This document shows, piece by piece, positions 1 to 64,000 of a DNA stretch of 64,000 nt. Positions within the stretch are counted from its first letter, which is position 1; each line of letters starts with the position of its first letter. The stretch spans positions 1-64,000 of the forward strand of contig JABDKX010000216.1 of NCBI GenBank assembly GCA_013001975.1. Reading direction: 5' to 3'. Origin of the DNA: Saprospiraceae bacterium. GTDB taxonomy: Bacteria > Bacteroidota > Bacteroidia > Chitinophagales > Saprospiraceae. The notes under the pieces are model-generated. The model saw nothing but the letters and a program-made list of their open reading frames with translations, did not search any database and had not been told where the DNA came from. A program made the position numbers and the translations under genes.

Positions 1-1
1 T

Positions 2-379
2 TTCGTTTCAGCCATGGGAACAACTGGAACCATTACTGGAACCTCAACATATTTAAAAGAAAAAAATCCTAACATAAAGATAGTAGGTGCTCAACCTACT
101 GAAGGCAATCGTATACCAGGAATCCGAAAATGGTCACCTGCATTCTTACCTGGCATCTATCAACCGGAGAGGGTTGATGAAATTATTTATGTAAGGACTG
201 ATGATGCTCAGGAAAAAACCAGACTTCTTGCTGAACAGGAAAGTATTATGGGAGGCATGTCATCAGGAGGTGCATTACATTGTGCATTAGAGGTATGTTA
301 TAAACTAGAAAGAGGTGTTGTCGTTTTTATCGTTTGTGATAGAGGAGATCGATATTTAAGTTCAGAATTATATGAATAG
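2..379 (+). CDS. cysM: Cysteine synthase B (O-acetylserine sulfhydrylase), C-terminal part, 5' truncated by window edge
   Basis: This is the C-terminal ~125 residues of a PLP-dependent cysteine synthase, which makes cysteine from O-acetylserine and sulfide or thiosulfate in the cytoplasm. The reading frame is open to the first base of the window, so the N-terminus with the PLP lysine lies outside. Visible motifs are the glycine-rich phosphate-binding loop MGTTGTITG, the PGIRKW segment typical of CysM, the SSGGA motif near the C-terminus and the terminal CDRGDRYLS motif. These features favour CysM over CysK. The ATG inside FVSAMGTTGT is an internal methionine, not a start. The stop codon overlaps the start of a small phosphoesterase remnant in another frame. 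Confidence 0.9.
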   Translation, partial: FVSAMGTTGTITGTSTYLKEKNPNIKIVGAQPTEGNRIPGIRKWSPAFLPGIYQPERVDEIIYVRTDDAQEKTRLLAEQESIMGGMSSGGALHCALEVCYKLERGVVVFIVCDRGDRYLSSELYE

Positions 380-530
380 ATTTATTTCTTCTCATTTTTT
401 AGAGCCAGGAACCATCAATACAGATCCTGTTAATCACTATAGCTTATTGAGGTCTATTGAGGAAAATTTTGGATTAGGTAATTTGAAACGACATGATGCC
501 ATGGCTCAGCCATATTGGTTTTTAAAATAA
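372..530 (+). pseudogene. Remnant of a phosphoesterase/acid phosphatase (C-terminal ~50 residues only)
   Basis: A 52-codon frame begins with an ATG overlapping the cysM stop. Its product contains EPGTIN, NHYSLLRSIEENFGLGNL and a terminal short tail. This matches the extreme C-terminus of the phosphoesterase family (acid phosphatase/phospholipase C type), where an ISPY..PG motif is followed by NHYSLLRTIED.FGL. The family is normally 250-500 residues, so the catalytic N-terminal part is absent here. It is therefore most likely the leftover end of a deleted gene; the overlap with cysM marks the probable deletion junction. Whether the short frame is translated cannot be judged. Confidence 0.6.
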
Positions 531-544
531 ATGGTTTTAAGTCT

Positions 545-883
545 CTAGTTTTTACCTCTGAGAAAACTCGGATTCCAAAGTATCAATCCCAGCATGACTG
601 CCATAGATGCAGATCCACCAATATCATATGTGCTTTGCGTTAGGTGATAAATCGTAAAAGCTAACATAAAAAAGAGGAAAAACCCAGCCACATATTTATA
701 GTATTTTGGATGCCAAATTAAAAATCCTGCTGCAAGTTGCATAACGCCCAGCACTTTCCAAATTATGTGAGAGATTGTATCTTCTAATGAACAAGGCGGT
801 TGCAAAAAAGCGAAAAATTTATCAGCACCAATCATTAAGAAAAGTATGCTGCAAATGGCAGTTATTATTTTTATAAAATTCAT
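545..883 (-). CDS. DoxX-like small membrane protein
   Basis: The product is about 112 residues with four predicted membrane helices, in the order typical of DoxX-like proteins: an N-terminal helix followed by GADKFFAF, then a helix with KVLGVMQLAAGFLIW, and two further helices. The function of this family in Bacteroidota is not established. The frame is open further upstream to 931, but I chose the ATG at 883 because it is preceded by an AAGGA-like ribosome site and leaves a normal short N-terminus before the first helix. The gene is convergent with the cysM/phosphoesterase remnant, with only a few bases between. Confidence 0.65.
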   Translation of the reverse strand: MNFIKIITAICSILFLMIGADKFFAFLQPPCSLEDTISHIIWKVLGVMQLAAGFLIWHPKYYKYVAGFFLFFMLAFTIYHLTQSTYDIGGSASMAVMLGLILWNPSFLRGKN

Positions 884-1089
884 TTCCTTGTATTTTTGGT
901 AGTTTAAAATTACGGAAATTAATTTTGTCATCGCAATTAAATGACTTGTTGATGGTTCAAATACTTTAATTACTTGTTTATAAATAAAGTAGCAATTCTG
1001 GACTTATAAAACACGCCTAGGAAAGATGTAATTGCATTGTATAAGTTTGGAAAAAATAAAAGTGATCCCATATCATAATGAGATCACAT

Positions 1090-1140
1090 TTCACTTTACC
1101 GAATTATAATTGTGGTTATATTAAATCAATCTAAAGTGAA
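1090..1140. repeat. 9-bp inverted repeat downstream of the macro-domain gene
   Basis: TTCACTTTA at 1090-1098 is repeated inverted as TAAAGTGAA at 1132-1140, with a 33-base spacer. It sits immediately after the stop of the minus-strand macro-domain gene and could fold in its transcript. No T-run follows, so calling it a terminator is not justified. The rest of the 884-1142 gap shows nothing recognisable. Confidence 0.3.
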
Positions 1141-1142
1141 GT

Positions 1143-1625
1143 TTACTCCGCCCCCTTCTGTCCCTTCACATAAGTCGAGTAAACATATACTGGAATATCT
1201 AGGTCACCTAAATGCTTTTTAATCAATGGTAAAACTTCATCCCAATTCATTTTTCCATAGCCAGTTGCTAATTTAGGCAGAGCAAGACTTGTAATCTTTT
1301 CACCCTTGATCGCTTTCACTAAGTTTTTTAAACAAAGGTTTACATTATGATGAGATGCAGATCCTGGATGTCCGTTTAATGTTTTTGCAGGTTCTTGAGT
1401 CATCAAATTAAAAATCCTAAAATGATCAACGGTTCCCCACATCCACACTTCACCTGGCGGCGGATTTTCAAGCCTGCAATAATGTCTAAAGTCTTTAGCC
1501 ATCGCCGGATAATTTTCTCTTAAACTTAATGCCAATCCTCTATCGAAATGATCATTTGGAGCAACACCATGGGCTATTGCCTGCGCACCAGTTAATAGTA
1601 TATCTCCTTTTACTTCTTTTATCAT
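1143..1625 (-). CDS. Macro-domain protein (ADP-ribose-binding, TARG1/Poa1-like)
   Basis: A single macro domain of about 160 residues. It starts with VKGDILLTGAQAIAHGVAPND, in which GDI is the usual first strand end and AHGVAPND replaces the NAAN motif of MacroD enzymes, as in TARG1/ALC1/Poa1-type macro domains. Near the C-terminus is LALPKLATGYGKMNWDE, equivalent to the TARG1 segment MPRIGCGLDRLQW. The aspartate used by TARG1 for ADP-ribosyl-ester hydrolysis aligns with glycine here. The protein therefore probably binds ADP-ribose or its 1''-phosphate; catalysis is uncertain. It has no DarT-like toxin partner nearby, so there is no support for a toxin-antitoxin role. Confidence 0.8.
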   Translation of the reverse strand: MIKEVKGDILLTGAQAIAHGVAPNDHFDRGLALSLRENYPAMAKDFRHYCRLENPPPGEVWMWGTVDHFRIFNLMTQEPAKTLNGHPGSASHHNVNLCLKNLVKAIKGEKITSLALPKLATGYGKMNWDEVLPLIKKHLGDLDIPVYVYSTYVKGQKGAE

Positions 1626-1760
1626 AAATCCTTAATAAGTGTATTGAAAAATATGTTTTAATTCGAAAGCAAATTAGGATATAAAGTAGAATAACTGGAT
1701 AAGCTTTATCATGTAAAGAAGTGATTGTGATCATTGTCATTTATAATTTAGTTATGAGAT

Positions 1761-1832
1761 GTTTCAATGCTTCAATGCTTCAATGTTTCAATGCTTCAAT
1801 GCTTCAATGCTTCAATGCTTCAATGCTTCAAT
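1761..1832. repeat. Tandem repeat, 8-bp unit x 9
   Basis: Nine contiguous copies of G(C/T)TTCAAT. Copies 1 and 4 read GTTTCAAT and the other seven read GCTTCAAT, ending abruptly at GTTAAAG. It lies in the non-coding stretch between the macro-domain gene and a decayed plus-strand gene. Near-identity of the copies suggests recent slippage expansion. The gap 1626-1904 otherwise shows no gene. Confidence 0.9.
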
Positions 1833-1904
1833 GTTAAAGACAAACTAAAAACAGCTCATTAAAATTTTCTTAAATCTCTGAAACACATACTTTATCATAA
1901 TACA

Positions 1905-2227
1905 ATGCGCGTTTTGAGACTTGACAACCTATCAAAATCATCCTCGTTTAGTTTGGCTTGGAATGGTACACCACTTTTGGCAGATCAAAATGTAGGACTC
2001 TTTATTAGAACGTGGACTTTTAGTGATGATGATTTATTTTTAAAGACGCTGACGGTGCAACAGATTTGGTGTTTGGTAAAAATGGATTATCGAATCTTGC
2101 TTCAACCAATTCTACCCTCTTTCTGGATAGAGCAATTGTCAGAGATGTGCAAAAAGGCAAAAGTGAAGGTGGCTTGGTGAGAGGAAAGTATCGCGCAGAA
2201 AATATATCTGCACAAATAACAGATTAG
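1905..2227 (+). pseudogene. Frameshifted remnant of an unrecognised gene
   Basis: Two partial frames join into one plausible protein. The first runs from the ATG at 1905 and reads through segments such as NVGLFIRTWTFSDDDLFLK. Near the T5 run at 2037-2041 the sensible reading moves to another frame, giving DADGATDLVFGKNGLSNLAS and continuing through LFLDRAIVRDVQKGKSEGG to a stop at 2225-2227. Beyond the shift the original frame looks unlike a protein (rich in Trp, Cys and Met). I do not recognise a family. A single-base change in a homopolymer, real or a sequencing error, would explain it. The piece is too short to be a full protein of most families. Confidence 0.35.
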
Positions 2228-2342
2228 CCTAAATTATAGTGCATAAACAATTAAAACAATATGCACATAACATTAAAGTCATCTTGGATTATTATGATAT
2301 TAGAAACATGCTTTTGGGACTAAACTAGAAGCTTCAAGAATC

Positions 2343-2744
2343 CTATTTCCCATAAATCCAAGAAGACTTTAATTCTATCTTTGAGAGTACAATTATAATT
2401 GATACCTCAAGTATGAAATAAATAAATCCCAATGAAGTTAAACTCTGTCTATAGATAAATAAGAGCACTATCGTTGTTAAAACATATATCAAATTTGCAG
2501 AAGCTATTACCTTTAAAAAATTGGATTTGTTTTTGCGAATTAAATAAAAACATCCAATTGAATAGATAGAGAAAATCAATGCTACCCAAGCCAAAATTTG
2601 CAAAACTTTCGCTGGCATACCAACAATTGAATTGTGTTTAATTAATACAACACCTAACATGGAAGCCGTCAACAATGCACCTAGTGCATCAATCAGGAAA
2701 AGCTTATGAGGACGTAAATTATATTTTTTTAAGAATTGCTCCAT
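2343..2744 (-). CDS. Small integral membrane protein, four helices, function unknown
   Basis: The product has 133 residues. A short basic cytoplasmic N-terminus (MEQFLKKYNLRPHK) is followed by four hydrophobic segments at roughly residues 16-36, 47-67, 77-97 and 103-123, with lysine-rich turns between helices 2 and 3. No catalytic motif or family signature is evident. It lies 5 bases downstream of another small membrane protein gene on the same strand, so the two are probably co-transcribed and may act together in the membrane. The 2228-2342 gap holds nothing beyond a weak 6-bp hairpin. Confidence 0.6.
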   Translation of the reverse strand: MEQFLKKYNLRPHKLFLIDALGALLTASMLGVVLIKHNSIVGMPAKVLQILAWVALIFSIYSIGCFYLIRKNKSNFLKVIASANLIYVLTTIVLLFIYRQSLTSLGFIYFILEVSIIIVLSKIELKSSWIYGK

Positions 2745-2749
2745 TTACA

Positions 2750-3013
2750 TTATTTGAAGAAATATTCAACAAATTCAACTACGATGATATCTAATATTAA
2801 TATGCCAATTATAATGAGAACCCAATACCACCATTTCAATTTTATATTCTGAGCAATTCGCCATTCTATCAGTGTCCAAACGGCAAAATATAAATACCAA
2901 ATCCACCACGCACTTACATCATAAAGAATCATGCCGGCCATTCCGAATGTAAAAATAAACATCACAAGTGTGAAGCGTTGAATATCCTTTTTTTGATTTA
3001 ATGATTGATTCAT
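2750..3013 (-). CDS. Small tryptophan-rich membrane protein, function unknown
   Basis: The product has 87 residues with about three hydrophobic segments: residues 14-32, 34-50 and 61-83. Aromatic residues are dense at the membrane interfaces (SAWWIWYLYFAVW and KWWYWVL). No signal cleavage site or known domain is visible. The gene is the first of a two-gene minus-strand unit with the four-helix protein immediately downstream. Its upstream side abuts the duplicated repeat block at 3060-3178, so its promoter must lie in or next to that block. Confidence 0.55.
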   Translation of the reverse strand: MNQSLNQKKDIQRFTLVMFIFTFGMAGMILYDVSAWWIWYLYFAVWTLIEWRIAQNIKLKWWYWVLIIIGILILDIIVVEFVEYFFK

Positions 3014-3059
3014 TGGTACAAATATAATTGAGAATTAATTATTAATGATTATTTATATC

Positions 3060-3178
3060 CTCCGAAATGGAATGCTTTGCTCTCCGAAATGGAATATAGG
3101 GGAACAGGAGGTAAAATTAAAGAGCTTCTTCTACGAAATGGAATACATTGTTCTCCGAAATGGAATGTAGGGGAAAAG
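3060..3178. repeat. 71-bp-spaced duplication containing four copies of a 14-bp motif
   Basis: CTCCGAAATGGAAT occurs at 3060-3073, 3082-3095 and 3153-3166, and as CTACGAAATGGAAT at 3131-3144. Copies 1-2 and 3-4 are both spaced 22 bases start to start, and each pair is followed by ATAGGGGAACAG or GTAGGGGAAAAG. The second pair is therefore a diverged copy of the first, offset by 71 bases. No protein-coding meaning is apparent. Confidence 0.85.
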
Positions 3179-3181
3179 TAT

Positions 3182-3216
3182 AATTCATAATTCATAATTT
3201 ATAATTTATAATTCAT
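3182..3216. repeat. Tandem repeat, 7-bp AATTYAT unit x 5
   Basis: Five contiguous heptamers: AATTCAT, AATTCAT, AATTTAT, AATTTAT, AATTCAT. The same AATTCAT unit begins a second heptamer array at 3849, about 630 bases away, so the two arrays are related. The following stretch to 3424 shows no gene. Confidence 0.85.
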
Positions 3217-3424
3217 ACTAAAAAAAATCTACATCGTCAATAATAAACACTCTGATCCTCCGTTTTTAATATATCAATTGTCAAAACACCAAAATGAAAA
3301 CTAATTTTCTATTGAGAGACAATAGTATTATATCCTCTAATCTATTCTCTCACCAACTTACTCGCCTATAAGTTAAGCATTTACACTGGTTTTATTATTT
3401 CACTAGTTAATCATTTATACGCTT

Positions 3425-3677
3425 ATGTATTATAGAATTATATCTTTAGTCACACTTTCTTGCTTTATTTTTTTCTCATGCTGTGATGATGAACGGTGAT
3501 TTTAATAGCTACAGGTATGCAGGCGAATTCGAATCAAAAGATTCTACATACAAACATGGAACACTGATGGCAAATTTTAATTTTTTTGAAGGTATTGGTT
3601 TGGCATTGATGAATGCGCAATTTTATAACAGTGGCGATATTCTAGAAAAAAGATTACTCCGTTTTGGAAAGAAATGA
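3425..3677 (+). pseudogene. Frameshifted small lipoprotein gene
   Basis: An ATG at 3425 opens a clear lipoprotein signal: MYYRIISLVTLSCFIFFSCC, with a lipobox ending in Cys. The frame stops six codons later at 3497-3499. Moving by one base at about 3490-3496 gives a second open frame that starts GDFNSYRYAGEFESKD, passes through LMANFNFFEGIGLALMNA and ends with RLLRFGKK at 3677. Joined, they would give a secreted lipoprotein of about 83 residues. A good terminator follows at 3694, supporting a once-complete transcription unit. The break is either a real single-base frameshift or a sequence error. The family is not recognised. Confidence 0.5.
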
Positions 3678-3693
3678 CCCAATATGAATGAAC

Positions 3694-3734
3694 CAACTCT
3701 CTCCAGAGTTATTGGGGAGGGTTGTTCATTTTTT
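3694..3734 (+). terminator. Rho-independent terminator of the lipoprotein pseudogene
   Basis: CAACTCTCTCC (3694-3704) pairs fully with GGGGAGGGTTG (3714-3724), allowing two G-U pairs, around a 9-base loop. A T-rich run (TTCATTTTTT) follows directly. Position and orientation fit termination of the plus-strand gene ending at 3677. Confidence 0.7.
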
Positions 3735-3743
3735 CAATGATTC

Positions 3744-3842
3744 AATGAATACAATGAATATAATGAACATAATGAACATAATGAATACAATGAATATAAT
3801 GAATACAATGAATACAATGAATATAATGAATATAATGAATAC
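3744..3842. repeat. Tandem repeat, 9-bp AATGAAYAY unit x 11
   Basis: Eleven contiguous 9-mers alternate among AATGAATAC, AATGAATAT and AATGAACAT, preceded by a partial copy at 3736. Variants are interspersed rather than blocked, which suggests repeated unequal exchange or slippage. The array begins right after the terminator of the lipoprotein pseudogene. Confidence 0.9.
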
Positions 3843-3848
3843 AATGAT

Positions 3849-3904
3849 AATTCATAATTCATAATTTTTAATTTTTAATTTTTAATTTTTAATTTTTAAT
3901 TCTT
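3849..3904. repeat. Tandem repeat, 7-bp unit x 8, running into the end of the enoyl-CoA hydratase gene
   Basis: Two AATTCAT units, five AATTTTT units and one AATTCTT unit lie head to tail. The last unit contains part of the stop codon (complement of 3903-3905) of the minus-strand enoyl-CoA hydratase gene. The array therefore forms the immediate 3' flank of that transcript. Confidence 0.85.
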
Positions 3905-4682
3905 AATTACCCTTAAAGTTTGCTTTTCGTTTTTCCAAAAATGCTGTGACACCTTCCTTTGTTTCTTCGGATACAATAGCATCTCCAAAATAGTTCATTT
4001 CTTTTTCATAAGCATTTTCATTCTTATCAAAGAATGCATTTACCAAAGCAATTGTATTAGCTACTGAGATTGGACCTTTTGTAGCAATTTTATTTATAAT
4101 CTTACTTGCTTTATCTATCAAACTTTCTGATTCAACTACATGTGTGATTAATCCATATGATAGAGCTTTCTCGGCATCAATCATATCTCCTGTTAATAAC
4201 ATTTCTAATGCTCTTCCTTTTCCCAGATATTGAACAAGCCTTTGGGTCCCACCATATCCAGTCACAATGCCTAGATTAACTTCTGGTTGTCCAAACTTAG
4301 CATTTGGTGATGCGATTCGGATATGACAAGCCATTGCCAATTCGTTTCCGCCACCTAATGAATATCCGTTAATGGCTGCAATAACAGGTATCGAATAATT
4401 TTCAATTGTATTATATACGATGTGCCCTTTTTTTGATAATGCGTAGCCTCCGTCGCGATCTAATTTCAAAAATTGAGTAATATCAGCACCCGCAACAAAA
4501 GCTTTATCACCCGCACCGGTTATTATGACACCTTTTAAATTCTTAGGATTTAAACCTTCAGTAAATAGGTATCCCAATTCCGTCATGACATCATCGTTGA
4601 TTGCGTTCATCGCTTTAGGTCTGTTGATTGTGACCAAAGCAATACCATCATTGATTGTTAGCAAGATTGTTTTTAATTCCAT
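3903..4682 (-). CDS. Enoyl-CoA hydratase/isomerase family protein (crotonase fold)
   Basis: The product has 259 residues, the usual length for short-chain enoyl-CoA hydratases, which add water to trans-2-enoyl-CoA in fatty acid oxidation. The oxyanion-hole segments are AFVAGADI (about 61-68) and GYSLGGGNEL (about 106-115). Both glutamates of the hydratase catalytic pair are present: Glu114 in GGGNEL and Glu134 in FGQPEVNLG, and the GYGGTQRL motif follows. Hydratase activity is thus more likely than isomerase only; the exact substrate cannot be read. The start overlaps the end of the upstream flippase gene by 10 bases, so the two are probably translationally coupled. Confidence 0.88.
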   Translation of the reverse strand: MELKTILLTINDGIALVTINRPKAMNAINDDVMTELGYLFTEGLNPKNLKGVIITGAGDKAFVAGADITQFLKLDRDGGYALSKKGHIVYNTIENYSIPVIAAINGYSLGGGNELAMACHIRIASPNAKFGQPEVNLGIVTGYGGTQRLVQYLGKGRALEMLLTGDMIDAEKALSYGLITHVVESESLIDKASKIINKIATKGPISVANTIALVNAFFDKNENAYEKEMNYFGDAIVSEETKEGVTAFLEKRKANFKGN

Positions 4683-6187
4683 GATCTTGTTGTTATTACT
4701 TTTTTAATTTCTTGAAAAAATTTATTTAAGTCTGGACTGATATTCCAAAAATAGGCTATTGGTAAAAATAGACCTGCTACAATAACACTCTTTAAAATTA
4801 TATTAATTAGAGGACTAAATTCTATATTAATTATGAATGAAAGTGCAAATATACCAGTAAATAATACAAGTGTTTTAAATGTACTCACTGAAAAAGGATG
4901 TAATTTAAAATTATATAAAATAAAAATCAGTTTTATTAAATTATAAAAGAAAAGCGAAAATGCTGTTGCTAATGCAGCACCTACTATACCTTCTCTTGGA
5001 ATCCAGTAATAATTCATACAAAGGTTAGTAACAGCTAAAAACACGAGAAAGGCAAAATTGTATTTGTATAATTTCGAATACACTATAATTGAACCGTTCA
5101 CACTGGTTATCATGTCAATCAATTTACTAAACCCAAGCAGTAAGAATATTGTCTCGACGAATGGGAACTGATTCGGATCGCTAGAAATATTGACCAAGTC
5201 AGGAATTGAATACCAAAGTCCTAAGAATAAAAAACTGCCCACAAGAAATAAATTTGCCGAAGCCTTCTTATAAACTGAATTCATGTTTTCCAAATCATGA
5301 TCTTTCCAAGCTTGAGAAATAATGGGTCCGGCAATCTGATTTATGGCACGTGCTGGCATATCGATAAAACTGATAAATAAAAATGCTTTTACATAAAAAC
5401 TTACATTATCGACATGCATAAACAAAGGAATCATTACAGCATCTAATCGAAATGCGATACCATTGCTTAATTGGTTCAAACTACCAAACAAAGCATAACT
5501 AACCATTTCTTTAAATGAAAAATCTTTCTTCGGCTTTTTCACTTTTCCCAACTTCAAACCATTAATACGCCATAAGTAAATTATTAACGCCAGAGCCGCA
5601 AAAACAAAAAAACCAATCATTCCCCATGAAAACACTTCTCTTGAAAAGCCAAAATAAGCGAATGATAAAACCAAAATTGGCAAGAACAATTTAAACCCAA
5701 ATTGCTGTATTAAATTGGGTACTACAATTCTTAATTTATTTGAAGACTGAGAAGTTAACACTTGAAGAATTCCTAACAATAAAACCAAAATCAATAGATA
5801 TATTTCAGCGTCCTTTAAAAATTCAGTATTCATTTTCAGAGCTTCAAGAACGGCATAAAACCCTTCTTTAAAACATATGAAAATAATTGTGAATAGTAAA
5901 AATGAAATACTAAGTGCTCCCCAGATCAAGGATAAAAACCCATTATAAGATTTTGAATCCTCACTTGAGAAAATTGGAAAATATTTAACAACTAAAGATG
6001 TTACGCCTAAAGTTGCCAAAGGAACAAATAAGAACGCTGTATTATACAACCATTGAGCATAACCATAAATCTCATCGTTTATTCCATCATTGGCACTATA
6101 AATAAACAAAGCAGAAAACGCACCAATAACAGCACCTGCAAAATTGATGATCGTTGATTTAATGCCTTGTCTCTTAATTATACCCAT
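4673..6187 (-). CDS. Polysaccharide/lipid-linked oligosaccharide flippase-like protein (MOP superfamily)
   Basis: The product has 504 residues with about 12-14 predicted membrane helices across its whole length, and an N-terminus (KRQGIKSTIINFAGAVIG) typical of Wzx-like polysaccharide biosynthesis proteins. These move lipid-linked sugar repeat units across the inner membrane. There are no catalytic residues to check, and no glycosyltransferase cluster is next to it, so the substrate is unknown. It lies 60 bases downstream of glnS and overlaps the enoyl-CoA hydratase gene that follows, suggesting a shared transcript with argS and glnS. Confidence 0.75.
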   Translation of the reverse strand: MGIIKRQGIKSTIINFAGAVIGAFSALFIYSANDGINDEIYGYAQWLYNTAFLFVPLATLGVTSLVVKYFPIFSSEDSKSYNGFLSLIWGALSISFLLFTIIFICFKEGFYAVLEALKMNTEFLKDAEIYLLILVLLLGILQVLTSQSSNKLRIVVPNLIQQFGFKLFLPILVLSFAYFGFSREVFSWGMIGFFVFAALALIIYLWRINGLKLGKVKKPKKDFSFKEMVSYALFGSLNQLSNGIAFRLDAVMIPLFMHVDNVSFYVKAFLFISFIDMPARAINQIAGPIISQAWKDHDLENMNSVYKKASANLFLVGSFLFLGLWYSIPDLVNISSDPNQFPFVETIFLLLGFSKLIDMITSVNGSIIVYSKLYKYNFAFLVFLAVTNLCMNYYWIPREGIVGAALATAFSLFFYNLIKLIFILYNFKLHPFSVSTFKTLVLFTGIFALSFIINIEFSPLINIILKSVIVAGLFLPIAYFWNISPDLNKFFQEIKKVITTRSWN

Positions 6188-6247
6188 AGGGTTTTATATA
6201 AGGAAGAACTTTTACTGATTAATATGATTAAAATAACTTGATCCTGA

Positions 6248-7921
6248 CTACTTCTTCGTTTTCTTAGCCCAAGAATCTCTCAATCCAACCGTTCTATTAA
6301 ATACAAGTTTATCATGAGAATCTTTATCTTTTACATAATATCCCTTTCGCATAAATTGTAATGGTTGACCTTCCTGCACATCATTTAAGTAAGCTTCTCC
6401 TTTTGCATTATTATTTACTGTAAGCGATTCACTATTATAGTAATCTAAAAAATCTCCTTCTTCTTTTAATGGTTTTTCAACTGTAAACAATCTGTCGTAA
6501 TTTCTAACTTCAACGTCAATTGCCGATTGGCACTCTACCCAATGCATAGTACCTTTCGCTTTAATTCCTGAATTATCAGAACCACTTTTACTATCAGGAT
6601 AATATGTACAATGTACTTCAGCAACTTCGCCATTATCATCCAATACATAGCTCTCCCCTTTTATAATATAAGCACCTTTTAATCTTACATTTTTCCCTAC
6701 ACTTAAACGGAAATATTTTTTTGGTGCATCGATCATAAAATCATCTCTCTCAATATATATCTCCTTTGAAAATTGCATTTGATGTGTCCCCGCTTCTTCT
6801 TTCTCTGGATTGTTGACGCTTGATAACAATTCACGCTCACCTTCTGGATAATTTGTAATAACAAGTTTAATTGGATTTAATACCACCATAACTCTAGTGG
6901 CCTCTTTGTTTAAATCTTCGCGCATGATCGATTCCAATAATTCAATCTCAATAAAGTTATCTCGCTTCGCAACGCCGGCAACTTTACAGAATCGCCTTAA
7001 GCTTTGTGGCAATACGCCTCTTCTTCTCAATCCTCTTAATGTTGACATTCGAGGATCATCCCAACCTGTTACGTAATTCCCTTCTATTAATTTTAATAAT
7101 CTCCTTTTTGAATTAATCATGTAGGTGACATTCATCCTAGCGAATTCTATTTGCCTGGATGGAAAAATCTCTAAGTTTTCAATAAACCAGTTATACAATG
7201 GTCTGTGGTGCATAAATTCTAAAGAACATAAACTATGCGTTATTTTTTCTAAAGAGTCAGATTGGCCATGTGCAAAATCATACATAGGATATATGCACCA
7301 CTTGTCACCAGTATTATGGTGATGCACCTTTTTTATTCTGTAAATAACAGGATCTCTCATCAGCATATTAGGAGAAGCCATATCAATTTTTGCTCTTAAA
7401 ACCATAGCACCATCGTCAAATTCACCTGCTTTCATACGATCAAAAAGATCAAGGTTCTCTTCAACTGTGCGATCTCTGAAGGGGCTGTTGACGCCAGGCT
7501 GAGTTGGTGTCCCTTTTTGCTTAGCCATTTCTTCTGCAGAGGATTCATCAACATATGCTAACCCCTTCTTGATCAATTTCACTGCAAAGGCATACAGTTC
7601 GTCAAAGTAATTAGAAGTATATTTTGCATTTCCTTCCCATTCGAATCCTAACCATCTGATATCATCTTGAATGGCTTTAACAAATTCTAAATCTTCGGCT
7701 ACCGGATTGGTATCATCAAACCTAAGATTGGTTGTACCACCATACTTTTGTGCCAACTCAAAATTGATGCAAATAGCTTTGGCATGTCCAATATGTAAAT
7801 ACCCATTTGGTTCCGGTGGAAATCGGGTATGAATTCTGCCACCATGCTTTCCATTTAATATATCCTCATCTATTATTTCTTCGATAAAGTTTTTGCTCTC
7901 CGTTGATGTGCTGTCTGTCAT
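6248..7921 (-). CDS. glnS: Glutaminyl-tRNA synthetase
   Basis: The product has 557 residues, matching the family length (about 554 in E. coli). It charges tRNA-Gln with glutamine in the cytoplasm. The class I signature PPEPNGYLHIGH ends at residue 46, followed by the Rossmann domain, the GWDDPRM.T..GLRRRG anticodon-side segment at about 285-304, and a C-terminal beta-barrel domain. The KMSKS-equivalent reads INSKR (about 269-273) where VMSKR is common; the Ser-Lys core is kept. A dedicated GlnRS implies that the organism need not make Gln-tRNA only through GatCAB. It lies 37 bases downstream of argS. Confidence 0.95.
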   Translation of the reverse strand: MTDSTSTESKNFIEEIIDEDILNGKHGGRIHTRFPPEPNGYLHIGHAKAICINFELAQKYGGTTNLRFDDTNPVAEDLEFVKAIQDDIRWLGFEWEGNAKYTSNYFDELYAFAVKLIKKGLAYVDESSAEEMAKQKGTPTQPGVNSPFRDRTVEENLDLFDRMKAGEFDDGAMVLRAKIDMASPNMLMRDPVIYRIKKVHHHNTGDKWCIYPMYDFAHGQSDSLEKITHSLCSLEFMHHRPLYNWFIENLEIFPSRQIEFARMNVTYMINSKRRLLKLIEGNYVTGWDDPRMSTLRGLRRRGVLPQSLRRFCKVAGVAKRDNFIEIELLESIMREDLNKEATRVMVVLNPIKLVITNYPEGERELLSSVNNPEKEEAGTHQMQFSKEIYIERDDFMIDAPKKYFRLSVGKNVRLKGAYIIKGESYVLDDNGEVAEVHCTYYPDSKSGSDNSGIKAKGTMHWVECQSAIDVEVRNYDRLFTVEKPLKEEGDFLDYYNSESLTVNNNAKGEAYLNDVQEGQPLQFMRKGYYVKDKDSHDKLVFNRTVGLRDSWAKKTKK

Positions 7922-7958
7922 CTTTTCACTTTTATACTTTCTAGAAATCTCTTTTAAA

Positions 7959-9797
7959 TTACATATAATCAGGCATTTCTATGCCCAAAAGTTTCATACC
8001 TTTTGCTAATAATTTTCCTAAACTAGTGGCCAAGTTAATTCTATATGACGAAACTTTAGGATTCTCTGTATCCAGTATGACATTATCATGGTAATATCTA
8101 TGGAAACTCTTTGCCAATGTATAGCAATAATTAGCTACTACAGAAGGATCATACTTCTCTAAAGCTTCAGCAATAACAGACGGGTATGATTCCATCATGA
8201 CCAATATCTCTTTATCCAGATTATTGTAAGTTATCTCCCCTTTAAATGGCACTTCATTAAATCCTGATTGCTTTACTTTTCGAAGTACTGATTGGATACG
8301 CACATAAGCATTTTGAATATAAGGTCCTGTAGTCCCTTGCATATCCACAGATTCATTAGGATCGAAAGTCATTCGCTTTCGTGGATTGATTTTAATTATA
8401 AAATACTTAAGTGCTGCTAATCCTATTTTATTATAAATTTTATCCTTTTCCTTTTCTTCCATGCCTTCTAAACCACCGCGTTCTGTGGATGATTTTTTGG
8501 CTGCTTCAAAAACATCGACAACAAGATCATCTGCATCAACAACTGTCCCTTCTCGACTCTTCATTTTCCCAGTTGTCAAATCAACCATACCGTATGACAA
8601 GTGATGCAATTGATCTGCATAAGGCTCTCCTAATCTTTTTAATATTTCGAACAAAACTTTAAAATGATAATCTTGTTCATCGGCCACTGTATAAATCATG
8701 CTGTCTATTCCAAACTTCTCATATCTCATTTGAGCTGTTCCTAGGTCTTGAGTCATATATACTGAAGTGCCATCACTTCTTAAAATGATTTTGTGATCCA
8801 TTCCGGCATCTTCTAAATCGACCCATACCGAACCGTCATCTTTTTTATAAAACAATCCTTCTTTCAATCCTTTTTCAACCGTTGCCTTTCCTAATAGGTA
8901 AGTCTCAGATTCATAATTAATCGAATCAAAAGAAACGCCAAGAGCTTGGTATGTTTTTTCAAAACCTTCATAAACCCAATTATTCATTTTTTCCCAAAGG
9001 GCGACAGTTTCCTCATCCCCAGATTCCCACTTAATCAACATGGCTTTGGTTTCCTTCCCGATCTTACTGAATTCGTTAAAATATTGATTCTTATATCGCT
9101 TAAAAAAGGCTTCTGCCCCTTCTGCTTCTTTCCTATTTTCTGTATAAACGTTTTGACCTTCACCCTTTTGCCAATCTTTGTATTCTTCTTGAAAAGCTTT
9201 TTCAAATTGAACATAATATTTCCCTACGAAATGATCTCCTTTTATACCTGTACTTTGTGGTGTCTCGCCTTTACCAAATTTTTGCCATGAAATCATACTT
9301 TTACATACAGCTATTCCACGATCATTGATTATTTGAGTCTTGATAGCTTCATATCCGTTAGCTTCAGCAATTTGTGATATGGACCAACCTAAAAGGATGT
9401 TTCTGATATGTCCTAAGTGTAATGGTTTATTCGTATTCGGTGACGAGAATTCAACCATCATCTTTTTACCATTTGGTGACTGAATACCAAAATCACTTTT
9501 TGAAACATCATTTAATAATGCATCCCAAAATATTGATGTTAATGACAAATTTAAGAATCCCTTTACCACGTTAAAGCCATCAACTAATTCTGATGATTTA
9601 ACCATCTCATTTCCTATCGTTTCTGCAATAACTTGAGGATTATTTTTTAAAGTCTTCACTAATGGAAACACAACAAATGTATAATCACCATTAAACTCCT
9701 TTTTAGTAGGGCTAAGAATAATTGCGTTATCATCCATTGTCACATCATATGCAGCTTGCACACTTTGCTTCAAATCCTCTTTTAATTTTAGCAACAT
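7959..9797 (-). CDS. argS: Arginyl-tRNA synthetase
   Basis: The product has 612 residues. It attaches arginine to tRNA-Arg. The N-terminal ~110 residues form the ArgRS-specific tRNA D-loop recognition domain. The HIGH signature follows as SSPNTNKPLHLGHIRN (HLGH at 127-130). The second signature is the ArgRS-type TTGKMKSREGTVV. The C-terminus is the all-helical DALR anticodon-binding domain with YCYTLAKSFHRYY. It is the first gene of the run argS-glnS-flippase-enoyl-CoA hydratase on the minus strand. The 9798-9904 gap shows no other feature. Confidence 0.95.
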   Translation of the reverse strand: MLLKLKEDLKQSVQAAYDVTMDDNAIILSPTKKEFNGDYTFVVFPLVKTLKNNPQVIAETIGNEMVKSSELVDGFNVVKGFLNLSLTSIFWDALLNDVSKSDFGIQSPNGKKMMVEFSSPNTNKPLHLGHIRNILLGWSISQIAEANGYEAIKTQIINDRGIAVCKSMISWQKFGKGETPQSTGIKGDHFVGKYYVQFEKAFQEEYKDWQKGEGQNVYTENRKEAEGAEAFFKRYKNQYFNEFSKIGKETKAMLIKWESGDEETVALWEKMNNWVYEGFEKTYQALGVSFDSINYESETYLLGKATVEKGLKEGLFYKKDDGSVWVDLEDAGMDHKIILRSDGTSVYMTQDLGTAQMRYEKFGIDSMIYTVADEQDYHFKVLFEILKRLGEPYADQLHHLSYGMVDLTTGKMKSREGTVVDADDLVVDVFEAAKKSSTERGGLEGMEEKEKDKIYNKIGLAALKYFIIKINPRKRMTFDPNESVDMQGTTGPYIQNAYVRIQSVLRKVKQSGFNEVPFKGEITYNNLDKEILVMMESYPSVIAEALEKYDPSVVANYCYTLAKSFHRYYHDNVILDTENPKVSSYRINLATSLGKLLAKGMKLLGIEMPDYM

Positions 9798-9904
9798 ATC
9801 TATGTATTTTATAAATAATATGCGAAAATAGGACTAATACAACTTAGTTGTAAATATGAACACACTTATTTACCAGATTTAAGGAGCAATAACCATTGAG
9901 AACG

Positions 9905-10447
9905 CTATGTAGGTTCGAAAAAACTAAAAATTGTTTGGCCGTAATTCCTCTGGGAGACCAAATTTGGATGATTGGACAGATTTACGTTTGGGTTATGTTC
10001 TAAAACTAAAAATCCATTTTGAGTAAGCATATTTTTTGCTAATATCAGATCAGGAATTTCCGGAATGTTTTTAAGTGGATAAGGTGGTCCTGCAAAAATA
10101 TAATCGTATTGTTCCTCACATCTTTTTATAAATGTGAATACATTCATTTTATATATTCGCAAGTAATCTTTGATATTTAATTTTTCTCGCATCACAGTGG
10201 CAAATGTTACACAACCTTGAAATTTGTCAACATAGGTTGCATCTTTACAGCCTCTGCTTATACATTCATAACAATGGCTTCCAGTTCCACCAAAGAGATC
10301 TAAAAATTTGATGTCTTCGAAATCTATTCTGTTGCTTAGAATATTATACAAGCCTTCTTTAGAAATATCAGTTGTAGGTCTGGTTGGCCATTTATTGGCA
10401 GGCGGGTTAAATCTATATCCTTTAAATTCTCCACCTATTATACGCAT
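9905..10447 (-). CDS. rsmD: 16S rRNA (guanine-N2)-methyltransferase RsmD
   Basis: The product has 180 residues with the RsmD layout: MRIIGGEFKG at the start, the TRPTTD motif (about 22-27), the SAM-binding LDLFGGTG (about 49-56), and FSFFE near the end. RsmD methylates G966 of 16S rRNA in the assembled 30S subunit. The normal catalytic motif (D/N)PP(Y/F) reads GPPY here (Gly120-Tyr123), so the acidic/amide residue is missing. The start overlaps the upstream DUF3822 gene by 10 bases, a linkage seen in other Bacteroidota. Confidence 0.88.
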   Translation of the reverse strand: MRIIGGEFKGYRFNPPANKWPTRPTTDISKEGLYNILSNRIDFEDIKFLDLFGGTGSHCYECISRGCKDATYVDKFQGCVTFATVMREKLNIKDYLRIYKMNVFTFIKRCEEQYDYIFAGPPYPLKNIPEIPDLILAKNMLTQNGFLVLEHNPNVNLSNHPNLVSQRNYGQTIFSFFEPT

Positions 10448-11232
10448 GTTCTACATAAGTATAAGTCAAAAAATAATTGATAATCAATATCTCTTGAACT
10501 TGAGATTTGAATATTTTGATCAATAACTTTTATTTTACCAAGGTAGCCACTTAGTTGTTCAAATAAATATGAGTTCTGAGATACATGCCCACCTAAACAA
10601 ACATCTTGATCTTTTGGATCTAAGTTATGTGCTTTTAAAAGTAGAAGGATGTAGTATAAATAATCAGTAGATGATTTACAATAGAATTGATTATAAAATT
10701 TGAATTTACCATCTTTAACATAAGCCAAATGTAAATCACTCTCATTTACAAAAACCAAAAGGTTACATTTTTTCAAGACAGCGTAATTAGCTAAGGCTGA
10801 AGAAATATGAGCCATCTTGAAAGGAAACTCATATTGAGACAATGCATCAACAACTTGAGGTTGTAAATAGTGTAATGTATGTGTTGTAGGAGAAAAGAAT
10901 GAATCAACCTCACGATCATAAGCTTTCTTTCTCTTTACATTATAGATGCCCTTGAAGTAATCTTCAAAATATTGCTCTTCATAATCATCACCTAAAAGAT
11001 GAACATAAGGTTTTTGAGTAGATAATACTCTAACCATTTCCAAATTAAAGTTGTTGTCCCAGATTTTTAATAACTGATCGAAGTTGGCTATGCTGTGTTC
11101 ATCTGACTTTACCAATTGATGGTTATCTGTCCAAAGTCCATAAAAAAAACTGTCTGTATAAAGCACTACAGACAGTTCGTTTACTTTTTCAACTAATTCT
11201 ATATTGTTAATAGATTTTTCTATCTGTCCCAA
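10438..11232 (-). CDS. DUF3822 family protein (actin-like/PilM-like fold)
   Basis: The product has 264 residues and resembles DUF3822, a Bacteroidota family that commonly lies directly beside rsmD. The family belongs to the actin-like ATPase group and is distantly like PilM, the cytoplasmic actin-like subunit of type IV pili. No signal peptide or membrane helix is seen. Visible segments include a central LLVFVNESDLHLAYVKDGK strand pattern and a C-terminal VCLGGHVSQNS, similar to the phosphate-2 region of such folds. It overlaps the upstream pseudopilin-like gene by 13 bases and rsmD by 10, so the three are almost certainly one operon. Its function is unproven. Confidence 0.75.
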   Translation of the reverse strand: MGQIEKSINNIELVEKVNELSVVLYTDSFFYGLWTDNHQLVKSDEHSIANFDQLLKIWDNNFNLEMVRVLSTQKPYVHLLGDDYEEQYFEDYFKGIYNVKRKKAYDREVDSFFSPTTHTLHYLQPQVVDALSQYEFPFKMAHISSALANYAVLKKCNLLVFVNESDLHLAYVKDGKFKFYNQFYCKSSTDYLYYILLLLKAHNLDPKDQDVCLGGHVSQNSYLFEQLSGYLGKIKVIDQNIQISSSRDIDYQLFFDLYLCRTCV

Positions 11233-11801
11233 TTTCCAGATAAATTTGGTGCATTCATATTTCCAAACTTCATTCGTTTATCGGGATCATAAGAATTATC
11301 ATACTTACTGTATTTCTTTGATGCATACTCGCCCATGAAATCTTTCCATCTTGTTCCGACCTCCACAACATTTACTAAAGTTGACTGGTATGTCATCGTA
11401 TCTGCTTCAATAGAGAAGGTTTTCCCATCTCCAAATGGTACCTTTTCAAGACCCTCTAACTCTATACCTAACTTCAGTATTGAATCAATAGCTGGTTTTT
11501 TAATTAAAGTTCTTGTAAAAGCTTGACCAGTAGGATCATCTGGATCACCAACAATGTTTTCAATAGTAAAACTATCTGTAGTTAAAACATGCTTCAATGA
11601 ATCGAAATTTCCGGCAAATTTACCCGTTATATCTCTGTAAGCTTCTTGAGCTTTACGTACTTTTTCCAAATGAGCCACGACAGCGTCTTTTCGCTCTTTT
11701 TTCACTTTCTGGAAAGCAATTGGTTCTTTAATACTTTGAATAAGTGCCCATGTCAGGAAAATAATGACTAAGGCAAGAACAATACTTATAATTTTCTTCA
11801 T
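11220..11801 (-). CDS. Single-pass membrane protein with pseudopilin-like N-terminus
   Basis: The product has 193 residues. A short basic start is followed by one hydrophobic helix (about residues 4-22) and then an amphipathic helix containing HLEKVRKAQEAYRDITGKFA (about 44-63) that resembles the N-terminal spine and first loop of type II/IV pseudopilins, where AQEAYY..TG.Y is common. No prepilin peptidase site (G followed by FTLIE) is visible. The rest is polar and ends in a Tyr/Asn-rich tail. The gene precedes and overlaps DUF3822, which has a PilM-like fold, suggesting a membrane partner. The similarity was judged by eye and no family name can be given. Confidence 0.6.
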   Translation of the reverse strand: MKKIISIVLALVIIFLTWALIQSIKEPIAFQKVKKERKDAVVAHLEKVRKAQEAYRDITGKFAGNFDSLKHVLTTDSFTIENIVGDPDDPTGQAFTRTLIKKPAIDSILKLGIELEGLEKVPFGDGKTFSIEADTMTYQSTLVNVVEVGTRWKDFMGEYASKKYSKYDNSYDPDKRMKFGNMNAPNLSGNWDR

Positions 11802-11914
11802 TTTCTATAGCTTAAATGGCTCTACGTTAAATTTGAAATATCTACAAAATTAAAAATCCCTTTTATACTATCTATAAATAGATGCGCTTTTCGCAAATTT
11901 TGTTGGATATGACC

Positions 11915-11922
11915 TAAATTTG
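11915..11922 (+). promoter_or_regulatory. Possible Bacteroidota-type -7 element upstream of tsaD
   Basis: TAAATTTG matches the Bacteroidota -7 consensus TAnnTTTG and lies 33 bases before the tsaD start. A convincing TTG -33 element at the usual distance is not seen, so support is weak. Confidence 0.25.
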
Positions 11923-11955
11923 GTGAAATTTTTTAATATTTTTTAAATAAATGCC

Positions 11956-12957
11956 GTGTCGATTTACATTTTAGCTATAGAATCTTCTTGTGATGACACT
12001 TCTGCTGCCGTAATTAAGGATGGAGAAGTGCTCAGTAACATCGTTTCTGTCCAAACTGCACATGCTGAATTTGGTGGTGTTGTACCCGAATTGGCGTCAA
12101 GAGAACATCAAATACATATCATTCCTGTTGTCGATGCAGCGCTCAAAAAAGCAGGTATAACACCTGATTTCCTCAATGCCATTGCATTTACAAAGGGTCC
12201 CGGATTATTAGGCAGCTTAATTGTTGGGGTCACATTCGCTAAATCTATGGCCTTAAGCCTTAATATCCCATTAATTGACGTCCACCACATGCATGCCCAT
12301 GTTTTAGCACATTTTAGTGAAAACCCTCATCCAAGGATGCCATTCTTATGTTTAACAGTCTCAGGTGGTCATACGCAAATAATTAAGGTGACCAATCATT
12401 TAGAAATGGAAATATTAGGACAAACCCTAGATGATGCAGCCGGCGAAGCTTTTGATAAAACAGGAAAGATGCTGGGTTTACCATATCCTGCAGGACCCAA
12501 TATTGATAAATTAGCCAAGTTAGGCGAACCTATATATGAGTTCCCGATTTCAGATATTAAAAACCTTGATTTTAGTTTTTCAGGTTTAAAGACTGCTATA
12601 ATGTACTTTTTAAGAGATCATGTGAAAAGTGATGAAAATTTTATTTCGAAAGAAATAAATAATATTTGTGCTTCAGTTCAACATACTATTATTGAAACGC
12701 TTATTCAAAAGCTGAAAAAAGCTTCTCAGGTAACTGGAATAAATGTAGTGGCTATTGCGGGTGGTGTCTCAGCTAATTCAGGTTTGAGAGAAAGGCTTAT
12801 TGCAGAAGCTGAACTTCATAATTGGGAATATCACATTCCTTCTTTTGAATTTTGTAGAGATAATGCAGGCATGATTGGAACCGCAGGCTATTATAAATAT
12901 TTAAACAATGAATTTTGCAAGCAAGACGTGGCAGCTGAAGCAAGATTACCATTTTAA
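11956..12957 (+). CDS. tsaD: tRNA N6-threonylcarbamoyladenosine transferase subunit TsaD
   Basis: The product has 333 residues. TsaD transfers the threonylcarbamoyl group to A37 of ANN-decoding tRNAs, working with TsaB and TsaE. The start is LAIESSCDDTSAAV and the metal-binding pair is in HHMHAH, with His111 and His115 at the same positions as in E. coli. Other motifs are GGVVPELASR, TVSGGHTQ, the DDAAGEAFDK loop and AGGVSANSGLR. The start codon is GTG; an ATG at 11951 is out of frame and stops after seven codons. The gene is divergent from the pseudopilin-like/DUF3822/rsmD unit. Confidence 0.95.
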   Translation: MSIYILAIESSCDDTSAAVIKDGEVLSNIVSVQTAHAEFGGVVPELASREHQIHIIPVVDAALKKAGITPDFLNAIAFTKGPGLLGSLIVGVTFAKSMALSLNIPLIDVHHMHAHVLAHFSENPHPRMPFLCLTVSGGHTQIIKVTNHLEMEILGQTLDDAAGEAFDKTGKMLGLPYPAGPNIDKLAKLGEPIYEFPISDIKNLDFSFSGLKTAIMYFLRDHVKSDENFISKEINNICASVQHTIIETLIQKLKKASQVTGINVVAIAGGVSANSGLRERLIAEAELHNWEYHIPSFEFCRDNAGMIGTAGYYKYLNNEFCKQDVAAEARLPF

Positions 12958-12962
12958 AAAAA

Positions 12963-12996
12963 GGCTTCCTAATTAAAGAAAGCCAACCGATTTTTT
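12963..12996 (+). terminator. Probable terminator of tsaD
   Basis: GGCTTCCT (12963-12970) pairs with AGAAAGCC (12977-12984) with one mismatch around a 6-base loop. A TTTTTT run follows at about 12991-12996. It starts 5 bases after the tsaD stop. Confidence 0.45.
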
Positions 12997-13086
12997 AAAT
13001 AAAATTCAATTTGGCTTAAACACACTATATTTCAAAATCTTATTGAGCATTATAACCTGAAAATGTAAAAATGCAATCTCAAGTTT

Positions 13087-13111
13087 TTATTGTTGCTGAA
13101 ACCGACAATAA
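13087..13111. other. Hairpin in the tsaD/secreted-protein convergent gap
   Basis: TTATTGTTG (13087-13095) pairs with CGACAATAA (13103-13111), with one G-U pair, around a 7-base loop. It sits 62 bases beyond the stop of the minus-strand gene at 13173. It may help end that transcript, but there is no clear T-run on that strand. Confidence 0.3.
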
Positions 13112-13172
13112 TGCTTCCTAAAGATCCGCATAAACCCGTATGTAAAATTCCCAGATATAGATAAGAATTTTA

Positions 13173-15728
13173 TCATTCTTTTACTATTAATTCAACCACC
13201 TTTTCACCAGATGTCAAATCTTGGAGTTCAAAAATAAAAGCACCCAATGGCAATTCACCAATTTGAATTTTATTCGTATTAAATGATGTTTGTAATAGTT
13301 TACCTTGTAAACTGTAAAGAGAAGTTTTATAATCTAACAAATCTTCAACATCAATATTAATGATGTTAACAGCTGGATTGGGATAAATTGTAACTCTTGT
13401 ATTTGCAAAGTTATGTGTTGACGAGACTAAGTCTTCTCCATCACAATCTTCATCAATTCCATTATTAGGAATCTCATCTGCATCTGGATTGATGCTTGGG
13501 TTATCGTCATTACAATCTTGATCTAAAGGGAACCGGTCAAAATCATTGTCAGTAACGAGTGTGTTTCTCACCGTATTTGTAATAACTGGTTCATTAAGAT
13601 CAAAGTAAATAAATGCGGTATTTTCTATTTCTGTGTACTCAGGCAACTCTGTATGAGGCCATATTTCAAAAAATACAAAGCCATGGCTTTCGGGTTCATT
13701 ATTTACAGAATCTGGTAAATTGATATTCTCATAAATGAACCTCAAATGATTGTCATCATGATATACTTCGGTCATCGGGTGACTGGTATCTAATATCTTT
13801 AAAGTATTGATGTCTAAACTTTCGCTTATCATGTCGCCTATGATAACGGTCGTAGCAGGGTAATTTCCAGTATTTTGAAAACGAACCCGATACCTTAGAG
13901 GTATAGACTTTGGCGTGTATGCGTTTTGCCCAAAACCAATTGGTGTTACAGCTTTATCATTAGGATCAAAAGCACATCTAATTTCTTTTGATATAAGTCG
14001 TTTAATAGTATCAACAGTAGCCCCATTTATATCATGAACGAAAAAAGTGATTTGAAAACTTATGGTATCTCCTACATTAGTTTCATCCGGAACTTTGTAT
14101 TGGACAGTAAATTCTTCATTTTCGCCATGAAACAGATCTGGCGTACTCATCTCGATTTCTCCTATGTTATTTCCAATAAAGTTATTATTGAATGAAACAC
14201 TATCAACATTACTGAAAGATACTTCTACATCTCCACGTATGGGATTACTGCCTTCATTTTTCAAATTAATATGAAGTTCCTGATATGAATTACATAAAGC
14301 AAAGCCACATTTTGCATCAACATCATATAAAAATGGAACTGGAGACATGGCAATACTTATAGTGTCAACAATATCTTTGTGAATGGTCACTTCAAAATCG
14401 CCAATAGGATCATACCTGCTGCTATCTACAATTGGAGTTAATTTATATTGCCCTTCCGATAAATAAATGTCTGTTTGACCTTGCAATAATGACAAATGAA
14501 CTAAGTCATCAATTTGATAATGAATATCATTTGAGCTTATTTCATCGTTGTCAAAAACGTCATTTTTATTAATATCTAAAAAGCTCCTTAAATGAACTTT
14601 TGCAGAAAATCTTGAATCTGCAAATACAATACCATTGAATCCCGAGGCAACTAAAAACTTACTGCCATCATTAGATATATTTACTTTACTTCCTAGGTTA
14701 TATTCCCATTCTCTTTTATAGAATAAATTTTGTCTTTCTACCCATTCGTTTCCGACTAAATCGAGTAACAAAATACGACCATCAGAATTATCAGGTCGAG
14801 CATTGCCAATTATTACTTGATCTCCGCTCATGCTTGCTTGAATGTCGAATATGTTTTTTGTAGCATAAGGATCAATTTCAAATGAATCTATTTTTAACAA
14901 AAATGAATCATTTAACTCATGAAATACTTTGAAATAATAATCCGTAAGAATTGCACCCACTTGATTGGGATACAGGTGTTCGGTTACTGCATAGATGATT
15001 TGACCGTCTGAAGAAAGTTTAATTTGTTTAGCTCTTTCTTCTAGTACATACTTTTCTTGCCAATTATTATTTTCATAATCATAAATTGTTATTGTCTCAA
15101 TACTATCAGTTATTTGAAGATTATTGACCGCAAGGCGATTTCCGTCATAAGAAAGTGATGTTTGCAAACCCAATACATTAGGTGCAGTGAGAAAAATTGT
15201 ATCTCCTAGTTGTTGCCATTTAGAATTTTCTATCCTCATTACACATACATATCCATTATCAATTCTAAAATCACCTACAACGACGGTACTCCCGTCTCCA
15301 GAAAAATCGAAAGCATCAAAATTACCTCGAACGTTAGATTCTTGTACAACTCCGCCAATTGTGTCAAGAGTGAAATTGTTCTCGCCATTTATTTCCATTA
15401 ATTGAAACCTCGAATATTGTTGTGAAATATTATGGCCTTCATCTATGTATAGTAAACGGGTGAAATCATCAGATACCAAAATGTCAGTTTGATAAATGGG
15501 TTGATCAAATTCAGCAACTTGTTTGTATGTACCCCCTTCTGATTCCCATAATTGGGTTTTAAAGTTCCAAAAACCTTCATTAGATCTAGTGAGTAATTTG
15601 GATCCATCTTTTGACAAAGCTGTAACTCCTGATGCTGTACCAAATTCAAATACTGATTTCTGTGCGATGCTCAAACCAGAATGAAATATGAAATTTATAA
15701 GAAGGATGTTGATCAAAAAGGTTTTCAT
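13173..15728 (-). CDS. Secreted beta-propeller-like protein with MopE-type repeat and T9SS type A sorting domain
   Basis: The product has 851 residues. An N-terminal Sec signal ends at about residue 22 (LSIAQ). Residues ~25-380 are repeated WD40/kelch-like strands (for example GDGSTVVVGDFR, SYDGNRLAV, SNDGSKFLVA). A short DINKNDVF EF-hand-like calcium loop follows, then paired Ig-like DUF11-type domains with FDPNDKAV and RYRVRFQNTGNYPA. A MopE-type metal-binding repeat (DQDCNDDNPSINPDADEIP then GIDEDCDG) precedes a terminal type A T9SS sorting domain with VTIYPNPAVN. It is therefore exported across the outer membrane and probably kept on the surface. The ligand is unknown. Confidence 0.85.
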   Translation of the reverse strand: MKTFLINILLINFIFHSGLSIAQKSVFEFGTASGVTALSKDGSKLLTRSNEGFWNFKTQLWESEGGTYKQVAEFDQPIYQTDILVSDDFTRLLYIDEGHNISQQYSRFQLMEINGENNFTLDTIGGVVQESNVRGNFDAFDFSGDGSTVVVGDFRIDNGYVCVMRIENSKWQQLGDTIFLTAPNVLGLQTSLSYDGNRLAVNNLQITDSIETITIYDYENNNWQEKYVLEERAKQIKLSSDGQIIYAVTEHLYPNQVGAILTDYYFKVFHELNDSFLLKIDSFEIDPYATKNIFDIQASMSGDQVIIGNARPDNSDGRILLLDLVGNEWVERQNLFYKREWEYNLGSKVNISNDGSKFLVASGFNGIVFADSRFSAKVHLRSFLDINKNDVFDNDEISSNDIHYQIDDLVHLSLLQGQTDIYLSEGQYKLTPIVDSSRYDPIGDFEVTIHKDIVDTISIAMSPVPFLYDVDAKCGFALCNSYQELHINLKNEGSNPIRGDVEVSFSNVDSVSFNNNFIGNNIGEIEMSTPDLFHGENEEFTVQYKVPDETNVGDTISFQITFFVHDINGATVDTIKRLISKEIRCAFDPNDKAVTPIGFGQNAYTPKSIPLRYRVRFQNTGNYPATTVIIGDMISESLDINTLKILDTSHPMTEVYHDDNHLRFIYENINLPDSVNNEPESHGFVFFEIWPHTELPEYTEIENTAFIYFDLNEPVITNTVRNTLVTDNDFDRFPLDQDCNDDNPSINPDADEIPNNGIDEDCDGEDLVSSTHNFANTRVTIYPNPAVNIINIDVEDLLDYKTSLYSLQGKLLQTSFNTNKIQIGELPLGAFIFELQDLTSGEKVVELIVKE

Positions 15729-15985
15729 GTGTAATTATTTAAATTCTTCTCGAAATAGATAGATAAAGATATAATTTGTAATTACTTGGCTTAATTATGC
15801 TATTGTTTCAATTGCTAACATTCAAACGACTTTTTTGTCGAGTTATAAATATAATGACATGTTGATGGACTAAGCAACAATCCTTCCACTGTTGTTATTA
15901 AAGGAAAGATAATTCATTCTGTACTGATTTTTGAATCCTATGACATAAGAAAATTTCTACCTATTGAAAGATTCGATCTTAATAA

Positions 15986-16633
15986 TTACAACTTTGCCGC
16001 AAATAATTTCTTTTTCAATTCTGCAAACTCTTCTTCTGTTATTACACCATCATTTTTCAATTCATTGAGGGCTTTTAGTTGGCTAACAACATCTTTGGCT
16101 TTTGATTCAGTTGACTCTTCTTTGGTTTCAACTTCAGTTATGACCTCTTCAGCTTTCTTGCGTTTAACTTTTTCAGTTTTTTCCATTTCGCGCGCCATTT
16201 GCTTGCCTTTTTCAAACTTCTCATCGTAATATTTCTTAAGACGCGATGGATCAAAATCAAGAAATGTACCGCCCGTTTCAAAATGCTTTTTGAATACTTC
16301 TCCCAGAGCATAGGTACTACCTCCCGAGAGAACAGCTAATGTTATTCCTCCGAGCATTGATCCTACGCCGGGAATGATTTTAACGGCACGTGCTCCTAAT
16401 CTGGCTAATCCCGAACCTGTCAAAGCTGTAATGACTGCTTTACCTTCTGTTTCTTTAAAATTAACTTCATAGACCTTACTTAACTGTCGTATCATGTCTA
16501 ATTGGATAGCACTTACTGCAAAAAAATCTGCAATTGGAATTGGAATAAACCCTGCCCCCATAGACCAGATCATATGATTTTTTATAATAGAATTGGAGTG
16601 ACTTGCTTTTGCTTTCTTTTCTGATTCAGTCAT
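15986..16633 (-). CDS. DUF697-family membrane protein with C-terminal SHOCT domain
   Basis: The product has 215 residues. Residues ~15-120 match the DUF697 pattern: WSMGAGFIPIPIADFFAVSA, then a second hydrophobic glycine-rich pair of helices containing GVGSMLGGITLAVLSGG. A charged coiled-coil-like linker rich in Lys and Glu follows (about 130-180). The last 30 residues form a SHOCT domain (LKALNELKNDGVITEEEF), a short helical module often at protein C-termini. The biochemical function of either domain is not established. It stands alone on the minus strand, with gaps of about 145 and 257 bases around it that hold nothing I recognise. Confidence 0.8.
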   Translation of the reverse strand: MTESEKKAKASHSNSIIKNHMIWSMGAGFIPIPIADFFAVSAIQLDMIRQLSKVYEVNFKETEGKAVITALTGSGLARLGARAVKIIPGVGSMLGGITLAVLSGGSTYALGEVFKKHFETGGTFLDFDPSRLKKYYDEKFEKGKQMAREMEKTEKVKRKKAEEVITEVETKEESTESKAKDVVSQLKALNELKNDGVITEEEFAELKKKLFAAKL

Positions 16634-16778
16634 TTAATTCAAAATTTAATTGTAAAAATAGTATGGTATTTTAATCAGCTTACACCTAATAAAGGAAAAA
16701 CTAGATAAAGAAGTTTCAATATCTTATTTTTCTCGATAAATCTGATCTTTATTTATTCAAACATCAATAATTAAAAGA

Positions 16779-17663
16779 TTAATTGATTGAGATTCCAAAT
16801 AATATCACAAAAAGCAAGGTGGTGAGTGCCATTTGCTTAAGTAATGGATCTAAACTCTTTTCACTTTCACTTTTATACACTCGTAAGCCATTTAAAATTA
16901 ACAAGGGCATTACAAGTAAAAACAATAATTCATTTATAGAATTATAATCAAGCATCACATATATAATCGAAGTCGCTAATCCTGTAAAAAGCAATAATAA
17001 GTGATAAATCTTGGCCTTTTTTAATCCCAACATAACAGGCAAAGAATGCTTTCCAGCTATCTTATCTGACTTTATATCTCTGATATTATTTATGTTAAGT
17101 ACGGCAACAGCAAATAAGCCGCAACTTGAGGCTGGCAACAACAATGTCAAGTCCAAACTCTTAGTTTGTAAGAAATAGGTTCCCAAAACAGCTAATAAAC
17201 CAAAAAATAAAAATACAGAAAGGTCTCCCAAACCATGATAACCGTAAGGCAATTTTCCATTAGTATAAAGAATAGCCGCTGCTATCGCAATCAACCCAAG
17301 GATGATAAATCCTATAAACATTTTCATACTTATGTCTGATACAACAAGAAGCATAATTCCAAAAATTAAACTAAGTACAGATGTAATTATAACTGCCTTC
17401 CTCATTTTACTTGATGTAATTACACCTGATTGTACCGCACGTAGAGGACCTAACCTATCCGCATTATCCGCTCCATGGATAGAATCGCCGTAGTCGTTTG
17501 CCAGATTAGAGAGAATTTGTAAGCTGATCGTCGTTAGACAACATAACAAAAAGATCAAACTGTTGAAGCTTCCATCAGATAGTGCTAAAACAGCACCCAT
17601 ACCAATACATGCTAACGCCAAGGGCAACGTTCTTAGTCTCATGGCTTCTATCCAGTGCTTCAT
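16779..17663 (-). CDS. menA: 1,4-dihydroxy-2-naphthoate polyprenyltransferase (menaquinone synthesis)
   Basis: The product has 294 residues and is an integral membrane UbiA-superfamily enzyme with about nine helices. It attaches the polyprenyl chain to 1,4-dihydroxy-2-naphthoate, giving demethylmenaquinone. The first Mg-diphosphate motif is NDYGDSIHGADNAD (56-69), followed by the MenA-typical RLGPLRAVQSG. The second is NNIRDIKSD at about residue 190. This indicates menaquinone-based respiration, normal for Bacteroidota. The rest of the men pathway is not in the window. It is separated by about 70 bases from the alpha-2-macroglobulin-like gene upstream. Confidence 0.92.
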   Translation of the reverse strand: MKHWIEAMRLRTLPLALACIGMGAVLALSDGSFNSLIFLLCCLTTISLQILSNLANDYGDSIHGADNADRLGPLRAVQSGVITSSKMRKAVIITSVLSLIFGIMLLVVSDISMKMFIGFIILGLIAIAAAILYTNGKLPYGYHGLGDLSVFLFFGLLAVLGTYFLQTKSLDLTLLLPASSCGLFAVAVLNINNIRDIKSDKIAGKHSLPVMLGLKKAKIYHLLLLFTGLATSIIYVMLDYNSINELLFLLVMPLLILNGLRVYKSESEKSLDPLLKQMALTTLLFVILFGISIN

Positions 17664-17736
17664 CTAACTTTTGCTTTAATAATCTCAGTTGCAAATTTAA
17701 ACAATGAATCGAGCAAAAAGATTTAATTTGAATAAA

Positions 17737-20700
17737 TTAATTACCACCAATCGTTAGATTAGTTGATTGGCTGTGGCTACTGAATTCTGGTGCATACATT
17801 GATTGAATAGTAGCATGACCAGAAGAATATTCACCTTCATGAACAACAAACATATCGTATTCAAATACAAAACTTCCTTTTGGCAAATAATCAAAGTAAA
17901 AATAACTGGCAACGTCTTTGGTACTTTCATAATAACCAAGGCCATCTTGATATTTATATTGAGACAACACATTGATTGGTTCCATCCCACTCCCTCGTAA
18001 GTCTTTCATCTGAATAAACTCCATTGGACGATCAACAATCAATTTAACTTTTACTCTTATTTTATCGCCTGTCATCGCTTTTCCTTCGTCTTCCAAAGGC
18101 ACCAATGTTTCTCCTTGGTCAGAGACCTCAATTTTAAATAATTCCTTTTGCAACTTTAATGGTGTATTAGTTGAAGACTCAACTTTACTGATGTCTTCAA
18201 AATATTGCCAATGAGCAGATCCCCAAGAAATATGATCATTATCATTAACTACTTTTATTGAAGACATGGATAATTCAATTTCATCTTTTGGATAATCTCT
18301 TTTTTGATATCCAATGGCAGCATTTGACTTGTCAAATATAATCTCTTCGTTACGTTGAGGAAATGAAACTTTAACAATATCATTAACTGTCAATTTTTTC
18401 CCATTATCATTCATAAATGCATAAACAGCACTTGATGTTGCTTTTGTAGTTTTCCAGCTGTTAACTTGTTTGTTTTTGAGTAGCCATAATTTCAATCCAT
18501 CAATGATCGATGGGTCCTGTTCCATCAATTCATACAGAGAAATCATAAATGACTGATTATCTAAATTCTGGTTATACCAATAATATCCAGCTTGATCATT
18601 CCAGTAATAGCCCAATTCATCATCTTTGACAAGTCGTTCGTTTAATGATGTCATTATTTTAAAGGCAAATTCTTTATCACCATCCATAAACAAAGTATAA
18701 GCTATCAGTGCTTGAAGGTAACTGCTTTTAGATGTCCACTTACTTTTTGCCATGTCTTTAAAATCTTCAATAGCCCTTTGCAAGCGCTTTGGCTTCTCAA
18801 CATTATTAAAGTGAGATCGAATAAATAAGTATTGCAATATGATCGGTGAAATATCCTTAGATTTCTCCCATTTTTCATGCACTTCTACAGCCTTTTTATC
18901 TATGTACGAAACAGCTTTTTCAACAACAGTGTTATCAAATAATTCAATTTTAATATTTGCAGCTTGAAGTTTAATAATGCCTTCAAGAATATATTGCGTG
19001 ATATACCAATTATCACGTCCACCTGGCATCCAACTGAATCCTCCGGTTGGCAGTTGTCTTTTAATTAACATACTTGCTAAGTTGTCGATTTGCTTCTTCT
19101 TTGTGTTCTCATCAAGAAACGTTGACAATAAAGACATTTGTTTTTCTTCAAGTATGGCATCTCTTAACCATGGCGTTTCATTTAAAGAGGAGATTTTTAA
19201 TGCTTCATTTTTTGATAAATTGCTTTTTAAGTCTTTAGCTTGCCAATCAACGATGACCCTTTTGATAAGATCATTTTTTGATATTAAGTCAAAGCCGAGA
19301 TTCTCGCCAAAGTAAGCATCGAAAATACTTGAAGTAGATTCAGATTCGTTTGCAATCAAAGATGGTAGTGATTGCAAAACCAACCAATTAGGATTCGAAT
19401 AGTATTCAACTGTAAAATTGTGGTTCTGAATAGAATTAGAATCTTTCAGTTTGAAAAGAGATTCGAACTCAAAAGTCTTTTGTGTATTGGCATCAACATT
19501 CATCACCATACTTTCTGTAATCAAAATTCTATTTGATAACACAGGTATTCGATTTAATTCGCCATCAGATACCTTGTCAGAAGAAGCTAACATTTTTATA
19601 TCGAGTAAGTCCACAAAATCTATAGGAACATTCACTTTCCAAGTCACTACTTTGCTTTCTTTTGGCATTAAGGCAACTGAAATTGTAGTACCCTCTTCAA
19701 GAAATTGATCGGTAACTATTTTCTTTGATAGTCCTTCTTCAAGTTGAATTTCACAACTAACACTCAATTCGCTGTCTGAGAAGTTTGTAACCTTAGCATT
19801 TAAGAAAAGGACATCTCCTTGTCTTACAAATCGCGGTAAGTTGGGTTCAATTATCAAGTCTTTTTGCGTCTGCACCTCTAAGCTTTTGAAAGCATACTTT
19901 AAGTCTTTTGTATGCGCAAATAATTGCAAATTCCATTTGGTTAATGCTTCATTCATTTTAAATTTCAACATCGCTCCATTATCCTCATCTGTTACTAGGT
20001 TAGGATAGAAAAAGACAGTTTCATTTAAGTTTTCTCTTAATGAAATTTGATTCAAGTCTGAACTGTTAGCACTTTCTTCATAATTCTCATCTGCATAATT
20101 TGAACTATCCATAGCATCGGCTGAAACATCACCAACAGTATTTCCATCAAACTGAGCACTTTCCATTTTACTTGATTTTGCAGATCTTGGTTCTGCTGCT
20201 CCTGGAGGTGCCCCACTCTTCATATTGACTACTTCAGAAGCGTAGACACCACCCCTTTGACTGTATGGCATCGCAAATCCAAACCAATTAAGTTTAGGCG
20301 TAAAACTATTATATTGTAGATAATAATTAAGTCTGCGATATTTATACAGCAATAAAGAATGAGACAAACTAAATCCTGCACTCGCATAACTACCAGTGCC
20401 ATAATTATTTGGATAAATACGCGTCAACCAATTATGTATGACAAATTGATCCAAACTCTTGTCATACATAGATGCTAAAATCTCCGCACTCACGTTTTTG
20501 CCCTCGTAATCTTTAACTTTAATTGTGATTTCTTCTTCTGAACCAGGCTCTATTTTATTCCTAAAATTGTGCAACTCTAGTGTTAGATTTTTATTCTTCC
20601 AAGAAACATTAAGCGGATATGATTGAGTATAAACTCTGTTATGCATTACAAATATCAATTCTAATTGCAATCCACCTCTGTCTTTTTCAGTAAACTCATA

Positions 20701-23700
20701 TTCAATATTTTGATTACGCTTTTTTATCCAACCATTCTTTACAATCTCATCTTTCCTTGAAATTTCGAAATGAACATTAAATGATTTATATGGCACATTG
20801 ACATCCAAATTTAATTTATCACCTGGCTGATAGTCTGCTTTTGGAGAAGTCACCCAAAGATGGTCTGTTGAAACCGCACATCCTTTTGTATCTGTGATAT
20901 TGATGTATCGCTTATACTTTTTTGATAAACCTGAAGGTGTCTTGACTTCAAATTCTACCATATAAGCTCCTTTATCTAAATCATTAAATTCTTCAGAAGC
21001 TTTCTTTGAGGATTCAAATTTAAAACTGCGCGTTTTACCTACTGTTTCCCAATATTCAGGATTATTTGTTTTCCCGTATTCATCATTTGGGAATCTTTTT
21101 TCAAATGCACTTTTATCTAGATAATTAATATCGGGTGCTGACCAATACCTAGTTTTTTTGGCAAATTCAGGCGCATTTTTTTTATGAATCGTGACATTAA
21201 CTGCTGATGTAACTTGGGCACCTTCTAAATTTAAAACTTCAACTTTGACATCATCTATATCAGATTTAAAAGCATTTGATGGGAGGTTGGTTTTAAATAC
21301 AAAAGGGACATTACTCAATGACAACATCTTATTTCCTGTAGCAGAAGAGCCTGTGATATCGTTAGCATCAACTTTTATTTCATATAGCCAATTTGCATTT
21401 TCATTGTAATCTTTGTCCGTTTCAAATTTAATTTCAAAAGCACCTGTTTTATCACTATTTACAACACCTCTTGCGATTATTTCAGAATTGCTGTTGTTTG
21501 GTGGGTATGCAATCCAACCTCTATAAAAAGGATAAAAAACTTTCTTTTTTACAATATGGTATTTGATTTGGACATTTTCCTGTTCTACTCCTGAGAATGC
21601 TTTGATGTCTCCATTTATTTTTATTGTATCACCTAATACAAAAGCTTGAGATATGGTATCAAAATCAACATAAAACTTTGGTCGCTTATATTCTTCAATT
21701 CTGATTTCTTTTTGACCGCTTCCATTTCTCATTTCCACCATAATTTGATGTCGCCCTGTCAGTCCAGATAACGGAGCTGAAAACGATCCTGAGAATGTTC
21801 CAAATTCGTTTGAAATCATAGATTGCTCATCAATGACTTGCCAATTTGCATCTAGGAATTTTACCGTAATATTTTTATTAGATTCAATGCTGGGAACTCC
21901 TTGTCTGGATTTTTGTTTTGTTATAATTCCCTTGAAATAAACCAATTGACCAGGACGGTAAATACTTCTATCTGTAAATAATTTAGCGCTTGAGTATTCC
22001 TTTTCTTCACCCTTTCCATAATTGTAATGAGACTCTCTTAAATCTAAAACATCATCATCTTTTATAATTCTAAACGAAAAATTACTTTGATATTTGTTAT
22101 AATTAAATTGACCTTCTTTTCCTGTTTTTAACTCATCAATTTTGTTCCATTCTGACTTTCTTATTTTTGAGTTGTACTTTGACAAATAAACTTGAACCTT
22201 TGCATTAGAAACGGGGCTTCCATTTTTTCTATTCAACACATATCCATTAAGACCTTTACCTATATTTTTATAAATGTATGTCAAGTCAGATACTTGAAAA
22301 TCATTGATATGGACAGCATTTTTTTCGTCATATATAAACTTTGGATGATTACTACTCATCAATACATAGTTTCCAAAAGATAATTTATCCATTGGCACTT
22401 CAATGTTATGATAATTGAAATCCTTTGCTTTTGGCAAATCAATGTGCCATGAGTTATCAGCCTTTAAATTTAAAATAAAGGCTCTCTTTTCTTCTTGCCT
22501 TCTTAATGACCTATAAGTTTCAGCTTCTTGATTTTCTAATTTGTAGATATTAAAATAAACTTTTGGCGTATTTCTATAATGAATATTCGTCAAGAAGTCT
22601 TCATCAGAAACGACTACCCTTTCGGTTTGAACTCTTAAATGGAAATCATTCAGTTTGGTTTTTTGAATATCAACTATATTATTAAATTCCCCATCAGGAT
22701 ACGCTTGGTTAGATTTTTGAATCCATCTATAAGCTTCTTTAAATGCATCAAAATCTAAGGATTCATATTTCCCTCTTTCACCTTCATTAAGGTAATGGTC
22801 AATTAATTTAACATATGCCAATTGACGCACTTTTGAATCATCTTCAATAGAAGCGATTTCTTTCAATGTTTCGATATATCTTTTTTCCTTGTTGTCTAAT
22901 TGAGCATTATTTTTTAAATAGTCTAGTCTTAAGAAAGTAAACCTCAATTTTTGCTCATCGGAAAAACCAGAAGCATTAGCAACTTCCTGAAATAGCTTAA
23001 GCGCTTGGATTTTAAAATCTGAGTTTATTTCAGATTTCAGTGCTATTGATTTGAATTCATTATCGCGTTTAAAAAAATCTGGATTATTCAAACTAAAATC
23101 CCCAATTGGCAAGGCAATTAAGGATTGTGAATTACTAAAATGGATGAGTGCTCTTGTCATTAAGAATTGATAAACAGAAGTCGATTTGATTTGAAATTGT
23201 GCTTTTTGATGAGACTGAGTGATCGCATCAAATTGTCCAATTTTAAGCTCAGGAATATCGTCAATTGACTCTAAGTAATATTTTATTGACATTTCTTGAA
23301 TTTGACTCAGTGTCATCATTTCAATTTTGTCTCCATTATTACCTCCTGATTGTGTTCGATTTTGAAATCGATGCATATTTCTCATTCCGTATTGGTGATA
23401 AAGTTCACCAATCATTGAAGAGAATATTTTTTGTCCAGCTTTAGAATTTATAACAGCTTTTTCCTTTTCAAAATCAGATATCAAGTCAGCTGGATCAAAA
23501 TCTTCGAATTGAGAAGATAATTTAGCTTTATAGATTATAGCTTTTATGAGATGATCATCCACTTTTTCATCTTTAGCCTTTAAGTAAATTGTCTCAACTA
23601 CTTTAAAAGCTGATTGTGGTAATCTGTCTTTTTCGAAAGCTTCTACTTCCTTCCATAATTTATCAAAATCATTAGAATTCATGCTTTCAAAATTGTTGCC

Positions 23701-23739
23701 TGACAGCAAAGTCAGAATTAATATTAGTAAATGCTTCAT
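17737..23739 (-). CDS. Alpha-2-macroglobulin family protein, thioester lost
   Basis: The product has 2000 residues and an N-terminal hydrophobic signal. It is an exported, envelope-associated relative of bacterial alpha-2-macroglobulins, thought to trap or inhibit foreign proteases. The order is: helical N-terminal region; a CarboxypepD_reg-like Ig domain near 480-540 (NGYVLNRKNGSPVSNAKV); the MG2 domain beginning LFTDRSIYRPGQLVYFKG (about 590); further MG domains; the A2M/MG7 region around 1240-1340 (FYPNLVTDEDNGA); then the alpha-helical thioester-domain scaffold from about 1450. The CxEQ thioester is absent: the equivalent stretch reads ANESESTSSIFDAY near residue 1465. Covalent trapping is therefore unlikely. 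No penicillin-binding protein partner is adjacent. Confidence 0.85.
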   Translation of the reverse strand: MKHLLILILTLLSGNNFESMNSNDFDKLWKEVEAFEKDRLPQSAFKVVETIYLKAKDEKVDDHLIKAIIYKAKLSSQFEDFDPADLISDFEKEKAVINSKAGQKIFSSMIGELYHQYGMRNMHRFQNRTQSGGNNGDKIEMMTLSQIQEMSIKYYLESIDDIPELKIGQFDAITQSHQKAQFQIKSTSVYQFLMTRALIHFSNSQSLIALPIGDFSLNNPDFFKRDNEFKSIALKSEINSDFKIQALKLFQEVANASGFSDEQKLRFTFLRLDYLKNNAQLDNKEKRYIETLKEIASIEDDSKVRQLAYVKLIDHYLNEGERGKYESLDFDAFKEAYRWIQKSNQAYPDGEFNNIVDIQKTKLNDFHLRVQTERVVVSDEDFLTNIHYRNTPKVYFNIYKLENQEAETYRSLRRQEEKRAFILNLKADNSWHIDLPKAKDFNYHNIEVPMDKLSFGNYVLMSSNHPKFIYDEKNAVHINDFQVSDLTYIYKNIGKGLNGYVLNRKNGSPVSNAKVQVYLSKYNSKIRKSEWNKIDELKTGKEGQFNYNKYQSNFSFRIIKDDDVLDLRESHYNYGKGEEKEYSSAKLFTDRSIYRPGQLVYFKGIITKQKSRQGVPSIESNKNITVKFLDANWQVIDEQSMISNEFGTFSGSFSAPLSGLTGRHQIMVEMRNGSGQKEIRIEEYKRPKFYVDFDTISQAFVLGDTIKINGDIKAFSGVEQENVQIKYHIVKKKVFYPFYRGWIAYPPNNSNSEIIARGVVNSDKTGAFEIKFETDKDYNENANWLYEIKVDANDITGSSATGNKMLSLSNVPFVFKTNLPSNAFKSDIDDVKVEVLNLEGAQVTSAVNVTIHKKNAPEFAKKTRYWSAPDINYLDKSAFEKRFPNDEYGKTNNPEYWETVGKTRSFKFESSKKASEEFNDLDKGAYMVEFEVKTPSGLSKKYKRYINITDTKGCAVSTDHLWVTSPKADYQPGDKLNLDVNVPYKSFNVHFEISRKDEIVKNGWIKKRNQNIEYEFTEKDRGGLQLELIFVMHNRVYTQSYPLNVSWKNKNLTLELHNFRNKIEPGSEEEITIKVKDYEGKNVSAEILASMYDKSLDQFVIHNWLTRIYPNNYGTGSYASAGFSLSHSLLLYKYRRLNYYLQYNSFTPKLNWFGFAMPYSQRGGVYASEVVNMKSGAPPGAAEPRSAKSSKMESAQFDGNTVGDVSADAMDSSNYADENYEESANSSDLNQISLRENLNETVFFYPNLVTDEDNGAMLKFKMNEALTKWNLQLFAHTKDLKYAFKSLEVQTQKDLIIEPNLPRFVRQGDVLFLNAKVTNFSDSELSVSCEIQLEEGLSKKIVTDQFLEEGTTISVALMPKESKVVTWKVNVPIDFVDLLDIKMLASSDKVSDGELNRIPVLSNRILITESMVMNVDANTQKTFEFESLFKLKDSNSIQNHNFTVEYYSNPNWLVLQSLPSLIANESESTSSIFDAYFGENLGFDLISKNDLIKRVIVDWQAKDLKSNLSKNEALKISSLNETPWLRDAILEEKQMSLLSTFLDENTKKKQIDNLASMLIKRQLPTGGFSWMPGGRDNWYITQYILEGIIKLQAANIKIELFDNTVVEKAVSYIDKKAVEVHEKWEKSKDISPIILQYLFIRSHFNNVEKPKRLQRAIEDFKDMAKSKWTSKSSYLQALIAYTLFMDGDKEFAFKIMTSLNERLVKDDELGYYWNDQAGYYWYNQNLDNQSFMISLYELMEQDPSIIDGLKLWLLKNKQVNSWKTTKATSSAVYAFMNDNGKKLTVNDIVKVSFPQRNEEIIFDKSNAAIGYQKRDYPKDEIELSMSSIKVVNDNDHISWGSAHWQYFEDISKVESSTNTPLKLQKELFKIEVSDQGETLVPLEDEGKAMTGDKIRVKVKLIVDRPMEFIQMKDLRGSGMEPINVLSQYKYQDGLGYYESTKDVASYFYFDYLPKGSFVFEYDMFVVHEGEYSSGHATIQSMYAPEFSSHSQSTNLTIGGN

Positions 23740-23855
23740 ATTTTATTATCAAGTTCATTTAAAGGATGCGCTTATAACTTAAAATACATAAATAGGAACT
23801 AAATAATTCAGCGATAAAGTTAAAGAAACGCTAAGATTTGGCTTTTAGTTAACTA

Positions 23856-24908
23856 TTAGGCGTATCTGTTTATATCAACTAAAGGATCTAAAGGATTGTC
23901 ATTTAATAAATGTTCTATAAACTTATTTGCCCAATACGGTCCTAATGATGTTCCTTTAGTACCCAAACCATTAAAAATGCTTAAATGGTCTATCGATTTA
24001 TGACGGCCAATCAATGGCTTACGATCCAAAACACAGGGCCTAATAGCAGCTTCATGGCTTATAATCTCATAGTTCTTGGAAGTGATTTCTTTTATTTTCT
24101 CAACCCATTCATTTTTCCAAGTATCGGTTGGTTCTTCGGATTCAAAACGCCATTGATATCCTCCACCGCACCAGAAAATACTATCATTATCTGGTACAAA
24201 AAAAATCTCATCCCTCAATATTTTCTTGGGCTTAAAATCTGGGAACTGAATTTTTAAAGCTTCACCTTTCGCTAACTGAAAACCTTTGGAATTAAAGAAC
24301 GGATTATTAACAGCTTGATGTCCCTCACAAAATATAATATGATCGAAAGTGTGATTATATATTGCCACCTTTTTATTATTGTTATCAATCATTTGATAAT
24401 CAAAAGATTGATTGATTAATAAATTTTGATTTGACAAATATTCACGGTATGATGTTATCAGTTTGCTGATATCTATGCGATAGGCTCTTTTGATTTCTGC
24501 AAACTTACAAGGTAGTTTTAAAAATTCTTCATACTCAGAGCCATTGGGTTTTTCTTGAATATAATTTTGATAACCCGGACGCGTGCTAGATTCGGACCAC
24601 AAGTTAATTTGTTTAGGTGTTTTGAGTGTTCTTATTATATTTTGCTCATTTATAATTTTGATATTAAGCAATTCCTCAAATTCCTTATAAACCTTTAATG
24701 CGGCTGGAAGCAAATCATCAATCAACCAACTCTTTATGTATCGTCTTCCAGTAATTGGATTTATTAAACCAGCTGCAACTTTTGTGGAGGATCCTTTATG
24801 ATCATTATCAATTACCTTGAAAGGGATATTGGCTTTGATTAATTGATGCGCAACCAAAGTACCTGCCAGCCCTTGACCAACTATTAATATATTTTTAAAA
24901 TCTGCCAG
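23856..24908 (-). CDS. FAD-dependent oxidoreductase (DAO family), start codon unresolved
   Basis: The product has about 350 residues. It belongs to the D-amino-acid-oxidase fold. The dinucleotide motif ILIVGQGLAGTLVAHQL, the substrate-side AAGLINPITGRRYIKSW and the C-terminal FAD motif FNGLGTKGTSLGP are all clear. The substrate is unknown; the AIRPCVLDRKPLIG segment is usual for the family. The GxGxxG motif lies upstream of the first canonical start (TTG at 24857). Between the preceding in-frame stop and that motif only ATT (24917), ATA and CTG (24908) are available. I set the start at the CTG as a working choice. The gene abuts or overlaps the mmcQ-like stop (24911), implying coupled translation. 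Confidence 0.75.
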   Translation of the reverse strand: MADFKNILIVGQGLAGTLVAHQLIKANIPFKVIDNDHKGSSTKVAAGLINPITGRRYIKSWLIDDLLPAALKVYKEFEELLNIKIINEQNIIRTLKTPKQINLWSESSTRPGYQNYIQEKPNGSEYEEFLKLPCKFAEIKRAYRIDISKLITSYREYLSNQNLLINQSFDYQMIDNNNKKVAIYNHTFDHIIFCEGHQAVNNPFFNSKGFQLAKGEALKIQFPDFKPKKILRDEIFFVPDNDSIFWCGGGYQWRFESEEPTDTWKNEWVEKIKEITSKNYEIISHEAAIRPCVLDRKPLIGRHKSIDHLSIFNGLGTKGTSLGPYWANKFIEHLLNDNPLDPLVDINRYA

Positions 24909-24910
24909 AT

Positions 24911-25267
24911 TTATAATTTTTCCAGTTCTGCTTTAAGCTTTTTTGTCAGTTTAGAAACGACCAAATCGTAGGAATGATCTATCATCTCAGTTATCAATTT
25001 GTCAGATAAACCTTCCTCTAATCTGACGGTATTCCAATGTTTTTTATTCATATGGAATCCAGGAATTATTTGATCATGTGCTTCTCTTAATTCGATAGAC
25101 ATCTCAGGATCAGCTTTCAAGTTACATTTTGCAATTTCTTCATCAAGTGGAACGAGGGCAAACATTTTACCCATAACTTTGAATACAAGAGTTACTTCAT
25201 CAAAAGGAAATGTTTCTTCACATCCTTTCTTCATTAAGCAATATTCTCTAAAAGTCTCAATATTCAT
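24911..25267 (-). CDS. MmcQ/YjbR family protein
   Basis: The product has 118 residues, the usual size. It starts MNIETFREYCLMKKGCEETFPFDE and has the central MGKMFALVPLDE strand and the KHWNTVRLEEGLSDKLITEM segment that characterise the family. Members have a double-wing fold and are often described as DNA-binding, but a role is not proven. It lies 2 bases after trmH and directly before the FAD oxidoreductase, inside the guaA unit. Confidence 0.85.
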   Translation of the reverse strand: MNIETFREYCLMKKGCEETFPFDEVTLVFKVMGKMFALVPLDEEIAKCNLKADPEMSIELREAHDQIIPGFHMNKKHWNTVRLEEGLSDKLITEMIDHSYDLVVSKLTKKLKAELEKL

Positions 25268-25269
25268 AA

Positions 25270-25905
25270 TTAAGATTTAGAATTTAATCGACCTCTCAAA
25301 TATGCTTCATTATGTGTGTTTAAATATTCATCGAACACTTTTTGATTGTAAGCATTTTTGTCATCAATACTATCAGAATACAAATCAGCATTTTGACGTT
25401 GGCGAAAAGCTTCGTATAGCGTCACAGCACAGGCTACTGAAATATTAAGACTTTGCGCCATGCCTACTTGAGGAATTAAAATATTTCCATCTGCCATCCG
25501 CAAAGCTTCTTCTGTTAAACCTGCATGTTCATTACCAAAAAGTAGTGCCACACTTTCTGAAAGATTGGTCTCATATATACTTTTAGAATCTGCATCTAAA
25601 TGTGTAGCATAGATAAATTTGTATTTAGACCTAACATCAGAAATACATTTTTCTAAATCGTTATACAAATGTATGTTGACCCATTTTTTAACGCCTGTCG
25701 AAGTTGTTTTAAGGTCACTTAAGGTGATGTTTTTTTGTCTGGCATCTGTATATAAAATAAACACTTCGTGAATACCTACTGCATCACATGTTCTCATAAC
25801 GGCACCAATATTATGTTGATCATGAACATTTTCTAAAATAACAGTAAGATTTTGTCTGTTGGCAGCAACTTTATACAATTTTTCTTTCCGTTTTTCAGAG
25901 ATCAT
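25270..25905 (-). CDS. trmH: tRNA (guanosine-2'-O)-methyltransferase, SpoU/TrmH family
   Basis: The product has 211 residues. It is a SPOUT-class enzyme that methylates the ribose of G18 in many tRNAs. The three family motifs are present in order: DQHNIGAVMRTCDAVG (motif 1, with the catalytic Arg), LLFGNEHAGLTEE (motif 2), and AQSLNISVACAVTLYEA (motif 3), which forms the trefoil knot that binds SAM. The length and the C-terminal extension after motif 3 fit TrmH rather than RlmB or TrmL. It lies 9 bases downstream of the lipoprotein gene. Confidence 0.85.
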   Translation of the reverse strand: MISEKRKEKLYKVAANRQNLTVILENVHDQHNIGAVMRTCDAVGIHEVFILYTDARQKNITLSDLKTTSTGVKKWVNIHLYNDLEKCISDVRSKYKFIYATHLDADSKSIYETNLSESVALLFGNEHAGLTEEALRMADGNILIPQVGMAQSLNISVACAVTLYEAFRQRQNADLYSDSIDDKNAYNQKVFDEYLNTHNEAYLRGRLNSKS

Positions 25906-25914
25906 ATGTATAAT

Positions 25915-27303
25915 CTATTGGCGAGCAACGAATTTATTATCTTCGAAAGTTAGAATATAAAGGTGCTCGTTTTGAAAGTATTGGATGTTTTTAAAATCAT
26001 CTGATTCATCATCCTTAAAAACTTTTTGAATATCGAATTTGGTTTGTAATAAACTCTGTTCATAAGTATCCAAAAAGTACTGGAATTTTTTACCATAATT
26101 GAACATACTCCGTCCGATAAAGACCATCATATCATATCCCTCGTATGCTTCATCGGAAGGAAGTCCCGCATATTGATCAAAGTAGGCTTGTTTAAATTCC
26201 TTTACATCGATTGAATGTCTGTCAACAAAAGATGACCTGCAAATTCTCATATTTAACCCTCTGTGTAGATCATATTTTATTTTATCAGAATCTAATAAAA
26301 TCGGCATACCATAAACGACAACATTTTCAAGTCCTTTTTCACCACTCATTTTCCGTACCGTGTTATATACGAAATCCTCATCTGCTAAAAAGGACCAATT
26401 TGGTAAAACGAAAACTGTTGTTTGATCTTGGATAAAGATACTATCAAATGCAAATTCACCCAACTTCAAAGAATCTTCATTGACATAAAATTCTTGAAGA
26501 GGCTTTACATTATTATCCTGATTGAGTGCAGCAGCTACGCCTTGCATATAGCGCATATATGTTAAATCTTCTCTTTTAGTATTTCTGCCTAATAAGATTA
26601 TTTGATCGTCACTGAATTCTGACTTAGCATGTTCTATAATCTTCTTAAAGTGATCTTTCAACCCAGTTTTTAATTGAACAAAAAATGGGTTATTTTCTGA
26701 GATTTTACTTCCTGACTTCCAAGGAGAAATAACTGGTATATTATTGATACGACCAAAATTCGCAGTCACTTTCAATTGCTCTTTAGATCTTGGGCCAATG
26801 ATAACATCTGCATTTTTACATTGCTGAATTTTGACATCGAATTTGCCAGATTCACTATCAAGCACATTTACATTAAGGTTGATGCCTTCCTCTTCTAATT
26901 TCTTTAGAGCCATTTTTACACCTGCATAGTAATTAGCCATTTTACCTAATTTGGTGGCGTTATTTGTAACTTCAGATTGGTCAGTTCTTTCAATTTCAAA
27001 TGGCATGAGCAGGCTCACATTGTAGCTATCTTTTTTCTCTAAATCTAAGTTTTCAATTGTAGAATTATATTCTTTAGTACGATCTATTTCAGTCCAAAAT
27101 ATAGTATCAACTTTCCCATTCATTACTTGGGATTCCCCTTTTTTATCTGGCTTGGTAGGCTTCAATATTTTTGGTTTCTCGCCAACGTTTTTGGTACCGC
27201 TACAAGAGAAAAAAGATAAACATAAAATGCAAAGAATTGATAGGATAAATTTATTCCCATTCAATTGTTGCAGGAGGTTTTGTACTGATGTCATAAACAA
27301 CAC
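25915..27303 (-). CDS. Lipoprotein with periplasmic-binding-protein type 1 fold
   Basis: The product has up to 462 residues. It carries a lipobox (LSFFSCSG), a Pro/Lys-rich linker, and then a two-lobed domain like the substrate-binding proteins of branched-chain amino acid transporters: [45 protein letters not shown]. No ABC transporter genes are nearby, so it may be a sensor or structural lipoprotein instead. The open frame begins at 27303 and overlaps guaA by 53 bases. A TTG at 27264 would give a more normal 20-residue signal before the Cys and is the likelier start. Confidence 0.75.
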
Positions 27304-28789
27304 GATTGATACCTTTAACTTGATTAATTATTTCATTGGAAATTTCTGCAAGCAATTCATACGGAATATTAGTCCATTCTGCAGTCATTCCATCATTTGA
27401 ATTTACTGCTCGTAATGCAACAGTATATTCATAAGTTCTTTCATCACCCATTACTCCAACGGATTTGACAGGTAATAAAATTGTGCCTGCTTGCCAAATT
27501 TTATCATACCATCCTGAAGATTTTAATTTATTGATATAAATATAATCCGCTTCTTGGTTGAGCAATAATTTTTCTCTTGTTATACTTCCCAAAACGCGAA
27601 TGGCCATGCCTGGGCCTGGGAATGGATGTCTGTCAATGAAAGAACTTGCTAATCCAATTTTCCGTCCTACCCTACGAACTTCATCCTTAAACAATGATCG
27701 TAGCGGTTCAACGATTTTTAGGTTTAATTTTTCCGGCAACCCTCCTACATTATGGTGAGATTTTATTGTAGCTGAAGGACCTTTAACAGAAACAGATTCT
27801 ATTACATCTGGATAAATAGTTCCTTGTGCCAACCATTTAACACCTTCAATTTTATTAGCTTCTCTTTCAAAAACTTCAATGAAAACTTTACCTATTATTT
27901 TTCGTTTCTTTTCTGGATCAGAAACGCCATCCAAATCATTTAGAAAGTCATCAGTTGCATCAACGCCGATTACATTTAAACCTAAGACTTCATAAGCATC
28001 TAATACTTCTTGGAATTCATTTTTTCTTAACAATCCATTGTTGACAAATATACCTGTTAAGTTATCACCAATTGCTCTGTGCAATAGCATAGCAGCTACC
28101 GTTGAATCAACGCCACCGGATAATCCTAAAATTACTTTGTCATCACCCAATTGATTTTTCAATTCTGCTACAGATTCTTCGATAAATGACTCTGATGTCC
28201 AAGACTGACTACATCGAGCTATATGTTGAACATAGTTTCGAAGGACAGTATCACCAATCAGTGAATGGGTAACTTCAGGATGGAATTGTAAACCTATAAA
28301 TTCATGATTAAATTTTCCTGCTTTTGAATGATAAGCAGCTACAGGAATTGAATTTGTTTGGGCTAAAATCTCAAAATCTTTAGGTAAAGATTTAATAGTA
28401 TCTGCATGAGACATCCATACCTGACTTTGATCTTTTGCATCTGTAAAAATAATATGATCTTGAATAATGTCAATATCTGCCTTTCCGTATTCTCTTTTGT
28501 CAGATTTCTCAACGCTTCCACCTAGTAATTTGGCTGTTAACTGAGCACCATAACAAATACCCAATACTGGTTTGTGTGTTAATATCTCTGAAACATTTAC
28601 ATTAAAAAAATCTTCGTCATTGACCGAACAAGGGCTACCAGATAGAATAACGCCTTTAATATCTTGATTGGAAAAATCCAGATTTGTGTTAAACGGGTGG
28701 ATTTCTGAATATACTTTTAGTTCTCTTAATCGGCGAGCGATTAACTGAGTATATTGTGAACCAAAATCCAGAATTATTATTTTCTCCAT
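27251..28789 (-). CDS. guaA: GMP synthase (glutamine-hydrolysing)
   Basis: The product has 512 residues, standard length. It converts XMP to GMP using glutamine and ATP. The N-terminal class I amidotransferase has the nucleophile Cys79 in GICYGAQ and the His170/Glu172 pair in [10 protein letters not shown]. The ATP pyrophosphatase P-loop is LSGGVDST (223-230). The C-terminal dimerisation domain ends with [13 protein letters not shown], the usual terminus. It is the first gene of a tight minus-strand unit with the lipoprotein, trmH, mmcQ-like and FAD oxidoreductase genes. Confidence 0.97.
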
Positions 28790-28890
28790 TGGGTCACAAA
28801 TATAGACTGAAAATTCTTAAGGAATAAAGGATTTCACGTAAATAACAAGGAAACTTTATACACTTAATCCTGACTGATCAGCTTATCCCG

Positions 28891-29481
28891 TTATTGAACC
28901 ATAACAGTTACAAATCTGGACTCTTGGTCAGAGCTTAAAATTGAAGTCAAAATTAGATTTGATGGCACTCCATTTTCCACCATAGCCAATTTACAAGCTT
29001 CTAATCTTTCTTGCACCAAATCACGACTTTCTAGGTCATCAACCTTAAACCAAGATTTTAAAACCACTGATTTCATTTGACCTGAAATAATTTTTCTTGC
29101 AAAATTCTGAACTCTTCTTACAGAATTAGATTGAATTTGCGAAGAATCAGAATTAAAGAAAATGGCATTTCGTCTAATCTGTTTGTTTCGATCATTGCTT
29201 GCTAAACTGGAATCCAGAATCCATTTATCAATGACATTTACTTGAGATCTCATCTCTTTATCAGGTTGTATTCTTGGCGGTACTTTGTGGAAAATATCAT
29301 TTGGCGCTTTCTCAAAACCATCCATATAATTTGGATACGTTTCATGAACAGCTGTAATTTGACCATTTGTATGATCGACTTTCGTTGCCACTTCATTGAC
29401 AAGCGCTTTTATTTGTGCCATGTGTTTTGTTGGGGAGAACAAGGCAGATACAAATAGCATCCTAATGATTAAATTCTTCAT
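28891..29481 (-). CDS. Exported protein with OmpA-like C-terminal region
   Basis: The product has about 196 residues from the ATG at 29481. I preferred this to the longer open frame reaching 29571 because it gives a compact signal peptide (MKNLIIRMLFVSALFSP, cleavage near HMAQ). The C-terminal ~90 residues follow the OmpA peptidoglycan-binding pattern: AIFFNSDSSQIQSNSVRRVQ, a beta strand with VVLKSWFKVDD, then a helix in VQERLEACKLAMVENGVP. The classic NxxLSxxRA motif is only loosely kept. A role in anchoring the envelope to the cell wall is possible but unproven. Confidence 0.5.
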   Translation of the reverse strand: MKNLIIRMLFVSALFSPTKHMAQIKALVNEVATKVDHTNGQITAVHETYPNYMDGFEKAPNDIFHKVPPRIQPDKEMRSQVNVIDKWILDSSLASNDRNKQIRRNAIFFNSDSSQIQSNSVRRVQNFARKIISGQMKSVVLKSWFKVDDLESRDLVQERLEACKLAMVENGVPSNLILTSILSSDQESRFVTVMVQ

Positions 29482-29619
29482 GGGAATAAATTTATTAATT
29501 AATAGGTGTTTCTTAAAAAATATAGTTAGTCGTAAGGTTCGATCAATTTGCAAGATCTTATTATAAAACAATCAAAAGATCGTTACTTAAATGCTAAAAG
29601 TCAAAAATTAATTTGGGTA

Positions 29620-29686
29620 TTTAGCACCTCTCAGGCTAAAACGGGGGTTTAAACTGATGAAATTAACTAAAAATCAGTAGAAACCC
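29620..29686 (-). other. Pair of stem-loops between nusB and the OmpA-like gene
   Basis: On the minus-strand transcript a nested hairpin (29645-29686) comes first: GGGTTT pairs with AAACCC and, inside a 2x2 internal loop, ACTGAT pairs with ATCAGT around a 14-base loop. A second hairpin follows (29620-29640): TTTAGC with GCTAAA and a 9-base loop. They start 43 bases after the nusB stop. They may form a terminator for nusB or a structured leader for the OmpA-like gene. No long U-run is present. Confidence 0.4.
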
Positions 29687-29728
29687 TTATGAATAGATAA
29701 ACGTAAAATTCGTGTAATTAGTTTGAAT

Positions 29729-30664
29729 TTAGGAGATTAAGCCCCTTCCTTCTTTCTTTAGTTCGTTGTTTTCTTCAAAATTCTTCATGAGTTTATCAAG
29801 GATACCATTGATAAATTCTTTTGATTTAGCTGTGCTGTATTGCTTAGCCAATTCTACATATTCGTTTAATGTTACTTTACTTGGAATTGTTGGGAAATCC
29901 AAAAATTCCGTTAATGCCATTCTTATCAGAATAGTATCAATGATTGCTAAGCGTTCATGATCCCAATTTTCCAAAACTGGAATAATGACCTTCATATTTT
30001 TATCCTTATTCTTTATTGAAAGTTTAAGTAAGTTTAAACCAAAATCTTTTACAGTTTCATCATCTGGTAAAAAAGTGTCTGCAAGATTTGCATTATCAGA
30101 AGGAAGTGCTTTCAGAAATTTCTTAACAGAACCCACAACCAACGATTTATCATCTAACCAATTATAGTATGAATCTTCTAACATCTCATTGAAGTATTCA
30201 TCTTGTCTGCAAAAACGATACAATTCTAAAAGCAACTCAATTGTTTCATCTTTCGACTGCTCATTTTTTAAAAACGCAGTATATTCTTCTTTCTTTGAAA
30301 ACTCATCGTATATCTTATTGATATAGTCATTATTGACTTTGGTGTCAAATCCTAGTTTTTCGAATTTTTTCAGCAGAACTTTGTTTGCAGCAATTCCACT
30401 GATAATTTCATTTGTAAACAATTTGTTTGAAAAGATCTTATCCAGATCTGATGGGAGGTGCTTTGATTTTCTTTTCTTCTCATCTTGAGTTGAACACTCT
30501 GAGACAGACATAATCACATATAAGCTAAAAAGGAATAGTTCATAGCTTTTCTGGACTTCATCATGATAAGCGTTAACAATATCTTTACTCTTCAAAACAG
30601 GGTCTCTGTCTTGAGCGTAGAGTAATTGCATAACTTTAACACGGACACTTCTTCTACTGAGCAT
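29729..30664 (-). CDS. nusB: Transcription antitermination factor NusB (long Bacteroidota form)
   Basis: The product has 311 residues. The start RRSVRVKVMQLLYAQDRD is the NusB N-terminal helix. The C-terminal part (about 220-295), with ENWDHERLAIIDTILIRMAL and YVELAKQYSTAKSKEFINGI, holds the helices that bind NusE and boxA RNA. NusB acts in the rRNA antitermination complex. It is about twice the length of E. coli NusB because of a long central helical insertion, which is normal in Bacteroidota. It is divergent from the metalloprotease gene; the 272-base gap between shows no clear promoter motif or RNA. Confidence 0.88.
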   Translation of the reverse strand: MLSRRSVRVKVMQLLYAQDRDPVLKSKDIVNAYHDEVQKSYELFLFSLYVIMSVSECSTQDEKKRKSKHLPSDLDKIFSNKLFTNEIISGIAANKVLLKKFEKLGFDTKVNNDYINKIYDEFSKKEEYTAFLKNEQSKDETIELLLELYRFCRQDEYFNEMLEDSYYNWLDDKSLVVGSVKKFLKALPSDNANLADTFLPDDETVKDFGLNLLKLSIKNKDKNMKVIIPVLENWDHERLAIIDTILIRMALTEFLDFPTIPSKVTLNEYVELAKQYSTAKSKEFINGILDKLMKNFEENNELKKEGRGLIS

Positions 30665-30936
30665 TTACACAAACATTTTTATGTTTCGCACATTATGATT
30701 TTTATACCTTAATACACTTTTAATTCAATTTACAAATAAAATACTTTTTCTTTATAAATCAGCTTTCTACACAAAATATATTACGAATAATAATATATAA
30801 GTAAAATATAAGGTCTAAACAGATAATTAATGCCAATTATTTATTGATTTTTCTCATATTTAGTCTGTAAAAAATACTTGTAACTACTACATTCGCAAGG
30901 ATTAATCAAAATTAGAATCAGTTAAAAAAATAAAAC

Positions 30937-33354
30937 ATGAAAAACGGTATCTGCCTTTTTATAATGTCTAGCTTATTTGTGCTTATTCAATCTGTGCCGG
31001 CTAATGCACAATTGTTTAAGAAAAAAGCAAAAAAAGAAAACAAATCACCAACACCAAAAAAGAAAAAAGATTCAAAAATAAAACCTTACAAAGATGTCAT
31101 TACCAAATCTGCAAAAACAGATTCTGGATTAATCATCACACACCAATTAGATGCCGATCACTATTTTGAAATCCCAATGGACTTACTTGAAGAAGAAATG
31201 TTGATTGTCAGTAGGATTTCTGGATTTGTTAAAAACCTAAATTTTGGAGGAGCTGGTATTAAATCTCGTCCGCAACAAGTCATCAGGTGGCAACGAAAAA
31301 ATAATAAAATTTTACTCAGATCTGTATCTTATAATAGTGTAGCTGATTTTGATGAGCCTATTTATCAAAGTGTTAAGAATAACAATTTTGAACCCGTAAT
31401 TGAAGTATTTGATATTGCTGCATTTAACAAAGATTCTACCGCCATTGTATTTAAAGTCAATTCGCTGTTTGAATCAGATGTTACAATGCTGGGACCTATG
31501 TCTTCAAATCAAAGGAAAAATTTTGGCATTAAAAATTTAGCCAAGAACAAGACATTTATAAATAACATAAAGTCATATCCTAAGAATGTTGAAGTAAGAC
31601 ATGTCCTTACTTATAACGGAAGCAAACTACCTGATAATCAAGTAACAGGGACTTTGTCTATAGAAATGAATCAATCAATTATCTTATTACCAAAGGATCC
31701 TTGGATTAGACGAAAGTACGACGACCGTGTTGGTTATTTTTCGGTATCACAAACAGACTACAGTTCAGATGCGCAGAAAGCAGATAGAAAGAGATATATT
31801 ACAAGATGGCGTTTAGAACCTTCTGATTGGGATGCCTATGAAAGAGGTGAATTGGTTGAACCCGTTAAACCGATTGTATATTATGTTGATCCAGCAACGC
31901 CTGAAAGATGGAAGCCATATATCAAACAAGGTGTCAATGATTGGCAAAAAGCATTTGAAAAAGCAGGCTTTAAAAATGCTATTTATGCATTAGATCCACC
32001 TACACCAGAAGAAGATCCAGAATGGTCACCTGAAGATGTTAGATACTCAGTAATAAGATATGTCACAACAGACATTCAAAATGCTATGGGTCCGCATGTC
32101 CATGATCCAAGAACAGGGGAGATTTTAGAAAGTGATATAATTTGGTATCATAACATTATGAATCTGCTTAGAAATTGGTTTTTCATTCAAACTTCAGTAG
32201 TAAACCCTGAAGCTAGAAAGGTTAAATTCAGAGATGAAGTAATGGGTGAATTAATCAGATTTGTTTCTGCTCATGAAGTAGGACATACCTTAGGACTGCC
32301 TCATAATATGGGTGCATCAGTTGCCTATCCTGTTGATTCTTTGAGGTCAGAAACATTTACAAAAAGAATGGGAACTGCGCCATCAATAATGGATTATGCC
32401 AGATTTAATTATGTCGCTCAGCCTGAAGATGGTGATGTTGGGTTATTACCTGGAATTGGACCCTATGATGATTGGTCGATCGAATATGGGTACAAATTAA
32501 GTTCAAGAGAAGATGATCCTGATGGGGATGCTGCTGTTACAAATGACTGGATTAAAGAAAAAGCAGGTAATCCGCTGTTCAGATATGGGCGTCAGCAAAG
32601 AAATGTTATTGACCCAACTGCACAAACAGAAGATATCGGTAATGACGCCATCGAAGCCAGTACATTAGGATTGAAAAACCTAAAACGAATTGTACCAAAC
32701 CTTATCGAATGGAGTTACGAGGAAGGTCAAAACTACAATCAATTGAAAGAATTATATGGTCAGGTTACTGGACAATTCAGACGTTATATTGGACATGTAG
32801 GAAATAATATTGGTGGCGTTGTGGCCATGTATAAAACAGCAGATCAAGAAGAAGCTGTTTATTCTCATGTGCCTAAAGCCAAGCAAAAACAAGCAATGAA
32901 TTTTATTATTAGTAATGTTTTTGAAACGCCAATGTGGTTGGTAGATCAAGATATCTTAAATAGAATCACTGACGACGAAGCATTAGATCCTATCAATAGA
33001 TTACAGAATTCTGCATTAAGAACTTTATTGAGGTCTGATCGTATTGACAGAATGATAGAAAATGAATTGGTTAATAAGAATGCTGCTTATAAAGTATCTG
33101 AAATGTTTGAAGATCTTGAAGCTAATTTATTTAAAGATGTGAACGACCCTAATGTGACTATCCCTAGAAAAAACTTACATAGGCTATATGTCAACATGCT
33201 TGAGAAAATACTTGAAGACGGTGAAAAGTCAAATGCACATTCTGAATTAACCTCTTATGCATATGCCAGTTTGACTAAACTTCATAGTAAATTGAATAAC
33301 ATCGGAGTACATTCGCTTGCGATGAAGGCAAGAATCAAGAAATTACTAGAATAA
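30937..33354 (+). CDS. Exported zinc-dependent metalloprotease (DUF5117/DUF4953 type)
   Basis: The product has 805 residues. The N-terminal Sec signal ends near PANAQ at about residue 25, followed by a Lys-rich stretch. The DUF5118/DUF5117 region (about 40-290) includes LDADHYFEIP and GYFSVSQTDYSS. The metzincin motif HEVGHTLGLPHN lies near residue 446 in the DUF4953 catalytic domain, with SIMDYARFNY after it as the probable Met-turn equivalent. The C-terminus is helical. It lacks a T9SS domain, so it is probably periplasmic or on the outer membrane's inner face. It is a single-gene unit. Confidence 0.88.
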   Translation: MKNGICLFIMSSLFVLIQSVPANAQLFKKKAKKENKSPTPKKKKDSKIKPYKDVITKSAKTDSGLIITHQLDADHYFEIPMDLLEEEMLIVSRISGFVKNLNFGGAGIKSRPQQVIRWQRKNNKILLRSVSYNSVADFDEPIYQSVKNNNFEPVIEVFDIAAFNKDSTAIVFKVNSLFESDVTMLGPMSSNQRKNFGIKNLAKNKTFINNIKSYPKNVEVRHVLTYNGSKLPDNQVTGTLSIEMNQSIILLPKDPWIRRKYDDRVGYFSVSQTDYSSDAQKADRKRYITRWRLEPSDWDAYERGELVEPVKPIVYYVDPATPERWKPYIKQGVNDWQKAFEKAGFKNAIYALDPPTPEEDPEWSPEDVRYSVIRYVTTDIQNAMGPHVHDPRTGEILESDIIWYHNIMNLLRNWFFIQTSVVNPEARKVKFRDEVMGELIRFVSAHEVGHTLGLPHNMGASVAYPVDSLRSETFTKRMGTAPSIMDYARFNYVAQPEDGDVGLLPGIGPYDDWSIEYGYKLSSREDDPDGDAAVTNDWIKEKAGNPLFRYGRQQRNVIDPTAQTEDIGNDAIEASTLGLKNLKRIVPNLIEWSYEEGQNYNQLKELYGQVTGQFRRYIGHVGNNIGGVVAMYKTADQEEAVYSHVPKAKQKQAMNFIISNVFETPMWLVDQDILNRITDDEALDPINRLQNSALRTLLRSDRIDRMIENELVNKNAAYKVSEMFEDLEANLFKDVNDPNVTIPRKNLHRLYVNMLEKILEDGEKSNAHSELTSYAYASLTKLHSKLNNIGVHSLAMKARIKKLLE

Positions 33355-33363
33355 ATATGATGT

Positions 33364-33412
33364 CCAAATTGGTCTGGTGTAATTTAATAAGAATTAATCT
33401 AGACCAATTTGG
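33364..33412. repeat. 12-bp perfect inverted repeat between convergent genes
   Basis: CCAAATTGGTCT (33364-33375) is repeated inverted as AGACCAATTTGG (33401-33412), with a 25-base AT-rich loop. It spans the gap between the metalloprotease and NUDIX stops, and one arm encodes the last residues of the NUDIX protein. It is likely a bidirectional transcript-end structure, although no T-run follows. Confidence 0.55.
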
Positions 33413-34022
33413 CACATTCCAAAACATCTAAAATATTACTGTAAATCTCTGCGTCGTTCATAATCAATTCATTTGGAGATAACCATTTTGCTATTTCAAT
33501 ATCTTCTTCCAACTGCGGTGTTAACTTTTGAGTAGGCGCTGTCATTTCATACCAAAAAGTTATCTTGAGAGCACGTCTTCCATTTTTCAATCTATAGGTG
33601 TGACGAGTTGTCGTGATCTTTTTATAAATCGTAATGTTATCAATGCCAGTTTCTTCTTCAACTTCTCTTATTGCGGCTTGTTTTTTCTTTTCACCATTAT
33701 CTATTTTTCCCTTTGGTAAATCCCAAAAACCACGTCTGTAAATCATCAATACTTTATTCTCTGTGTTTAAAACAACACCGCCACTTGCTTTTATGACTTT
33801 AAATAGTTGTTCGAAATCAGCTTTTAGTTGCTTTACATCATGAAAATGAATAACCACTTCAGAAAATCTATTGGTTTTTTCAAGCATATCAATATATGAC
33901 AACAAAATTTTAGATTTACCACTGTAAGGAGAAATTAAAATGCTCTTATCAAAATTCGCTTTTTCAAGTTTATCTGTCTGAATAAGGTAAAGGGTATTAT
34001 CGTTTATGTTAATTTTGTACAT
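33399..34022 (-). CDS. NUDIX hydrolase
   Basis: The product has about 207 residues from the ATG at 34022, preceded by GAAGG. The open frame reaches 34121, but that would overlap the divergent pyrE start. The N-terminal ~85 residues are a separate alpha/beta region. The NUDIX box GKIDNGEKKKQAAIREVEEE, followed by TGI, fits GX5EX7REUXEEXGU exactly, so the Mg-binding glutamates are intact. Such enzymes hydrolyse nucleoside diphosphates linked to another group; the substrate is not evident. It shares a 19-base divergent promoter space with pyrE. Confidence 0.85.
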   Translation of the reverse strand: MYKININDNTLYLIQTDKLEKANFDKSILISPYSGKSKILLSYIDMLEKTNRFSEVVIHFHDVKQLKADFEQLFKVIKASGGVVLNTENKVLMIYRRGFWDLPKGKIDNGEKKKQAAIREVEEETGIDNITIYKKITTTRHTYRLKNGRRALKITFWYEMTAPTQKLTPQLEEDIEIAKWLSPNELIMNDAEIYSNILDVLECAKLV

Positions 34023-34041
34023 TTGACCTTCAAAATTTTTA

Positions 34042-34677
34042 ATGAGTACTATAGCATCGCAAATTGCAAATAAATTACTAGAAATTAAGGCCATAAAGCT
34101 ACAACCAAAAAATCCATTCACATGGGCTTCTGGGCTAAAATCTCCGATTTATTGCGATAATAGAATTTTATTATCCTATCCTGAAATTCGAAATATTGTC
34201 AAAAATGCACTCGTGGAAAAAGTCAGGGTTTTCAAACCTTTTGATGTTGTGGCAGGCGTTGCGACAGCAGGTATTGCCCATGGTGCACTTTTAGCAGATG
34301 CTTTAGATTTACCTTTTGTTTATGTAAGATCTAAACCAAAGGGACATGGAATGCAAAATTTAATCGAAGGCAAATTGCCACCAGCATCGAAAGTTTTGGT
34401 AATAGAAGATTTGATTTCTACTGGAAAAAGCAGCATTGCAGCTTGTGATGCATTAACAGAAGCTGGAGCTGAAGTTGTAGGTGTTCTTGCTATTTTTTCT
34501 TACGGTTTAGATAAAGCAAGCAGTGCTTTTACAAAGAGTGGCATCCCATTGGAAACTTTGAGTAACTATCGGAATTTATTGAGTGAAGCTTTGCATATAA
34601 ATTATATCTCCGAAGATGAAAAATCAATTTTGGAGACTTGGAACAAAGACCCACAAGCTTGGGCAGATAATTATTAA
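34042..34677 (+). CDS. pyrE: Orotate phosphoribosyltransferase
   Basis: The product has 211 residues. It makes orotidine 5'-phosphate from orotate and PRPP in pyrimidine synthesis. The PRPP-binding motif VLVIEDLISTGKS is at 118-130, and the flexible catalytic loop RSKPKGHGMQNLIEG (about 96-110) holds the conserved lysines and histidine. The N-terminal FTWASGLKSPIYCDNR is typical of the family. It is followed by an M42 peptidase gene 13 bases downstream, with an AAGGA ribosome site in the gap, and then by the UbiA-like gene. Confidence 0.95.
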   Translation: MSTIASQIANKLLEIKAIKLQPKNPFTWASGLKSPIYCDNRILLSYPEIRNIVKNALVEKVRVFKPFDVVAGVATAGIAHGALLADALDLPFVYVRSKPKGHGMQNLIEGKLPPASKVLVIEDLISTGKSSIAACDALTEAGAEVVGVLAIFSYGLDKASSAFTKSGIPLETLSNYRNLLSEALHINYISEDEKSILETWNKDPQAWADNY

Positions 34678-34690
34678 TTAAGGAAAAAAG

Positions 34691-35770
34691 ATGAAGATAA
34701 TAAACAAAACTTCTGAGGCATTTATGTATTCATATTTGAATGCAACCTCTCCAACAGGATTTGAAGCTGAAGGCCAAAAGGTTTGGTTGGAATATATGAA
34801 ACCTTTCGTTGATGAAACACATCTCGATGATTATGGAACGGCATATGCTGTTATAAATCCTGGCCAACCTTATAAGGTTGTTATAGAAGCGCATGCTGAT
34901 GAAATTGCATGGTTCGTTAATTATATATCTGATGATGGATATATCAATGTTATCAGAAATGGTGGATCAGATCACATCATCGCTCCTTCAAAGCGTGTCA
35001 ACATTCATACTTCAAAAGGAATTGTCAAAGGCGTTTTCGGATGGCCAGCAATCCATGTCAGAAAAGGTAAAGACTTAAACATGTCTCCTAAAATTGAAAA
35101 CATCTTTATTGATGTTGGAGCAAAAGATAAGAAAGAAGTAGAAAAAATGGGTGTTCATGTTGGATGCGTAATCACTTTTGATGATGAACTTACCAAACTC
35201 AATAATCGATATTATGCGGGGAAAGCTCTAGATAACAAAATGGGTGGGTTTTGTATTGCTGAAGTTGCAAGACTACTTAAGAAAAATAAAAAGAAACTCC
35301 CTTATAGCTTATATATCGTCAATGCTGTCCAGGAAGAAATTGGTTTGCGTGGTGCAGAAATGATTGCTAATAGAATTAAACCAAATGTTGCCATAGTAAC
35401 CGATGTGACGCATGACACTTCTACACCTTTAATGAAGATAAAAGAGCAAGGAGATTTAAAAGGTGGCGAAGGACCAGTCTTAACCTATGCACCTGCTGTC
35501 CACAACAAATTGCTACAGCTGGTTATCAAGGCAGCTGAAAAAAATAAAATACCGTTTCAAAGATCTGCTGCCTCTAGGTCAACTGGAACAGATACTGATG
35601 CTTTTGCGTATTCAAATCAAGGTGTACCTTCAGTTTTGATTTCACTCCCGTTGAAATACATGCATACAACAGTTGAAATGGCGCATCAAGAGGATATAGA
35701 AAATGTAACACTATTAATATATTATGCTTTATTATCAATTAAGAAAAACCATAATTTTAAATATTTTTAA
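34691..35770 (+). CDS. M42 family metalloaminopeptidase
   Basis: The product has 359 residues. It is a dinuclear zinc/cobalt aminopeptidase or glucanase-like enzyme of the M42 family, cytoplasmic, with no signal peptide. Metal ligands and neighbours are visible in order: EAHADEIAW (His/Asp), ALDNKMGG (bridging Asp), VQEEIGLRGA (catalytic Glu pair), VTDVTHDTSTP (Asp), and the C-terminal KYMHTTVEM (His). All key residues are present. It sits between pyrE and the UbiA-like gene on one transcript. Confidence 0.92.
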   Translation: MKIINKTSEAFMYSYLNATSPTGFEAEGQKVWLEYMKPFVDETHLDDYGTAYAVINPGQPYKVVIEAHADEIAWFVNYISDDGYINVIRNGGSDHIIAPSKRVNIHTSKGIVKGVFGWPAIHVRKGKDLNMSPKIENIFIDVGAKDKKEVEKMGVHVGCVITFDDELTKLNNRYYAGKALDNKMGGFCIAEVARLLKKNKKKLPYSLYIVNAVQEEIGLRGAEMIANRIKPNVAIVTDVTHDTSTPLMKIKEQGDLKGGEGPVLTYAPAVHNKLLQLVIKAAEKNKIPFQRSAASRSTGTDTDAFAYSNQGVPSVLISLPLKYMHTTVEMAHQEDIENVTLLIYYALLSIKKNHNFKYF

Positions 35771-35773
35771 ACG

Positions 35774-36637
35774 GTGAAGTCTGTTATCAGACCGCTGTTG
35801 AATTTTTACATTTATAGCAGTATTCATATATCAATATCTGCTGCCCTATTTACTTTTGAGAGCTACTTGATATTCAAATTACCTATTAATTGGGTGTTTA
35901 TCAGTTTTGTTTTTTTTGCAACAATTTTAACATATTCAACGCACAGAATTGTTGGCATCAAAAAAATTAAGGAAGAGTTTATTCATGGAAGATTTAAGGT
36001 TATTAAAACTTACCTTCATCATATTATCATATATGCTGTCATTGCGTTCTGCGCATTAATATGGCTTTTTACACAGCTTAATTTTGCTACTCAAAAGCTA
36101 TTAATTATTCCAATAATAATCTCTTTTTTATATACGGTTCCGACTTTCAAAAAAGGAAAGAGACTTCGAGATTTTAATTACATCAAAATATTGCTAATAG
36201 CTGCTTCGTGGGCAGCAATTGCAGTTATAGATATTTATAGAACGGTTGATGTAAGTTTGATTTTTATATTTTGGGTTTTGGCTTTTGAGAAATTTTCATA
36301 CATTTTAGCCATAACACTGCCATTTGATATTAGAGATTTAGAAATTGAAAAAGCAAATCAAGTTAAAACTATTCCTGCTTTGATCGGGCAGAAAAAAACT
36401 TTGTATATAGTATATTCACTGTTGATTATCTGCTTTATTTCTATGACGTTTATCCTACAAAATATTTATGGTTTTAACTTCCAATCTTTGTTGCTAATAT
36501 TTTTTGCTTATAGCTTAAGTATTTTTGCAGTCAAGTTATCTGAAGGAAAAACTTCTGATGATTATTATTCAGGAATTTTGGATGGCGTAATCGCTATCAG
36601 AGCGTTAACGATTGCCTTTGCTTTTTATTTGGTTTAA
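35774..36637 (+). CDS. UbiA-like integral membrane protein with a single Asp motif
   Basis: The product has 287 residues with about 8-9 membrane helices. The second UbiA-type motif is present as TLPFDIRDLEIEKANQVKTI (181-200, Asp185 and Asp188). The first motif, normally NDxxD in the loop after helix 2, is not found; that loop reads YSTHRIVGIKKIKEE. Prenyl-diphosphate transfer by the standard mechanism is therefore doubtful. The start is GTG at 35774, 3 bases after the M42 peptidase stop. Its stop overlaps the convergent trmD stop by 4 bases. The substrate is unknown. Confidence 0.7.
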   Translation: MKSVIRPLLNFYIYSSIHISISAALFTFESYLIFKLPINWVFISFVFFATILTYSTHRIVGIKKIKEEFIHGRFKVIKTYLHHIIIYAVIAFCALIWLFTQLNFATQKLLIIPIIISFLYTVPTFKKGKRLRDFNYIKILLIAASWAAIAVIDIYRTVDVSLIFIFWVLAFEKFSYILAITLPFDIRDLEIEKANQVKTIPALIGQKKTLYIVYSLLIICFISMTFILQNIYGFNFQSLLLIFFAYSLSIFAVKLSEGKTSDDYYSGILDGVIAIRALTIAFAFYLV

Positions 36638-37311
36638 TCCTCTAACAAATCAGGTCTTATTTTTTTAGTCTTCTTTAGAGATTGATCGTAACGCCAATCT
36701 TCTATCTTTTTATCATCACCGGACAATAAAATATCAGGAACTTTCATACCTTCAAAATCAGAAGGTCGCGTATAGACAGGGGGCGCTAAAAGGTTATCTT
36801 GATGGCTGTCAGTGAGCGCGGAAGTGGCATCATTTAAAACACCTGGAATAAGTCTAGAAACAGCATCAACTAAAACAGCAGCTGGCAATTCACCGCCTGA
36901 TAATACATAGTCACCGATTGATAATTCTAGCGTAACATGCTTTTCTCTGATACGTTCATCAATTCCTTTATAATGGCCAAGGATTATCAATACGCGATTT
37001 AATAATGAAAGTCTATTAGCAGTAGATTGCTTGAAGGATTCTCCATCGGGTGTCATAAATATGATTTCATCATATTTATTTTTTGACTTTAAGTCTTGTA
37101 TACAATTATGAAGAGGAACAGGCATAATTACTAAACCTGCTCCTCCACCATATTGATAATCGTCAATTTGATTATGCGGTCCAATACCAAAATCCCTGAG
37201 CGAAATAATATTTATTTCAATAAGATTCCTATCAATGGCTCGCCTTAATATAGAATGTTCAAATGGACTTTTCAGTAAATCCGGAACAGCCGATATAATA
37301 TCAAAAATCAA
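36634..37311 (-). CDS. trmD: tRNA (guanine-N1)-methyltransferase TrmD
   Basis: The product has 225 residues. It methylates G37 of tRNAs with G36, preventing frameshifts. The SPOUT knot motifs are clear: YGGGAGLVIMP, the GHYKGIDERI active-site loop, and DYVLSGGELPA followed by RLIPGVL. The C-terminal domain has the DSHQDNLLAPPVYTRP segment that contacts tRNA. It is the last gene of a minus-strand unit with the FKBP isomerase 1 base upstream and the M20 peptidase before that. Confidence 0.95.
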   Translation of the reverse strand: MIFDIISAVPDLLKSPFEHSILRRAIDRNLIEINIISLRDFGIGPHNQIDDYQYGGGAGLVIMPVPLHNCIQDLKSKNKYDEIIFMTPDGESFKQSTANRLSLLNRVLIILGHYKGIDERIREKHVTLELSIGDYVLSGGELPAAVLVDAVSRLIPGVLNDATSALTDSHQDNLLAPPVYTRPSDFEGMKVPDILLSGDDKKIEDWRYDQSLKKTKKIRPDLLED

Positions 37312-37312
37312 A

Positions 37313-37957
37313 CTATTTTATATCTAGTAATGTAACTTCGAATACCAATGCTGAATAAGGCTTAATATCTTGACCAGCACCTCTTTCACCATATGCTAAA
37401 TCGTAAGGAATAAAGAATCTGAACTTTGAACCAACAGTCATCAACTGAACACCTTCTTGCCAACCTTTAATAACATTTCCTAGAGGAAATGAAATCGGCT
37501 CTCCTCTATCTACAGATGAATCAAATACTTTTCCATCAATTGTTGTTCCGTGATAATGAACATTCACTTCATTTAATAATGTCGGATGTTCTGTTCCCAT
37601 TCCTTCTTCAAGAACCAAGTACTGCAATCCAGTAGTCGTTGTTTTTACACCTGGCTTATTTTTATTTTCTGCTAAAAATGCTTCTCCAGCATCTTTATTC
37701 TCAGCATGTAAAGAAGCTTGAGCGTTAGATAAGAAATTCTGAACATTTTTGTTTGCATCTTCCAAGTTGATCTTCATGTTACCTGTTTTAAAGACATCAT
37801 TTAAGGCGTCATTAAAAGATTCTAAATTAAGATCTTTGAATCCTTGAGATTTCAAGTTTTTAGCAATCACAACTCCAATACTGTAACTGGTTGTATCCAT
37901 CTGCGCGTTTATTTGTGTTTGAGTAAAAATTAATAATAAAATGACAATTCGAATCAT
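37313..37957 (-). CDS. Exported FKBP-type peptidyl-prolyl isomerase
   Basis: The product has 214 residues. A signal peptide ends near residue 18 (TQINAQ). Residues ~20-105 form the helical FKBP_N dimerisation domain (SYSIGVVIAKNLKSQGF). Residues ~120-214 are the FKBP domain with VNVHYHGTTIDGKVFDSSVD, GWQEGVQLMTVGSKF and the FIPYDLAYGERGAG loop. It catalyses proline isomerisation and acts as a chaperone in the periplasm, like FkpA and Mip. Its start overlaps the M20 peptidase stop by 4 bases. Confidence 0.92.
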   Translation of the reverse strand: MIRIVILLLIFTQTQINAQMDTTSYSIGVVIAKNLKSQGFKDLNLESFNDALNDVFKTGNMKINLEDANKNVQNFLSNAQASLHAENKDAGEAFLAENKNKPGVKTTTTGLQYLVLEEGMGTEHPTLLNEVNVHYHGTTIDGKVFDSSVDRGEPISFPLGNVIKGWQEGVQLMTVGSKFRFFIPYDLAYGERGAGQDIKPYSALVFEVTLLDIK

Positions 37958-39351
37958 TTTTCTTTTGATTTTAATTCTGAATAATATTTATAATAAAGAG
38001 GTATAGTTTCTATCCCCTTGTAATAATTGAATAAGCCATAATGCTCGTTTGGAGAATGAATATCATCTGAATTTAATCCAAATCCCATAAGGACAGATTT
38101 TATTCCAAATACATCTTCAAACATGGCTACGATAGGTATGCTTCCGCCACCTCTAACAGGAATAGGCGCTTTACCAAAAGCTTTTTTCATTGCCATGTGT
38201 GCAGCTTTATACTCTACAGTGTCTGTAGGGGTTACTGCTGGCGTACCTCCGTGATGAGGTGTCACTTTAACTTTCACACTTTTAGGTGCTATTTTCTCGA
38301 AGTGAGATTTAAATAACTTAGTGATTTTTTCATGATTTTGATTTGGCACTAAGCGCATACTTATTTTAGCATACGCTTTTGACGGTAATACTGTTTTAGC
38401 ACCTTCACCAATATATCCTCCCCAAATTCCATTGACATCAAGCGTTGGTCTTGTTGATGCTCTTTCTATGGTTGAATATCCTTTTTCGCCATCCACATCT
38501 TTGATGCCTAAGCCACTTTTGTAATTCTTTAGATTAAAAGGTGCTTTGTTTATTAATTTTCTTTCAGTATCAGAAAGCTCTACAACATCTTTATAAAATT
38601 TAGGAATTGTAATATGACCATTTTCATCTTTTAGAGATGCGATCATCTCACACAAAATGTTAATTGGATTGGCAACTGCTCCTCCATAGACGCCGGAATG
38701 CAAATCTTTATTAGGACCAGTCACTTCGACTTCGATGTAGCTCAGACCCCTGAGTCCAACAGTAACACTTGGAATATCATTGGCAATTATTGAAGTATCA
38801 GAAATGAGTACAACATCGGCAGCTAATAATTTTTTATTTTTTTTACAAAAAGCTTCTAAATGCTCCGATCCAACTTCTTCCTCCCCTTCTATCATAAATT
38901 TGACATTACATGGAACACCGCCATTTTCCATCATAGCCTCGAATGCTTTTAAATGCATGTAGACTTGTCCCTTATCATCACATGCGCCTCTTGCAAAAAT
39001 GGCACCCTTAGGATGTATTTTCGTTTTTTTAATCACAGGTTCAAAAGGTCCGCTATCCCATAGTTCAATAGGATCAGCAGGCTGAACATCATAATGTCCA
39101 TAGACAAGAATGGTTGGTAAATGCTTATCAATTATCTTTTCTCCATAAACAATTGGATGACCTTTGGTTGGATAAATTTTCACTTTTTGAAGTCCAACTT
39201 TTTTCATTTGTTTCTCCAAAAAAGCGGCCGCTTTTTTAACATCTTTCGCAAATGAGGGATCTGCGCTTACTGAAGGGATTTTCAGAAATGAGAGTAACTC
39301 ATCAAGAAACCTGTCTTTGTTCTGTTTGATATACTTATTTATCGTTGACAT
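37954..39351 (-). CDS. M20 family dipeptidase
   Basis: The product has about 465 residues from the ATG at 39351; a GTG at 39372 in frame would add seven residues and is less likely. It is a zinc peptidase of the M20 (carnosinase-like) type. Metal-site motifs are YGHYDVQPAD (His), RGACDDKGQ (bridging Asp), EGEEEVGSEH (catalytic Glu and metal Glu), SDTS, and the C-terminal IHSPNEHYGL (His). The dimerisation domain is inserted at about 195-350. No signal peptide is seen. It starts the M20-FKBP-trmD unit. Confidence 0.9.
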   Translation of the reverse strand: MSTINKYIKQNKDRFLDELLSFLKIPSVSADPSFAKDVKKAAAFLEKQMKKVGLQKVKIYPTKGHPIVYGEKIIDKHLPTILVYGHYDVQPADPIELWDSGPFEPVIKKTKIHPKGAIFARGACDDKGQVYMHLKAFEAMMENGGVPCNVKFMIEGEEEVGSEHLEAFCKKNKKLLAADVVLISDTSIIANDIPSVTVGLRGLSYIEVEVTGPNKDLHSGVYGGAVANPINILCEMIASLKDENGHITIPKFYKDVVELSDTERKLINKAPFNLKNYKSGLGIKDVDGEKGYSTIERASTRPTLDVNGIWGGYIGEGAKTVLPSKAYAKISMRLVPNQNHEKITKLFKSHFEKIAPKSVKVKVTPHHGGTPAVTPTDTVEYKAAHMAMKKAFGKAPIPVRGGGSIPIVAMFEDVFGIKSVLMGFGLNSDDIHSPNEHYGLFNYYKGIETIPLYYKYYSELKSKEK

Positions 39352-39507
39352 GGCATTTTTATAATAAGTCACAAATGTACTTCGATATAAGTTATCACGT
39401 GGGATTTTAAGAAAAATTTATTTCCTACGACAGCTAGTTTAATTCTTGATTCCTCAATTGAGAAATTATCTTATTTTTACTTAAACCAAGAACAATAATC
39501 AAAATTA

Positions 39508-40605
39508 ATGCAGTATTTATTTGTCATTAGTGGTGTATTTTCAGCTTTATTTAGCCTCTTACTTATTTCAAAGAAGAAAAAAGGTATTCAGCATTGGTTT
39601 TTAGGGATTATGTTTTTATTAATCACCGTTAATTGCTTCTATGTTTTTAATTTATATAGCCAAGAACAATTTTACTATGTAGCCTTTTTTTCTGAGTTGA
39701 ATTATGCAATTCCATTACTGTACGGAACCTTACTCTGGTTTTATTCTAAAGCTGTCACCTTAGAAGATTTTAGATTTTCTAAAAAAGATTATTTACATTT
39801 TATTCCATTTGTAATTTTCTTTCTTATTCTTATAAGCCCATTAATTACTAATATCAATTTAATCAAATCTGATCACATAGGCTTTCCGCTTATAAAATTA
39901 GTTATAACGCCATGCTATCTTTTTGCTGTTTTGGTTCTTTTAAGTAAGTATCGGATGAGATTAAAAGATAAGTTTTCATTTGATCACAAGATCAAACTGC
40001 TCTGGTTGAACTGGATAACTGTGGGTGCTGTTGTTTTATGGTTATTGGCAACCGTTGGATATCTCTACAATCACTTTAACATTAATCACAAAACACTTTT
40101 ATCAGATTACTATGTACTTTCTTTTTTGGCGTTATATTTATTTATTCTAGCGTTTGTTGCTTTTAAGTACACGGATATTTTTCATAAAAAAAGAGAAGAA
40201 GAAACGCCAACTAAATTTCCAGATAAAGATGAAGAAATAGAGTTAGAAAACAAGACCATTTTTAAAAATGAAGATCTTGATAATTTATTGGATGTGATGA
40301 ATTCTAAAAAACCATATCTAGATCCTTTATTAAGTATAAATAAGTTATCTGAAGCAACTCATCTCCCTCAATATAAAATTTCTAAAATTTTAAATACTTC
40401 ACTCAATCAAAACTTTTATGACTTTATAAATACTTACAGAGTCAATGAAGTTAAAAAGAGATTGGAAGAAGGAGAAGCTGACAATTATAGTATTTTAGGC
40501 ATTGCTTCTGATTGTGGATTTAATTCCAAAGCTTCCTTTAATCGCGTTTTCAAAAAAATTACGGGTATTACTCCTACAGAATATTTAAAAAGTTTGAGTA
40601 ATTAG
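39508..40605 (+). CDS. Membrane-bound AraC-family transcriptional regulator
   Basis: The product has 365 residues. The N-terminal ~225 residues hold about seven hydrophobic helices; a charged linker (residues ~228-255) follows. The C-terminal ~100 residues are an AraC-type DNA-binding domain with two helix-turn-helix units: SINKLSEATHLPQYKISKIL and SILGIASDCGFNSKASFNRV, ending FKKITGITPTEYL. This membrane-regulator layout is common in Bacteroidota. The signal and targets are unknown. It is a single-gene unit on the plus strand. Confidence 0.9.
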   Translation: MQYLFVISGVFSALFSLLLISKKKKGIQHWFLGIMFLLITVNCFYVFNLYSQEQFYYVAFFSELNYAIPLLYGTLLWFYSKAVTLEDFRFSKKDYLHFIPFVIFFLILISPLITNINLIKSDHIGFPLIKLVITPCYLFAVLVLLSKYRMRLKDKFSFDHKIKLLWLNWITVGAVVLWLLATVGYLYNHFNINHKTLLSDYYVLSFLALYLFILAFVAFKYTDIFHKKREEETPTKFPDKDEEIELENKTIFKNEDLDNLLDVMNSKKPYLDPLLSINKLSEATHLPQYKISKILNTSLNQNFYDFINTYRVNEVKKRLEEGEADNYSILGIASDCGFNSKASFNRVFKKITGITPTEYLKSLSN

Positions 40606-40677
40606 TATTCACTGGTAAAGAATGTTTTGATGATTTTCTTTTTTTAATCCTTACTTATAAATCTAACCACAAATATC

Positions 40678-41490
40678 TTATCCTAGTTTATAAAGGTAAT
40701 ATTGTTCCAACTTGATTTTAAGTTCGTCATTAGTAATGTTATAAAACAATTTCCCATTACTCGTATAAGAAATATGACCCGTTTCTTCAGAGATCACAAT
40801 GGTTAAGTTTTCAGTACCTTCTGAAACGCCAAGTGCAGCGCGATGTCTCAAACCAGCTTGCGTTGGAAAATTATCATTTGAAGAAACAGGTAAAATACAA
40901 CTGGCTGCCATTATTCGATCTCCTTGGATGATGACAGCCCCGTCATGCAAAGGTGTGTTCTTATTAAAAATGGTCTCCAAGATTTTAACATTCAACTTAC
41001 AGTCCAAAAACTGCCCAGTATTGATCAAGGCTGGCAAGTTAGTTTTAGTTAATACAATCAATGCCCCCGTTTTTTTACTGCTCAAGCTTTTTACTGCTTT
41101 TAAAATTATATCGAAAGCAGACTTGCTATTTGTAAAGTTTTCAATACCTAATTTTTTCAAATATTTATCAAAAAAACTAAATCTTCCTTTCATCGTATTG
41201 TTCCCAATCATCAGAAGAAATCTTCGGATTTCGGGCTGAAATATAACAAGGATTCCAATTAATCCAATACCGGCTATTGACCCTAGAATGAGGGACAGCA
41301 ATCGCATTTTTAATGTACTTACAACTGCAAGTAGTATTAAGAATAAAATGACGCCGATGAATATATTAACAGCTGCACTTCCTCGTATATATTTGTAAAC
41401 AAAGTATATAAGATAAGCTACGATTATTATATCAAGAACATCGAGTATTCTGATATCAAGATTGCCAATAGTAAAGAGAAATAACTGCAT
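40678..41490 (-). CDS. cdaA: Diadenylate cyclase CdaA (c-di-AMP synthase)
   Basis: The product has 270 residues. Three membrane helices (about 15-95) are followed by the DisA_N cyclase domain. The catalytic motifs are DGA (183-185, in LHDGAVIIQ) and RHR (215-217, in GLRHRAALG). It makes c-di-AMP from two ATP at the inner membrane, a signal tied to osmotic and cell-wall control. The start codon overlaps the stop of the upstream S9 peptidase by one base (TAATG), so translation is probably coupled. No CdaR-like YbbR gene is adjacent. Confidence 0.95.
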   Translation of the reverse strand: MQLFLFTIGNLDIRILDVLDIIIVAYLIYFVYKYIRGSAAVNIFIGVILFLILLAVVSTLKMRLLSLILGSIAGIGLIGILVIFQPEIRRFLLMIGNNTMKGRFSFFDKYLKKLGIENFTNSKSAFDIILKAVKSLSSKKTGALIVLTKTNLPALINTGQFLDCKLNVKILETIFNKNTPLHDGAVIIQGDRIMAASCILPVSSNDNFPTQAGLRHRAALGVSEGTENLTIVISEETGHISYTSNGKLFYNITNDELKIKLEQYYLYKLG

Positions 41491-43640
41491 TACCCTTGAA
41501 TATATTTAACTGGACTATCTGTGTTATAGAAAAAGAAAGACCATCTGTCGGCTTCTTCTTCTATTATTTTTGATGTTGGTTTTCCAGCACCATGACCTGC
41601 ATCAACTGCAATCCTTAGAATAACTGGCGCATCACCATCATGACATTCTTGGAGTTTTGCTCCAAACTTAAAAGAATGAGCTGGAACAACTCTATCATCA
41701 TGATCTGCAGTTGTTATCATTGTCGCTGGATACGATACACCTTTTTTCAAATTATGCAATGGGGAATAGCTGAGTAAATTATCAAAGTGTTCAGGGTCAT
41801 CACTTGAACCATACTCTGGCACCCAACCCCAACCTACGGTAAATTTGTGGTAGCGGAGCATATCCATAACACCAACAGCTGGAAAGGCAGCTGCATATAA
41901 ATCCGGTCTTTGCGTCATACATGCACCGACTAGTAAGCCTCCATTAGATCCGCCTGCAATCGCCAATTTTTCTTTTGATGTATACTTATTATCTATAAGA
42001 TATTCTGCCGCTGCAATAAAGTCATCAAATACATTTTGCTTATTATGAAGCATACCAGCTTTATGCCACTCTTCGCCATATTCTCCCCCACCTCTCAAAT
42101 TAGGTAATGCAAAGATGCCCCCATTTTCTAACAATACCATTCTTGATGCACTAAACCAAGGAGATAAATTAACATTAAATCCACCATAAGCATACAGGTA
42201 TGTTGGATTATTCCCATCTAATTCCAATCCCTTTTTATGTACGATAAACATAGGTACTTTTGTGCCATCTTTACTTTCATAGAATATTTGTTTCTCCACA
42301 TAATCTTGAGGATCAAATTGTAATTCTGATTCAAAGAATTCAGATGATTCACCCGTATTCAAATCAAATTTATAAATTGAATTGGGTATTGTAAATGAAG
42401 AAAAAGAGTAGAAGAAATGGTCATCATCTTTCTTACCACCAAATCCTCCAGCACTTCCTAAGCCAGGTAATTCAATTTCTGTTTTATTGCTACCATCGTA
42501 ATCAAAACTATAAATTCTTGTCGTCACATCTTTTAAATAATTTGCCCAAAGCTTACCACCTCCTGTAGAGACACTTTGAAGAAGGTAATCTGATTGAGGT
42601 ATAATATCCTTTTGTCCACCTTTATTGGGATAATCAAGATCGACCTCAACTAATTTATAATTTGGTGCATCAATATCTGTGATCACAAGCATTTTATTTC
42701 CAACGTTGTCTACAACTCTGCTTTTATTTTTAAAGCCAGAATACAAGTTGACAAATTCAGAATTAGGTTTGGTTAAATCTTTATAGTATGTTTCAAAACC
42801 GTCAGTTCCAGTTGAAACATATAGCACTAAGAATTTTTTATCCTCTGTGATATCTGTAAAATTATATAATTTAGGATTGTTAGGGTTTTCGTATACTACT
42901 TTATCTTTTGCTTGATCATCACCTAATTTGTGATAATAAACAGTATGGTATTCGTTTGCATCCGAAAGCCCTGACCCACCTTTTGGTTCAGGGTAACGAC
43001 TATAATAGAATCCGTCATTATGCCAATTAGCACCAGAAAATTTTACCCATTTTAGAACATCTGGCAATTTCTTTTTAGTAGCAATTTCCATCACATGAAT
43101 TTCTTGCCAATCACTGCCAGCATCTTGTCTAGAATATGCTACATATTTATCATCTTTAGAAAAACCAATCAAACCAATTGATGCTGTTCCTTCAGCAGAA
43201 AGTTCGTTAGGATCAATAAAGACTTCAGGAGCGCCATCAAGACCCTTTTGATAATAAATAACTGCCTGATTTTGAAGTCCATCATTCTTATAGAAAAAAT
43301 AATATTCCCCAACTTTAAAAGGTGAACTTAATTTGACATAATTAAAGAGTTCAGCATACCTTTCTTTAATTTTTTCACGATAAGGAATTTTATCTAAGTA
43401 AGCTTGAGTTACTTTATTTTGTTCAGTTACCCAAGATTTGACATCTTCAGCAGTATCGGCCTCCAACCATCTGTAAGGATCTTCAACTTTAGTACCATGA
43501 TAGTCATCTACTATAGTTGTATCTTTTTTAGTTTCAGGGTATTCCAAATCAATAATCTGTTTTTTAGTAATTTTTGAATCATTGTTACAAGCAATAATTG
43601 TCATAATTACCAATGCGCATAAAAAAATATTTCTCATCAA
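41490..43640 (-). CDS. Prolyl oligopeptidase family serine peptidase (S9A), lipoprotein
   Basis: The product has 716 residues. An N-terminal lipobox (IMTIIAC, Cys18) indicates lipid anchoring. DYHGTKVEDPYRWLE is the usual S9A N-terminal signature, followed by a seven-bladed propeller (about 80-430). The alpha/beta-hydrolase domain contains IAGGSNGGLL (Ser near 564), TADHDDRVVP (Asp near 649) and DAGHGAG (His near 683), a complete triad. It cleaves after proline in short peptides. It is directly upstream of and coupled to cdaA. Confidence 0.93.
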   Translation of the reverse strand: MMRNIFLCALVIMTIIACNNDSKITKKQIIDLEYPETKKDTTIVDDYHGTKVEDPYRWLEADTAEDVKSWVTEQNKVTQAYLDKIPYREKIKERYAELFNYVKLSSPFKVGEYYFFYKNDGLQNQAVIYYQKGLDGAPEVFIDPNELSAEGTASIGLIGFSKDDKYVAYSRQDAGSDWQEIHVMEIATKKKLPDVLKWVKFSGANWHNDGFYYSRYPEPKGGSGLSDANEYHTVYYHKLGDDQAKDKVVYENPNNPKLYNFTDITEDKKFLVLYVSTGTDGFETYYKDLTKPNSEFVNLYSGFKNKSRVVDNVGNKMLVITDIDAPNYKLVEVDLDYPNKGGQKDIIPQSDYLLQSVSTGGGKLWANYLKDVTTRIYSFDYDGSNKTEIELPGLGSAGGFGGKKDDDHFFYSFSSFTIPNSIYKFDLNTGESSEFFESELQFDPQDYVEKQIFYESKDGTKVPMFIVHKKGLELDGNNPTYLYAYGGFNVNLSPWFSASRMVLLENGGIFALPNLRGGGEYGEEWHKAGMLHNKQNVFDDFIAAAEYLIDNKYTSKEKLAIAGGSNGGLLVGACMTQRPDLYAAAFPAVGVMDMLRYHKFTVGWGWVPEYGSSDDPEHFDNLLSYSPLHNLKKGVSYPATMITTADHDDRVVPAHSFKFGAKLQECHDGDAPVILRIAVDAGHGAGKPTSKIIEEEADRWSFFFYNTDSPVKYIQG

Positions 43641-43712
43641 ATTAAGTTATAAAGTAAAAATATTCGTTTTATTATATAATAAACCTTTTGTTGGACTTAA
43701 ATTTGTATTTTT

Positions 43713-44378
43713 TTGATAAATAGCGTTATTAAAATTTATAAGGACTTGAATTTTAAATATAAAATAAAGAATGGATTAACAGTAACTGTGGTCTTATTGT
43801 GTTTTAACATAATGAGTGGGCAGTCAAAAATACCATGGTACGACGTGTACAACTCTTCCTTATCAAAAAATTCATTTGAATCGAAAGACGGAGATTGCCA
43901 AATTTTAAAGGATGGCTTTGACGAATCATTGAAAACCGATATTAAACAATTTAAATCATTGCCATTATTTATGCATACTCTACCTGAGTACAAACAATGG
44001 ATGGATAATAAATATTTAGTAGAATGTTCATCTTATATCTATCAAGCTGATAAAGTGAATTTTCTCATATTAGAATTAAAAATAAACTCCAAAAATGCCA
44101 GAGCCAGCTATGGGCGTTTGGAATTTAAAGCTCAAATGAAATGTTTTATGAGCAATGGAGAGTATATTTATTTAGAAAATTTGGAAAGAAGTAAAGGAAA
44201 GGTCGATAGGCAACATAATTTCACTACCTACAAGGGTGTTTTTGCAATTGACAATTACGAAGCGAAAACCTTAAAAAAACATAACCTTAATCGTATTGGT
44301 CTGATTTGGGAGGAAGGTTATCAAGAATATCAAATTCAAAACCATACTTTAATCAAACATCAACTAGGATGTTTATAA
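43713..44378 (+). CDS. Exported protein of unknown function
   Basis: The open product has 221 residues and begins with TTG. No ATG is available before the signal region. An alternative TTG at 43746 gives a better signal peptide: basic NFKYKIKNG, hydrophobic LTVTVVLLCFN, and a cut near MSGQ. The mature part has paired cysteines, mixed alpha/beta character and no motif I recognise (for example DGDCQILKDGFDESLK and RQHNFTTYKGVFAIDNYEAK). It is convergent with miaE, with a 9-base gap. It looks like a genuine gene by composition and length. Confidence 0.5.
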   Translation: MINSVIKIYKDLNFKYKIKNGLTVTVVLLCFNIMSGQSKIPWYDVYNSSLSKNSFESKDGDCQILKDGFDESLKTDIKQFKSLPLFMHTLPEYKQWMDNKYLVECSSYIYQADKVNFLILELKINSKNARASYGRLEFKAQMKCFMSNGEYIYLENLERSKGKVDRQHNFTTYKGVFAIDNYEAKTLKKHNLNRIGLIWEEGYQEYQIQNHTLIKHQLGCL

Positions 44379-44387
44379 GTTATGACT

Positions 44388-44969
44388 TTAATGCATTCTA
44401 TCCCCTCTCAATGACAAGTCTTGCATTATTTTAGCCTCATGATTTAAATATTCTTGCCATCTTGCTTTTGCAATATCTTCGCCAGCATAATGTTTAGCCA
44501 AATCTATAAATAATCTGTAATGTCCTGCTTCAGATACCATAAAACCATGATAGAATTCCTTGAGAGGCTCCTCGTTAATATAAAGAGACAATAATCGGAA
44601 CCGTTCACAACTTCTTGCTTCAATAAGCGCAAAAGTCAATAACCTTTCCAGCAAACTATTTTCTCTTGATCCACCTTTTTGTTGAAACTTTAATAACGCG
44701 TTTACATATTCATCCTTTCTTTGAAAACCCAATTTCAAATCTCTTTTCTCAAGTTCTCTTAATACCAATCTGAAGTGGCCCCATTCCTCAGTTACGATAG
44801 GCGCTAATTCTTTTACCAATCTTGCTTTATCAGGAAATCCTTGGATCAATGAAATACATGAGGTCGCAGCCTTTTGTTCACAATATGCATGATCCGTTAA
44901 TATATCTTCCAATCGCATTTCTGCTAAATTGACCCAACGTGGATCTGTTGGTAATTTTAAACCTAACAT
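44388..44969 (-). CDS. miaE: tRNA 2-methylthio-N6-isopentenyladenosine-37 hydroxylase
   Basis: The product has 193 residues. MiaE is a ferritin-like di-iron monooxygenase that hydroxylates the isopentenyl group of ms2i6A37 in tRNA. The helical iron-binding segments are visible: DHAYCEQKAATSCISLI, IVTEEWGHFRLVL (ExxH), ALIEARSCERFRLLS and MVSEAGHYRLFIDL (ExxH). The length and order fit the family. It is the last of four minus-strand genes (114-residue protein, desaturase, TPMT-like, miaE) with short gaps. Confidence 0.9.
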   Translation of the reverse strand: MLGLKLPTDPRWVNLAEMRLEDILTDHAYCEQKAATSCISLIQGFPDKARLVKELAPIVTEEWGHFRLVLRELEKRDLKLGFQRKDEYVNALLKFQQKGGSRENSLLERLLTFALIEARSCERFRLLSLYINEEPLKEFYHGFMVSEAGHYRLFIDLAKHYAGEDIAKARWQEYLNHEAKIMQDLSLRGDRMH

Positions 44970-45025
44970 TTTAAGAATTTTAGTTCAAAGGTAATTTGAT
45001 TATCAAAGCCAACAGTATAAACTGT

Positions 45026-45601
45026 TTAATATTTTTTATGTGCCGAAAACCACAGCTCATTTCCTACTCTTGGTTTTATAGAATTATAACATCTTTCAAA
45101 AGAAACATTTTTAAAATATTTAGAAAATAGTTCCTGGTAATAAGTACGTTCACCTCCAAAAGGAGGCCCCTCTTCGGTCAGTGGCATATCAAATAAAAGC
45201 CCTACAAACTTTCCGTTTTCTGATAATAATTCCTCAATATGATATAGGTACTTTTCCCTTGTCGAAGGATCAATAGCGCAAAAGAAGGTTTGTTCAATTA
45301 TGAGATCATATTGCCCTTGATGTAAAAAAAAATCTTCACAATGCATATTGGAATCTGGAAAATCTGGGCATCGATCTTTCAATCTTGCTAATGGGCTTTG
45401 TGCAATATCAACGACATGAACATTATTGAAACCTTTATTATAAAAATATTCAGCTTCATAGGCAAAACCAGCACCTGGAATTAAAATGTGAAGAGATTTA
45501 TCAAGCAACTGATCAATATATGCTTCAATAGGACTAGAAACGTGTCCAATATCCCAACCCGTTAATTGGTTATTATATCGATCCTCCCAATATTTTTTCA
45601 T
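45026..45601 (-). CDS. SAM-dependent methyltransferase, thiopurine methyltransferase-like
   Basis: The product has 191 residues. It follows the TPMT family pattern: N-terminal YWEDRYNNQLTGWDIGHVS, the SAM loop ILIPGAGFAYEAEYF, the acidic VHVVDIAQSP at the end of strand 2, and EQTFFCAIDPSTR. Bacterial members methylate sulfur, selenium or tellurium compounds and other small thiols; the substrate here is not evident. It lies 21 bases downstream of the desaturase gene. Confidence 0.82.
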   Translation of the reverse strand: MKKYWEDRYNNQLTGWDIGHVSSPIEAYIDQLLDKSLHILIPGAGFAYEAEYFYNKGFNNVHVVDIAQSPLARLKDRCPDFPDSNMHCEDFFLHQGQYDLIIEQTFFCAIDPSTREKYLYHIEELLSENGKFVGLLFDMPLTEEGPPFGGERTYYQELFSKYFKNVSFERCYNSIKPRVGNELWFSAHKKY

Positions 45602-45622
45602 TAAATGTGCTGCTGAGTGTGA

Positions 45623-46657
45623 CTAAGAAACAGCCATACTTTCTTTTTCTTTCATACCTTTAAAAAAGTCAGATTCATTTTCAGCACTTACTTTAAGTCC
45701 ACCTTTATCACTTCTTAATACTCTTGAAAATAGGGAAAGCTCCTTGTCAAAAATAAATTTCAACCAAAGCTTAGTCCATGACGTGTGATAAACAAGATTA
45801 TTATAGTATTCAGGAGCGATAGCTCTTATTTTCGGTAAGTTCACCCACGGAACGTATGAAAAATCATGATGTTCGTTGTGGTAGCCAACATTAAAAGCCA
45901 GCTTATTAAGCGGACCATAATAACTGTATGTTTCTTGTGGTGGTGCAACAAGGAAATGCTCTTGAATCCAACGAGCACCTAATGGATGCAAACCAACAGA
46001 AAAGAAGAATGATGCCACTAAGTATACAATGGCCATAGGGCCAGCTATCATAAATAATGCAATATCAAAAGCAATAACAGTTAATAGATTAACCCAAATC
46101 CATGCGCTTTGAAATTGAATTTCTTTTAGCCTAGGAGGCCTCACTGCCTGAAAAACAGGAAATAAAAGTAACCAAAATGATTTACCAATAAAATTTGAAC
46201 CTATCAATTTGGCTTCCCATTTGCTTGCCAAATCTGCATCTATATCATAATGTCCTTGAAAAGCATGATGTTTTAAGTGATATTTCCTGAATGCCGCCGA
46301 ACTTGGAAAGGCGTTTGGTAAATCACACATAATACCACCGAGTAAATTAGCGACCTTACCTTTGAAGACCATATTATGCGTAAACTCATGGATCAATACA
46401 AATAATCCATGATTTGCAAATGCACCTACACAATACGCGGCGATTAAGACTAACCACCAAGCTTGGTCTCTCAATAAATAAGCCATACCAATTTGAAAAA
46501 TCACGATTGCAAGCGCATATATAAAAGTAGCAGGATGGCGGCCCATTAACTTTTTAATTTCTGGATACTTATTTATAATATCCTTAGTTCTTTGTATATG
46601 CGGTTCTTCCGTTGCGCTATATGTAAAATCCAATGATTTATTTGCCATGATGGTCAT
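45623..46657 (-). CDS. Membrane fatty acid desaturase, homologue of sphingolipid (dihydroceramide) delta-4-desaturase
   Basis: The product has 344 residues; a second ATG at 46648 would remove three. The N-terminal region (DFTYSATEEPHIQRTKDI and KYPEIKKLMG) matches the Lipid_DES domain that marks DEGS enzymes of eukaryotes. The three histidine boxes are HEFTH (90-94), HLKHH (127-131) and HNEHH (260-264), the last in NVGYHNEHHDF, as in DEGS1; ETYSYYGPLN (242-251) is also shared. The enzyme should use di-iron and oxygen to add a 4,5 double bond to a dihydroceramide-like lipid. Bacteroidota do make dihydrosphingolipids, so a substrate is plausible. No sphingolipid synthesis gene is adjacent. Confidence 0.85.
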   Translation of the reverse strand: MTIMANKSLDFTYSATEEPHIQRTKDIINKYPEIKKLMGRHPATFIYALAIVIFQIGMAYLLRDQAWWLVLIAAYCVGAFANHGLFVLIHEFTHNMVFKGKVANLLGGIMCDLPNAFPSSAAFRKYHLKHHAFQGHYDIDADLASKWEAKLIGSNFIGKSFWLLLFPVFQAVRPPRLKEIQFQSAWIWVNLLTVIAFDIALFMIAGPMAIVYLVASFFFSVGLHPLGARWIQEHFLVAPPQETYSYYGPLNKLAFNVGYHNEHHDFSYVPWVNLPKIRAIAPEYYNNLVYHTSWTKLWLKFIFDKELSLFSRVLRSDKGGLKVSAENESDFFKGMKEKESMAVS

Positions 46658-46729
46658 TTTTGTGCAAAATTAAGTATTCTAGAACTCAGTATTTGCATTA
46701 TTTTAATGATAATCCTAATATCGACTGTT

Positions 46730-47074
46730 TTATGAGCTTGGAGGCTCATTTTCACCTTCACCTACTGGCTCATCTGAAGTTGTGATATAGCCATGGTGAT
46801 CTGTCTTATTAAAATAGAAAAACATAGGTCCTTCATATCTCAATATATCGATGAAGTGGGGGAATCTTTCAACATCAAAAAAGATTTCATATTTGTTTTG
46901 ATTATTAACAGTTTCTAAATATGAATTAGAGTAAGAACCACCTTTAACAAACTTAAAAACTGCCTCTCCAGAAGGTAACTTAAGGTGAATACTGTATAAT
47001 TCATGCCCAGGTGAATTATTGCTGTAAAGTGTTACTTTATACTTTTTAAATTCTTCAATAATAAAATTGGCCAT
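46730..47074 (-). CDS. Conserved-looking small protein of unknown function
   Basis: The product has 114 residues, soluble, with no signal peptide. It begins MANFIIEEFKKYKVTLYS and has alternating beta-strand and short-helix character (SIHLKLPSGEAVFKFVKGG, KYEIFFDVERFPHFIDILRY). It ends in a disordered acidic/Pro tail (EPVGEGENEPPSS). No family is recognised. It is the first gene of the minus-strand run that includes the desaturase 72 bases downstream. Confidence 0.6.
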   Translation of the reverse strand: MANFIIEEFKKYKVTLYSNNSPGHELYSIHLKLPSGEAVFKFVKGGSYSNSYLETVNNQNKYEIFFDVERFPHFIDILRYEGPMFFYFNKTDHHGYITTSDEPVGEGENEPPSS

Positions 47075-47240
47075 TGTATAATTTTCGAGCGTTTATAATA
47101 GGAGCAATGTAATGATTTTAGAACAATAAAATAGAGCATTTAGTTTAAAAACAGTAGGAAATAAACAATCTTATTACTCTTGTCCGTTAACTATGACAAT
47201 TAAATCAACTTGATTAGCTTTGTGTCCTAAATTCTTCATT

Positions 47241-47924
47241 TTGAATCGAAAAATTAATATTGCTATTGATGGTCATTCTTCTTGTGGAAAGTCAACTTTG
47301 GCTAAACAATTAGCTGCTGCTTTAGGGTACATATACATTGATTCGGGTGCAATGTATCGATCAGTGGCTCTGTACTATATAGAGAATGAGATTGACGTCA
47401 AAAACAAGGAAGCTGCCGTAAAAGCACTAGATGAAATTCAAATTGACATCAAATCTGTAGAAAGTCAGTTTCGGATCCTTTTAAATGGCGTCGATGTCAC
47501 AAAAAGAATTATAGCTATTGATGTTTCCAGTATTGTTTCAGAAGTTGCAGCCATAAGTGAAGTCAGAAGAAAATTGGTAGCAATTCAAAAACAATTAGGT
47601 GAAGAAAAAGGAGTGGTTATGGATGGGCGCGATATTGGTACTGTTGTTTTTCCTGAAGCTGAACTTAAAATTTTTGTTACTGCTAATATAGATGTAAGAA
47701 CACAAAGGCGTTTCCTTGAATTGAAGGAAAAAGGTATGAGTACCTCTATTGAAATAGTAAAAGAAAACCTAGAACATAGAGATCATATAGATAGTACAAG
47801 AGAAGATAGTCCATTAATGCAAGCTGATGATGCCATTCTCATTGACAATAGTTATATGAGGAAAGATGAGCAACTATATCTTGTTGATAAGATGGCAAGA
47901 GAGTTTATTGCTTCATTAGATTAA
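47241..47924 (+). CDS. cmk: Cytidylate kinase
   Basis: The product has about 227 residues from the TTG at 47241, which gives the family-like start NRKINIAIDGHSSCGKST; another TTG at 47220 would add seven residues, and no ATG is available. The P-loop is GHSSCGKST. YIDSGAMYRSVALY and MDGRDIGTVVFPEAELKIF are the CMP-binding and LID-flanking motifs. It phosphorylates CMP and dCMP. A strong terminator follows at 47951. Confidence 0.93.
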   Translation: MNRKINIAIDGHSSCGKSTLAKQLAAALGYIYIDSGAMYRSVALYYIENEIDVKNKEAAVKALDEIQIDIKSVESQFRILLNGVDVTKRIIAIDVSSIVSEVAAISEVRRKLVAIQKQLGEEKGVVMDGRDIGTVVFPEAELKIFVTANIDVRTQRRFLELKEKGMSTSIEIVKENLEHRDHIDSTREDSPLMQADDAILIDNSYMRKDEQLYLVDKMAREFIASLD

Positions 47925-47950
47925 TTTATCATTATAAAGACAGACAAAGA

Positions 47951-47979
47951 AAAAGCCTGATGCAATGCATCAGGCTTTT
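47951..47979. terminator. Bidirectional rho-independent terminator
   Basis: AAAAGCCTGATGC (47951-47963) pairs perfectly with GCATCAGGCTTTT (47967-47979) around a 3-base loop: a 13-bp stem with flanking A and T runs. It lies between the convergent cmk and the 2449-residue giant gene and can end both transcripts. Confidence 0.85.
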
Positions 47980-48001
47980 ATATTCTTAAAAGGTTTAGAG
48001 A

Positions 48002-51000
48002 TTATCTTAAGACAGTAACATCACTGGCTTCAATAACTTCTCTACCTTCAACTTCCAATTCAATCAAGTAAACATATACACCAGCTATTACATTTTGTCC
48101 ACCTACTTCTGACCAACGTCCACTCCATCCTAATTCTACTCTGCCGTCAGGATGATCTCTTGTATACTCATTAATCGCTTGATCATGAACTAATTCACCC
48201 CATCTGTCATAGACCTTAACTGTTTTCACTAAGATTGAACTTCCTTTTCCATAAATCGCCCAATTCCTATTATCATCACCATCAGCTGTCTCAGAAATAA
48301 CATTTGGAATGTAATATTTTTGAATATCGAAAACGTCAACACGCACTGTCGTTTCAATGAAGCAATCTTCGTTGAAGAAGACTTGAACTGTGATCTCAAC
48401 ATCATCAGGATAATCTTCACCTAATATCGTTATTGGCTCACAATCTGTTCCTTCACAAATAATTTCTCCATTCGCCAACCAGATAACATCACCAATATTT
48501 TGTGCGTTGGTATTTAAAGTATATTCTCCAGTATCCGTATTTAAGATTGCTAGAGGGCCATCAATACCGATGTCTGGTTCAACTGCAGCAAATATTTCTA
48601 ATTGCTGAGTAGTCACACAGTTATTCGCATCCGTTACTTCAATTGTATGCAATCCTGGTTGTAGTATATCTATAAACGCAGGAAAATTTTGTGGAGGTAA
48701 ATTATCAGCAGTATAAGTATAAGGTGCTGTTCCACCACTCACTTCTGGATTTATTCCCCCAAATTGGAAAGAATAACAATCAGGATCAATTGGATTAATT
48801 GCAGTAATCTGAGGTGCATCGAAAAGTACTATATTAATACTGGTATCGTACGCACACTCTGAGAATTCAATGGAGTATGTCAATTCAACATCTTGACCAG
48901 AAAGTCCAGAAGGACTGAATAATCCATTAGCAGTCACACCTGTGCCTGACCAAGATCCAACACCAGTTTCACCTGGAGGGCCGTTCAGTAATTCAATATC
49001 TAATTGAACATTCATTTCAGAACCATCCAAACACATTTCATTTGTAAAGTTTCCTAAATCAAAGAATGCAGCAGGACATGCTCCTGTTGTACATGGAGAT
49101 ACAAGATCTGCCAACTCACAAGAACTATCTGTAATAAATGCAATGGTGATTACTACTTCTGTGCCTTCAACCAAACCATCGACTCTAAAGTCAGAGTTAT
49201 CTTGAGTAGTTTGGAAAACACCATCAATTGAAATACTGTATTGATTTACCCCTTCAACATCATCCCAATTCCAATTAACAAATGAATTTGAAGATGTACA
49301 ATTAATATTAGGTGTAATTAATTCAGGGTCAACTTCAATTGAAGTAGTTACTGGTTCAGACAAACAACCTTCATTATCTAAAGTCAATGTTACTACATAA
49401 GTACCAGCCGCATCAAAGCTTAATTCATATGGACCGAATCCAGAACCAACAGCTGTGACACCTGTACCCCAATCCCAAATTGCCGTTTCATTATTATTGA
49501 ATACACTAGTCGCTTCAACCATTGTCGTTTCTGTAACACAAATATCGTCGTCACTAACAGTAATACCTCCTTCAGGAATTATAATAATTTCTACTTCAAT
49601 TTCATCGCTATATTGACAATTTCCTTCTACATATTCATATTCTAAAATGTACATCATGTCCATTTCATCATCTGGTGTAAATCGACCATTCGCATCTACA
49701 AACGGAGAATTCCAATTACCAACACCGCCACCAACAACACCATCAATTACTGGATCAACCAATTGAATACCACCAAGGGCAGCATTATAACAAGGGTCAG
49801 ATAAAGGTGTAAATGTAAATGTTGCTTCTGGACAATCACCTGCCGTACAATCACGTGTACGCGTTACGTCAGCACAATTGTCAAGATCGTTGAGTGCCGT
49901 CACAGAAATCGAAACAATGTCACCTGGCTCTAGTCCTCCTTCGAAATAAGTCGTAGAATCTTGGATACCAATTAATGTTCCATTGATGGTAATTTCATAC
50001 ATACTCGCACCTGCAACTGGATCCCATTCAAATAAAACATAATCAATGCCTTCCTCTGTACAGAATGGATTATCAAAAACCAATGGTGTACAACTGATAG
50101 CAACACAATCTGCTGTTCGCGTTACATTTGGACACTGATTTGGACTTAATGCTGTTACTGTAATAACAACGACATCATCTGGCATTAAGTTATCGATTAA
50201 TATATCTGAGTCTGGATAGTTATTTTCATCAACTTGAGCTCCTCCATTAATCGTATAGCTGATATCATAACCTGTAGCACCAACTACATCATCCCAATCA
50301 AATTCAACAAAATCTAAATCTTGATCAATACAAGTAATTTCACCCATTATCAAGGTATCTAAAACCGTAACATCAACAGAGAAATTATTAGTACAAGATT
50401 CCGGTGTTAGTACAGAAACAGAAATTGTCTTTTGTCCTGAAGAAGTCCAGGAAACCATTCCATTTGCATCTATCGAACCATCTACTCCATAATCCCAAGT
50501 AGCCACATCATCAACATTGCTGTCATCAATAGTTAAACTTGAACCCAAACATAATTCAGAGACTGAAGGTGCAAATGTTGCATTAGGTTGTGCAAATACT
50601 GTAACATTAATTGTTCGCGACCTCATACAATCCCCGTTTTGGTATACATACGTAAGGGTAACAGGTGTAGTTCCAACTGGAAATGCAGAAGGTGTCACAG
50701 CACCTGAGGCATCAACTGCACCAACTACTGGGCTTGAATATTCTGCCGCACCATTTACTCCAGTTACGTCAAAACTGAATGGATCAATAAGGTTACTAAC
50801 ACAGAAAGAAGTATCAGACCATAAATTGAAAATCCAATCTGGATCTGGACAATCTAAAGCTTGACATTCTAAGCTGGAAGCAGGTCCATTAAAACAAGGA
50901 GCATCTCCGATCGCAACTACTGAAATTTCAACGACATCATTAACACTTAATCCAGGGAAGTCAACACTTAATTCAGTTGCTGTATTTGTCATAACAGTGC

Positions 51001-54000
51001 CTACACCTGTTGGTGCTTGGATAACCGTAATTTCATAACCAGTTGCGCCCACGACTTCTAACCAAGTGAATCCAACTGAACTTGCTGTTGTTGAACAGTC
51101 AATAATTGGGGCAGTTAAAGGTGCTACAACTTCAAAATCACGACTAACTGGTTCAGATACGCAACCTTCATTATTAACTACCACTAGGCTTACTGTATAA
51201 GTTCCTGCTGCTGAAGCGCTGTAATTAACTGGACCAGGTCCACTTTGATTACCACTGTTATAGTTATCAGAAGACCACATGTACTCACTAATTTGAGTTT
51301 GGTCTCCATTAAATTCTGCTGCTGCCAAATCACCTACACACACTGGGGAGACGATTGTAAAGTCAGGAACAGGTAAATCTATCGTTTGAACATATACTTC
51401 AAATGCTTCACTGATTCCACATGGTGTATTTGCAATAACCAATATTGGCATATTTGCAGCAAAGTCATAATCTGTAAAATCTACTTCGATCATATCATTA
51501 ATTGGAGCATTCATTACAGTACCGTTAGCACCAGCTGGGAATGTCCAATCATAGGTTGATCCTGCTACAGGGTCAATCACATTAAATATTTTTCCTGTTA
51601 AGTCATTTATACAAAACAGATCGTCTCCTTCTACAACTGGAGGAATGGCAGTACCACTATCTAGGTCAAATGGTCCAAACAATTTTGTACATTCTGCAAC
51701 CACTTGCAAAGTTTCATCATAAGCTCCATCAATAAAGCTGTATTCGATTTCTACAAAATATGGTCCTGCTGTAGCTGGTGTTACGTTAAAGCAAGGTCCA
51801 CTGCCAGCATTTAACATCGTATTAGCATTAACCCAATTCATTCCAAAATAATCTGGATTGATTGTTGGATGTTCAGGATGATCATCTTCCAATTGATCAA
51901 TAGATAATTCAAAACAATACTCTGTACCTGTAGGCGTACAAGGTCCTTGCGTAAGAACGCCTTCTACAATCGCTGTATCAACAGTTACGAGCAGTAATGA
52001 ATCACATCTTTGATTTTCCCAATCTCTTATTATAGAGCCTTCTGGAATTCTAAAGAAGAAATCTTCCATCTCGACGGTTAATTCATAGTTGTCTTCAGGC
52101 CATTCCCAAATGTAACTATCCAAATCTCCATCTTCATCTCTAAATTGACAATCAAACATATAAAGTAAAACATCTATTGGTTCTAAATTTCCAATAGGAA
52201 TAATTTGTATTGATTGATTAAATCTACATCCACATTCAGGATCGAATACCTCAAATGTCAATATGCTGATGCCATCATTATCAGTGGCGTCTTCTACTTG
52301 TTCTAATGTAATGTTATCAGGACCAATCCACTCGATACCATCTCCATTAGGATCATCTCCCACAATACTTGGATCCCAACCACCTAATTCTAAAAGGTCT
52401 TCAACACACACCTCATAAGGACCGAAGAATTCATCAGGTAATGGAGCAATTGTCACAAATGTACAACAGTCATCGCATTCTGCATCAGAACATTCCGCTT
52501 CAATGTCAGTCAAACAAATTTCAAAAGTCGTTTCAACAGTTACATTCTCGAAAGTCAATGGTGGAATAGTAAATCCATCACCGTCTTCACCAGTTGTCCA
52601 TGACTCATCTGTCATACCATTGATTGGTGGATTAAACGTCCAGAAGAACTCAGCACCCAAATCAGGGTTATAAGGACCAGGACTGTCATATTCTCCTTGA
52701 TCAGATGGCGAATCGCCAGCATGCCAAATATCAAATTGCAATTCTGTTTCTGGACAATATGTACCTGGAGGTAAAGTTGGTAATTGAACACAAGATTCTT
52801 CAACTACGACTTCTTCAGGTGTATCTAAAATAAATTCCAATCCTTTTTCAATCGTAATTTCATAATCACATTCTGCACCATTACATCCATCCACAAATAG
52901 ATAATAAGTATTACCAACTATTAAGTCACTTATGCCATAAGTAATTTCGTCCAGACCACTTGAACAGTTTGCATCACCACCGATACAAACCCCATCGTCA
53001 TCTTCACAGAAATCATACACTCCAGATTGAAGTCCGACTGGACCACCACCCATTGCACACATATTAGGAGCCACTTCTACACACAAATCAGATCCACCTG
53101 CTACGAAGGAAAACCAAGACATGTTATGTGGAACACCTGCGCCATTACATAAAGAAGGTGGCCAATCAAGTACAGATCCTAAATATTCAGGTGTACAAGA
53201 TTCAAAACCGTCTAATAATTCTTCTATGTTACAAGTGTGACACCCATCTGCAACAGTTTCACAACTTTCTAAACAAGCGACACCACCACCAACACAATTT
53301 GAACAAATGATACTAACACAAAACTCATGGGTAATAGAATTTCCACAAGCATCTTCAACGATATAAGTAACACATGTTTCTCCGCCTCCAAATTGTTCGC
53401 CTGGTGGAGGACCTATTTGGTAAAAAATAACTGGTTGACAGTTATCTTCAAATTCTGAACCTTCACCAAGTGGATATATTGGCCACTCCTCTCCTGTGTC
53501 TTCATTTTCATAATATCCATTAGGGAAATTATATCCTTCATCACAATTGGCTACGACCAATTCAATATCTTCTGGAAGATAGTCATCTTCGTCTCCTAAC
53601 CATTCTGGAGCTTCTTGATCATCAACTGTAACAATTTGTGTCCATTCACCAGCTGAATTACCACAAGCATCTTCGAAAACCCAAAATCTTTCAATTTCTA
53701 CTTGGTTATCACAATTTTCAACTAAGTATGTTTCTTCAAATAAAGCAACTGCAGATTCACAATCATCAGGAGCAAATAGATTGTCTGCTGGTGGAATTTC
53801 ATCAGCACAATCATATGTTGCATCTGCCGGAAGCGTACCAGGGATAGAAGGATTTGTAGTATCTTCTACTGTAATTGTTACAGTCTCTACAGCGGATTGG
53901 TTACCACACTCATCTTCTACATAAACATCAAAAATGTAATCTCCAGCTAAAAGACCAAAACAGTCTGGGTCTGGTACAGTAGCTTCTTCCATTACAGGAT

Positions 54001-55351
54001 CGGGTGAAAATACCCAAATCAAATCAGCTGGATCTGTACAATCGTTAACATCAGTTGCGGAAGCACTAGCGATAATTCCATTAATAATATCTAACATTCC
54101 CCCATTCGTAATCATCTCTCCAACACATTCTATGGCAGGAGGATTATTATCTATAGCTTGTATTATAGGTAAATCAAGATCATCAATAATAATATCAGCA
54201 GATGTTTCAACTGTATTTCCACATTCATCTTCTATTGTAAAAGTTACCGTTTCAAATCCAGGACCATCACAATCTGGTTTAGTTCCAGAGTAATCATTAG
54301 ATATTATTAATTCATCAGTTGCCGTACAATCATCATCAATAACAGCATTTCCTACTAAATCCAACCAATCCATAATATCGGTATCATTAGTACTTGGATC
54401 ACAAACTAAAACTAAGTCTGAAGCAGCTGTATTTAAATTAGGATCTGTAGTATCTTCTAAACTAGCTGTTGCAATGTATGTCTCAGTCATACCACATTCA
54501 TCAGTTAATGTCAATTCAACTTCAATATCTGGTCCATCACAATCTGTAAAACCAGTACCATCCCAATCACTCACTAACATTAGATCTGCAACATCCGTAC
54601 AATTATCAGAAATTAAAATATTTGCTAATAGGTCACTTTCCCAAGTTGTCAAGTCAGCTACATTTCCCATACCATCACACTCGAATGTAGCATCAAAAGC
54701 ATTTGGCCCATCATCAAAAGAAGGGTCTGTAGTATCTTCTAAAGTAAATGTTGCAGTTGTTGCAACAGCAGAGTTGCCTGCTTCATCTTCAACCCAAAAA
54801 TCTACTGTAATAACTCCATCATTATTGCCACAAGTTGAAGCTAAATCAGCAAGAGCTACAGGATCAGGATTTGTAAACCAAGTAAAGTCAGCAGGATCAT
54901 CTGTACATTCATCTATATATTCTGCTCCAGCGTGATCATTAATCCAATTCATTAAAAGCGTCATATTATTTGGAAGGTCACATTCTTCTGTTTCATCATC
55001 AGCAGGGACATCTAATGTAGGCGGTGTGGTATCTTCGATTGTCACATCTATTGTTTCATCTAAATCCATTTCAACTCCACAATCATCTTCAGCATTTATA
55101 TTAATCGTGATAACGTCACCATCTTCAAAATCGCCAGGATCAACATAATCCCAAGTAATGATTGCATCGTTGGCACAACTTGCAGTTGAAGCTACCAATC
55201 CATTTAGGTAACTAAGAATATCAGCATCGTTATCGTCATCATTACATTCAAGGGTAAAGCCAGTAGGCGTAGTATCCCAAACTAATTGAGCTTGAATGTT
55301 GACTGAACAAAAGCCAAAGATTATAAAAAGTGCTAGGTATAATTTTTTCAT
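48002..55351 (-). CDS. Giant secreted multi-domain protein, T9SS type B sorting domain (2449 residues)
   Basis: A Sec signal ends near residue 21 (VNIQAQ). Residues ~22-690 are about six or seven tandem acidic HYR-like repeats, each closing with EDTTPP/EDTTDP-like links. A module with MSWFSFVAGGSDLC and FVDGCNGAECDYEI (about 690-830) follows. From there the protein is collinear with its neighbour at 55458: Ig/PKD-like domains and FN3-like domains with their core Trp at 1430, 1686, 1776 and 2029. An SprB-like repeat lies near 2185-2255 (SGGTAPYTYT, TIEVTDANNC). The C-terminal ~105 residues are a type B (gliding-motility-associated) sorting domain with VYDRWGELVHD and AGVYVYLIELE. It is probably a surface adhesin. 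Confidence 0.88.
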   Translation of the reverse strand: MKKLYLALFIIFGFCSVNIQAQLVWDTTPTGFTLECNDDDNDADILSYLNGLVASTASCANDAIITWDYVDPGDFEDGDVITININAEDDCGVEMDLDETIDVTIEDTTPPTLDVPADDETEECDLPNNMTLLMNWINDHAGAEYIDECTDDPADFTWFTNPDPVALADLASTCGNNDGVITVDFWVEDEAGNSAVATTATFTLEDTTDPSFDDGPNAFDATFECDGMGNVADLTTWESDLLANILISDNCTDVADLMLVSDWDGTGFTDCDGPDIEVELTLTDECGMTETYIATASLEDTTDPNLNTAASDLVLVCDPSTNDTDIMDWLDLVGNAVIDDDCTATDELIISNDYSGTKPDCDGPGFETVTFTIEDECGNTVETSADIIIDDLDLPIIQAIDNNPPAIECVGEMITNGGMLDIINGIIASASATDVNDCTDPADLIWVFSPDPVMEEATVPDPDCFGLLAGDYIFDVYVEDECGNQSAVETVTITVEDTTNPSIPGTLPADATYDCADEIPPADNLFAPDDCESAVALFEETYLVENCDNQVEIERFWVFEDACGNSAGEWTQIVTVDDQEAPEWLGDEDDYLPEDIELVVANCDEGYNFPNGYYENEDTGEEWPIYPLGEGSEFEDNCQPVIFYQIGPPPGEQFGGGETCVTYIVEDACGNSITHEFCVSIICSNCVGGGVACLESCETVADGCHTCNIEELLDGFESCTPEYLGSVLDWPPSLCNGAGVPHNMSWFSFVAGGSDLCVEVAPNMCAMGGGPVGLQSGVYDFCEDDDGVCIGGDANCSSGLDEITYGISDLIVGNTYYLFVDGCNGAECDYEITIEKGLEFILDTPEEVVVEESCVQLPTLPPGTYCPETELQFDIWHAGDSPSDQGEYDSPGPYNPDLGAEFFWTFNPPINGMTDESWTTGEDGDGFTIPPLTFENVTVETTFEICLTDIEAECSDAECDDCCTFVTIAPLPDEFFGPYEVCVEDLLELGGWDPSIVGDDPNGDGIEWIGPDNITLEQVEDATDNDGISILTFEVFDPECGCRFNQSIQIIPIGNLEPIDVLLYMFDCQFRDEDGDLDSYIWEWPEDNYELTVEMEDFFFRIPEGSIIRDWENQRCDSLLLVTVDTAIVEGVLTQGPCTPTGTEYCFELSIDQLEDDHPEHPTINPDYFGMNWVNANTMLNAGSGPCFNVTPATAGPYFVEIEYSFIDGAYDETLQVVAECTKLFGPFDLDSGTAIPPVVEGDDLFCINDLTGKIFNVIDPVAGSTYDWTFPAGANGTVMNAPINDMIEVDFTDYDFAANMPILVIANTPCGISEAFEVYVQTIDLPVPDFTIVSPVCVGDLAAAEFNGDQTQISEYMWSSDNYNSGNQSGPGPVNYSASAAGTYTVSLVVVNNEGCVSEPVSRDFEVVAPLTAPIIDCSTTASSVGFTWLEVVGATGYEITVIQAPTGVGTVMTNTATELSVDFPGLSVNDVVEISVVAIGDAPCFNGPASSLECQALDCPDPDWIFNLWSDTSFCVSNLIDPFSFDVTGVNGAAEYSSPVVGAVDASGAVTPSAFPVGTTPVTLTYVYQNGDCMRSRTINVTVFAQPNATFAPSVSELCLGSSLTIDDSNVDDVATWDYGVDGSIDANGMVSWTSSGQKTISVSVLTPESCTNNFSVDVTVLDTLIMGEITCIDQDLDFVEFDWDDVVGATGYDISYTINGGAQVDENNYPDSDILIDNLMPDDVVVITVTALSPNQCPNVTRTADCVAISCTPLVFDNPFCTEEGIDYVLFEWDPVAGASMYEITINGTLIGIQDSTTYFEGGLEPGDIVSISVTALNDLDNCADVTRTRDCTAGDCPEATFTFTPLSDPCYNAALGGIQLVDPVIDGVVGGGVGNWNSPFVDANGRFTPDDEMDMMYILEYEYVEGNCQYSDEIEVEIIIIPEGGITVSDDDICVTETTMVEATSVFNNNETAIWDWGTGVTAVGSGFGPYELSFDAAGTYVVTLTLDNEGCLSEPVTTSIEVDPELITPNINCTSSNSFVNWNWDDVEGVNQYSISIDGVFQTTQDNSDFRVDGLVEGTEVVITIAFITDSSCELADLVSPCTTGACPAAFFDLGNFTNEMCLDGSEMNVQLDIELLNGPPGETGVGSWSGTGVTANGLFSPSGLSGQDVELTYSIEFSECAYDTSINIVLFDAPQITAINPIDPDCYSFQFGGINPEVSGGTAPYTYTADNLPPQNFPAFIDILQPGLHTIEVTDANNCVTTQQLEIFAAVEPDIGIDGPLAILNTDTGEYTLNTNAQNIGDVIWLANGEIICEGTDCEPITILGEDYPDDVEITVQVFFNEDCFIETTVRVDVFDIQKYYIPNVISETADGDDNRNWAIYGKGSSILVKTVKVYDRWGELVHDQAINEYTRDHPDGRVELGWSGRWSEVGGQNVIAGVYVYLIELEVEGREVIEASDVTVLR

Positions 55352-55411
55352 CAGATTAGATTAAGTCTCGTTGTGACGCGAGTTGTTTATTCATAATATA
55401 ACGCTTAAAAG

Positions 55412-55444
55412 AAGCAAAGGAGACTGATTAGTTCTCCTATGCTT
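55412..55444 (-). terminator. Probable terminator after the 1909-residue giant gene
   Basis: AAGCA-A-AGGAGA (55412-55423) pairs with TCTCCT-A-TGCTT (55433-55444) around a 9-base loop: an 11-bp stem with one mismatch. On the minus strand it is followed by CTTTT. It begins 13 bases after the stop at 55458 and before the start of the next giant gene. Confidence 0.5.
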
Positions 55445-55457
55445 TCTTAAATTTTAT

Positions 55458-58400
55458 TTATCTAAAGATGGTAATATCACCACCGATTATTTCTGTCCGT
55501 TCTTCTACATCAACTTCAAGTATGTAGACATATACGCCAGTCATTAAAGCTTTGTTGTCAGATAATCCATCCCAAAGGATATGGCTACTGACTGGTGGCG
55601 TTAAGTTGTAGATTTCTTCGTGGACCATATTACCCCACCTGTCATATATCTTGATACTTTTCGGAACCGTTTCGTTGCCTTTGATGAAAATTTTCCATGC
55701 ATTATTTTCATCAATACTATTTAATGTGACAATATTTGGTACATAAAATGCTTGTATTTCTTTAACATCTACTGGGAATGATTCAGCTAAGACCATACAT
55801 CCCCCATCGTAAATAACTTCAACATTTAGGACAAAATCAGATCCTGCACTTATAACAGTATATGAAGTACAATTGGCACCTTCACAAACAGGCGTCGGAT
55901 TTCCTTCAATAGTCCAAATTATATTTTCTATGTTATCGGCATTTTGAATATCAAGTGTAAACATGCCATCATTATCAATAATAATTGTGTTAGGACCATC
56001 TATTTCAACACTAGGTGTATCTGGTGCTAAAATGGCAATAGAAGCCATATTTACACAACCATTATCATCAGTGACTTCTACTGTATGTGTTCCAATAGAA
56101 ACATTTTGGAAATCGCCAGAACTTTGAGCAGCTCCACCATCAAGTGAATATGTATAATTCGCAGCTCCTCCCATACCTACAGCCGTAATAACACCCATAT
56201 CATCCATTGGACAAGCAGGGTCCATTGCAGTCAATTCTAAAGTAGGTTCTTCTACGAAAGTCAATTCCAAAGGAGGTGATGTGTAAGAACAGCCGGCTTC
56301 TTCATAATTGTATACAACTTCATAAGTTCCAGCAGTTACTAAGTCAGGATCAACAAGTCCTGTATTTGCATCAGCTATTGGCGTTCCAGACCAAGTACCC
56401 GTTCCATTTCCTGTTAAATCATCAGGAGTAGCAGATAATGTGAAACTTTGAGCATTTGCATCTAAGCAGTACTCTACCATAGCATTATTACCAAATGTCC
56501 AAGTAGTTGGTTCACATGGTTTAGAAGCACACAAAACAGTTGCAGACATAACATTTCCACAAGCACATTCTGAAATAGCTTCAACCACAATTTCTATTTC
56601 TTGATCTTCCGTAAGGTTTTCTATTGTAAAAGAAGTATTTGTCGTTGTAGTAGCTTGAACACCATCTACAAATACTACATAATCTGATCCACAATCCACA
56701 TCATCCCAAGAAATATCTACAGAATTGATATCAGAAGAATTACATATGATTTGAGGTTGTTCTAATTCAGGTTCAACTGTAATGGTAATGGTTTCCTCTT
56801 CACCGATACAACCTTCATTATCAACAACCAAATCAATTTCATAAGTACCTGGTGTGTTATAAGTTACATCGTAAGGTCCGAATCCAGAACCAGATTCAAC
56901 GCCACCAGTAAAATCCCAATTAGCAACTTCATTTCCAGTACCAGAAAAATTACTTTGCACATTTACAGAGCTGCCTTCACAAATGACCATGTCCCCATTC
57001 AATGCTAAATCAGCAATTGGCACTACATTAATTCTAAATTGAACTGGGAATTGAGTCGAACAATTGCCTTCAGTGAATACTGCGGTGAACTCATAATCCT
57101 GAGAAGTATTAGAAGGCGTAAATTCATTATTTGCATTTACATCTGACTCTAACCAACTAAGCGTGACTGTCGAGTTAGGCATATTACTTACTGCACTTAC
57201 ATCCAGAGTGATTGGACCTGATCCTATTTCATAACATTGGACATCATCTACATTTTCAGTAATTGTAGGTTCAACACATTCTTGAGCAGAACACATTAAC
57301 GTTGATTCCTTGTTTCCACAAACTGGATCAAGGGCTACAACTCTTATTGTTCTTTCATCGCCAGAATTCAGACCAGAGATTAAATATCCTGAGACATTTA
57401 CTGATTCAACAAATGAACCATCAACATAAATTTCATATTCTGTAACTGCGGTCTGATCTTGCCAACCAAATTCAATAAAATCCGTATCTACATCCACACA
57501 AAAAATACGTGGTGTTTCGACCGTATCGGTGACATTTATTTGTTCCGTAACAACGGCATCAGGGCAATTGTCTACTTGGTATCCCAAACTGACATCAAAT
57601 ACACCTGGTATATCAAAATCTAGAGTAAATTCCTCTGGATTAATAAAATTCAAGGTAGCGTTTCCATTATCGAAAGTAATATCTTGAGTTGTTATTCCAG
57701 AAGGTTGTGTTGGAATGGTTACTGTTACAATTTCATCTATACAAATGTCTGCCATATCCAATGCAATACTTGGAGTAGGTACATCTATTAATTCAAAATC
57801 GATTGATTCAGTTGTTATACAGCCATCATCTGGATTTGTATAACTGAATAATACAGTATATGTATTTGCAGCCAATCCATTAGGATCAAATTCTGCATCT
57901 ATACCACTCACATTAACACCATCACCTTCATAAGTGAACGTTCCTAAATCAGGTGTTACACCATCAACTGTAGTTAAAAGGTTTACAGGATTATTTAAGA
58001 TATCATTACTACAAAATATCTGTTGAGAAGCAGTTAGTTCAATGACAGGTACTGCACATGTTCTTGCTTGACAAGTTTCAGTGACAATTTGTGTATTACA
58101 TCCATTATCAGCTACTGTAGTAATCGTTATTTCAACAACATCGCCTTCATTTAAAACTGGCTCAGTGTATCCGGGAGTGGTTTGTGTTGTTACGACAGGT
58201 GTTCCTCCATTTATTGAAACTGAGACTTCATAAGATGAGGCACCGGCTACATCATTCCATCCCAGTTCTACATTATCAGTACCTGGTGTACATGTTATAA
58301 CAGGAGGAGCAATGGTATCGTTAACCATAATTTGAACCATACCATCATCCATACATGCTGTTGTTGCATTCATAAACGAGGCCATCACTGTTCTTGGACC

Positions 58401-61187
58401 AGGAGTAGAATAAGTCAAGCCATTCTCATCGCCTATTGCGTCTGCTCCAAAATCCCAAACAGCACCTGCAGGCACGCCGCTGATTGTAATCGATTCTCCC
58501 AAACAGAAGACATCGCTACTTGCCACTGGTTCTACGATAGGTGTTTCGTTTACAGTTATAACTGTTGAAAACATTCCGGAACAACCTGCACCATCAGCAA
58601 ATTCAAAAACAACTGGGTTGTCTCCAATTACTAATTCTGATGAATTAGGATCAAACAATCCAGTTATTGGATCAACACCTCTACCTGTATAAAGTCCAGT
58701 GAAATCACTTGGTAATGTAATTTCAAATTGCACCATCATATTTTCAGGATTTCCCTCACATATTTCTATGGCTGGAAAATTTACTATTTGGACACCTGAT
58801 AAATCACAAGAAGATGCCAAACAATTTGAGTTAGAAGCTATTTCCACACAACTTGTTACTCCTTCAGATGACACTTGGATAACAGCTTCATCATTAGGGC
58901 TGACACCAGTTACCGTGTATGTATTATTTGCTAAATCTAAAGTACCTACAGAACCTCCTGGCAAACTGATATCAACAACAGTGTAAGATGTAGCACCAGG
59001 CACATCTTCCCATTGAAATATTATTTCAGTTTGATCGCCATCACAAGTAACAGTAGGATTTTCTAACAAAGCTTCCACTTCAACAGTGAATACTTCAGTT
59101 GACATACAACCTTGCATATCGGTGACTTCTAAAGTATAATCATACATTCCTGGGGAAGCGTATGTTATTCCTATATTTTGACTATCCGAAGCTCCAGTTG
59201 TAATTGAACCTCCTGGCACATCCCAATCATAAGACACGATTGTTGCGGCATTGCCTGTAAATCCTACAAAATATTCGGACCCATCACACACATCAGGCAA
59301 TCCATCTGTCATAATAGGAGGGCCATCAGTTACTGTAATCGGCAAAGGTATAGAATCACTTGTTCCGCAACCGTTAGCTGCTTGAACATAAAGTGTGTCA
59401 GTTGGAACATAATCCGTTATACTCACAGCCAAACTGTCTTCTGCTGTGAACATGACATTATATGAAGGCGGAACAATCCACGTATAGTCCGTATCGACTA
59501 GCGTATCAATTGTAAAAGTCAGTAAAGACAAATTAGCTTCACAAAAAACATCTTGATATGGATTCACTTCCGGTGAAGTTGAGGAACCTCCTACGAGATC
59601 AAAAGGGCCAAATGTTTGCTCACATTCTGCATCAAGTTCTATACCCGCGAGTTCATCATCCATATAATTCAAGTCTTCTAAAGAAGCCAAAAAGTTTACA
59701 AAATAAGATCCACTTTCTAATAATGCTGTTTGCGTATTACTAACAACAAGTCCAGTTATGGCATCGACCCATTCATATGCAGGATTAGATATTGTAACAT
59801 CATTTCCATCTGGATCTAAAGCAATAAATTGAAAGGTAAATTCTGTTCCATTTGAAGTACAGTCTCCAATGATTACGGTATCAATAATGGTCAAAGGCGT
59901 AATTGTCAGAGAAACCAAACTATCACATACATTTCCTTCATAATCGCTTTCAGCGGAACCTTCTCTAATATTAAAATCTCCTTCGATAGGTAAACTGCTT
60001 AGGTCTGGAAATTCTTCGTCAAACCAAGTATAAGGTAACATACATTCCCAGATAAAAAGTTCTACTTCCTCTCTTTCGATAGTACCTGCAGGTATAACTT
60101 GAATTATTTGAGTAAAATCACAACCACAATCATCTTGAGTTTCTATTTCTAAGATACCATCGGTTGCATTTTCTACTTGATCTAATGTAATAGGTCCTGC
60201 GATCCATGGATTCCCATTTTCATCTTCAAAATCTGGTTCCCATCCTGCAACTAAATCAAGTGCACATACTCTTACAACTCCAAATTCTTGCTCACCTGGT
60301 GTAACAATATTGATCGTCACACAAGCTTCACCAGCTGCATCCATATCACACTCAGTTGCTGCATTATCAAGACAAATAACATATTCTCCGGGCTCAGGGA
60401 AAATCATATTGATACCGTTGGCTCCTAAGGTCCCATCTAAATCACCGACAATAAAATCTGGACCTGTTCCTGAGAAAGGACCAAATTCCCATTCTATAGA
60501 GCTGATGTCAGGTCCGGATACTGTCCATGTATATTCTGCTCCTAATGTTTCATAGAATTCATCATCTACAGCAAAATTCACGGGAATACCGGCACAGAAA
60601 TTACCATCACCTAAGGCATTATCACACGTTCCTCTGATATTATATTCAGGCTCACCGAGATCAACATCATCTAAATCTGGTAAAGCAAATTCTGTAGCGT
60701 CTGATATATCCACCTCCACAGTACATATCGACCCCCCACAACCATCGATTGTTAGGTTATAAATCTCACCTACAATAAGGTTTGAGGCTTCTAAGGTTAC
60801 AGGTGTATCATTACAATCTGCATCTCCAGCTACGCACATACCACCTTCACCTGGACAGCCTTGCCATAATGCCACTTGGACACCTGTTAGACCACCTGGT
60901 GTTGTATCGCAAGTCATAGGAAGCGGTGTTACCAATAAAGTTATATCAGTAGATCCCGCTACGAATGAGAACCAGCCTGGATTGTGGAAGGCACCTCCAT
61001 CGGTGCATAATGCATCAGGTGGAACATCTGCTGTTGCAGGATCAGGGTTTGTAAATGTAGTTCCATCGATGTCATTGATATCACAAAGGGCGATTTCTTC
61101 AGAGTCAGTACAAGAATCAGCCTGTGACCAAACAACAGATACGGACATAATAGTCACGCCAAAAAGGAGTAATAGGTTCTTTACCAT
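55458..61187 (-). CDS. Giant secreted multi-domain protein, T9SS type B sorting domain (1909 residues)
   Basis: A Sec signal ends near residue 22 (VSVVWSQ). Residues ~23-165 are the module shared with the downstream giant (PGWFSFVAGSTDI, TIDGCGGSICTVEV). Residues ~175-650 are Ig-like domains with matching segments such as DLVAGWEPD and ECEQTFGPFDL. Residues ~650-1610 contain a super-repeat: FN3-like domains with core Trp at 726, 977, 1242 and 1494, each with conserved cysteines, alternating with PKD-like (WDFTGGVESGSGFGPYDVTY) and GxGxxxP Ig-like domains. An SprB-like repeat (TAVGMGGAANYTYSLDGG) and a type B C-terminal sorting domain (IYDRWGNMVHEE) end it. It is a probable surface or gliding-related adhesin. 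Confidence 0.88.
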   Translation of the reverse strand: MVKNLLLLFGVTIMSVSVVWSQADSCTDSEEIALCDINDIDGTTFTNPDPATADVPPDALCTDGGAFHNPGWFSFVAGSTDITLLVTPLPMTCDTTPGGLTGVQVALWQGCPGEGGMCVAGDADCNDTPVTLEASNLIVGEIYNLTIDGCGGSICTVEVDISDATEFALPDLDDVDLGEPEYNIRGTCDNALGDGNFCAGIPVNFAVDDEFYETLGAEYTWTVSGPDISSIEWEFGPFSGTGPDFIVGDLDGTLGANGINMIFPEPGEYVICLDNAATECDMDAAGEACVTINIVTPGEQEFGVVRVCALDLVAGWEPDFEDENGNPWIAGPITLDQVENATDGILEIETQDDCGCDFTQIIQVIPAGTIEREEVELFIWECMLPYTWFDEEFPDLSSLPIEGDFNIREGSAESDYEGNVCDSLVSLTITPLTIIDTVIIGDCTSNGTEFTFQFIALDPDGNDVTISNPAYEWVDAITGLVVSNTQTALLESGSYFVNFLASLEDLNYMDDELAGIELDAECEQTFGPFDLVGGSSTSPEVNPYQDVFCEANLSLLTFTIDTLVDTDYTWIVPPSYNVMFTAEDSLAVSITDYVPTDTLYVQAANGCGTSDSIPLPITVTDGPPIMTDGLPDVCDGSEYFVGFTGNAATIVSYDWDVPGGSITTGASDSQNIGITYASPGMYDYTLEVTDMQGCMSTEVFTVEVEALLENPTVTCDGDQTEIIFQWEDVPGATSYTVVDISLPGGSVGTLDLANNTYTVTGVSPNDEAVIQVSSEGVTSCVEIASNSNCLASSCDLSGVQIVNFPAIEICEGNPENMMVQFEITLPSDFTGLYTGRGVDPITGLFDPNSSELVIGDNPVVFEFADGAGCSGMFSTVITVNETPIVEPVASSDVFCLGESITISGVPAGAVWDFGADAIGDENGLTYSTPGPRTVMASFMNATTACMDDGMVQIMVNDTIAPPVITCTPGTDNVELGWNDVAGASSYEVSVSINGGTPVVTTQTTPGYTEPVLNEGDVVEITITTVADNGCNTQIVTETCQARTCAVPVIELTASQQIFCSNDILNNPVNLLTTVDGVTPDLGTFTYEGDGVNVSGIDAEFDPNGLAANTYTVLFSYTNPDDGCITTESIDFELIDVPTPSIALDMADICIDEIVTVTIPTQPSGITTQDITFDNGNATLNFINPEEFTLDFDIPGVFDVSLGYQVDNCPDAVVTEQINVTDTVETPRIFCVDVDTDFIEFGWQDQTAVTEYEIYVDGSFVESVNVSGYLISGLNSGDERTIRVVALDPVCGNKESTLMCSAQECVEPTITENVDDVQCYEIGSGPITLDVSAVSNMPNSTVTLSWLESDVNANNEFTPSNTSQDYEFTAVFTEGNCSTQFPVQFRINVVPIADLALNGDMVICEGSSVNVQSNFSGTGNEVANWDFTGGVESGSGFGPYDVTYNTPGTYEIDLVVDNEGCIGEEETITITVEPELEQPQIICNSSDINSVDISWDDVDCGSDYVVFVDGVQATTTTNTSFTIENLTEDQEIEIVVEAISECACGNVMSATVLCASKPCEPTTWTFGNNAMVEYCLDANAQSFTLSATPDDLTGNGTGTWSGTPIADANTGLVDPDLVTAGTYEVVYNYEEAGCSYTSPPLELTFVEEPTLELTAMDPACPMDDMGVITAVGMGGAANYTYSLDGGAAQSSGDFQNVSIGTHTVEVTDDNGCVNMASIAILAPDTPSVEIDGPNTIIIDNDGMFTLDIQNADNIENIIWTIEGNPTPVCEGANCTSYTVISAGSDFVLNVEVIYDGGCMVLAESFPVDVKEIQAFYVPNIVTLNSIDENNAWKIFIKGNETVPKSIKIYDRWGNMVHEEIYNLTPPVSSHILWDGLSDNKALMTGVYVYILEVDVEERTEIIGGDITIFR

Positions 61188-61266
61188 GATGTTATTAATC
61201 GGTCTAAATTATCATTCAAAAAATAGAAATCTCTGAAAATGAACAATTTAAAGTTGGTTTTAGGTA

Positions 61267-64000
61267 TTATCTCACAACCGTAATATTACCTGTTATGAGT
61301 GTTTCTGTACCATCTATAAGCAATAATTTTGCCACATAAACATATACACCTTGTACAACAGCTATACCATTGGAATAGCCATCCCAAATCAAAAAATCAT
61401 TCTCTTCCGATATTTCAGGACGAAAAAGTACTAAATTTCCCCATCTATCTAAAATTCTGAAGTCAAAAACTTTCGTTTTGCCGTCAGAAAGATATAAGGA
61501 TAAAAAATCATTGTTCCCATCATTATTTGGTGAAAAAATGTTAGGTACAAAATAATTAACTTCATTATCTATGGTTAAAGATAAGGTATCCAATGCTTTA
61601 CATCCAAATTCATCAGTTATTTCTAATATTATTTCTTCATTTTTATATGCATTTAGGGTAGGATTCAAGCAATTATTGCAATTTAATGAATCTGCTATAT
61701 TCCAATTAAAATCGATAATTTCATTGGCAGGGATATTTACCATGCCTTCAATTTCAATTTCTTCGCCATATACCGCTGTTATATCGTCTCCTAAATCGAT
61801 TACCAGCTGCCTTCCTTCACTTATTTCAAAACTTGTATCTCTTTGACAGCCATTTTCATCAATTAATTCTAATGTATATTGCCCAGGAATCAAATTTTCC
61901 AGATCTGATTCATTTAAGACGAGGTTTCCATTTAAGAAAACGTCAAAGTCTATACTACCGCTGATGTTTTCAAATTTGATGCTGCCAACTTCGCCAAAAC
62001 AGATTGGATCTACTATCAAGAAGTTAATATTACTTAAAGAATCTTCTATTTCTTCTACAATCAATGTTTCTGAATAAGTACAAAGACTGATTGTGTCTTC
62101 TATAAATAATTCTACTTGCCCCGCATCTTGAATTATCAATTCAGTTTGATCACTTATTTGTGTCCCATCTAGAATCCAGCTAAATATCAAATTATCTATA
62201 TTTCCATTCACATCAGCTTGAAGCGAAATCTCTAGATTATTACAATTTATTTCAGTGCCTGAAAGCGCATTTATATTGGCATTTATCTCAGAATTTAAAT
62301 CTGGTACATTAATGGTTAAAGAATTTGAACAATTATTGACATCTGTCCCTTCGAATAAATAGTCTCCTGGCATGTCAACGAGAATACAGGAATCATTTGA
62401 AATAATTTGATTGTTAAAAATCCAATTAAGAGACGCTATGTTTTCATTTAAATGACAGAGCATCACATTTGAATTGGCACAATTAATAGCGCCTCCTAAA
62501 AGCTCTATATCAAAAGGCACGTTTACAATTTCAAATTCAAGACCAGATGTTGTCGTACAGCCATTAGTCCCAAAAACTTCTATTTCATAAAGTCCAGAAC
62601 TCATTGGAAATGGTGTCAACTGAGTCGATGAAAAATTATCAGGTCCCATCCATCTCACTGAATCAAACGGTGATAATACTTCAACGAAAAACATGGGAAC
62701 ATCTTCACCGCAATTAATTGACAAATCTTCTACGTTTACAAATGGGTCTTCACTTTCTTCAATAATTTCGAAAGAAACCGATTTTGAGCAATTGTTTTCA
62801 TCATTTATAATCAAATTATAAAATCCTGACTCTTGGAGTAAAACCGTATCAAGGTTACTCGTCAAGTTTTGAGGGCCAATAAATTCAAACGCTGGATTAA
62901 TCACATTCGTAGTAATAATAACTTCTGATTCTGGATTTATACAATCTATTACTGAATGAGATACATCAATAGTAATTTCTGTTGCCTGATGTTCTAAATT
63001 TAATACATCGATTCTTTCACATGTTCCTAGGTTTGATGTGATATTATAAGTCCCTTCTTCATAGGTAAAAAAAGTATTTGGATTAACTTCATTTACATTT
63101 GATGGTCCATTGAAGTCAAATTGAGCACCAGTTGGATTTGTAATCAGTTCAATAACAAAGCTGTCTTGAAAACAAATTGGTGGCGTATAAATAATTTCAA
63201 ATTCAAACGTATCAATATTTTCAATGAAGATTGAGTCCGTACTCACACATCCATTGGATACTGCGGATAAATAATAATTACCACCTGAAGAAATTTCCGC
63301 AATAGGACCGATATCATTTTCAAGAAGTCCGTCATTTGTAAACCAAGAATACAATTCTATATTCCCTTCATTAACTTGACTGTTATTGCCATTTAGAAAA
63401 ATAGACAAACCACATTGAACTTGCGAATCGCCTGCAGATATTTCAGCTTCTGGAATTATTTTTTTTGCTTGTAAATGAATAATAGAATCACACTGGTCTA
63501 GCAATAAATTAGCTACCAAAAGCACTGTATCTACATCTTCAGTAAAAATTAAGTCTCTATAAAAAAGGGAGTCACCTTGACAAAAAATAGTATCAATTTC
63601 TACGCTGGTTGGGACCTCTAATATCCTTAGTGTTAAACAATTAAAAGTTAAATCGCCACAGTATAATCTGTTTGAGTAAAGAGAATCAATTTCCTCTCTT
63701 GTTGTTTGATTAAAGATGATATCCTCACTTGATTTTTGATAAGCCATACCACATACTTCATAAATACCAGGAGGGAGATCTGATATTTCGTTTGGAGAGT
63801 CAGCATATTTAACAACAGAATCATTTTCAGTATAAATAAATGTATAATCCTGTTGACTGTTTATGATGGAATCCTGAAAAAGTTGAAACTGCATTTGATC
63901 TGATGCTGGATCTGATTCACAAAACGTATAAATCCCACCTGGCGATGAAAAGTTGAAGTCGCCAGCAAATAAAAAGCATTCTTCACAGGAAGAGCCTGTG
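61267..64000 (-). CDS. Large secreted protein with T9SS type B sorting domain, N-terminus beyond the window
   Basis: The frame is open to the window edge; an ATG at 63894 is internal, because upstream codons read CEECFLFAGDFNFSSPGG and continue the domain. At least 910 residues are visible. They form Ig-like domains with paired cysteines and motifs such as SGGNYYLSAVSNGCVSTD and SGLYEIEVFGTNGCTTTSG, a domain with GQYTLELIDENGCQRDTSF, and a canonical type B C-terminus: NYFVPNIFSPNNDGNNDF then RILDRWGNLVLF. It lacks the FN3 super-repeat of its two downstream neighbours. It is 79 bases upstream of the 1909-residue gene and may be co-transcribed. Confidence 0.85.
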   Translation of the reverse strand, partial: TGSSCEECFLFAGDFNFSSPGGIYTFCESDPASDQMQFQLFQDSIINSQQDYTFIYTENDSVVKYADSPNEISDLPPGIYEVCGMAYQKSSEDIIFNQTTREEIDSLYSNRLYCGDLTFNCLTLRILEVPTSVEIDTIFCQGDSLFYRDLIFTEDVDTVLLVANLLLDQCDSIIHLQAKKIIPEAEISAGDSQVQCGLSIFLNGNNSQVNEGNIELYSWFTNDGLLENDIGPIAEISSGGNYYLSAVSNGCVSTDSIFIENIDTFEFEIIYTPPICFQDSFVIELITNPTGAQFDFNGPSNVNEVNPNTFFTYEEGTYNITSNLGTCERIDVLNLEHQATEITIDVSHSVIDCINPESEVIITTNVINPAFEFIGPQNLTSNLDTVLLQESGFYNLIINDENNCSKSVSFEIIEESEDPFVNVEDLSINCGEDVPMFFVEVLSPFDSVRWMGPDNFSSTQLTPFPMSSGLYEIEVFGTNGCTTTSGLEFEIVNVPFDIELLGGAINCANSNVMLCHLNENIASLNWIFNNQIISNDSCILVDMPGDYLFEGTDVNNCSNSLTINVPDLNSEINANINALSGTEINCNNLEISLQADVNGNIDNLIFSWILDGTQISDQTELIIQDAGQVELFIEDTISLCTYSETLIVEEIEDSLSNINFLIVDPICFGEVGSIKFENISGSIDFDVFLNGNLVLNESDLENLIPGQYTLELIDENGCQRDTSFEISEGRQLVIDLGDDITAVYGEEIEIEGMVNIPANEIIDFNWNIADSLNCNNCLNPTLNAYKNEEIILEITDEFGCKALDTLSLTIDNEVNYFVPNIFSPNNDGNNDFLSLYLSDGKTKVFDFRILDRWGNLVLFRPEISEENDFLIWDGYSNGIAVVQGVYVYVAKLLLIDGTETLITGNITVVR

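Follow-up and report, generated by a model that had tools for sequence, protein, structure and literature searches.

A bacterial homologue of eukaryotic DEGS-type desaturases in a Saprospiraceae genome that encodes serine palmitoyltransferase

In the eukaryotic DEGS family, the same di-iron scaffold carries out both desaturation and C4-hydroxylation, the latter exemplified by mammalian DEGS2, and the Scs7/FA2H ceramide acyl 2-hydroxylases work on the acyl chain. Double bonds are known from RIF-2 and flavocristamide A. In PMC5037126, delta-4 sphingolipid desaturases form a separate cluster with no other substrates known, and many prokaryotic desaturase-like proteins are described as uncharacterised. 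The main Bacteroides sphingolipids include dihydroceramide, ceramide phosphoethanolamine and head-group forms (review PMC10626005), and the RIF-1 base is a 3,5-dihydroxy, saturated hexadecane-sulfonic acid (PMC3463246). The acyl hydroxylation of Caulobacter sphingolipids is due to CC_0202, according to PMC11324152. This DesA-family desaturase/hydroxylase resembles the enzyme considered here in acting on bacterial sphingolipids, but is said to target the amide-linked acyl chain; both the likeness and the difference are taken from its description. The available sections of PMC5591296, PMC9859067, PMC11765627, PMC9278070 and PMC9304779 make no mention of a bacterial base desaturase, and no account of a bacterial dihydroceramide delta-4 desaturase, or of a bacterial lipid with that double bond, came to light in a search of the open-licence literature.

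The desaturase-like protein and its place in the DEGS family

The window, that is, the whole 64,000-nucleotide stretch of DNA analysed (G000:C6:1-64000), belongs to a 4.23 Mb Saprospiraceae assembly of 259 contigs, 98.6% complete with 2.3% contamination. It encodes a membrane desaturase-like protein, here called DES, that matches the Pfam profiles FA_desaturase (95.7 bits, E 5.1e-27, cut-off 29.7) and Lipid_DES (51.7 bits, E 5.6e-14, cut-off 23). The N-terminal Lipid_DES-like segment claimed in the first-pass annotation was thus borne out, and the third-box context NVGYHNEHHDF and the ETYSYYGPLN motif that it had named are both present (Table 1). A Lipid_DES profile search of the genome returned the window gene as its sole match (55.6 bits, E 2.1e-14), and NCBIfam gave two matches only for the protein, both far under their cut-offs.

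Table 1 Features of the DES gene in the window and of the serine palmitoyltransferase (SPT) run on contig C49 of the same genome
Feature	Position	Strand	Details
DEGS-like membrane desaturase CDS (DES), 344 aa	45623-46657 incl. stop	-	ATG start; Pfam FA_desaturase and Lipid_DES over cut-off
Lipid_DES (PF08557) N-terminal segment, residues 10-42	46532-46630	-	profile matches
First histidine box HEFTH, residues 90-94	46376-46390	-	His invariant, 37 aligned sequences
Second histidine box HLKHH, residues 127-131	46265-46279	-	His invariant, 37 aligned sequences
HPLGARWIQEH, residues 224-234	45956-45988	-	subfamily motif; alignment
ETYSYYGPLN, residues 242-251	45905-45934	-	sequence and alignment
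Third histidine box HNEHH (260-264) within NVGYHNEHHDF, residues 256-266	45860-45892	-	alignment
SPT run, 1st: PIP-synthase-like gene	C49, run from 23031	+	NF052561 293 bits, cut-off 350
SPT run, 2nd: DUF4833 gene	C49	+	
SPT run, 3rd: PAP2 gene, phosphoinositol-dihydroceramide-synthase-like	C49	+	NF052609 249 bits, cut-off 480
SPT run, 4th: SPT (L033)	C49	+	NF047600 685 bits, cut-off 640
SPT run, 5th-7th: GNAT, epimerase-type SDR, inositol-1-phosphate synthase	C49	+	

Alignment of the protein with 36 bacterial relatives (n = 37) revealed 66 gap-free invariant columns, including the box histidines, so the 344-aa open reading frame is not a product of chance. Arg-229 and Trp-230 are invariant in all 37 rows. 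Comparison with the nearest relative (L047, 84% identical) gave pN 0.10 and pS 0.74, so the DES gene is under purifying selection; the corresponding dN/dS of ~0.035 is rough, dS being nearly saturated against L047 and saturated for six other relatives tried.

The predicted structure (AlphaFold, mean pLDDT 85, pTM 0.85) fits a membrane di-iron oxygenase type of fold. The best structural alignments of the model were to two FtsHi motor complex chains (Z 17.9 and 16.8), followed by AlkB (Z 14.6 and 14.0), while stearoyl-CoA desaturase (SCD1) aligned weakly (Z ~7), possibly through a mere common arrangement. A phmmer search of the PDB with the DES protein returned no match at E 0.001, hence no solved DEGS structure was available for comparison.

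The kinship of the window protein with DEGS is sound. Three provisional eukaryotic reference sequences for the dihydroceramide delta-4 desaturase DEGS1/DES1 (PF08557), whose letters need checking, aligned with it over 307-319 aa at about 38-41% identity (223-245 bits), sharing the Lipid_DES segment, the three histidine boxes, ETYSYYGPLN and NVGYHNEHHDF. The sole generic desaturase compared, the DesA-like acyl-lipid desaturase of the same genome (L155), shares the FA_desaturase family and the histidine boxes, but reached only 24% identity (30 bits, E 0.004) and was unmatched by the Lipid_DES search. Residues at the 66 invariant columns are the same at 47-51 positions in the provisional eukaryotic sequences vs 24 in L155. 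The window protein differs from eukaryotic DEGS in being bacterial, in lying on a separate branch, and in the region between the second and third histidine boxes: its subfamily has HPLGARWIQEH, whereas the three provisional eukaryotic sequences and two bacterial ones (L002 and L004) have HPxxGHFIxEH (GHFISEH or similar), a motif that is absent from the window protein.

Trees were drawn from 114 collected sequences, a quick tree of 66 rows with an outgroup and a second of 57 rows from which L111, near-copies and the outgroup were dropped; both exclude L015, which is truncated by its contig end. In the 57-row tree, the window protein lies among Saprospiraceae and the provisional eukaryotic rows group with the bacterial sequences L002-L005 (support 100/100, under a warning of long branches meeting, with L012 beside the eukaryote-L002 group). 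The 66-row tree agrees on the grouping of eukaryotes with L002-L005 (support 99). The DesA-like outgroup is an unsafe root because its branch is saturated, and the root of the tree is not fixed. With provisional references and an unfixed root, the window protein falls outside the eukaryotic DEGS clade proper and groups with Saprospiraceae. The earlier description of the protein as far closer to DEGS1-type enzymes than to ordinary bacterial acyl desaturases therefore holds for its match scores, but the protein stands outside the eukaryotic branch, in a large bacterial group that carries ARWIQEH. Its placement is also not among generic acyl-lipid desaturases, as far as one such enzyme can show.

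L002-L005 are bacterial DES sequences from family f24, which belongs to the window's phylum; the genome of one of the four is a single contig of 3.75 Mb. L002 shares 49-51% identity with the provisional eukaryotic DEGS. With their GHFISEH motif and their grouping with the provisional eukaryotic sequences, these four are candidates for inter-domain gene transfer.

Sphingolipid genes, gene neighbourhood and spread

A ceramide-type substrate for DES in this genome is well supported by gene content. The first-pass annotation had proposed looking for serine palmitoyltransferase in the same genome, and one was found (Table 1), with an SPT as its best solved match in the PDB (3a2b, 526 bits) and cysteate acyltransferase lower (28eh, 263 bits). 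A PF00155 search of the genome gave 14 matches, among which SPT and Kbl, the two that were profile-scanned, are the only alpha-oxoamine synthases, the other 12 having been judged by reading. L160, on contig C3, is one of several PF04116 genes; its only PDB match (E 3e-32) is Scs7, which hydroxylates the very-long-chain fatty acid of ceramide. The bacterium thus has a homologue of a second eukaryote-type ceramide-modifying enzyme, Scs7/FA2H, which differs from DES in its Pfam family. With the SPT run and this Scs7-like gene, sphingolipid synthesis genes are present in the genome.

Two further FA_desaturase genes occur in the same genome: L155, which is DesA-like (NF052548 333 bits, cut-off 500), and L157, which by reading is AlkB-like. 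PF04339 (FemAB_like) had no match in this genome, and was found in Caulobacter among the controls. A search of the 98.6% complete assembly for cysteate-C-fatty acyltransferase (CFAT), the enzyme of the first sulfonolipid step, using one query (L137), gave no match at E 1e-95, making a sulfonolipid an unlikely substrate in this genome.

The gene neighbourhood lends the ceramide reading no support. DES is accompanied in the window by genes for a TPMT-like methyltransferase, MiaE, a 114-aa unknown protein and cytidylate kinase (Pfam), with no sphingolipid gene among them. Nine Saprospiraceae relatives (L047-L055) keep parts of this gene order, MiaE being downstream in 9/9, so the DES gene looks settled in the chromosome. 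At 78 of 80 DES loci, no homologue of the SPT run or of FA2H was found near DES within flanks of up to 10 kb, often shorter (more than 5 kb on both sides in 44 of the 80), FA2H having been searched at 79 loci, without L124. Thirty-three further neighbourhoods contained no pathway gene except that of an alpha-oxoamine synthase remotely related to SPT (26%), which lies 8 kb off at L179; MiaE or cytidylate kinase was present in a few of them.

L111, from a Kiritimatiellae MAG, is the only one of the 80 loci with SPT-run homologues beside DES (GNAT 37%, SDR 31%). GNAT, SDR and DES stand in line there (L111:7904-10972) amid transposase-like ORFs. With no standard start to the DES frame and a stop inside the GNAT stretch, this cluster may be undergoing decay or reflect misassembly; the genome gave no SPT match at E 1e-110. 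At L117:5056-6959, in a Leptospiraceae MAG, an FA2H/Scs7-like hydroxylase 38% identical to L160 directly follows DES, and is the only FA2H-like neighbour among the 79 loci tested. Elsewhere in the window, a 2449-aa ORF (48002-55351) is by reading repeat-rich, acidic and cysteine-rich, with an end that resembles exported Bacteroidota proteins, and a CdaA-type diadenylate cyclase gene lies at 40678-41490 (TIGR00159 over cut-off).

The DES gene is no single curiosity, Lipid_DES being found in 40 of the 395 genomes sampled across the phylum. Within the Bacteroidia it occurs in 37 of 375 genomes (36 over cut-off), and none of 14 control genomes has it. A scan of the species-genome collection yielded at least 596 pattern matches and at least 567 stretches encoding relatives, the best 80 of which include Saprospiraceae, Ignavibacteria, Chitinophaga, Mucilaginibacter, KSB1, Kiritimatiellae and a Leptospiraceae MAG. 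None of the 29 pattern matches in viral contigs was a DES relative, and plasmids gave no DES match at E 1e-15.

Among the Bacteroidia genomes, SPT over cut-off was found in 14/37 with DES vs 21/338 others (odds ratio 9.2, Fisher p 3.9e-7, by a test that ignores shared descent). At genus level (n = 188), where shared descent is removed only in part, DES occurs in 21 genera, SPT in 23 and both in 10 (p 1.6e-5); for 9 of these ten, both genes lie within one genome. SPT over cut-off is absent from 23 of the 37 carriers. Genus g210 contributes 11 of the 37; its Lipid_DES scores are weak, its genomes are often incomplete, and SPT was found in 1/11. A Fisher test minus g210 (odds ratio 15) was set aside, the genus having been removed from the carriers only and kept among the non-carriers. 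All five genomes sampled from the window's own family have neither DES nor SPT, and have CFAT.

SPT over cut-off was present in 25 of 34 DES genomes hand-picked from the 80 loci, comprising 16 of the 17 Saprospiraceae/Saprospirales picked, Chitinophaga japonensis, C. rupis, Flavisolibacter longurius and six Mucilaginibacter. Of the other nine, five match SPT at lower scores (380-572 bits) and the last four show no match at E 1e-110. Every one of the 25 DES genomes outside the class encodes an SPT-like enzyme that matches with an E value of 1e-140 or lower but scores below the curated cut-off, such below-cut-off genes being common there (207 genomes of the phylum sample). For one of these genomes, that of L128, the best solved match of the SPT-like enzyme is SPT (419 bits; next kind 286).

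CFAT-like genes occur in 327 of 375 Bacteroidia genomes, yet went undetected in the window's own; being nearly universal, they cannot explain the SPT-less DES carriers either way. Comparison of the SPT and CFAT genome lists by eye left four DES genomes with neither: G561 (99% complete), G594, G615 and G635 (60-68%). A sulfonolipid link suggested by the phylum sample, in which each of six class genomes with DES and without SPT has a CFAT-like gene, was dropped, since chance alone gives 0.87^6, ~0.44. Among these six, L137 was checked against the PDB, G150, G146, G371 and G387 match in the class CFAT search, and G391 is not listed there.

Proposed activity and its rivals

Taking as its starting point the family, motifs, predicted fold class and conservation of the protein, the substrate-pathway genes present in the genome and the co-occurrence with SPT, we consider it somewhat probable that DES is a membrane di-iron, oxygen-dependent desaturase that introduces a C4-C5 double bond into the long-chain base of dihydroceramide or one of its head-group forms, giving a 4-ene base. 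We infer the substrate, the C4-C5 position, and desaturation rather than hydroxylation. In the proposed pathway, SPT would make 3-ketosphinganine, the GNAT and SDR proteins are candidates for N-acylation and reduction, and DES would take hydrogen from C4-C5 of dihydroceramide to form a sphingosine-type base. DES may alternatively act on a dihydroceramide that carries a head group, for example phosphoinositol dihydroceramide. The part of this pathway that is observed is the presence of the genes. Counting against the ceramide reading are the 23 of 37 carriers without SPT, the rarity of DES beside sphingolipid genes, and the ARWIQEH motif.

The main doubt lies between desaturation and C4-hydroxylation; as the chief alternative, DES would be a C4-hydroxylase or modify ceramide in some other way. 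That DES is a C4-hydroxylase or mixed desaturase/hydroxylase of dihydroceramide, leading to phytoceramide-type lipids, seems rather unlikely: both outcomes are known in the DEGS family, and the motif between the second and third histidine boxes is unlike that of the provisional eukaryotic desaturases, but no hydroxylation mark was seen among the sequence features examined. Modification of the amide-linked acyl chain of ceramide, or of an ordinary acyl lipid, has a precedent in CC_0202 (PMC11324152) and would suit the many DES carriers without SPT over cut-off. However, the window protein has the Lipid_DES segment and the DEGS motifs, and the separate DesA-like L155 and Scs7-like acyl hydroxylase L160 are available for those jobs, and we judge such an acyl-chain activity unlikely.

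In many relatives, the substrate could instead be a sulfonolipid (N-acyl capnine), the family then being a general sphingoid/capnoid base desaturase. A CFAT-like enzyme is found in 19 of the 23 SPT-less DES genomes, and that of L137, which is SPT-less, finds its nearest solved matches in chains of the cysteate-C-fatty acyltransferase type (585 and 564 bits). Against this, CFAT-like genes are so common in the class that the pairing is at chance level, and the reading is unfit for the present organism, whose genome has SPT and no CFAT match; overall it appears quite improbable. Returning to C4-C5 desaturation, the first-pass annotation had held that a working enzyme would imply sphingosine-type lipids in this organism, and judging by the genes these remain a reasonable prediction.

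Implications for sphingolipids and for the origin of DEGS

A broader picture, which we hold tentatively and as somewhat short of probable, is that a widespread bacterial DEGS branch makes true 4-ene ceramides and inositol phosphoceramides in free-living members of the Bacteroidota and of neighbouring phyla, and that eukaryotic DEGS shares its origin with L002-L005, through transfer in either direction. If true, this would let the origin of eukaryotic DEGS be tested from the bacterial side. Both DES and SPT occur in named isolates, namely Chitinophaga japonensis, C. rupis and Mucilaginibacter spp. Sphingosine-type lipids are signals in animals, and if the desaturase travels with SPT, bacteria may also supply such lipids.
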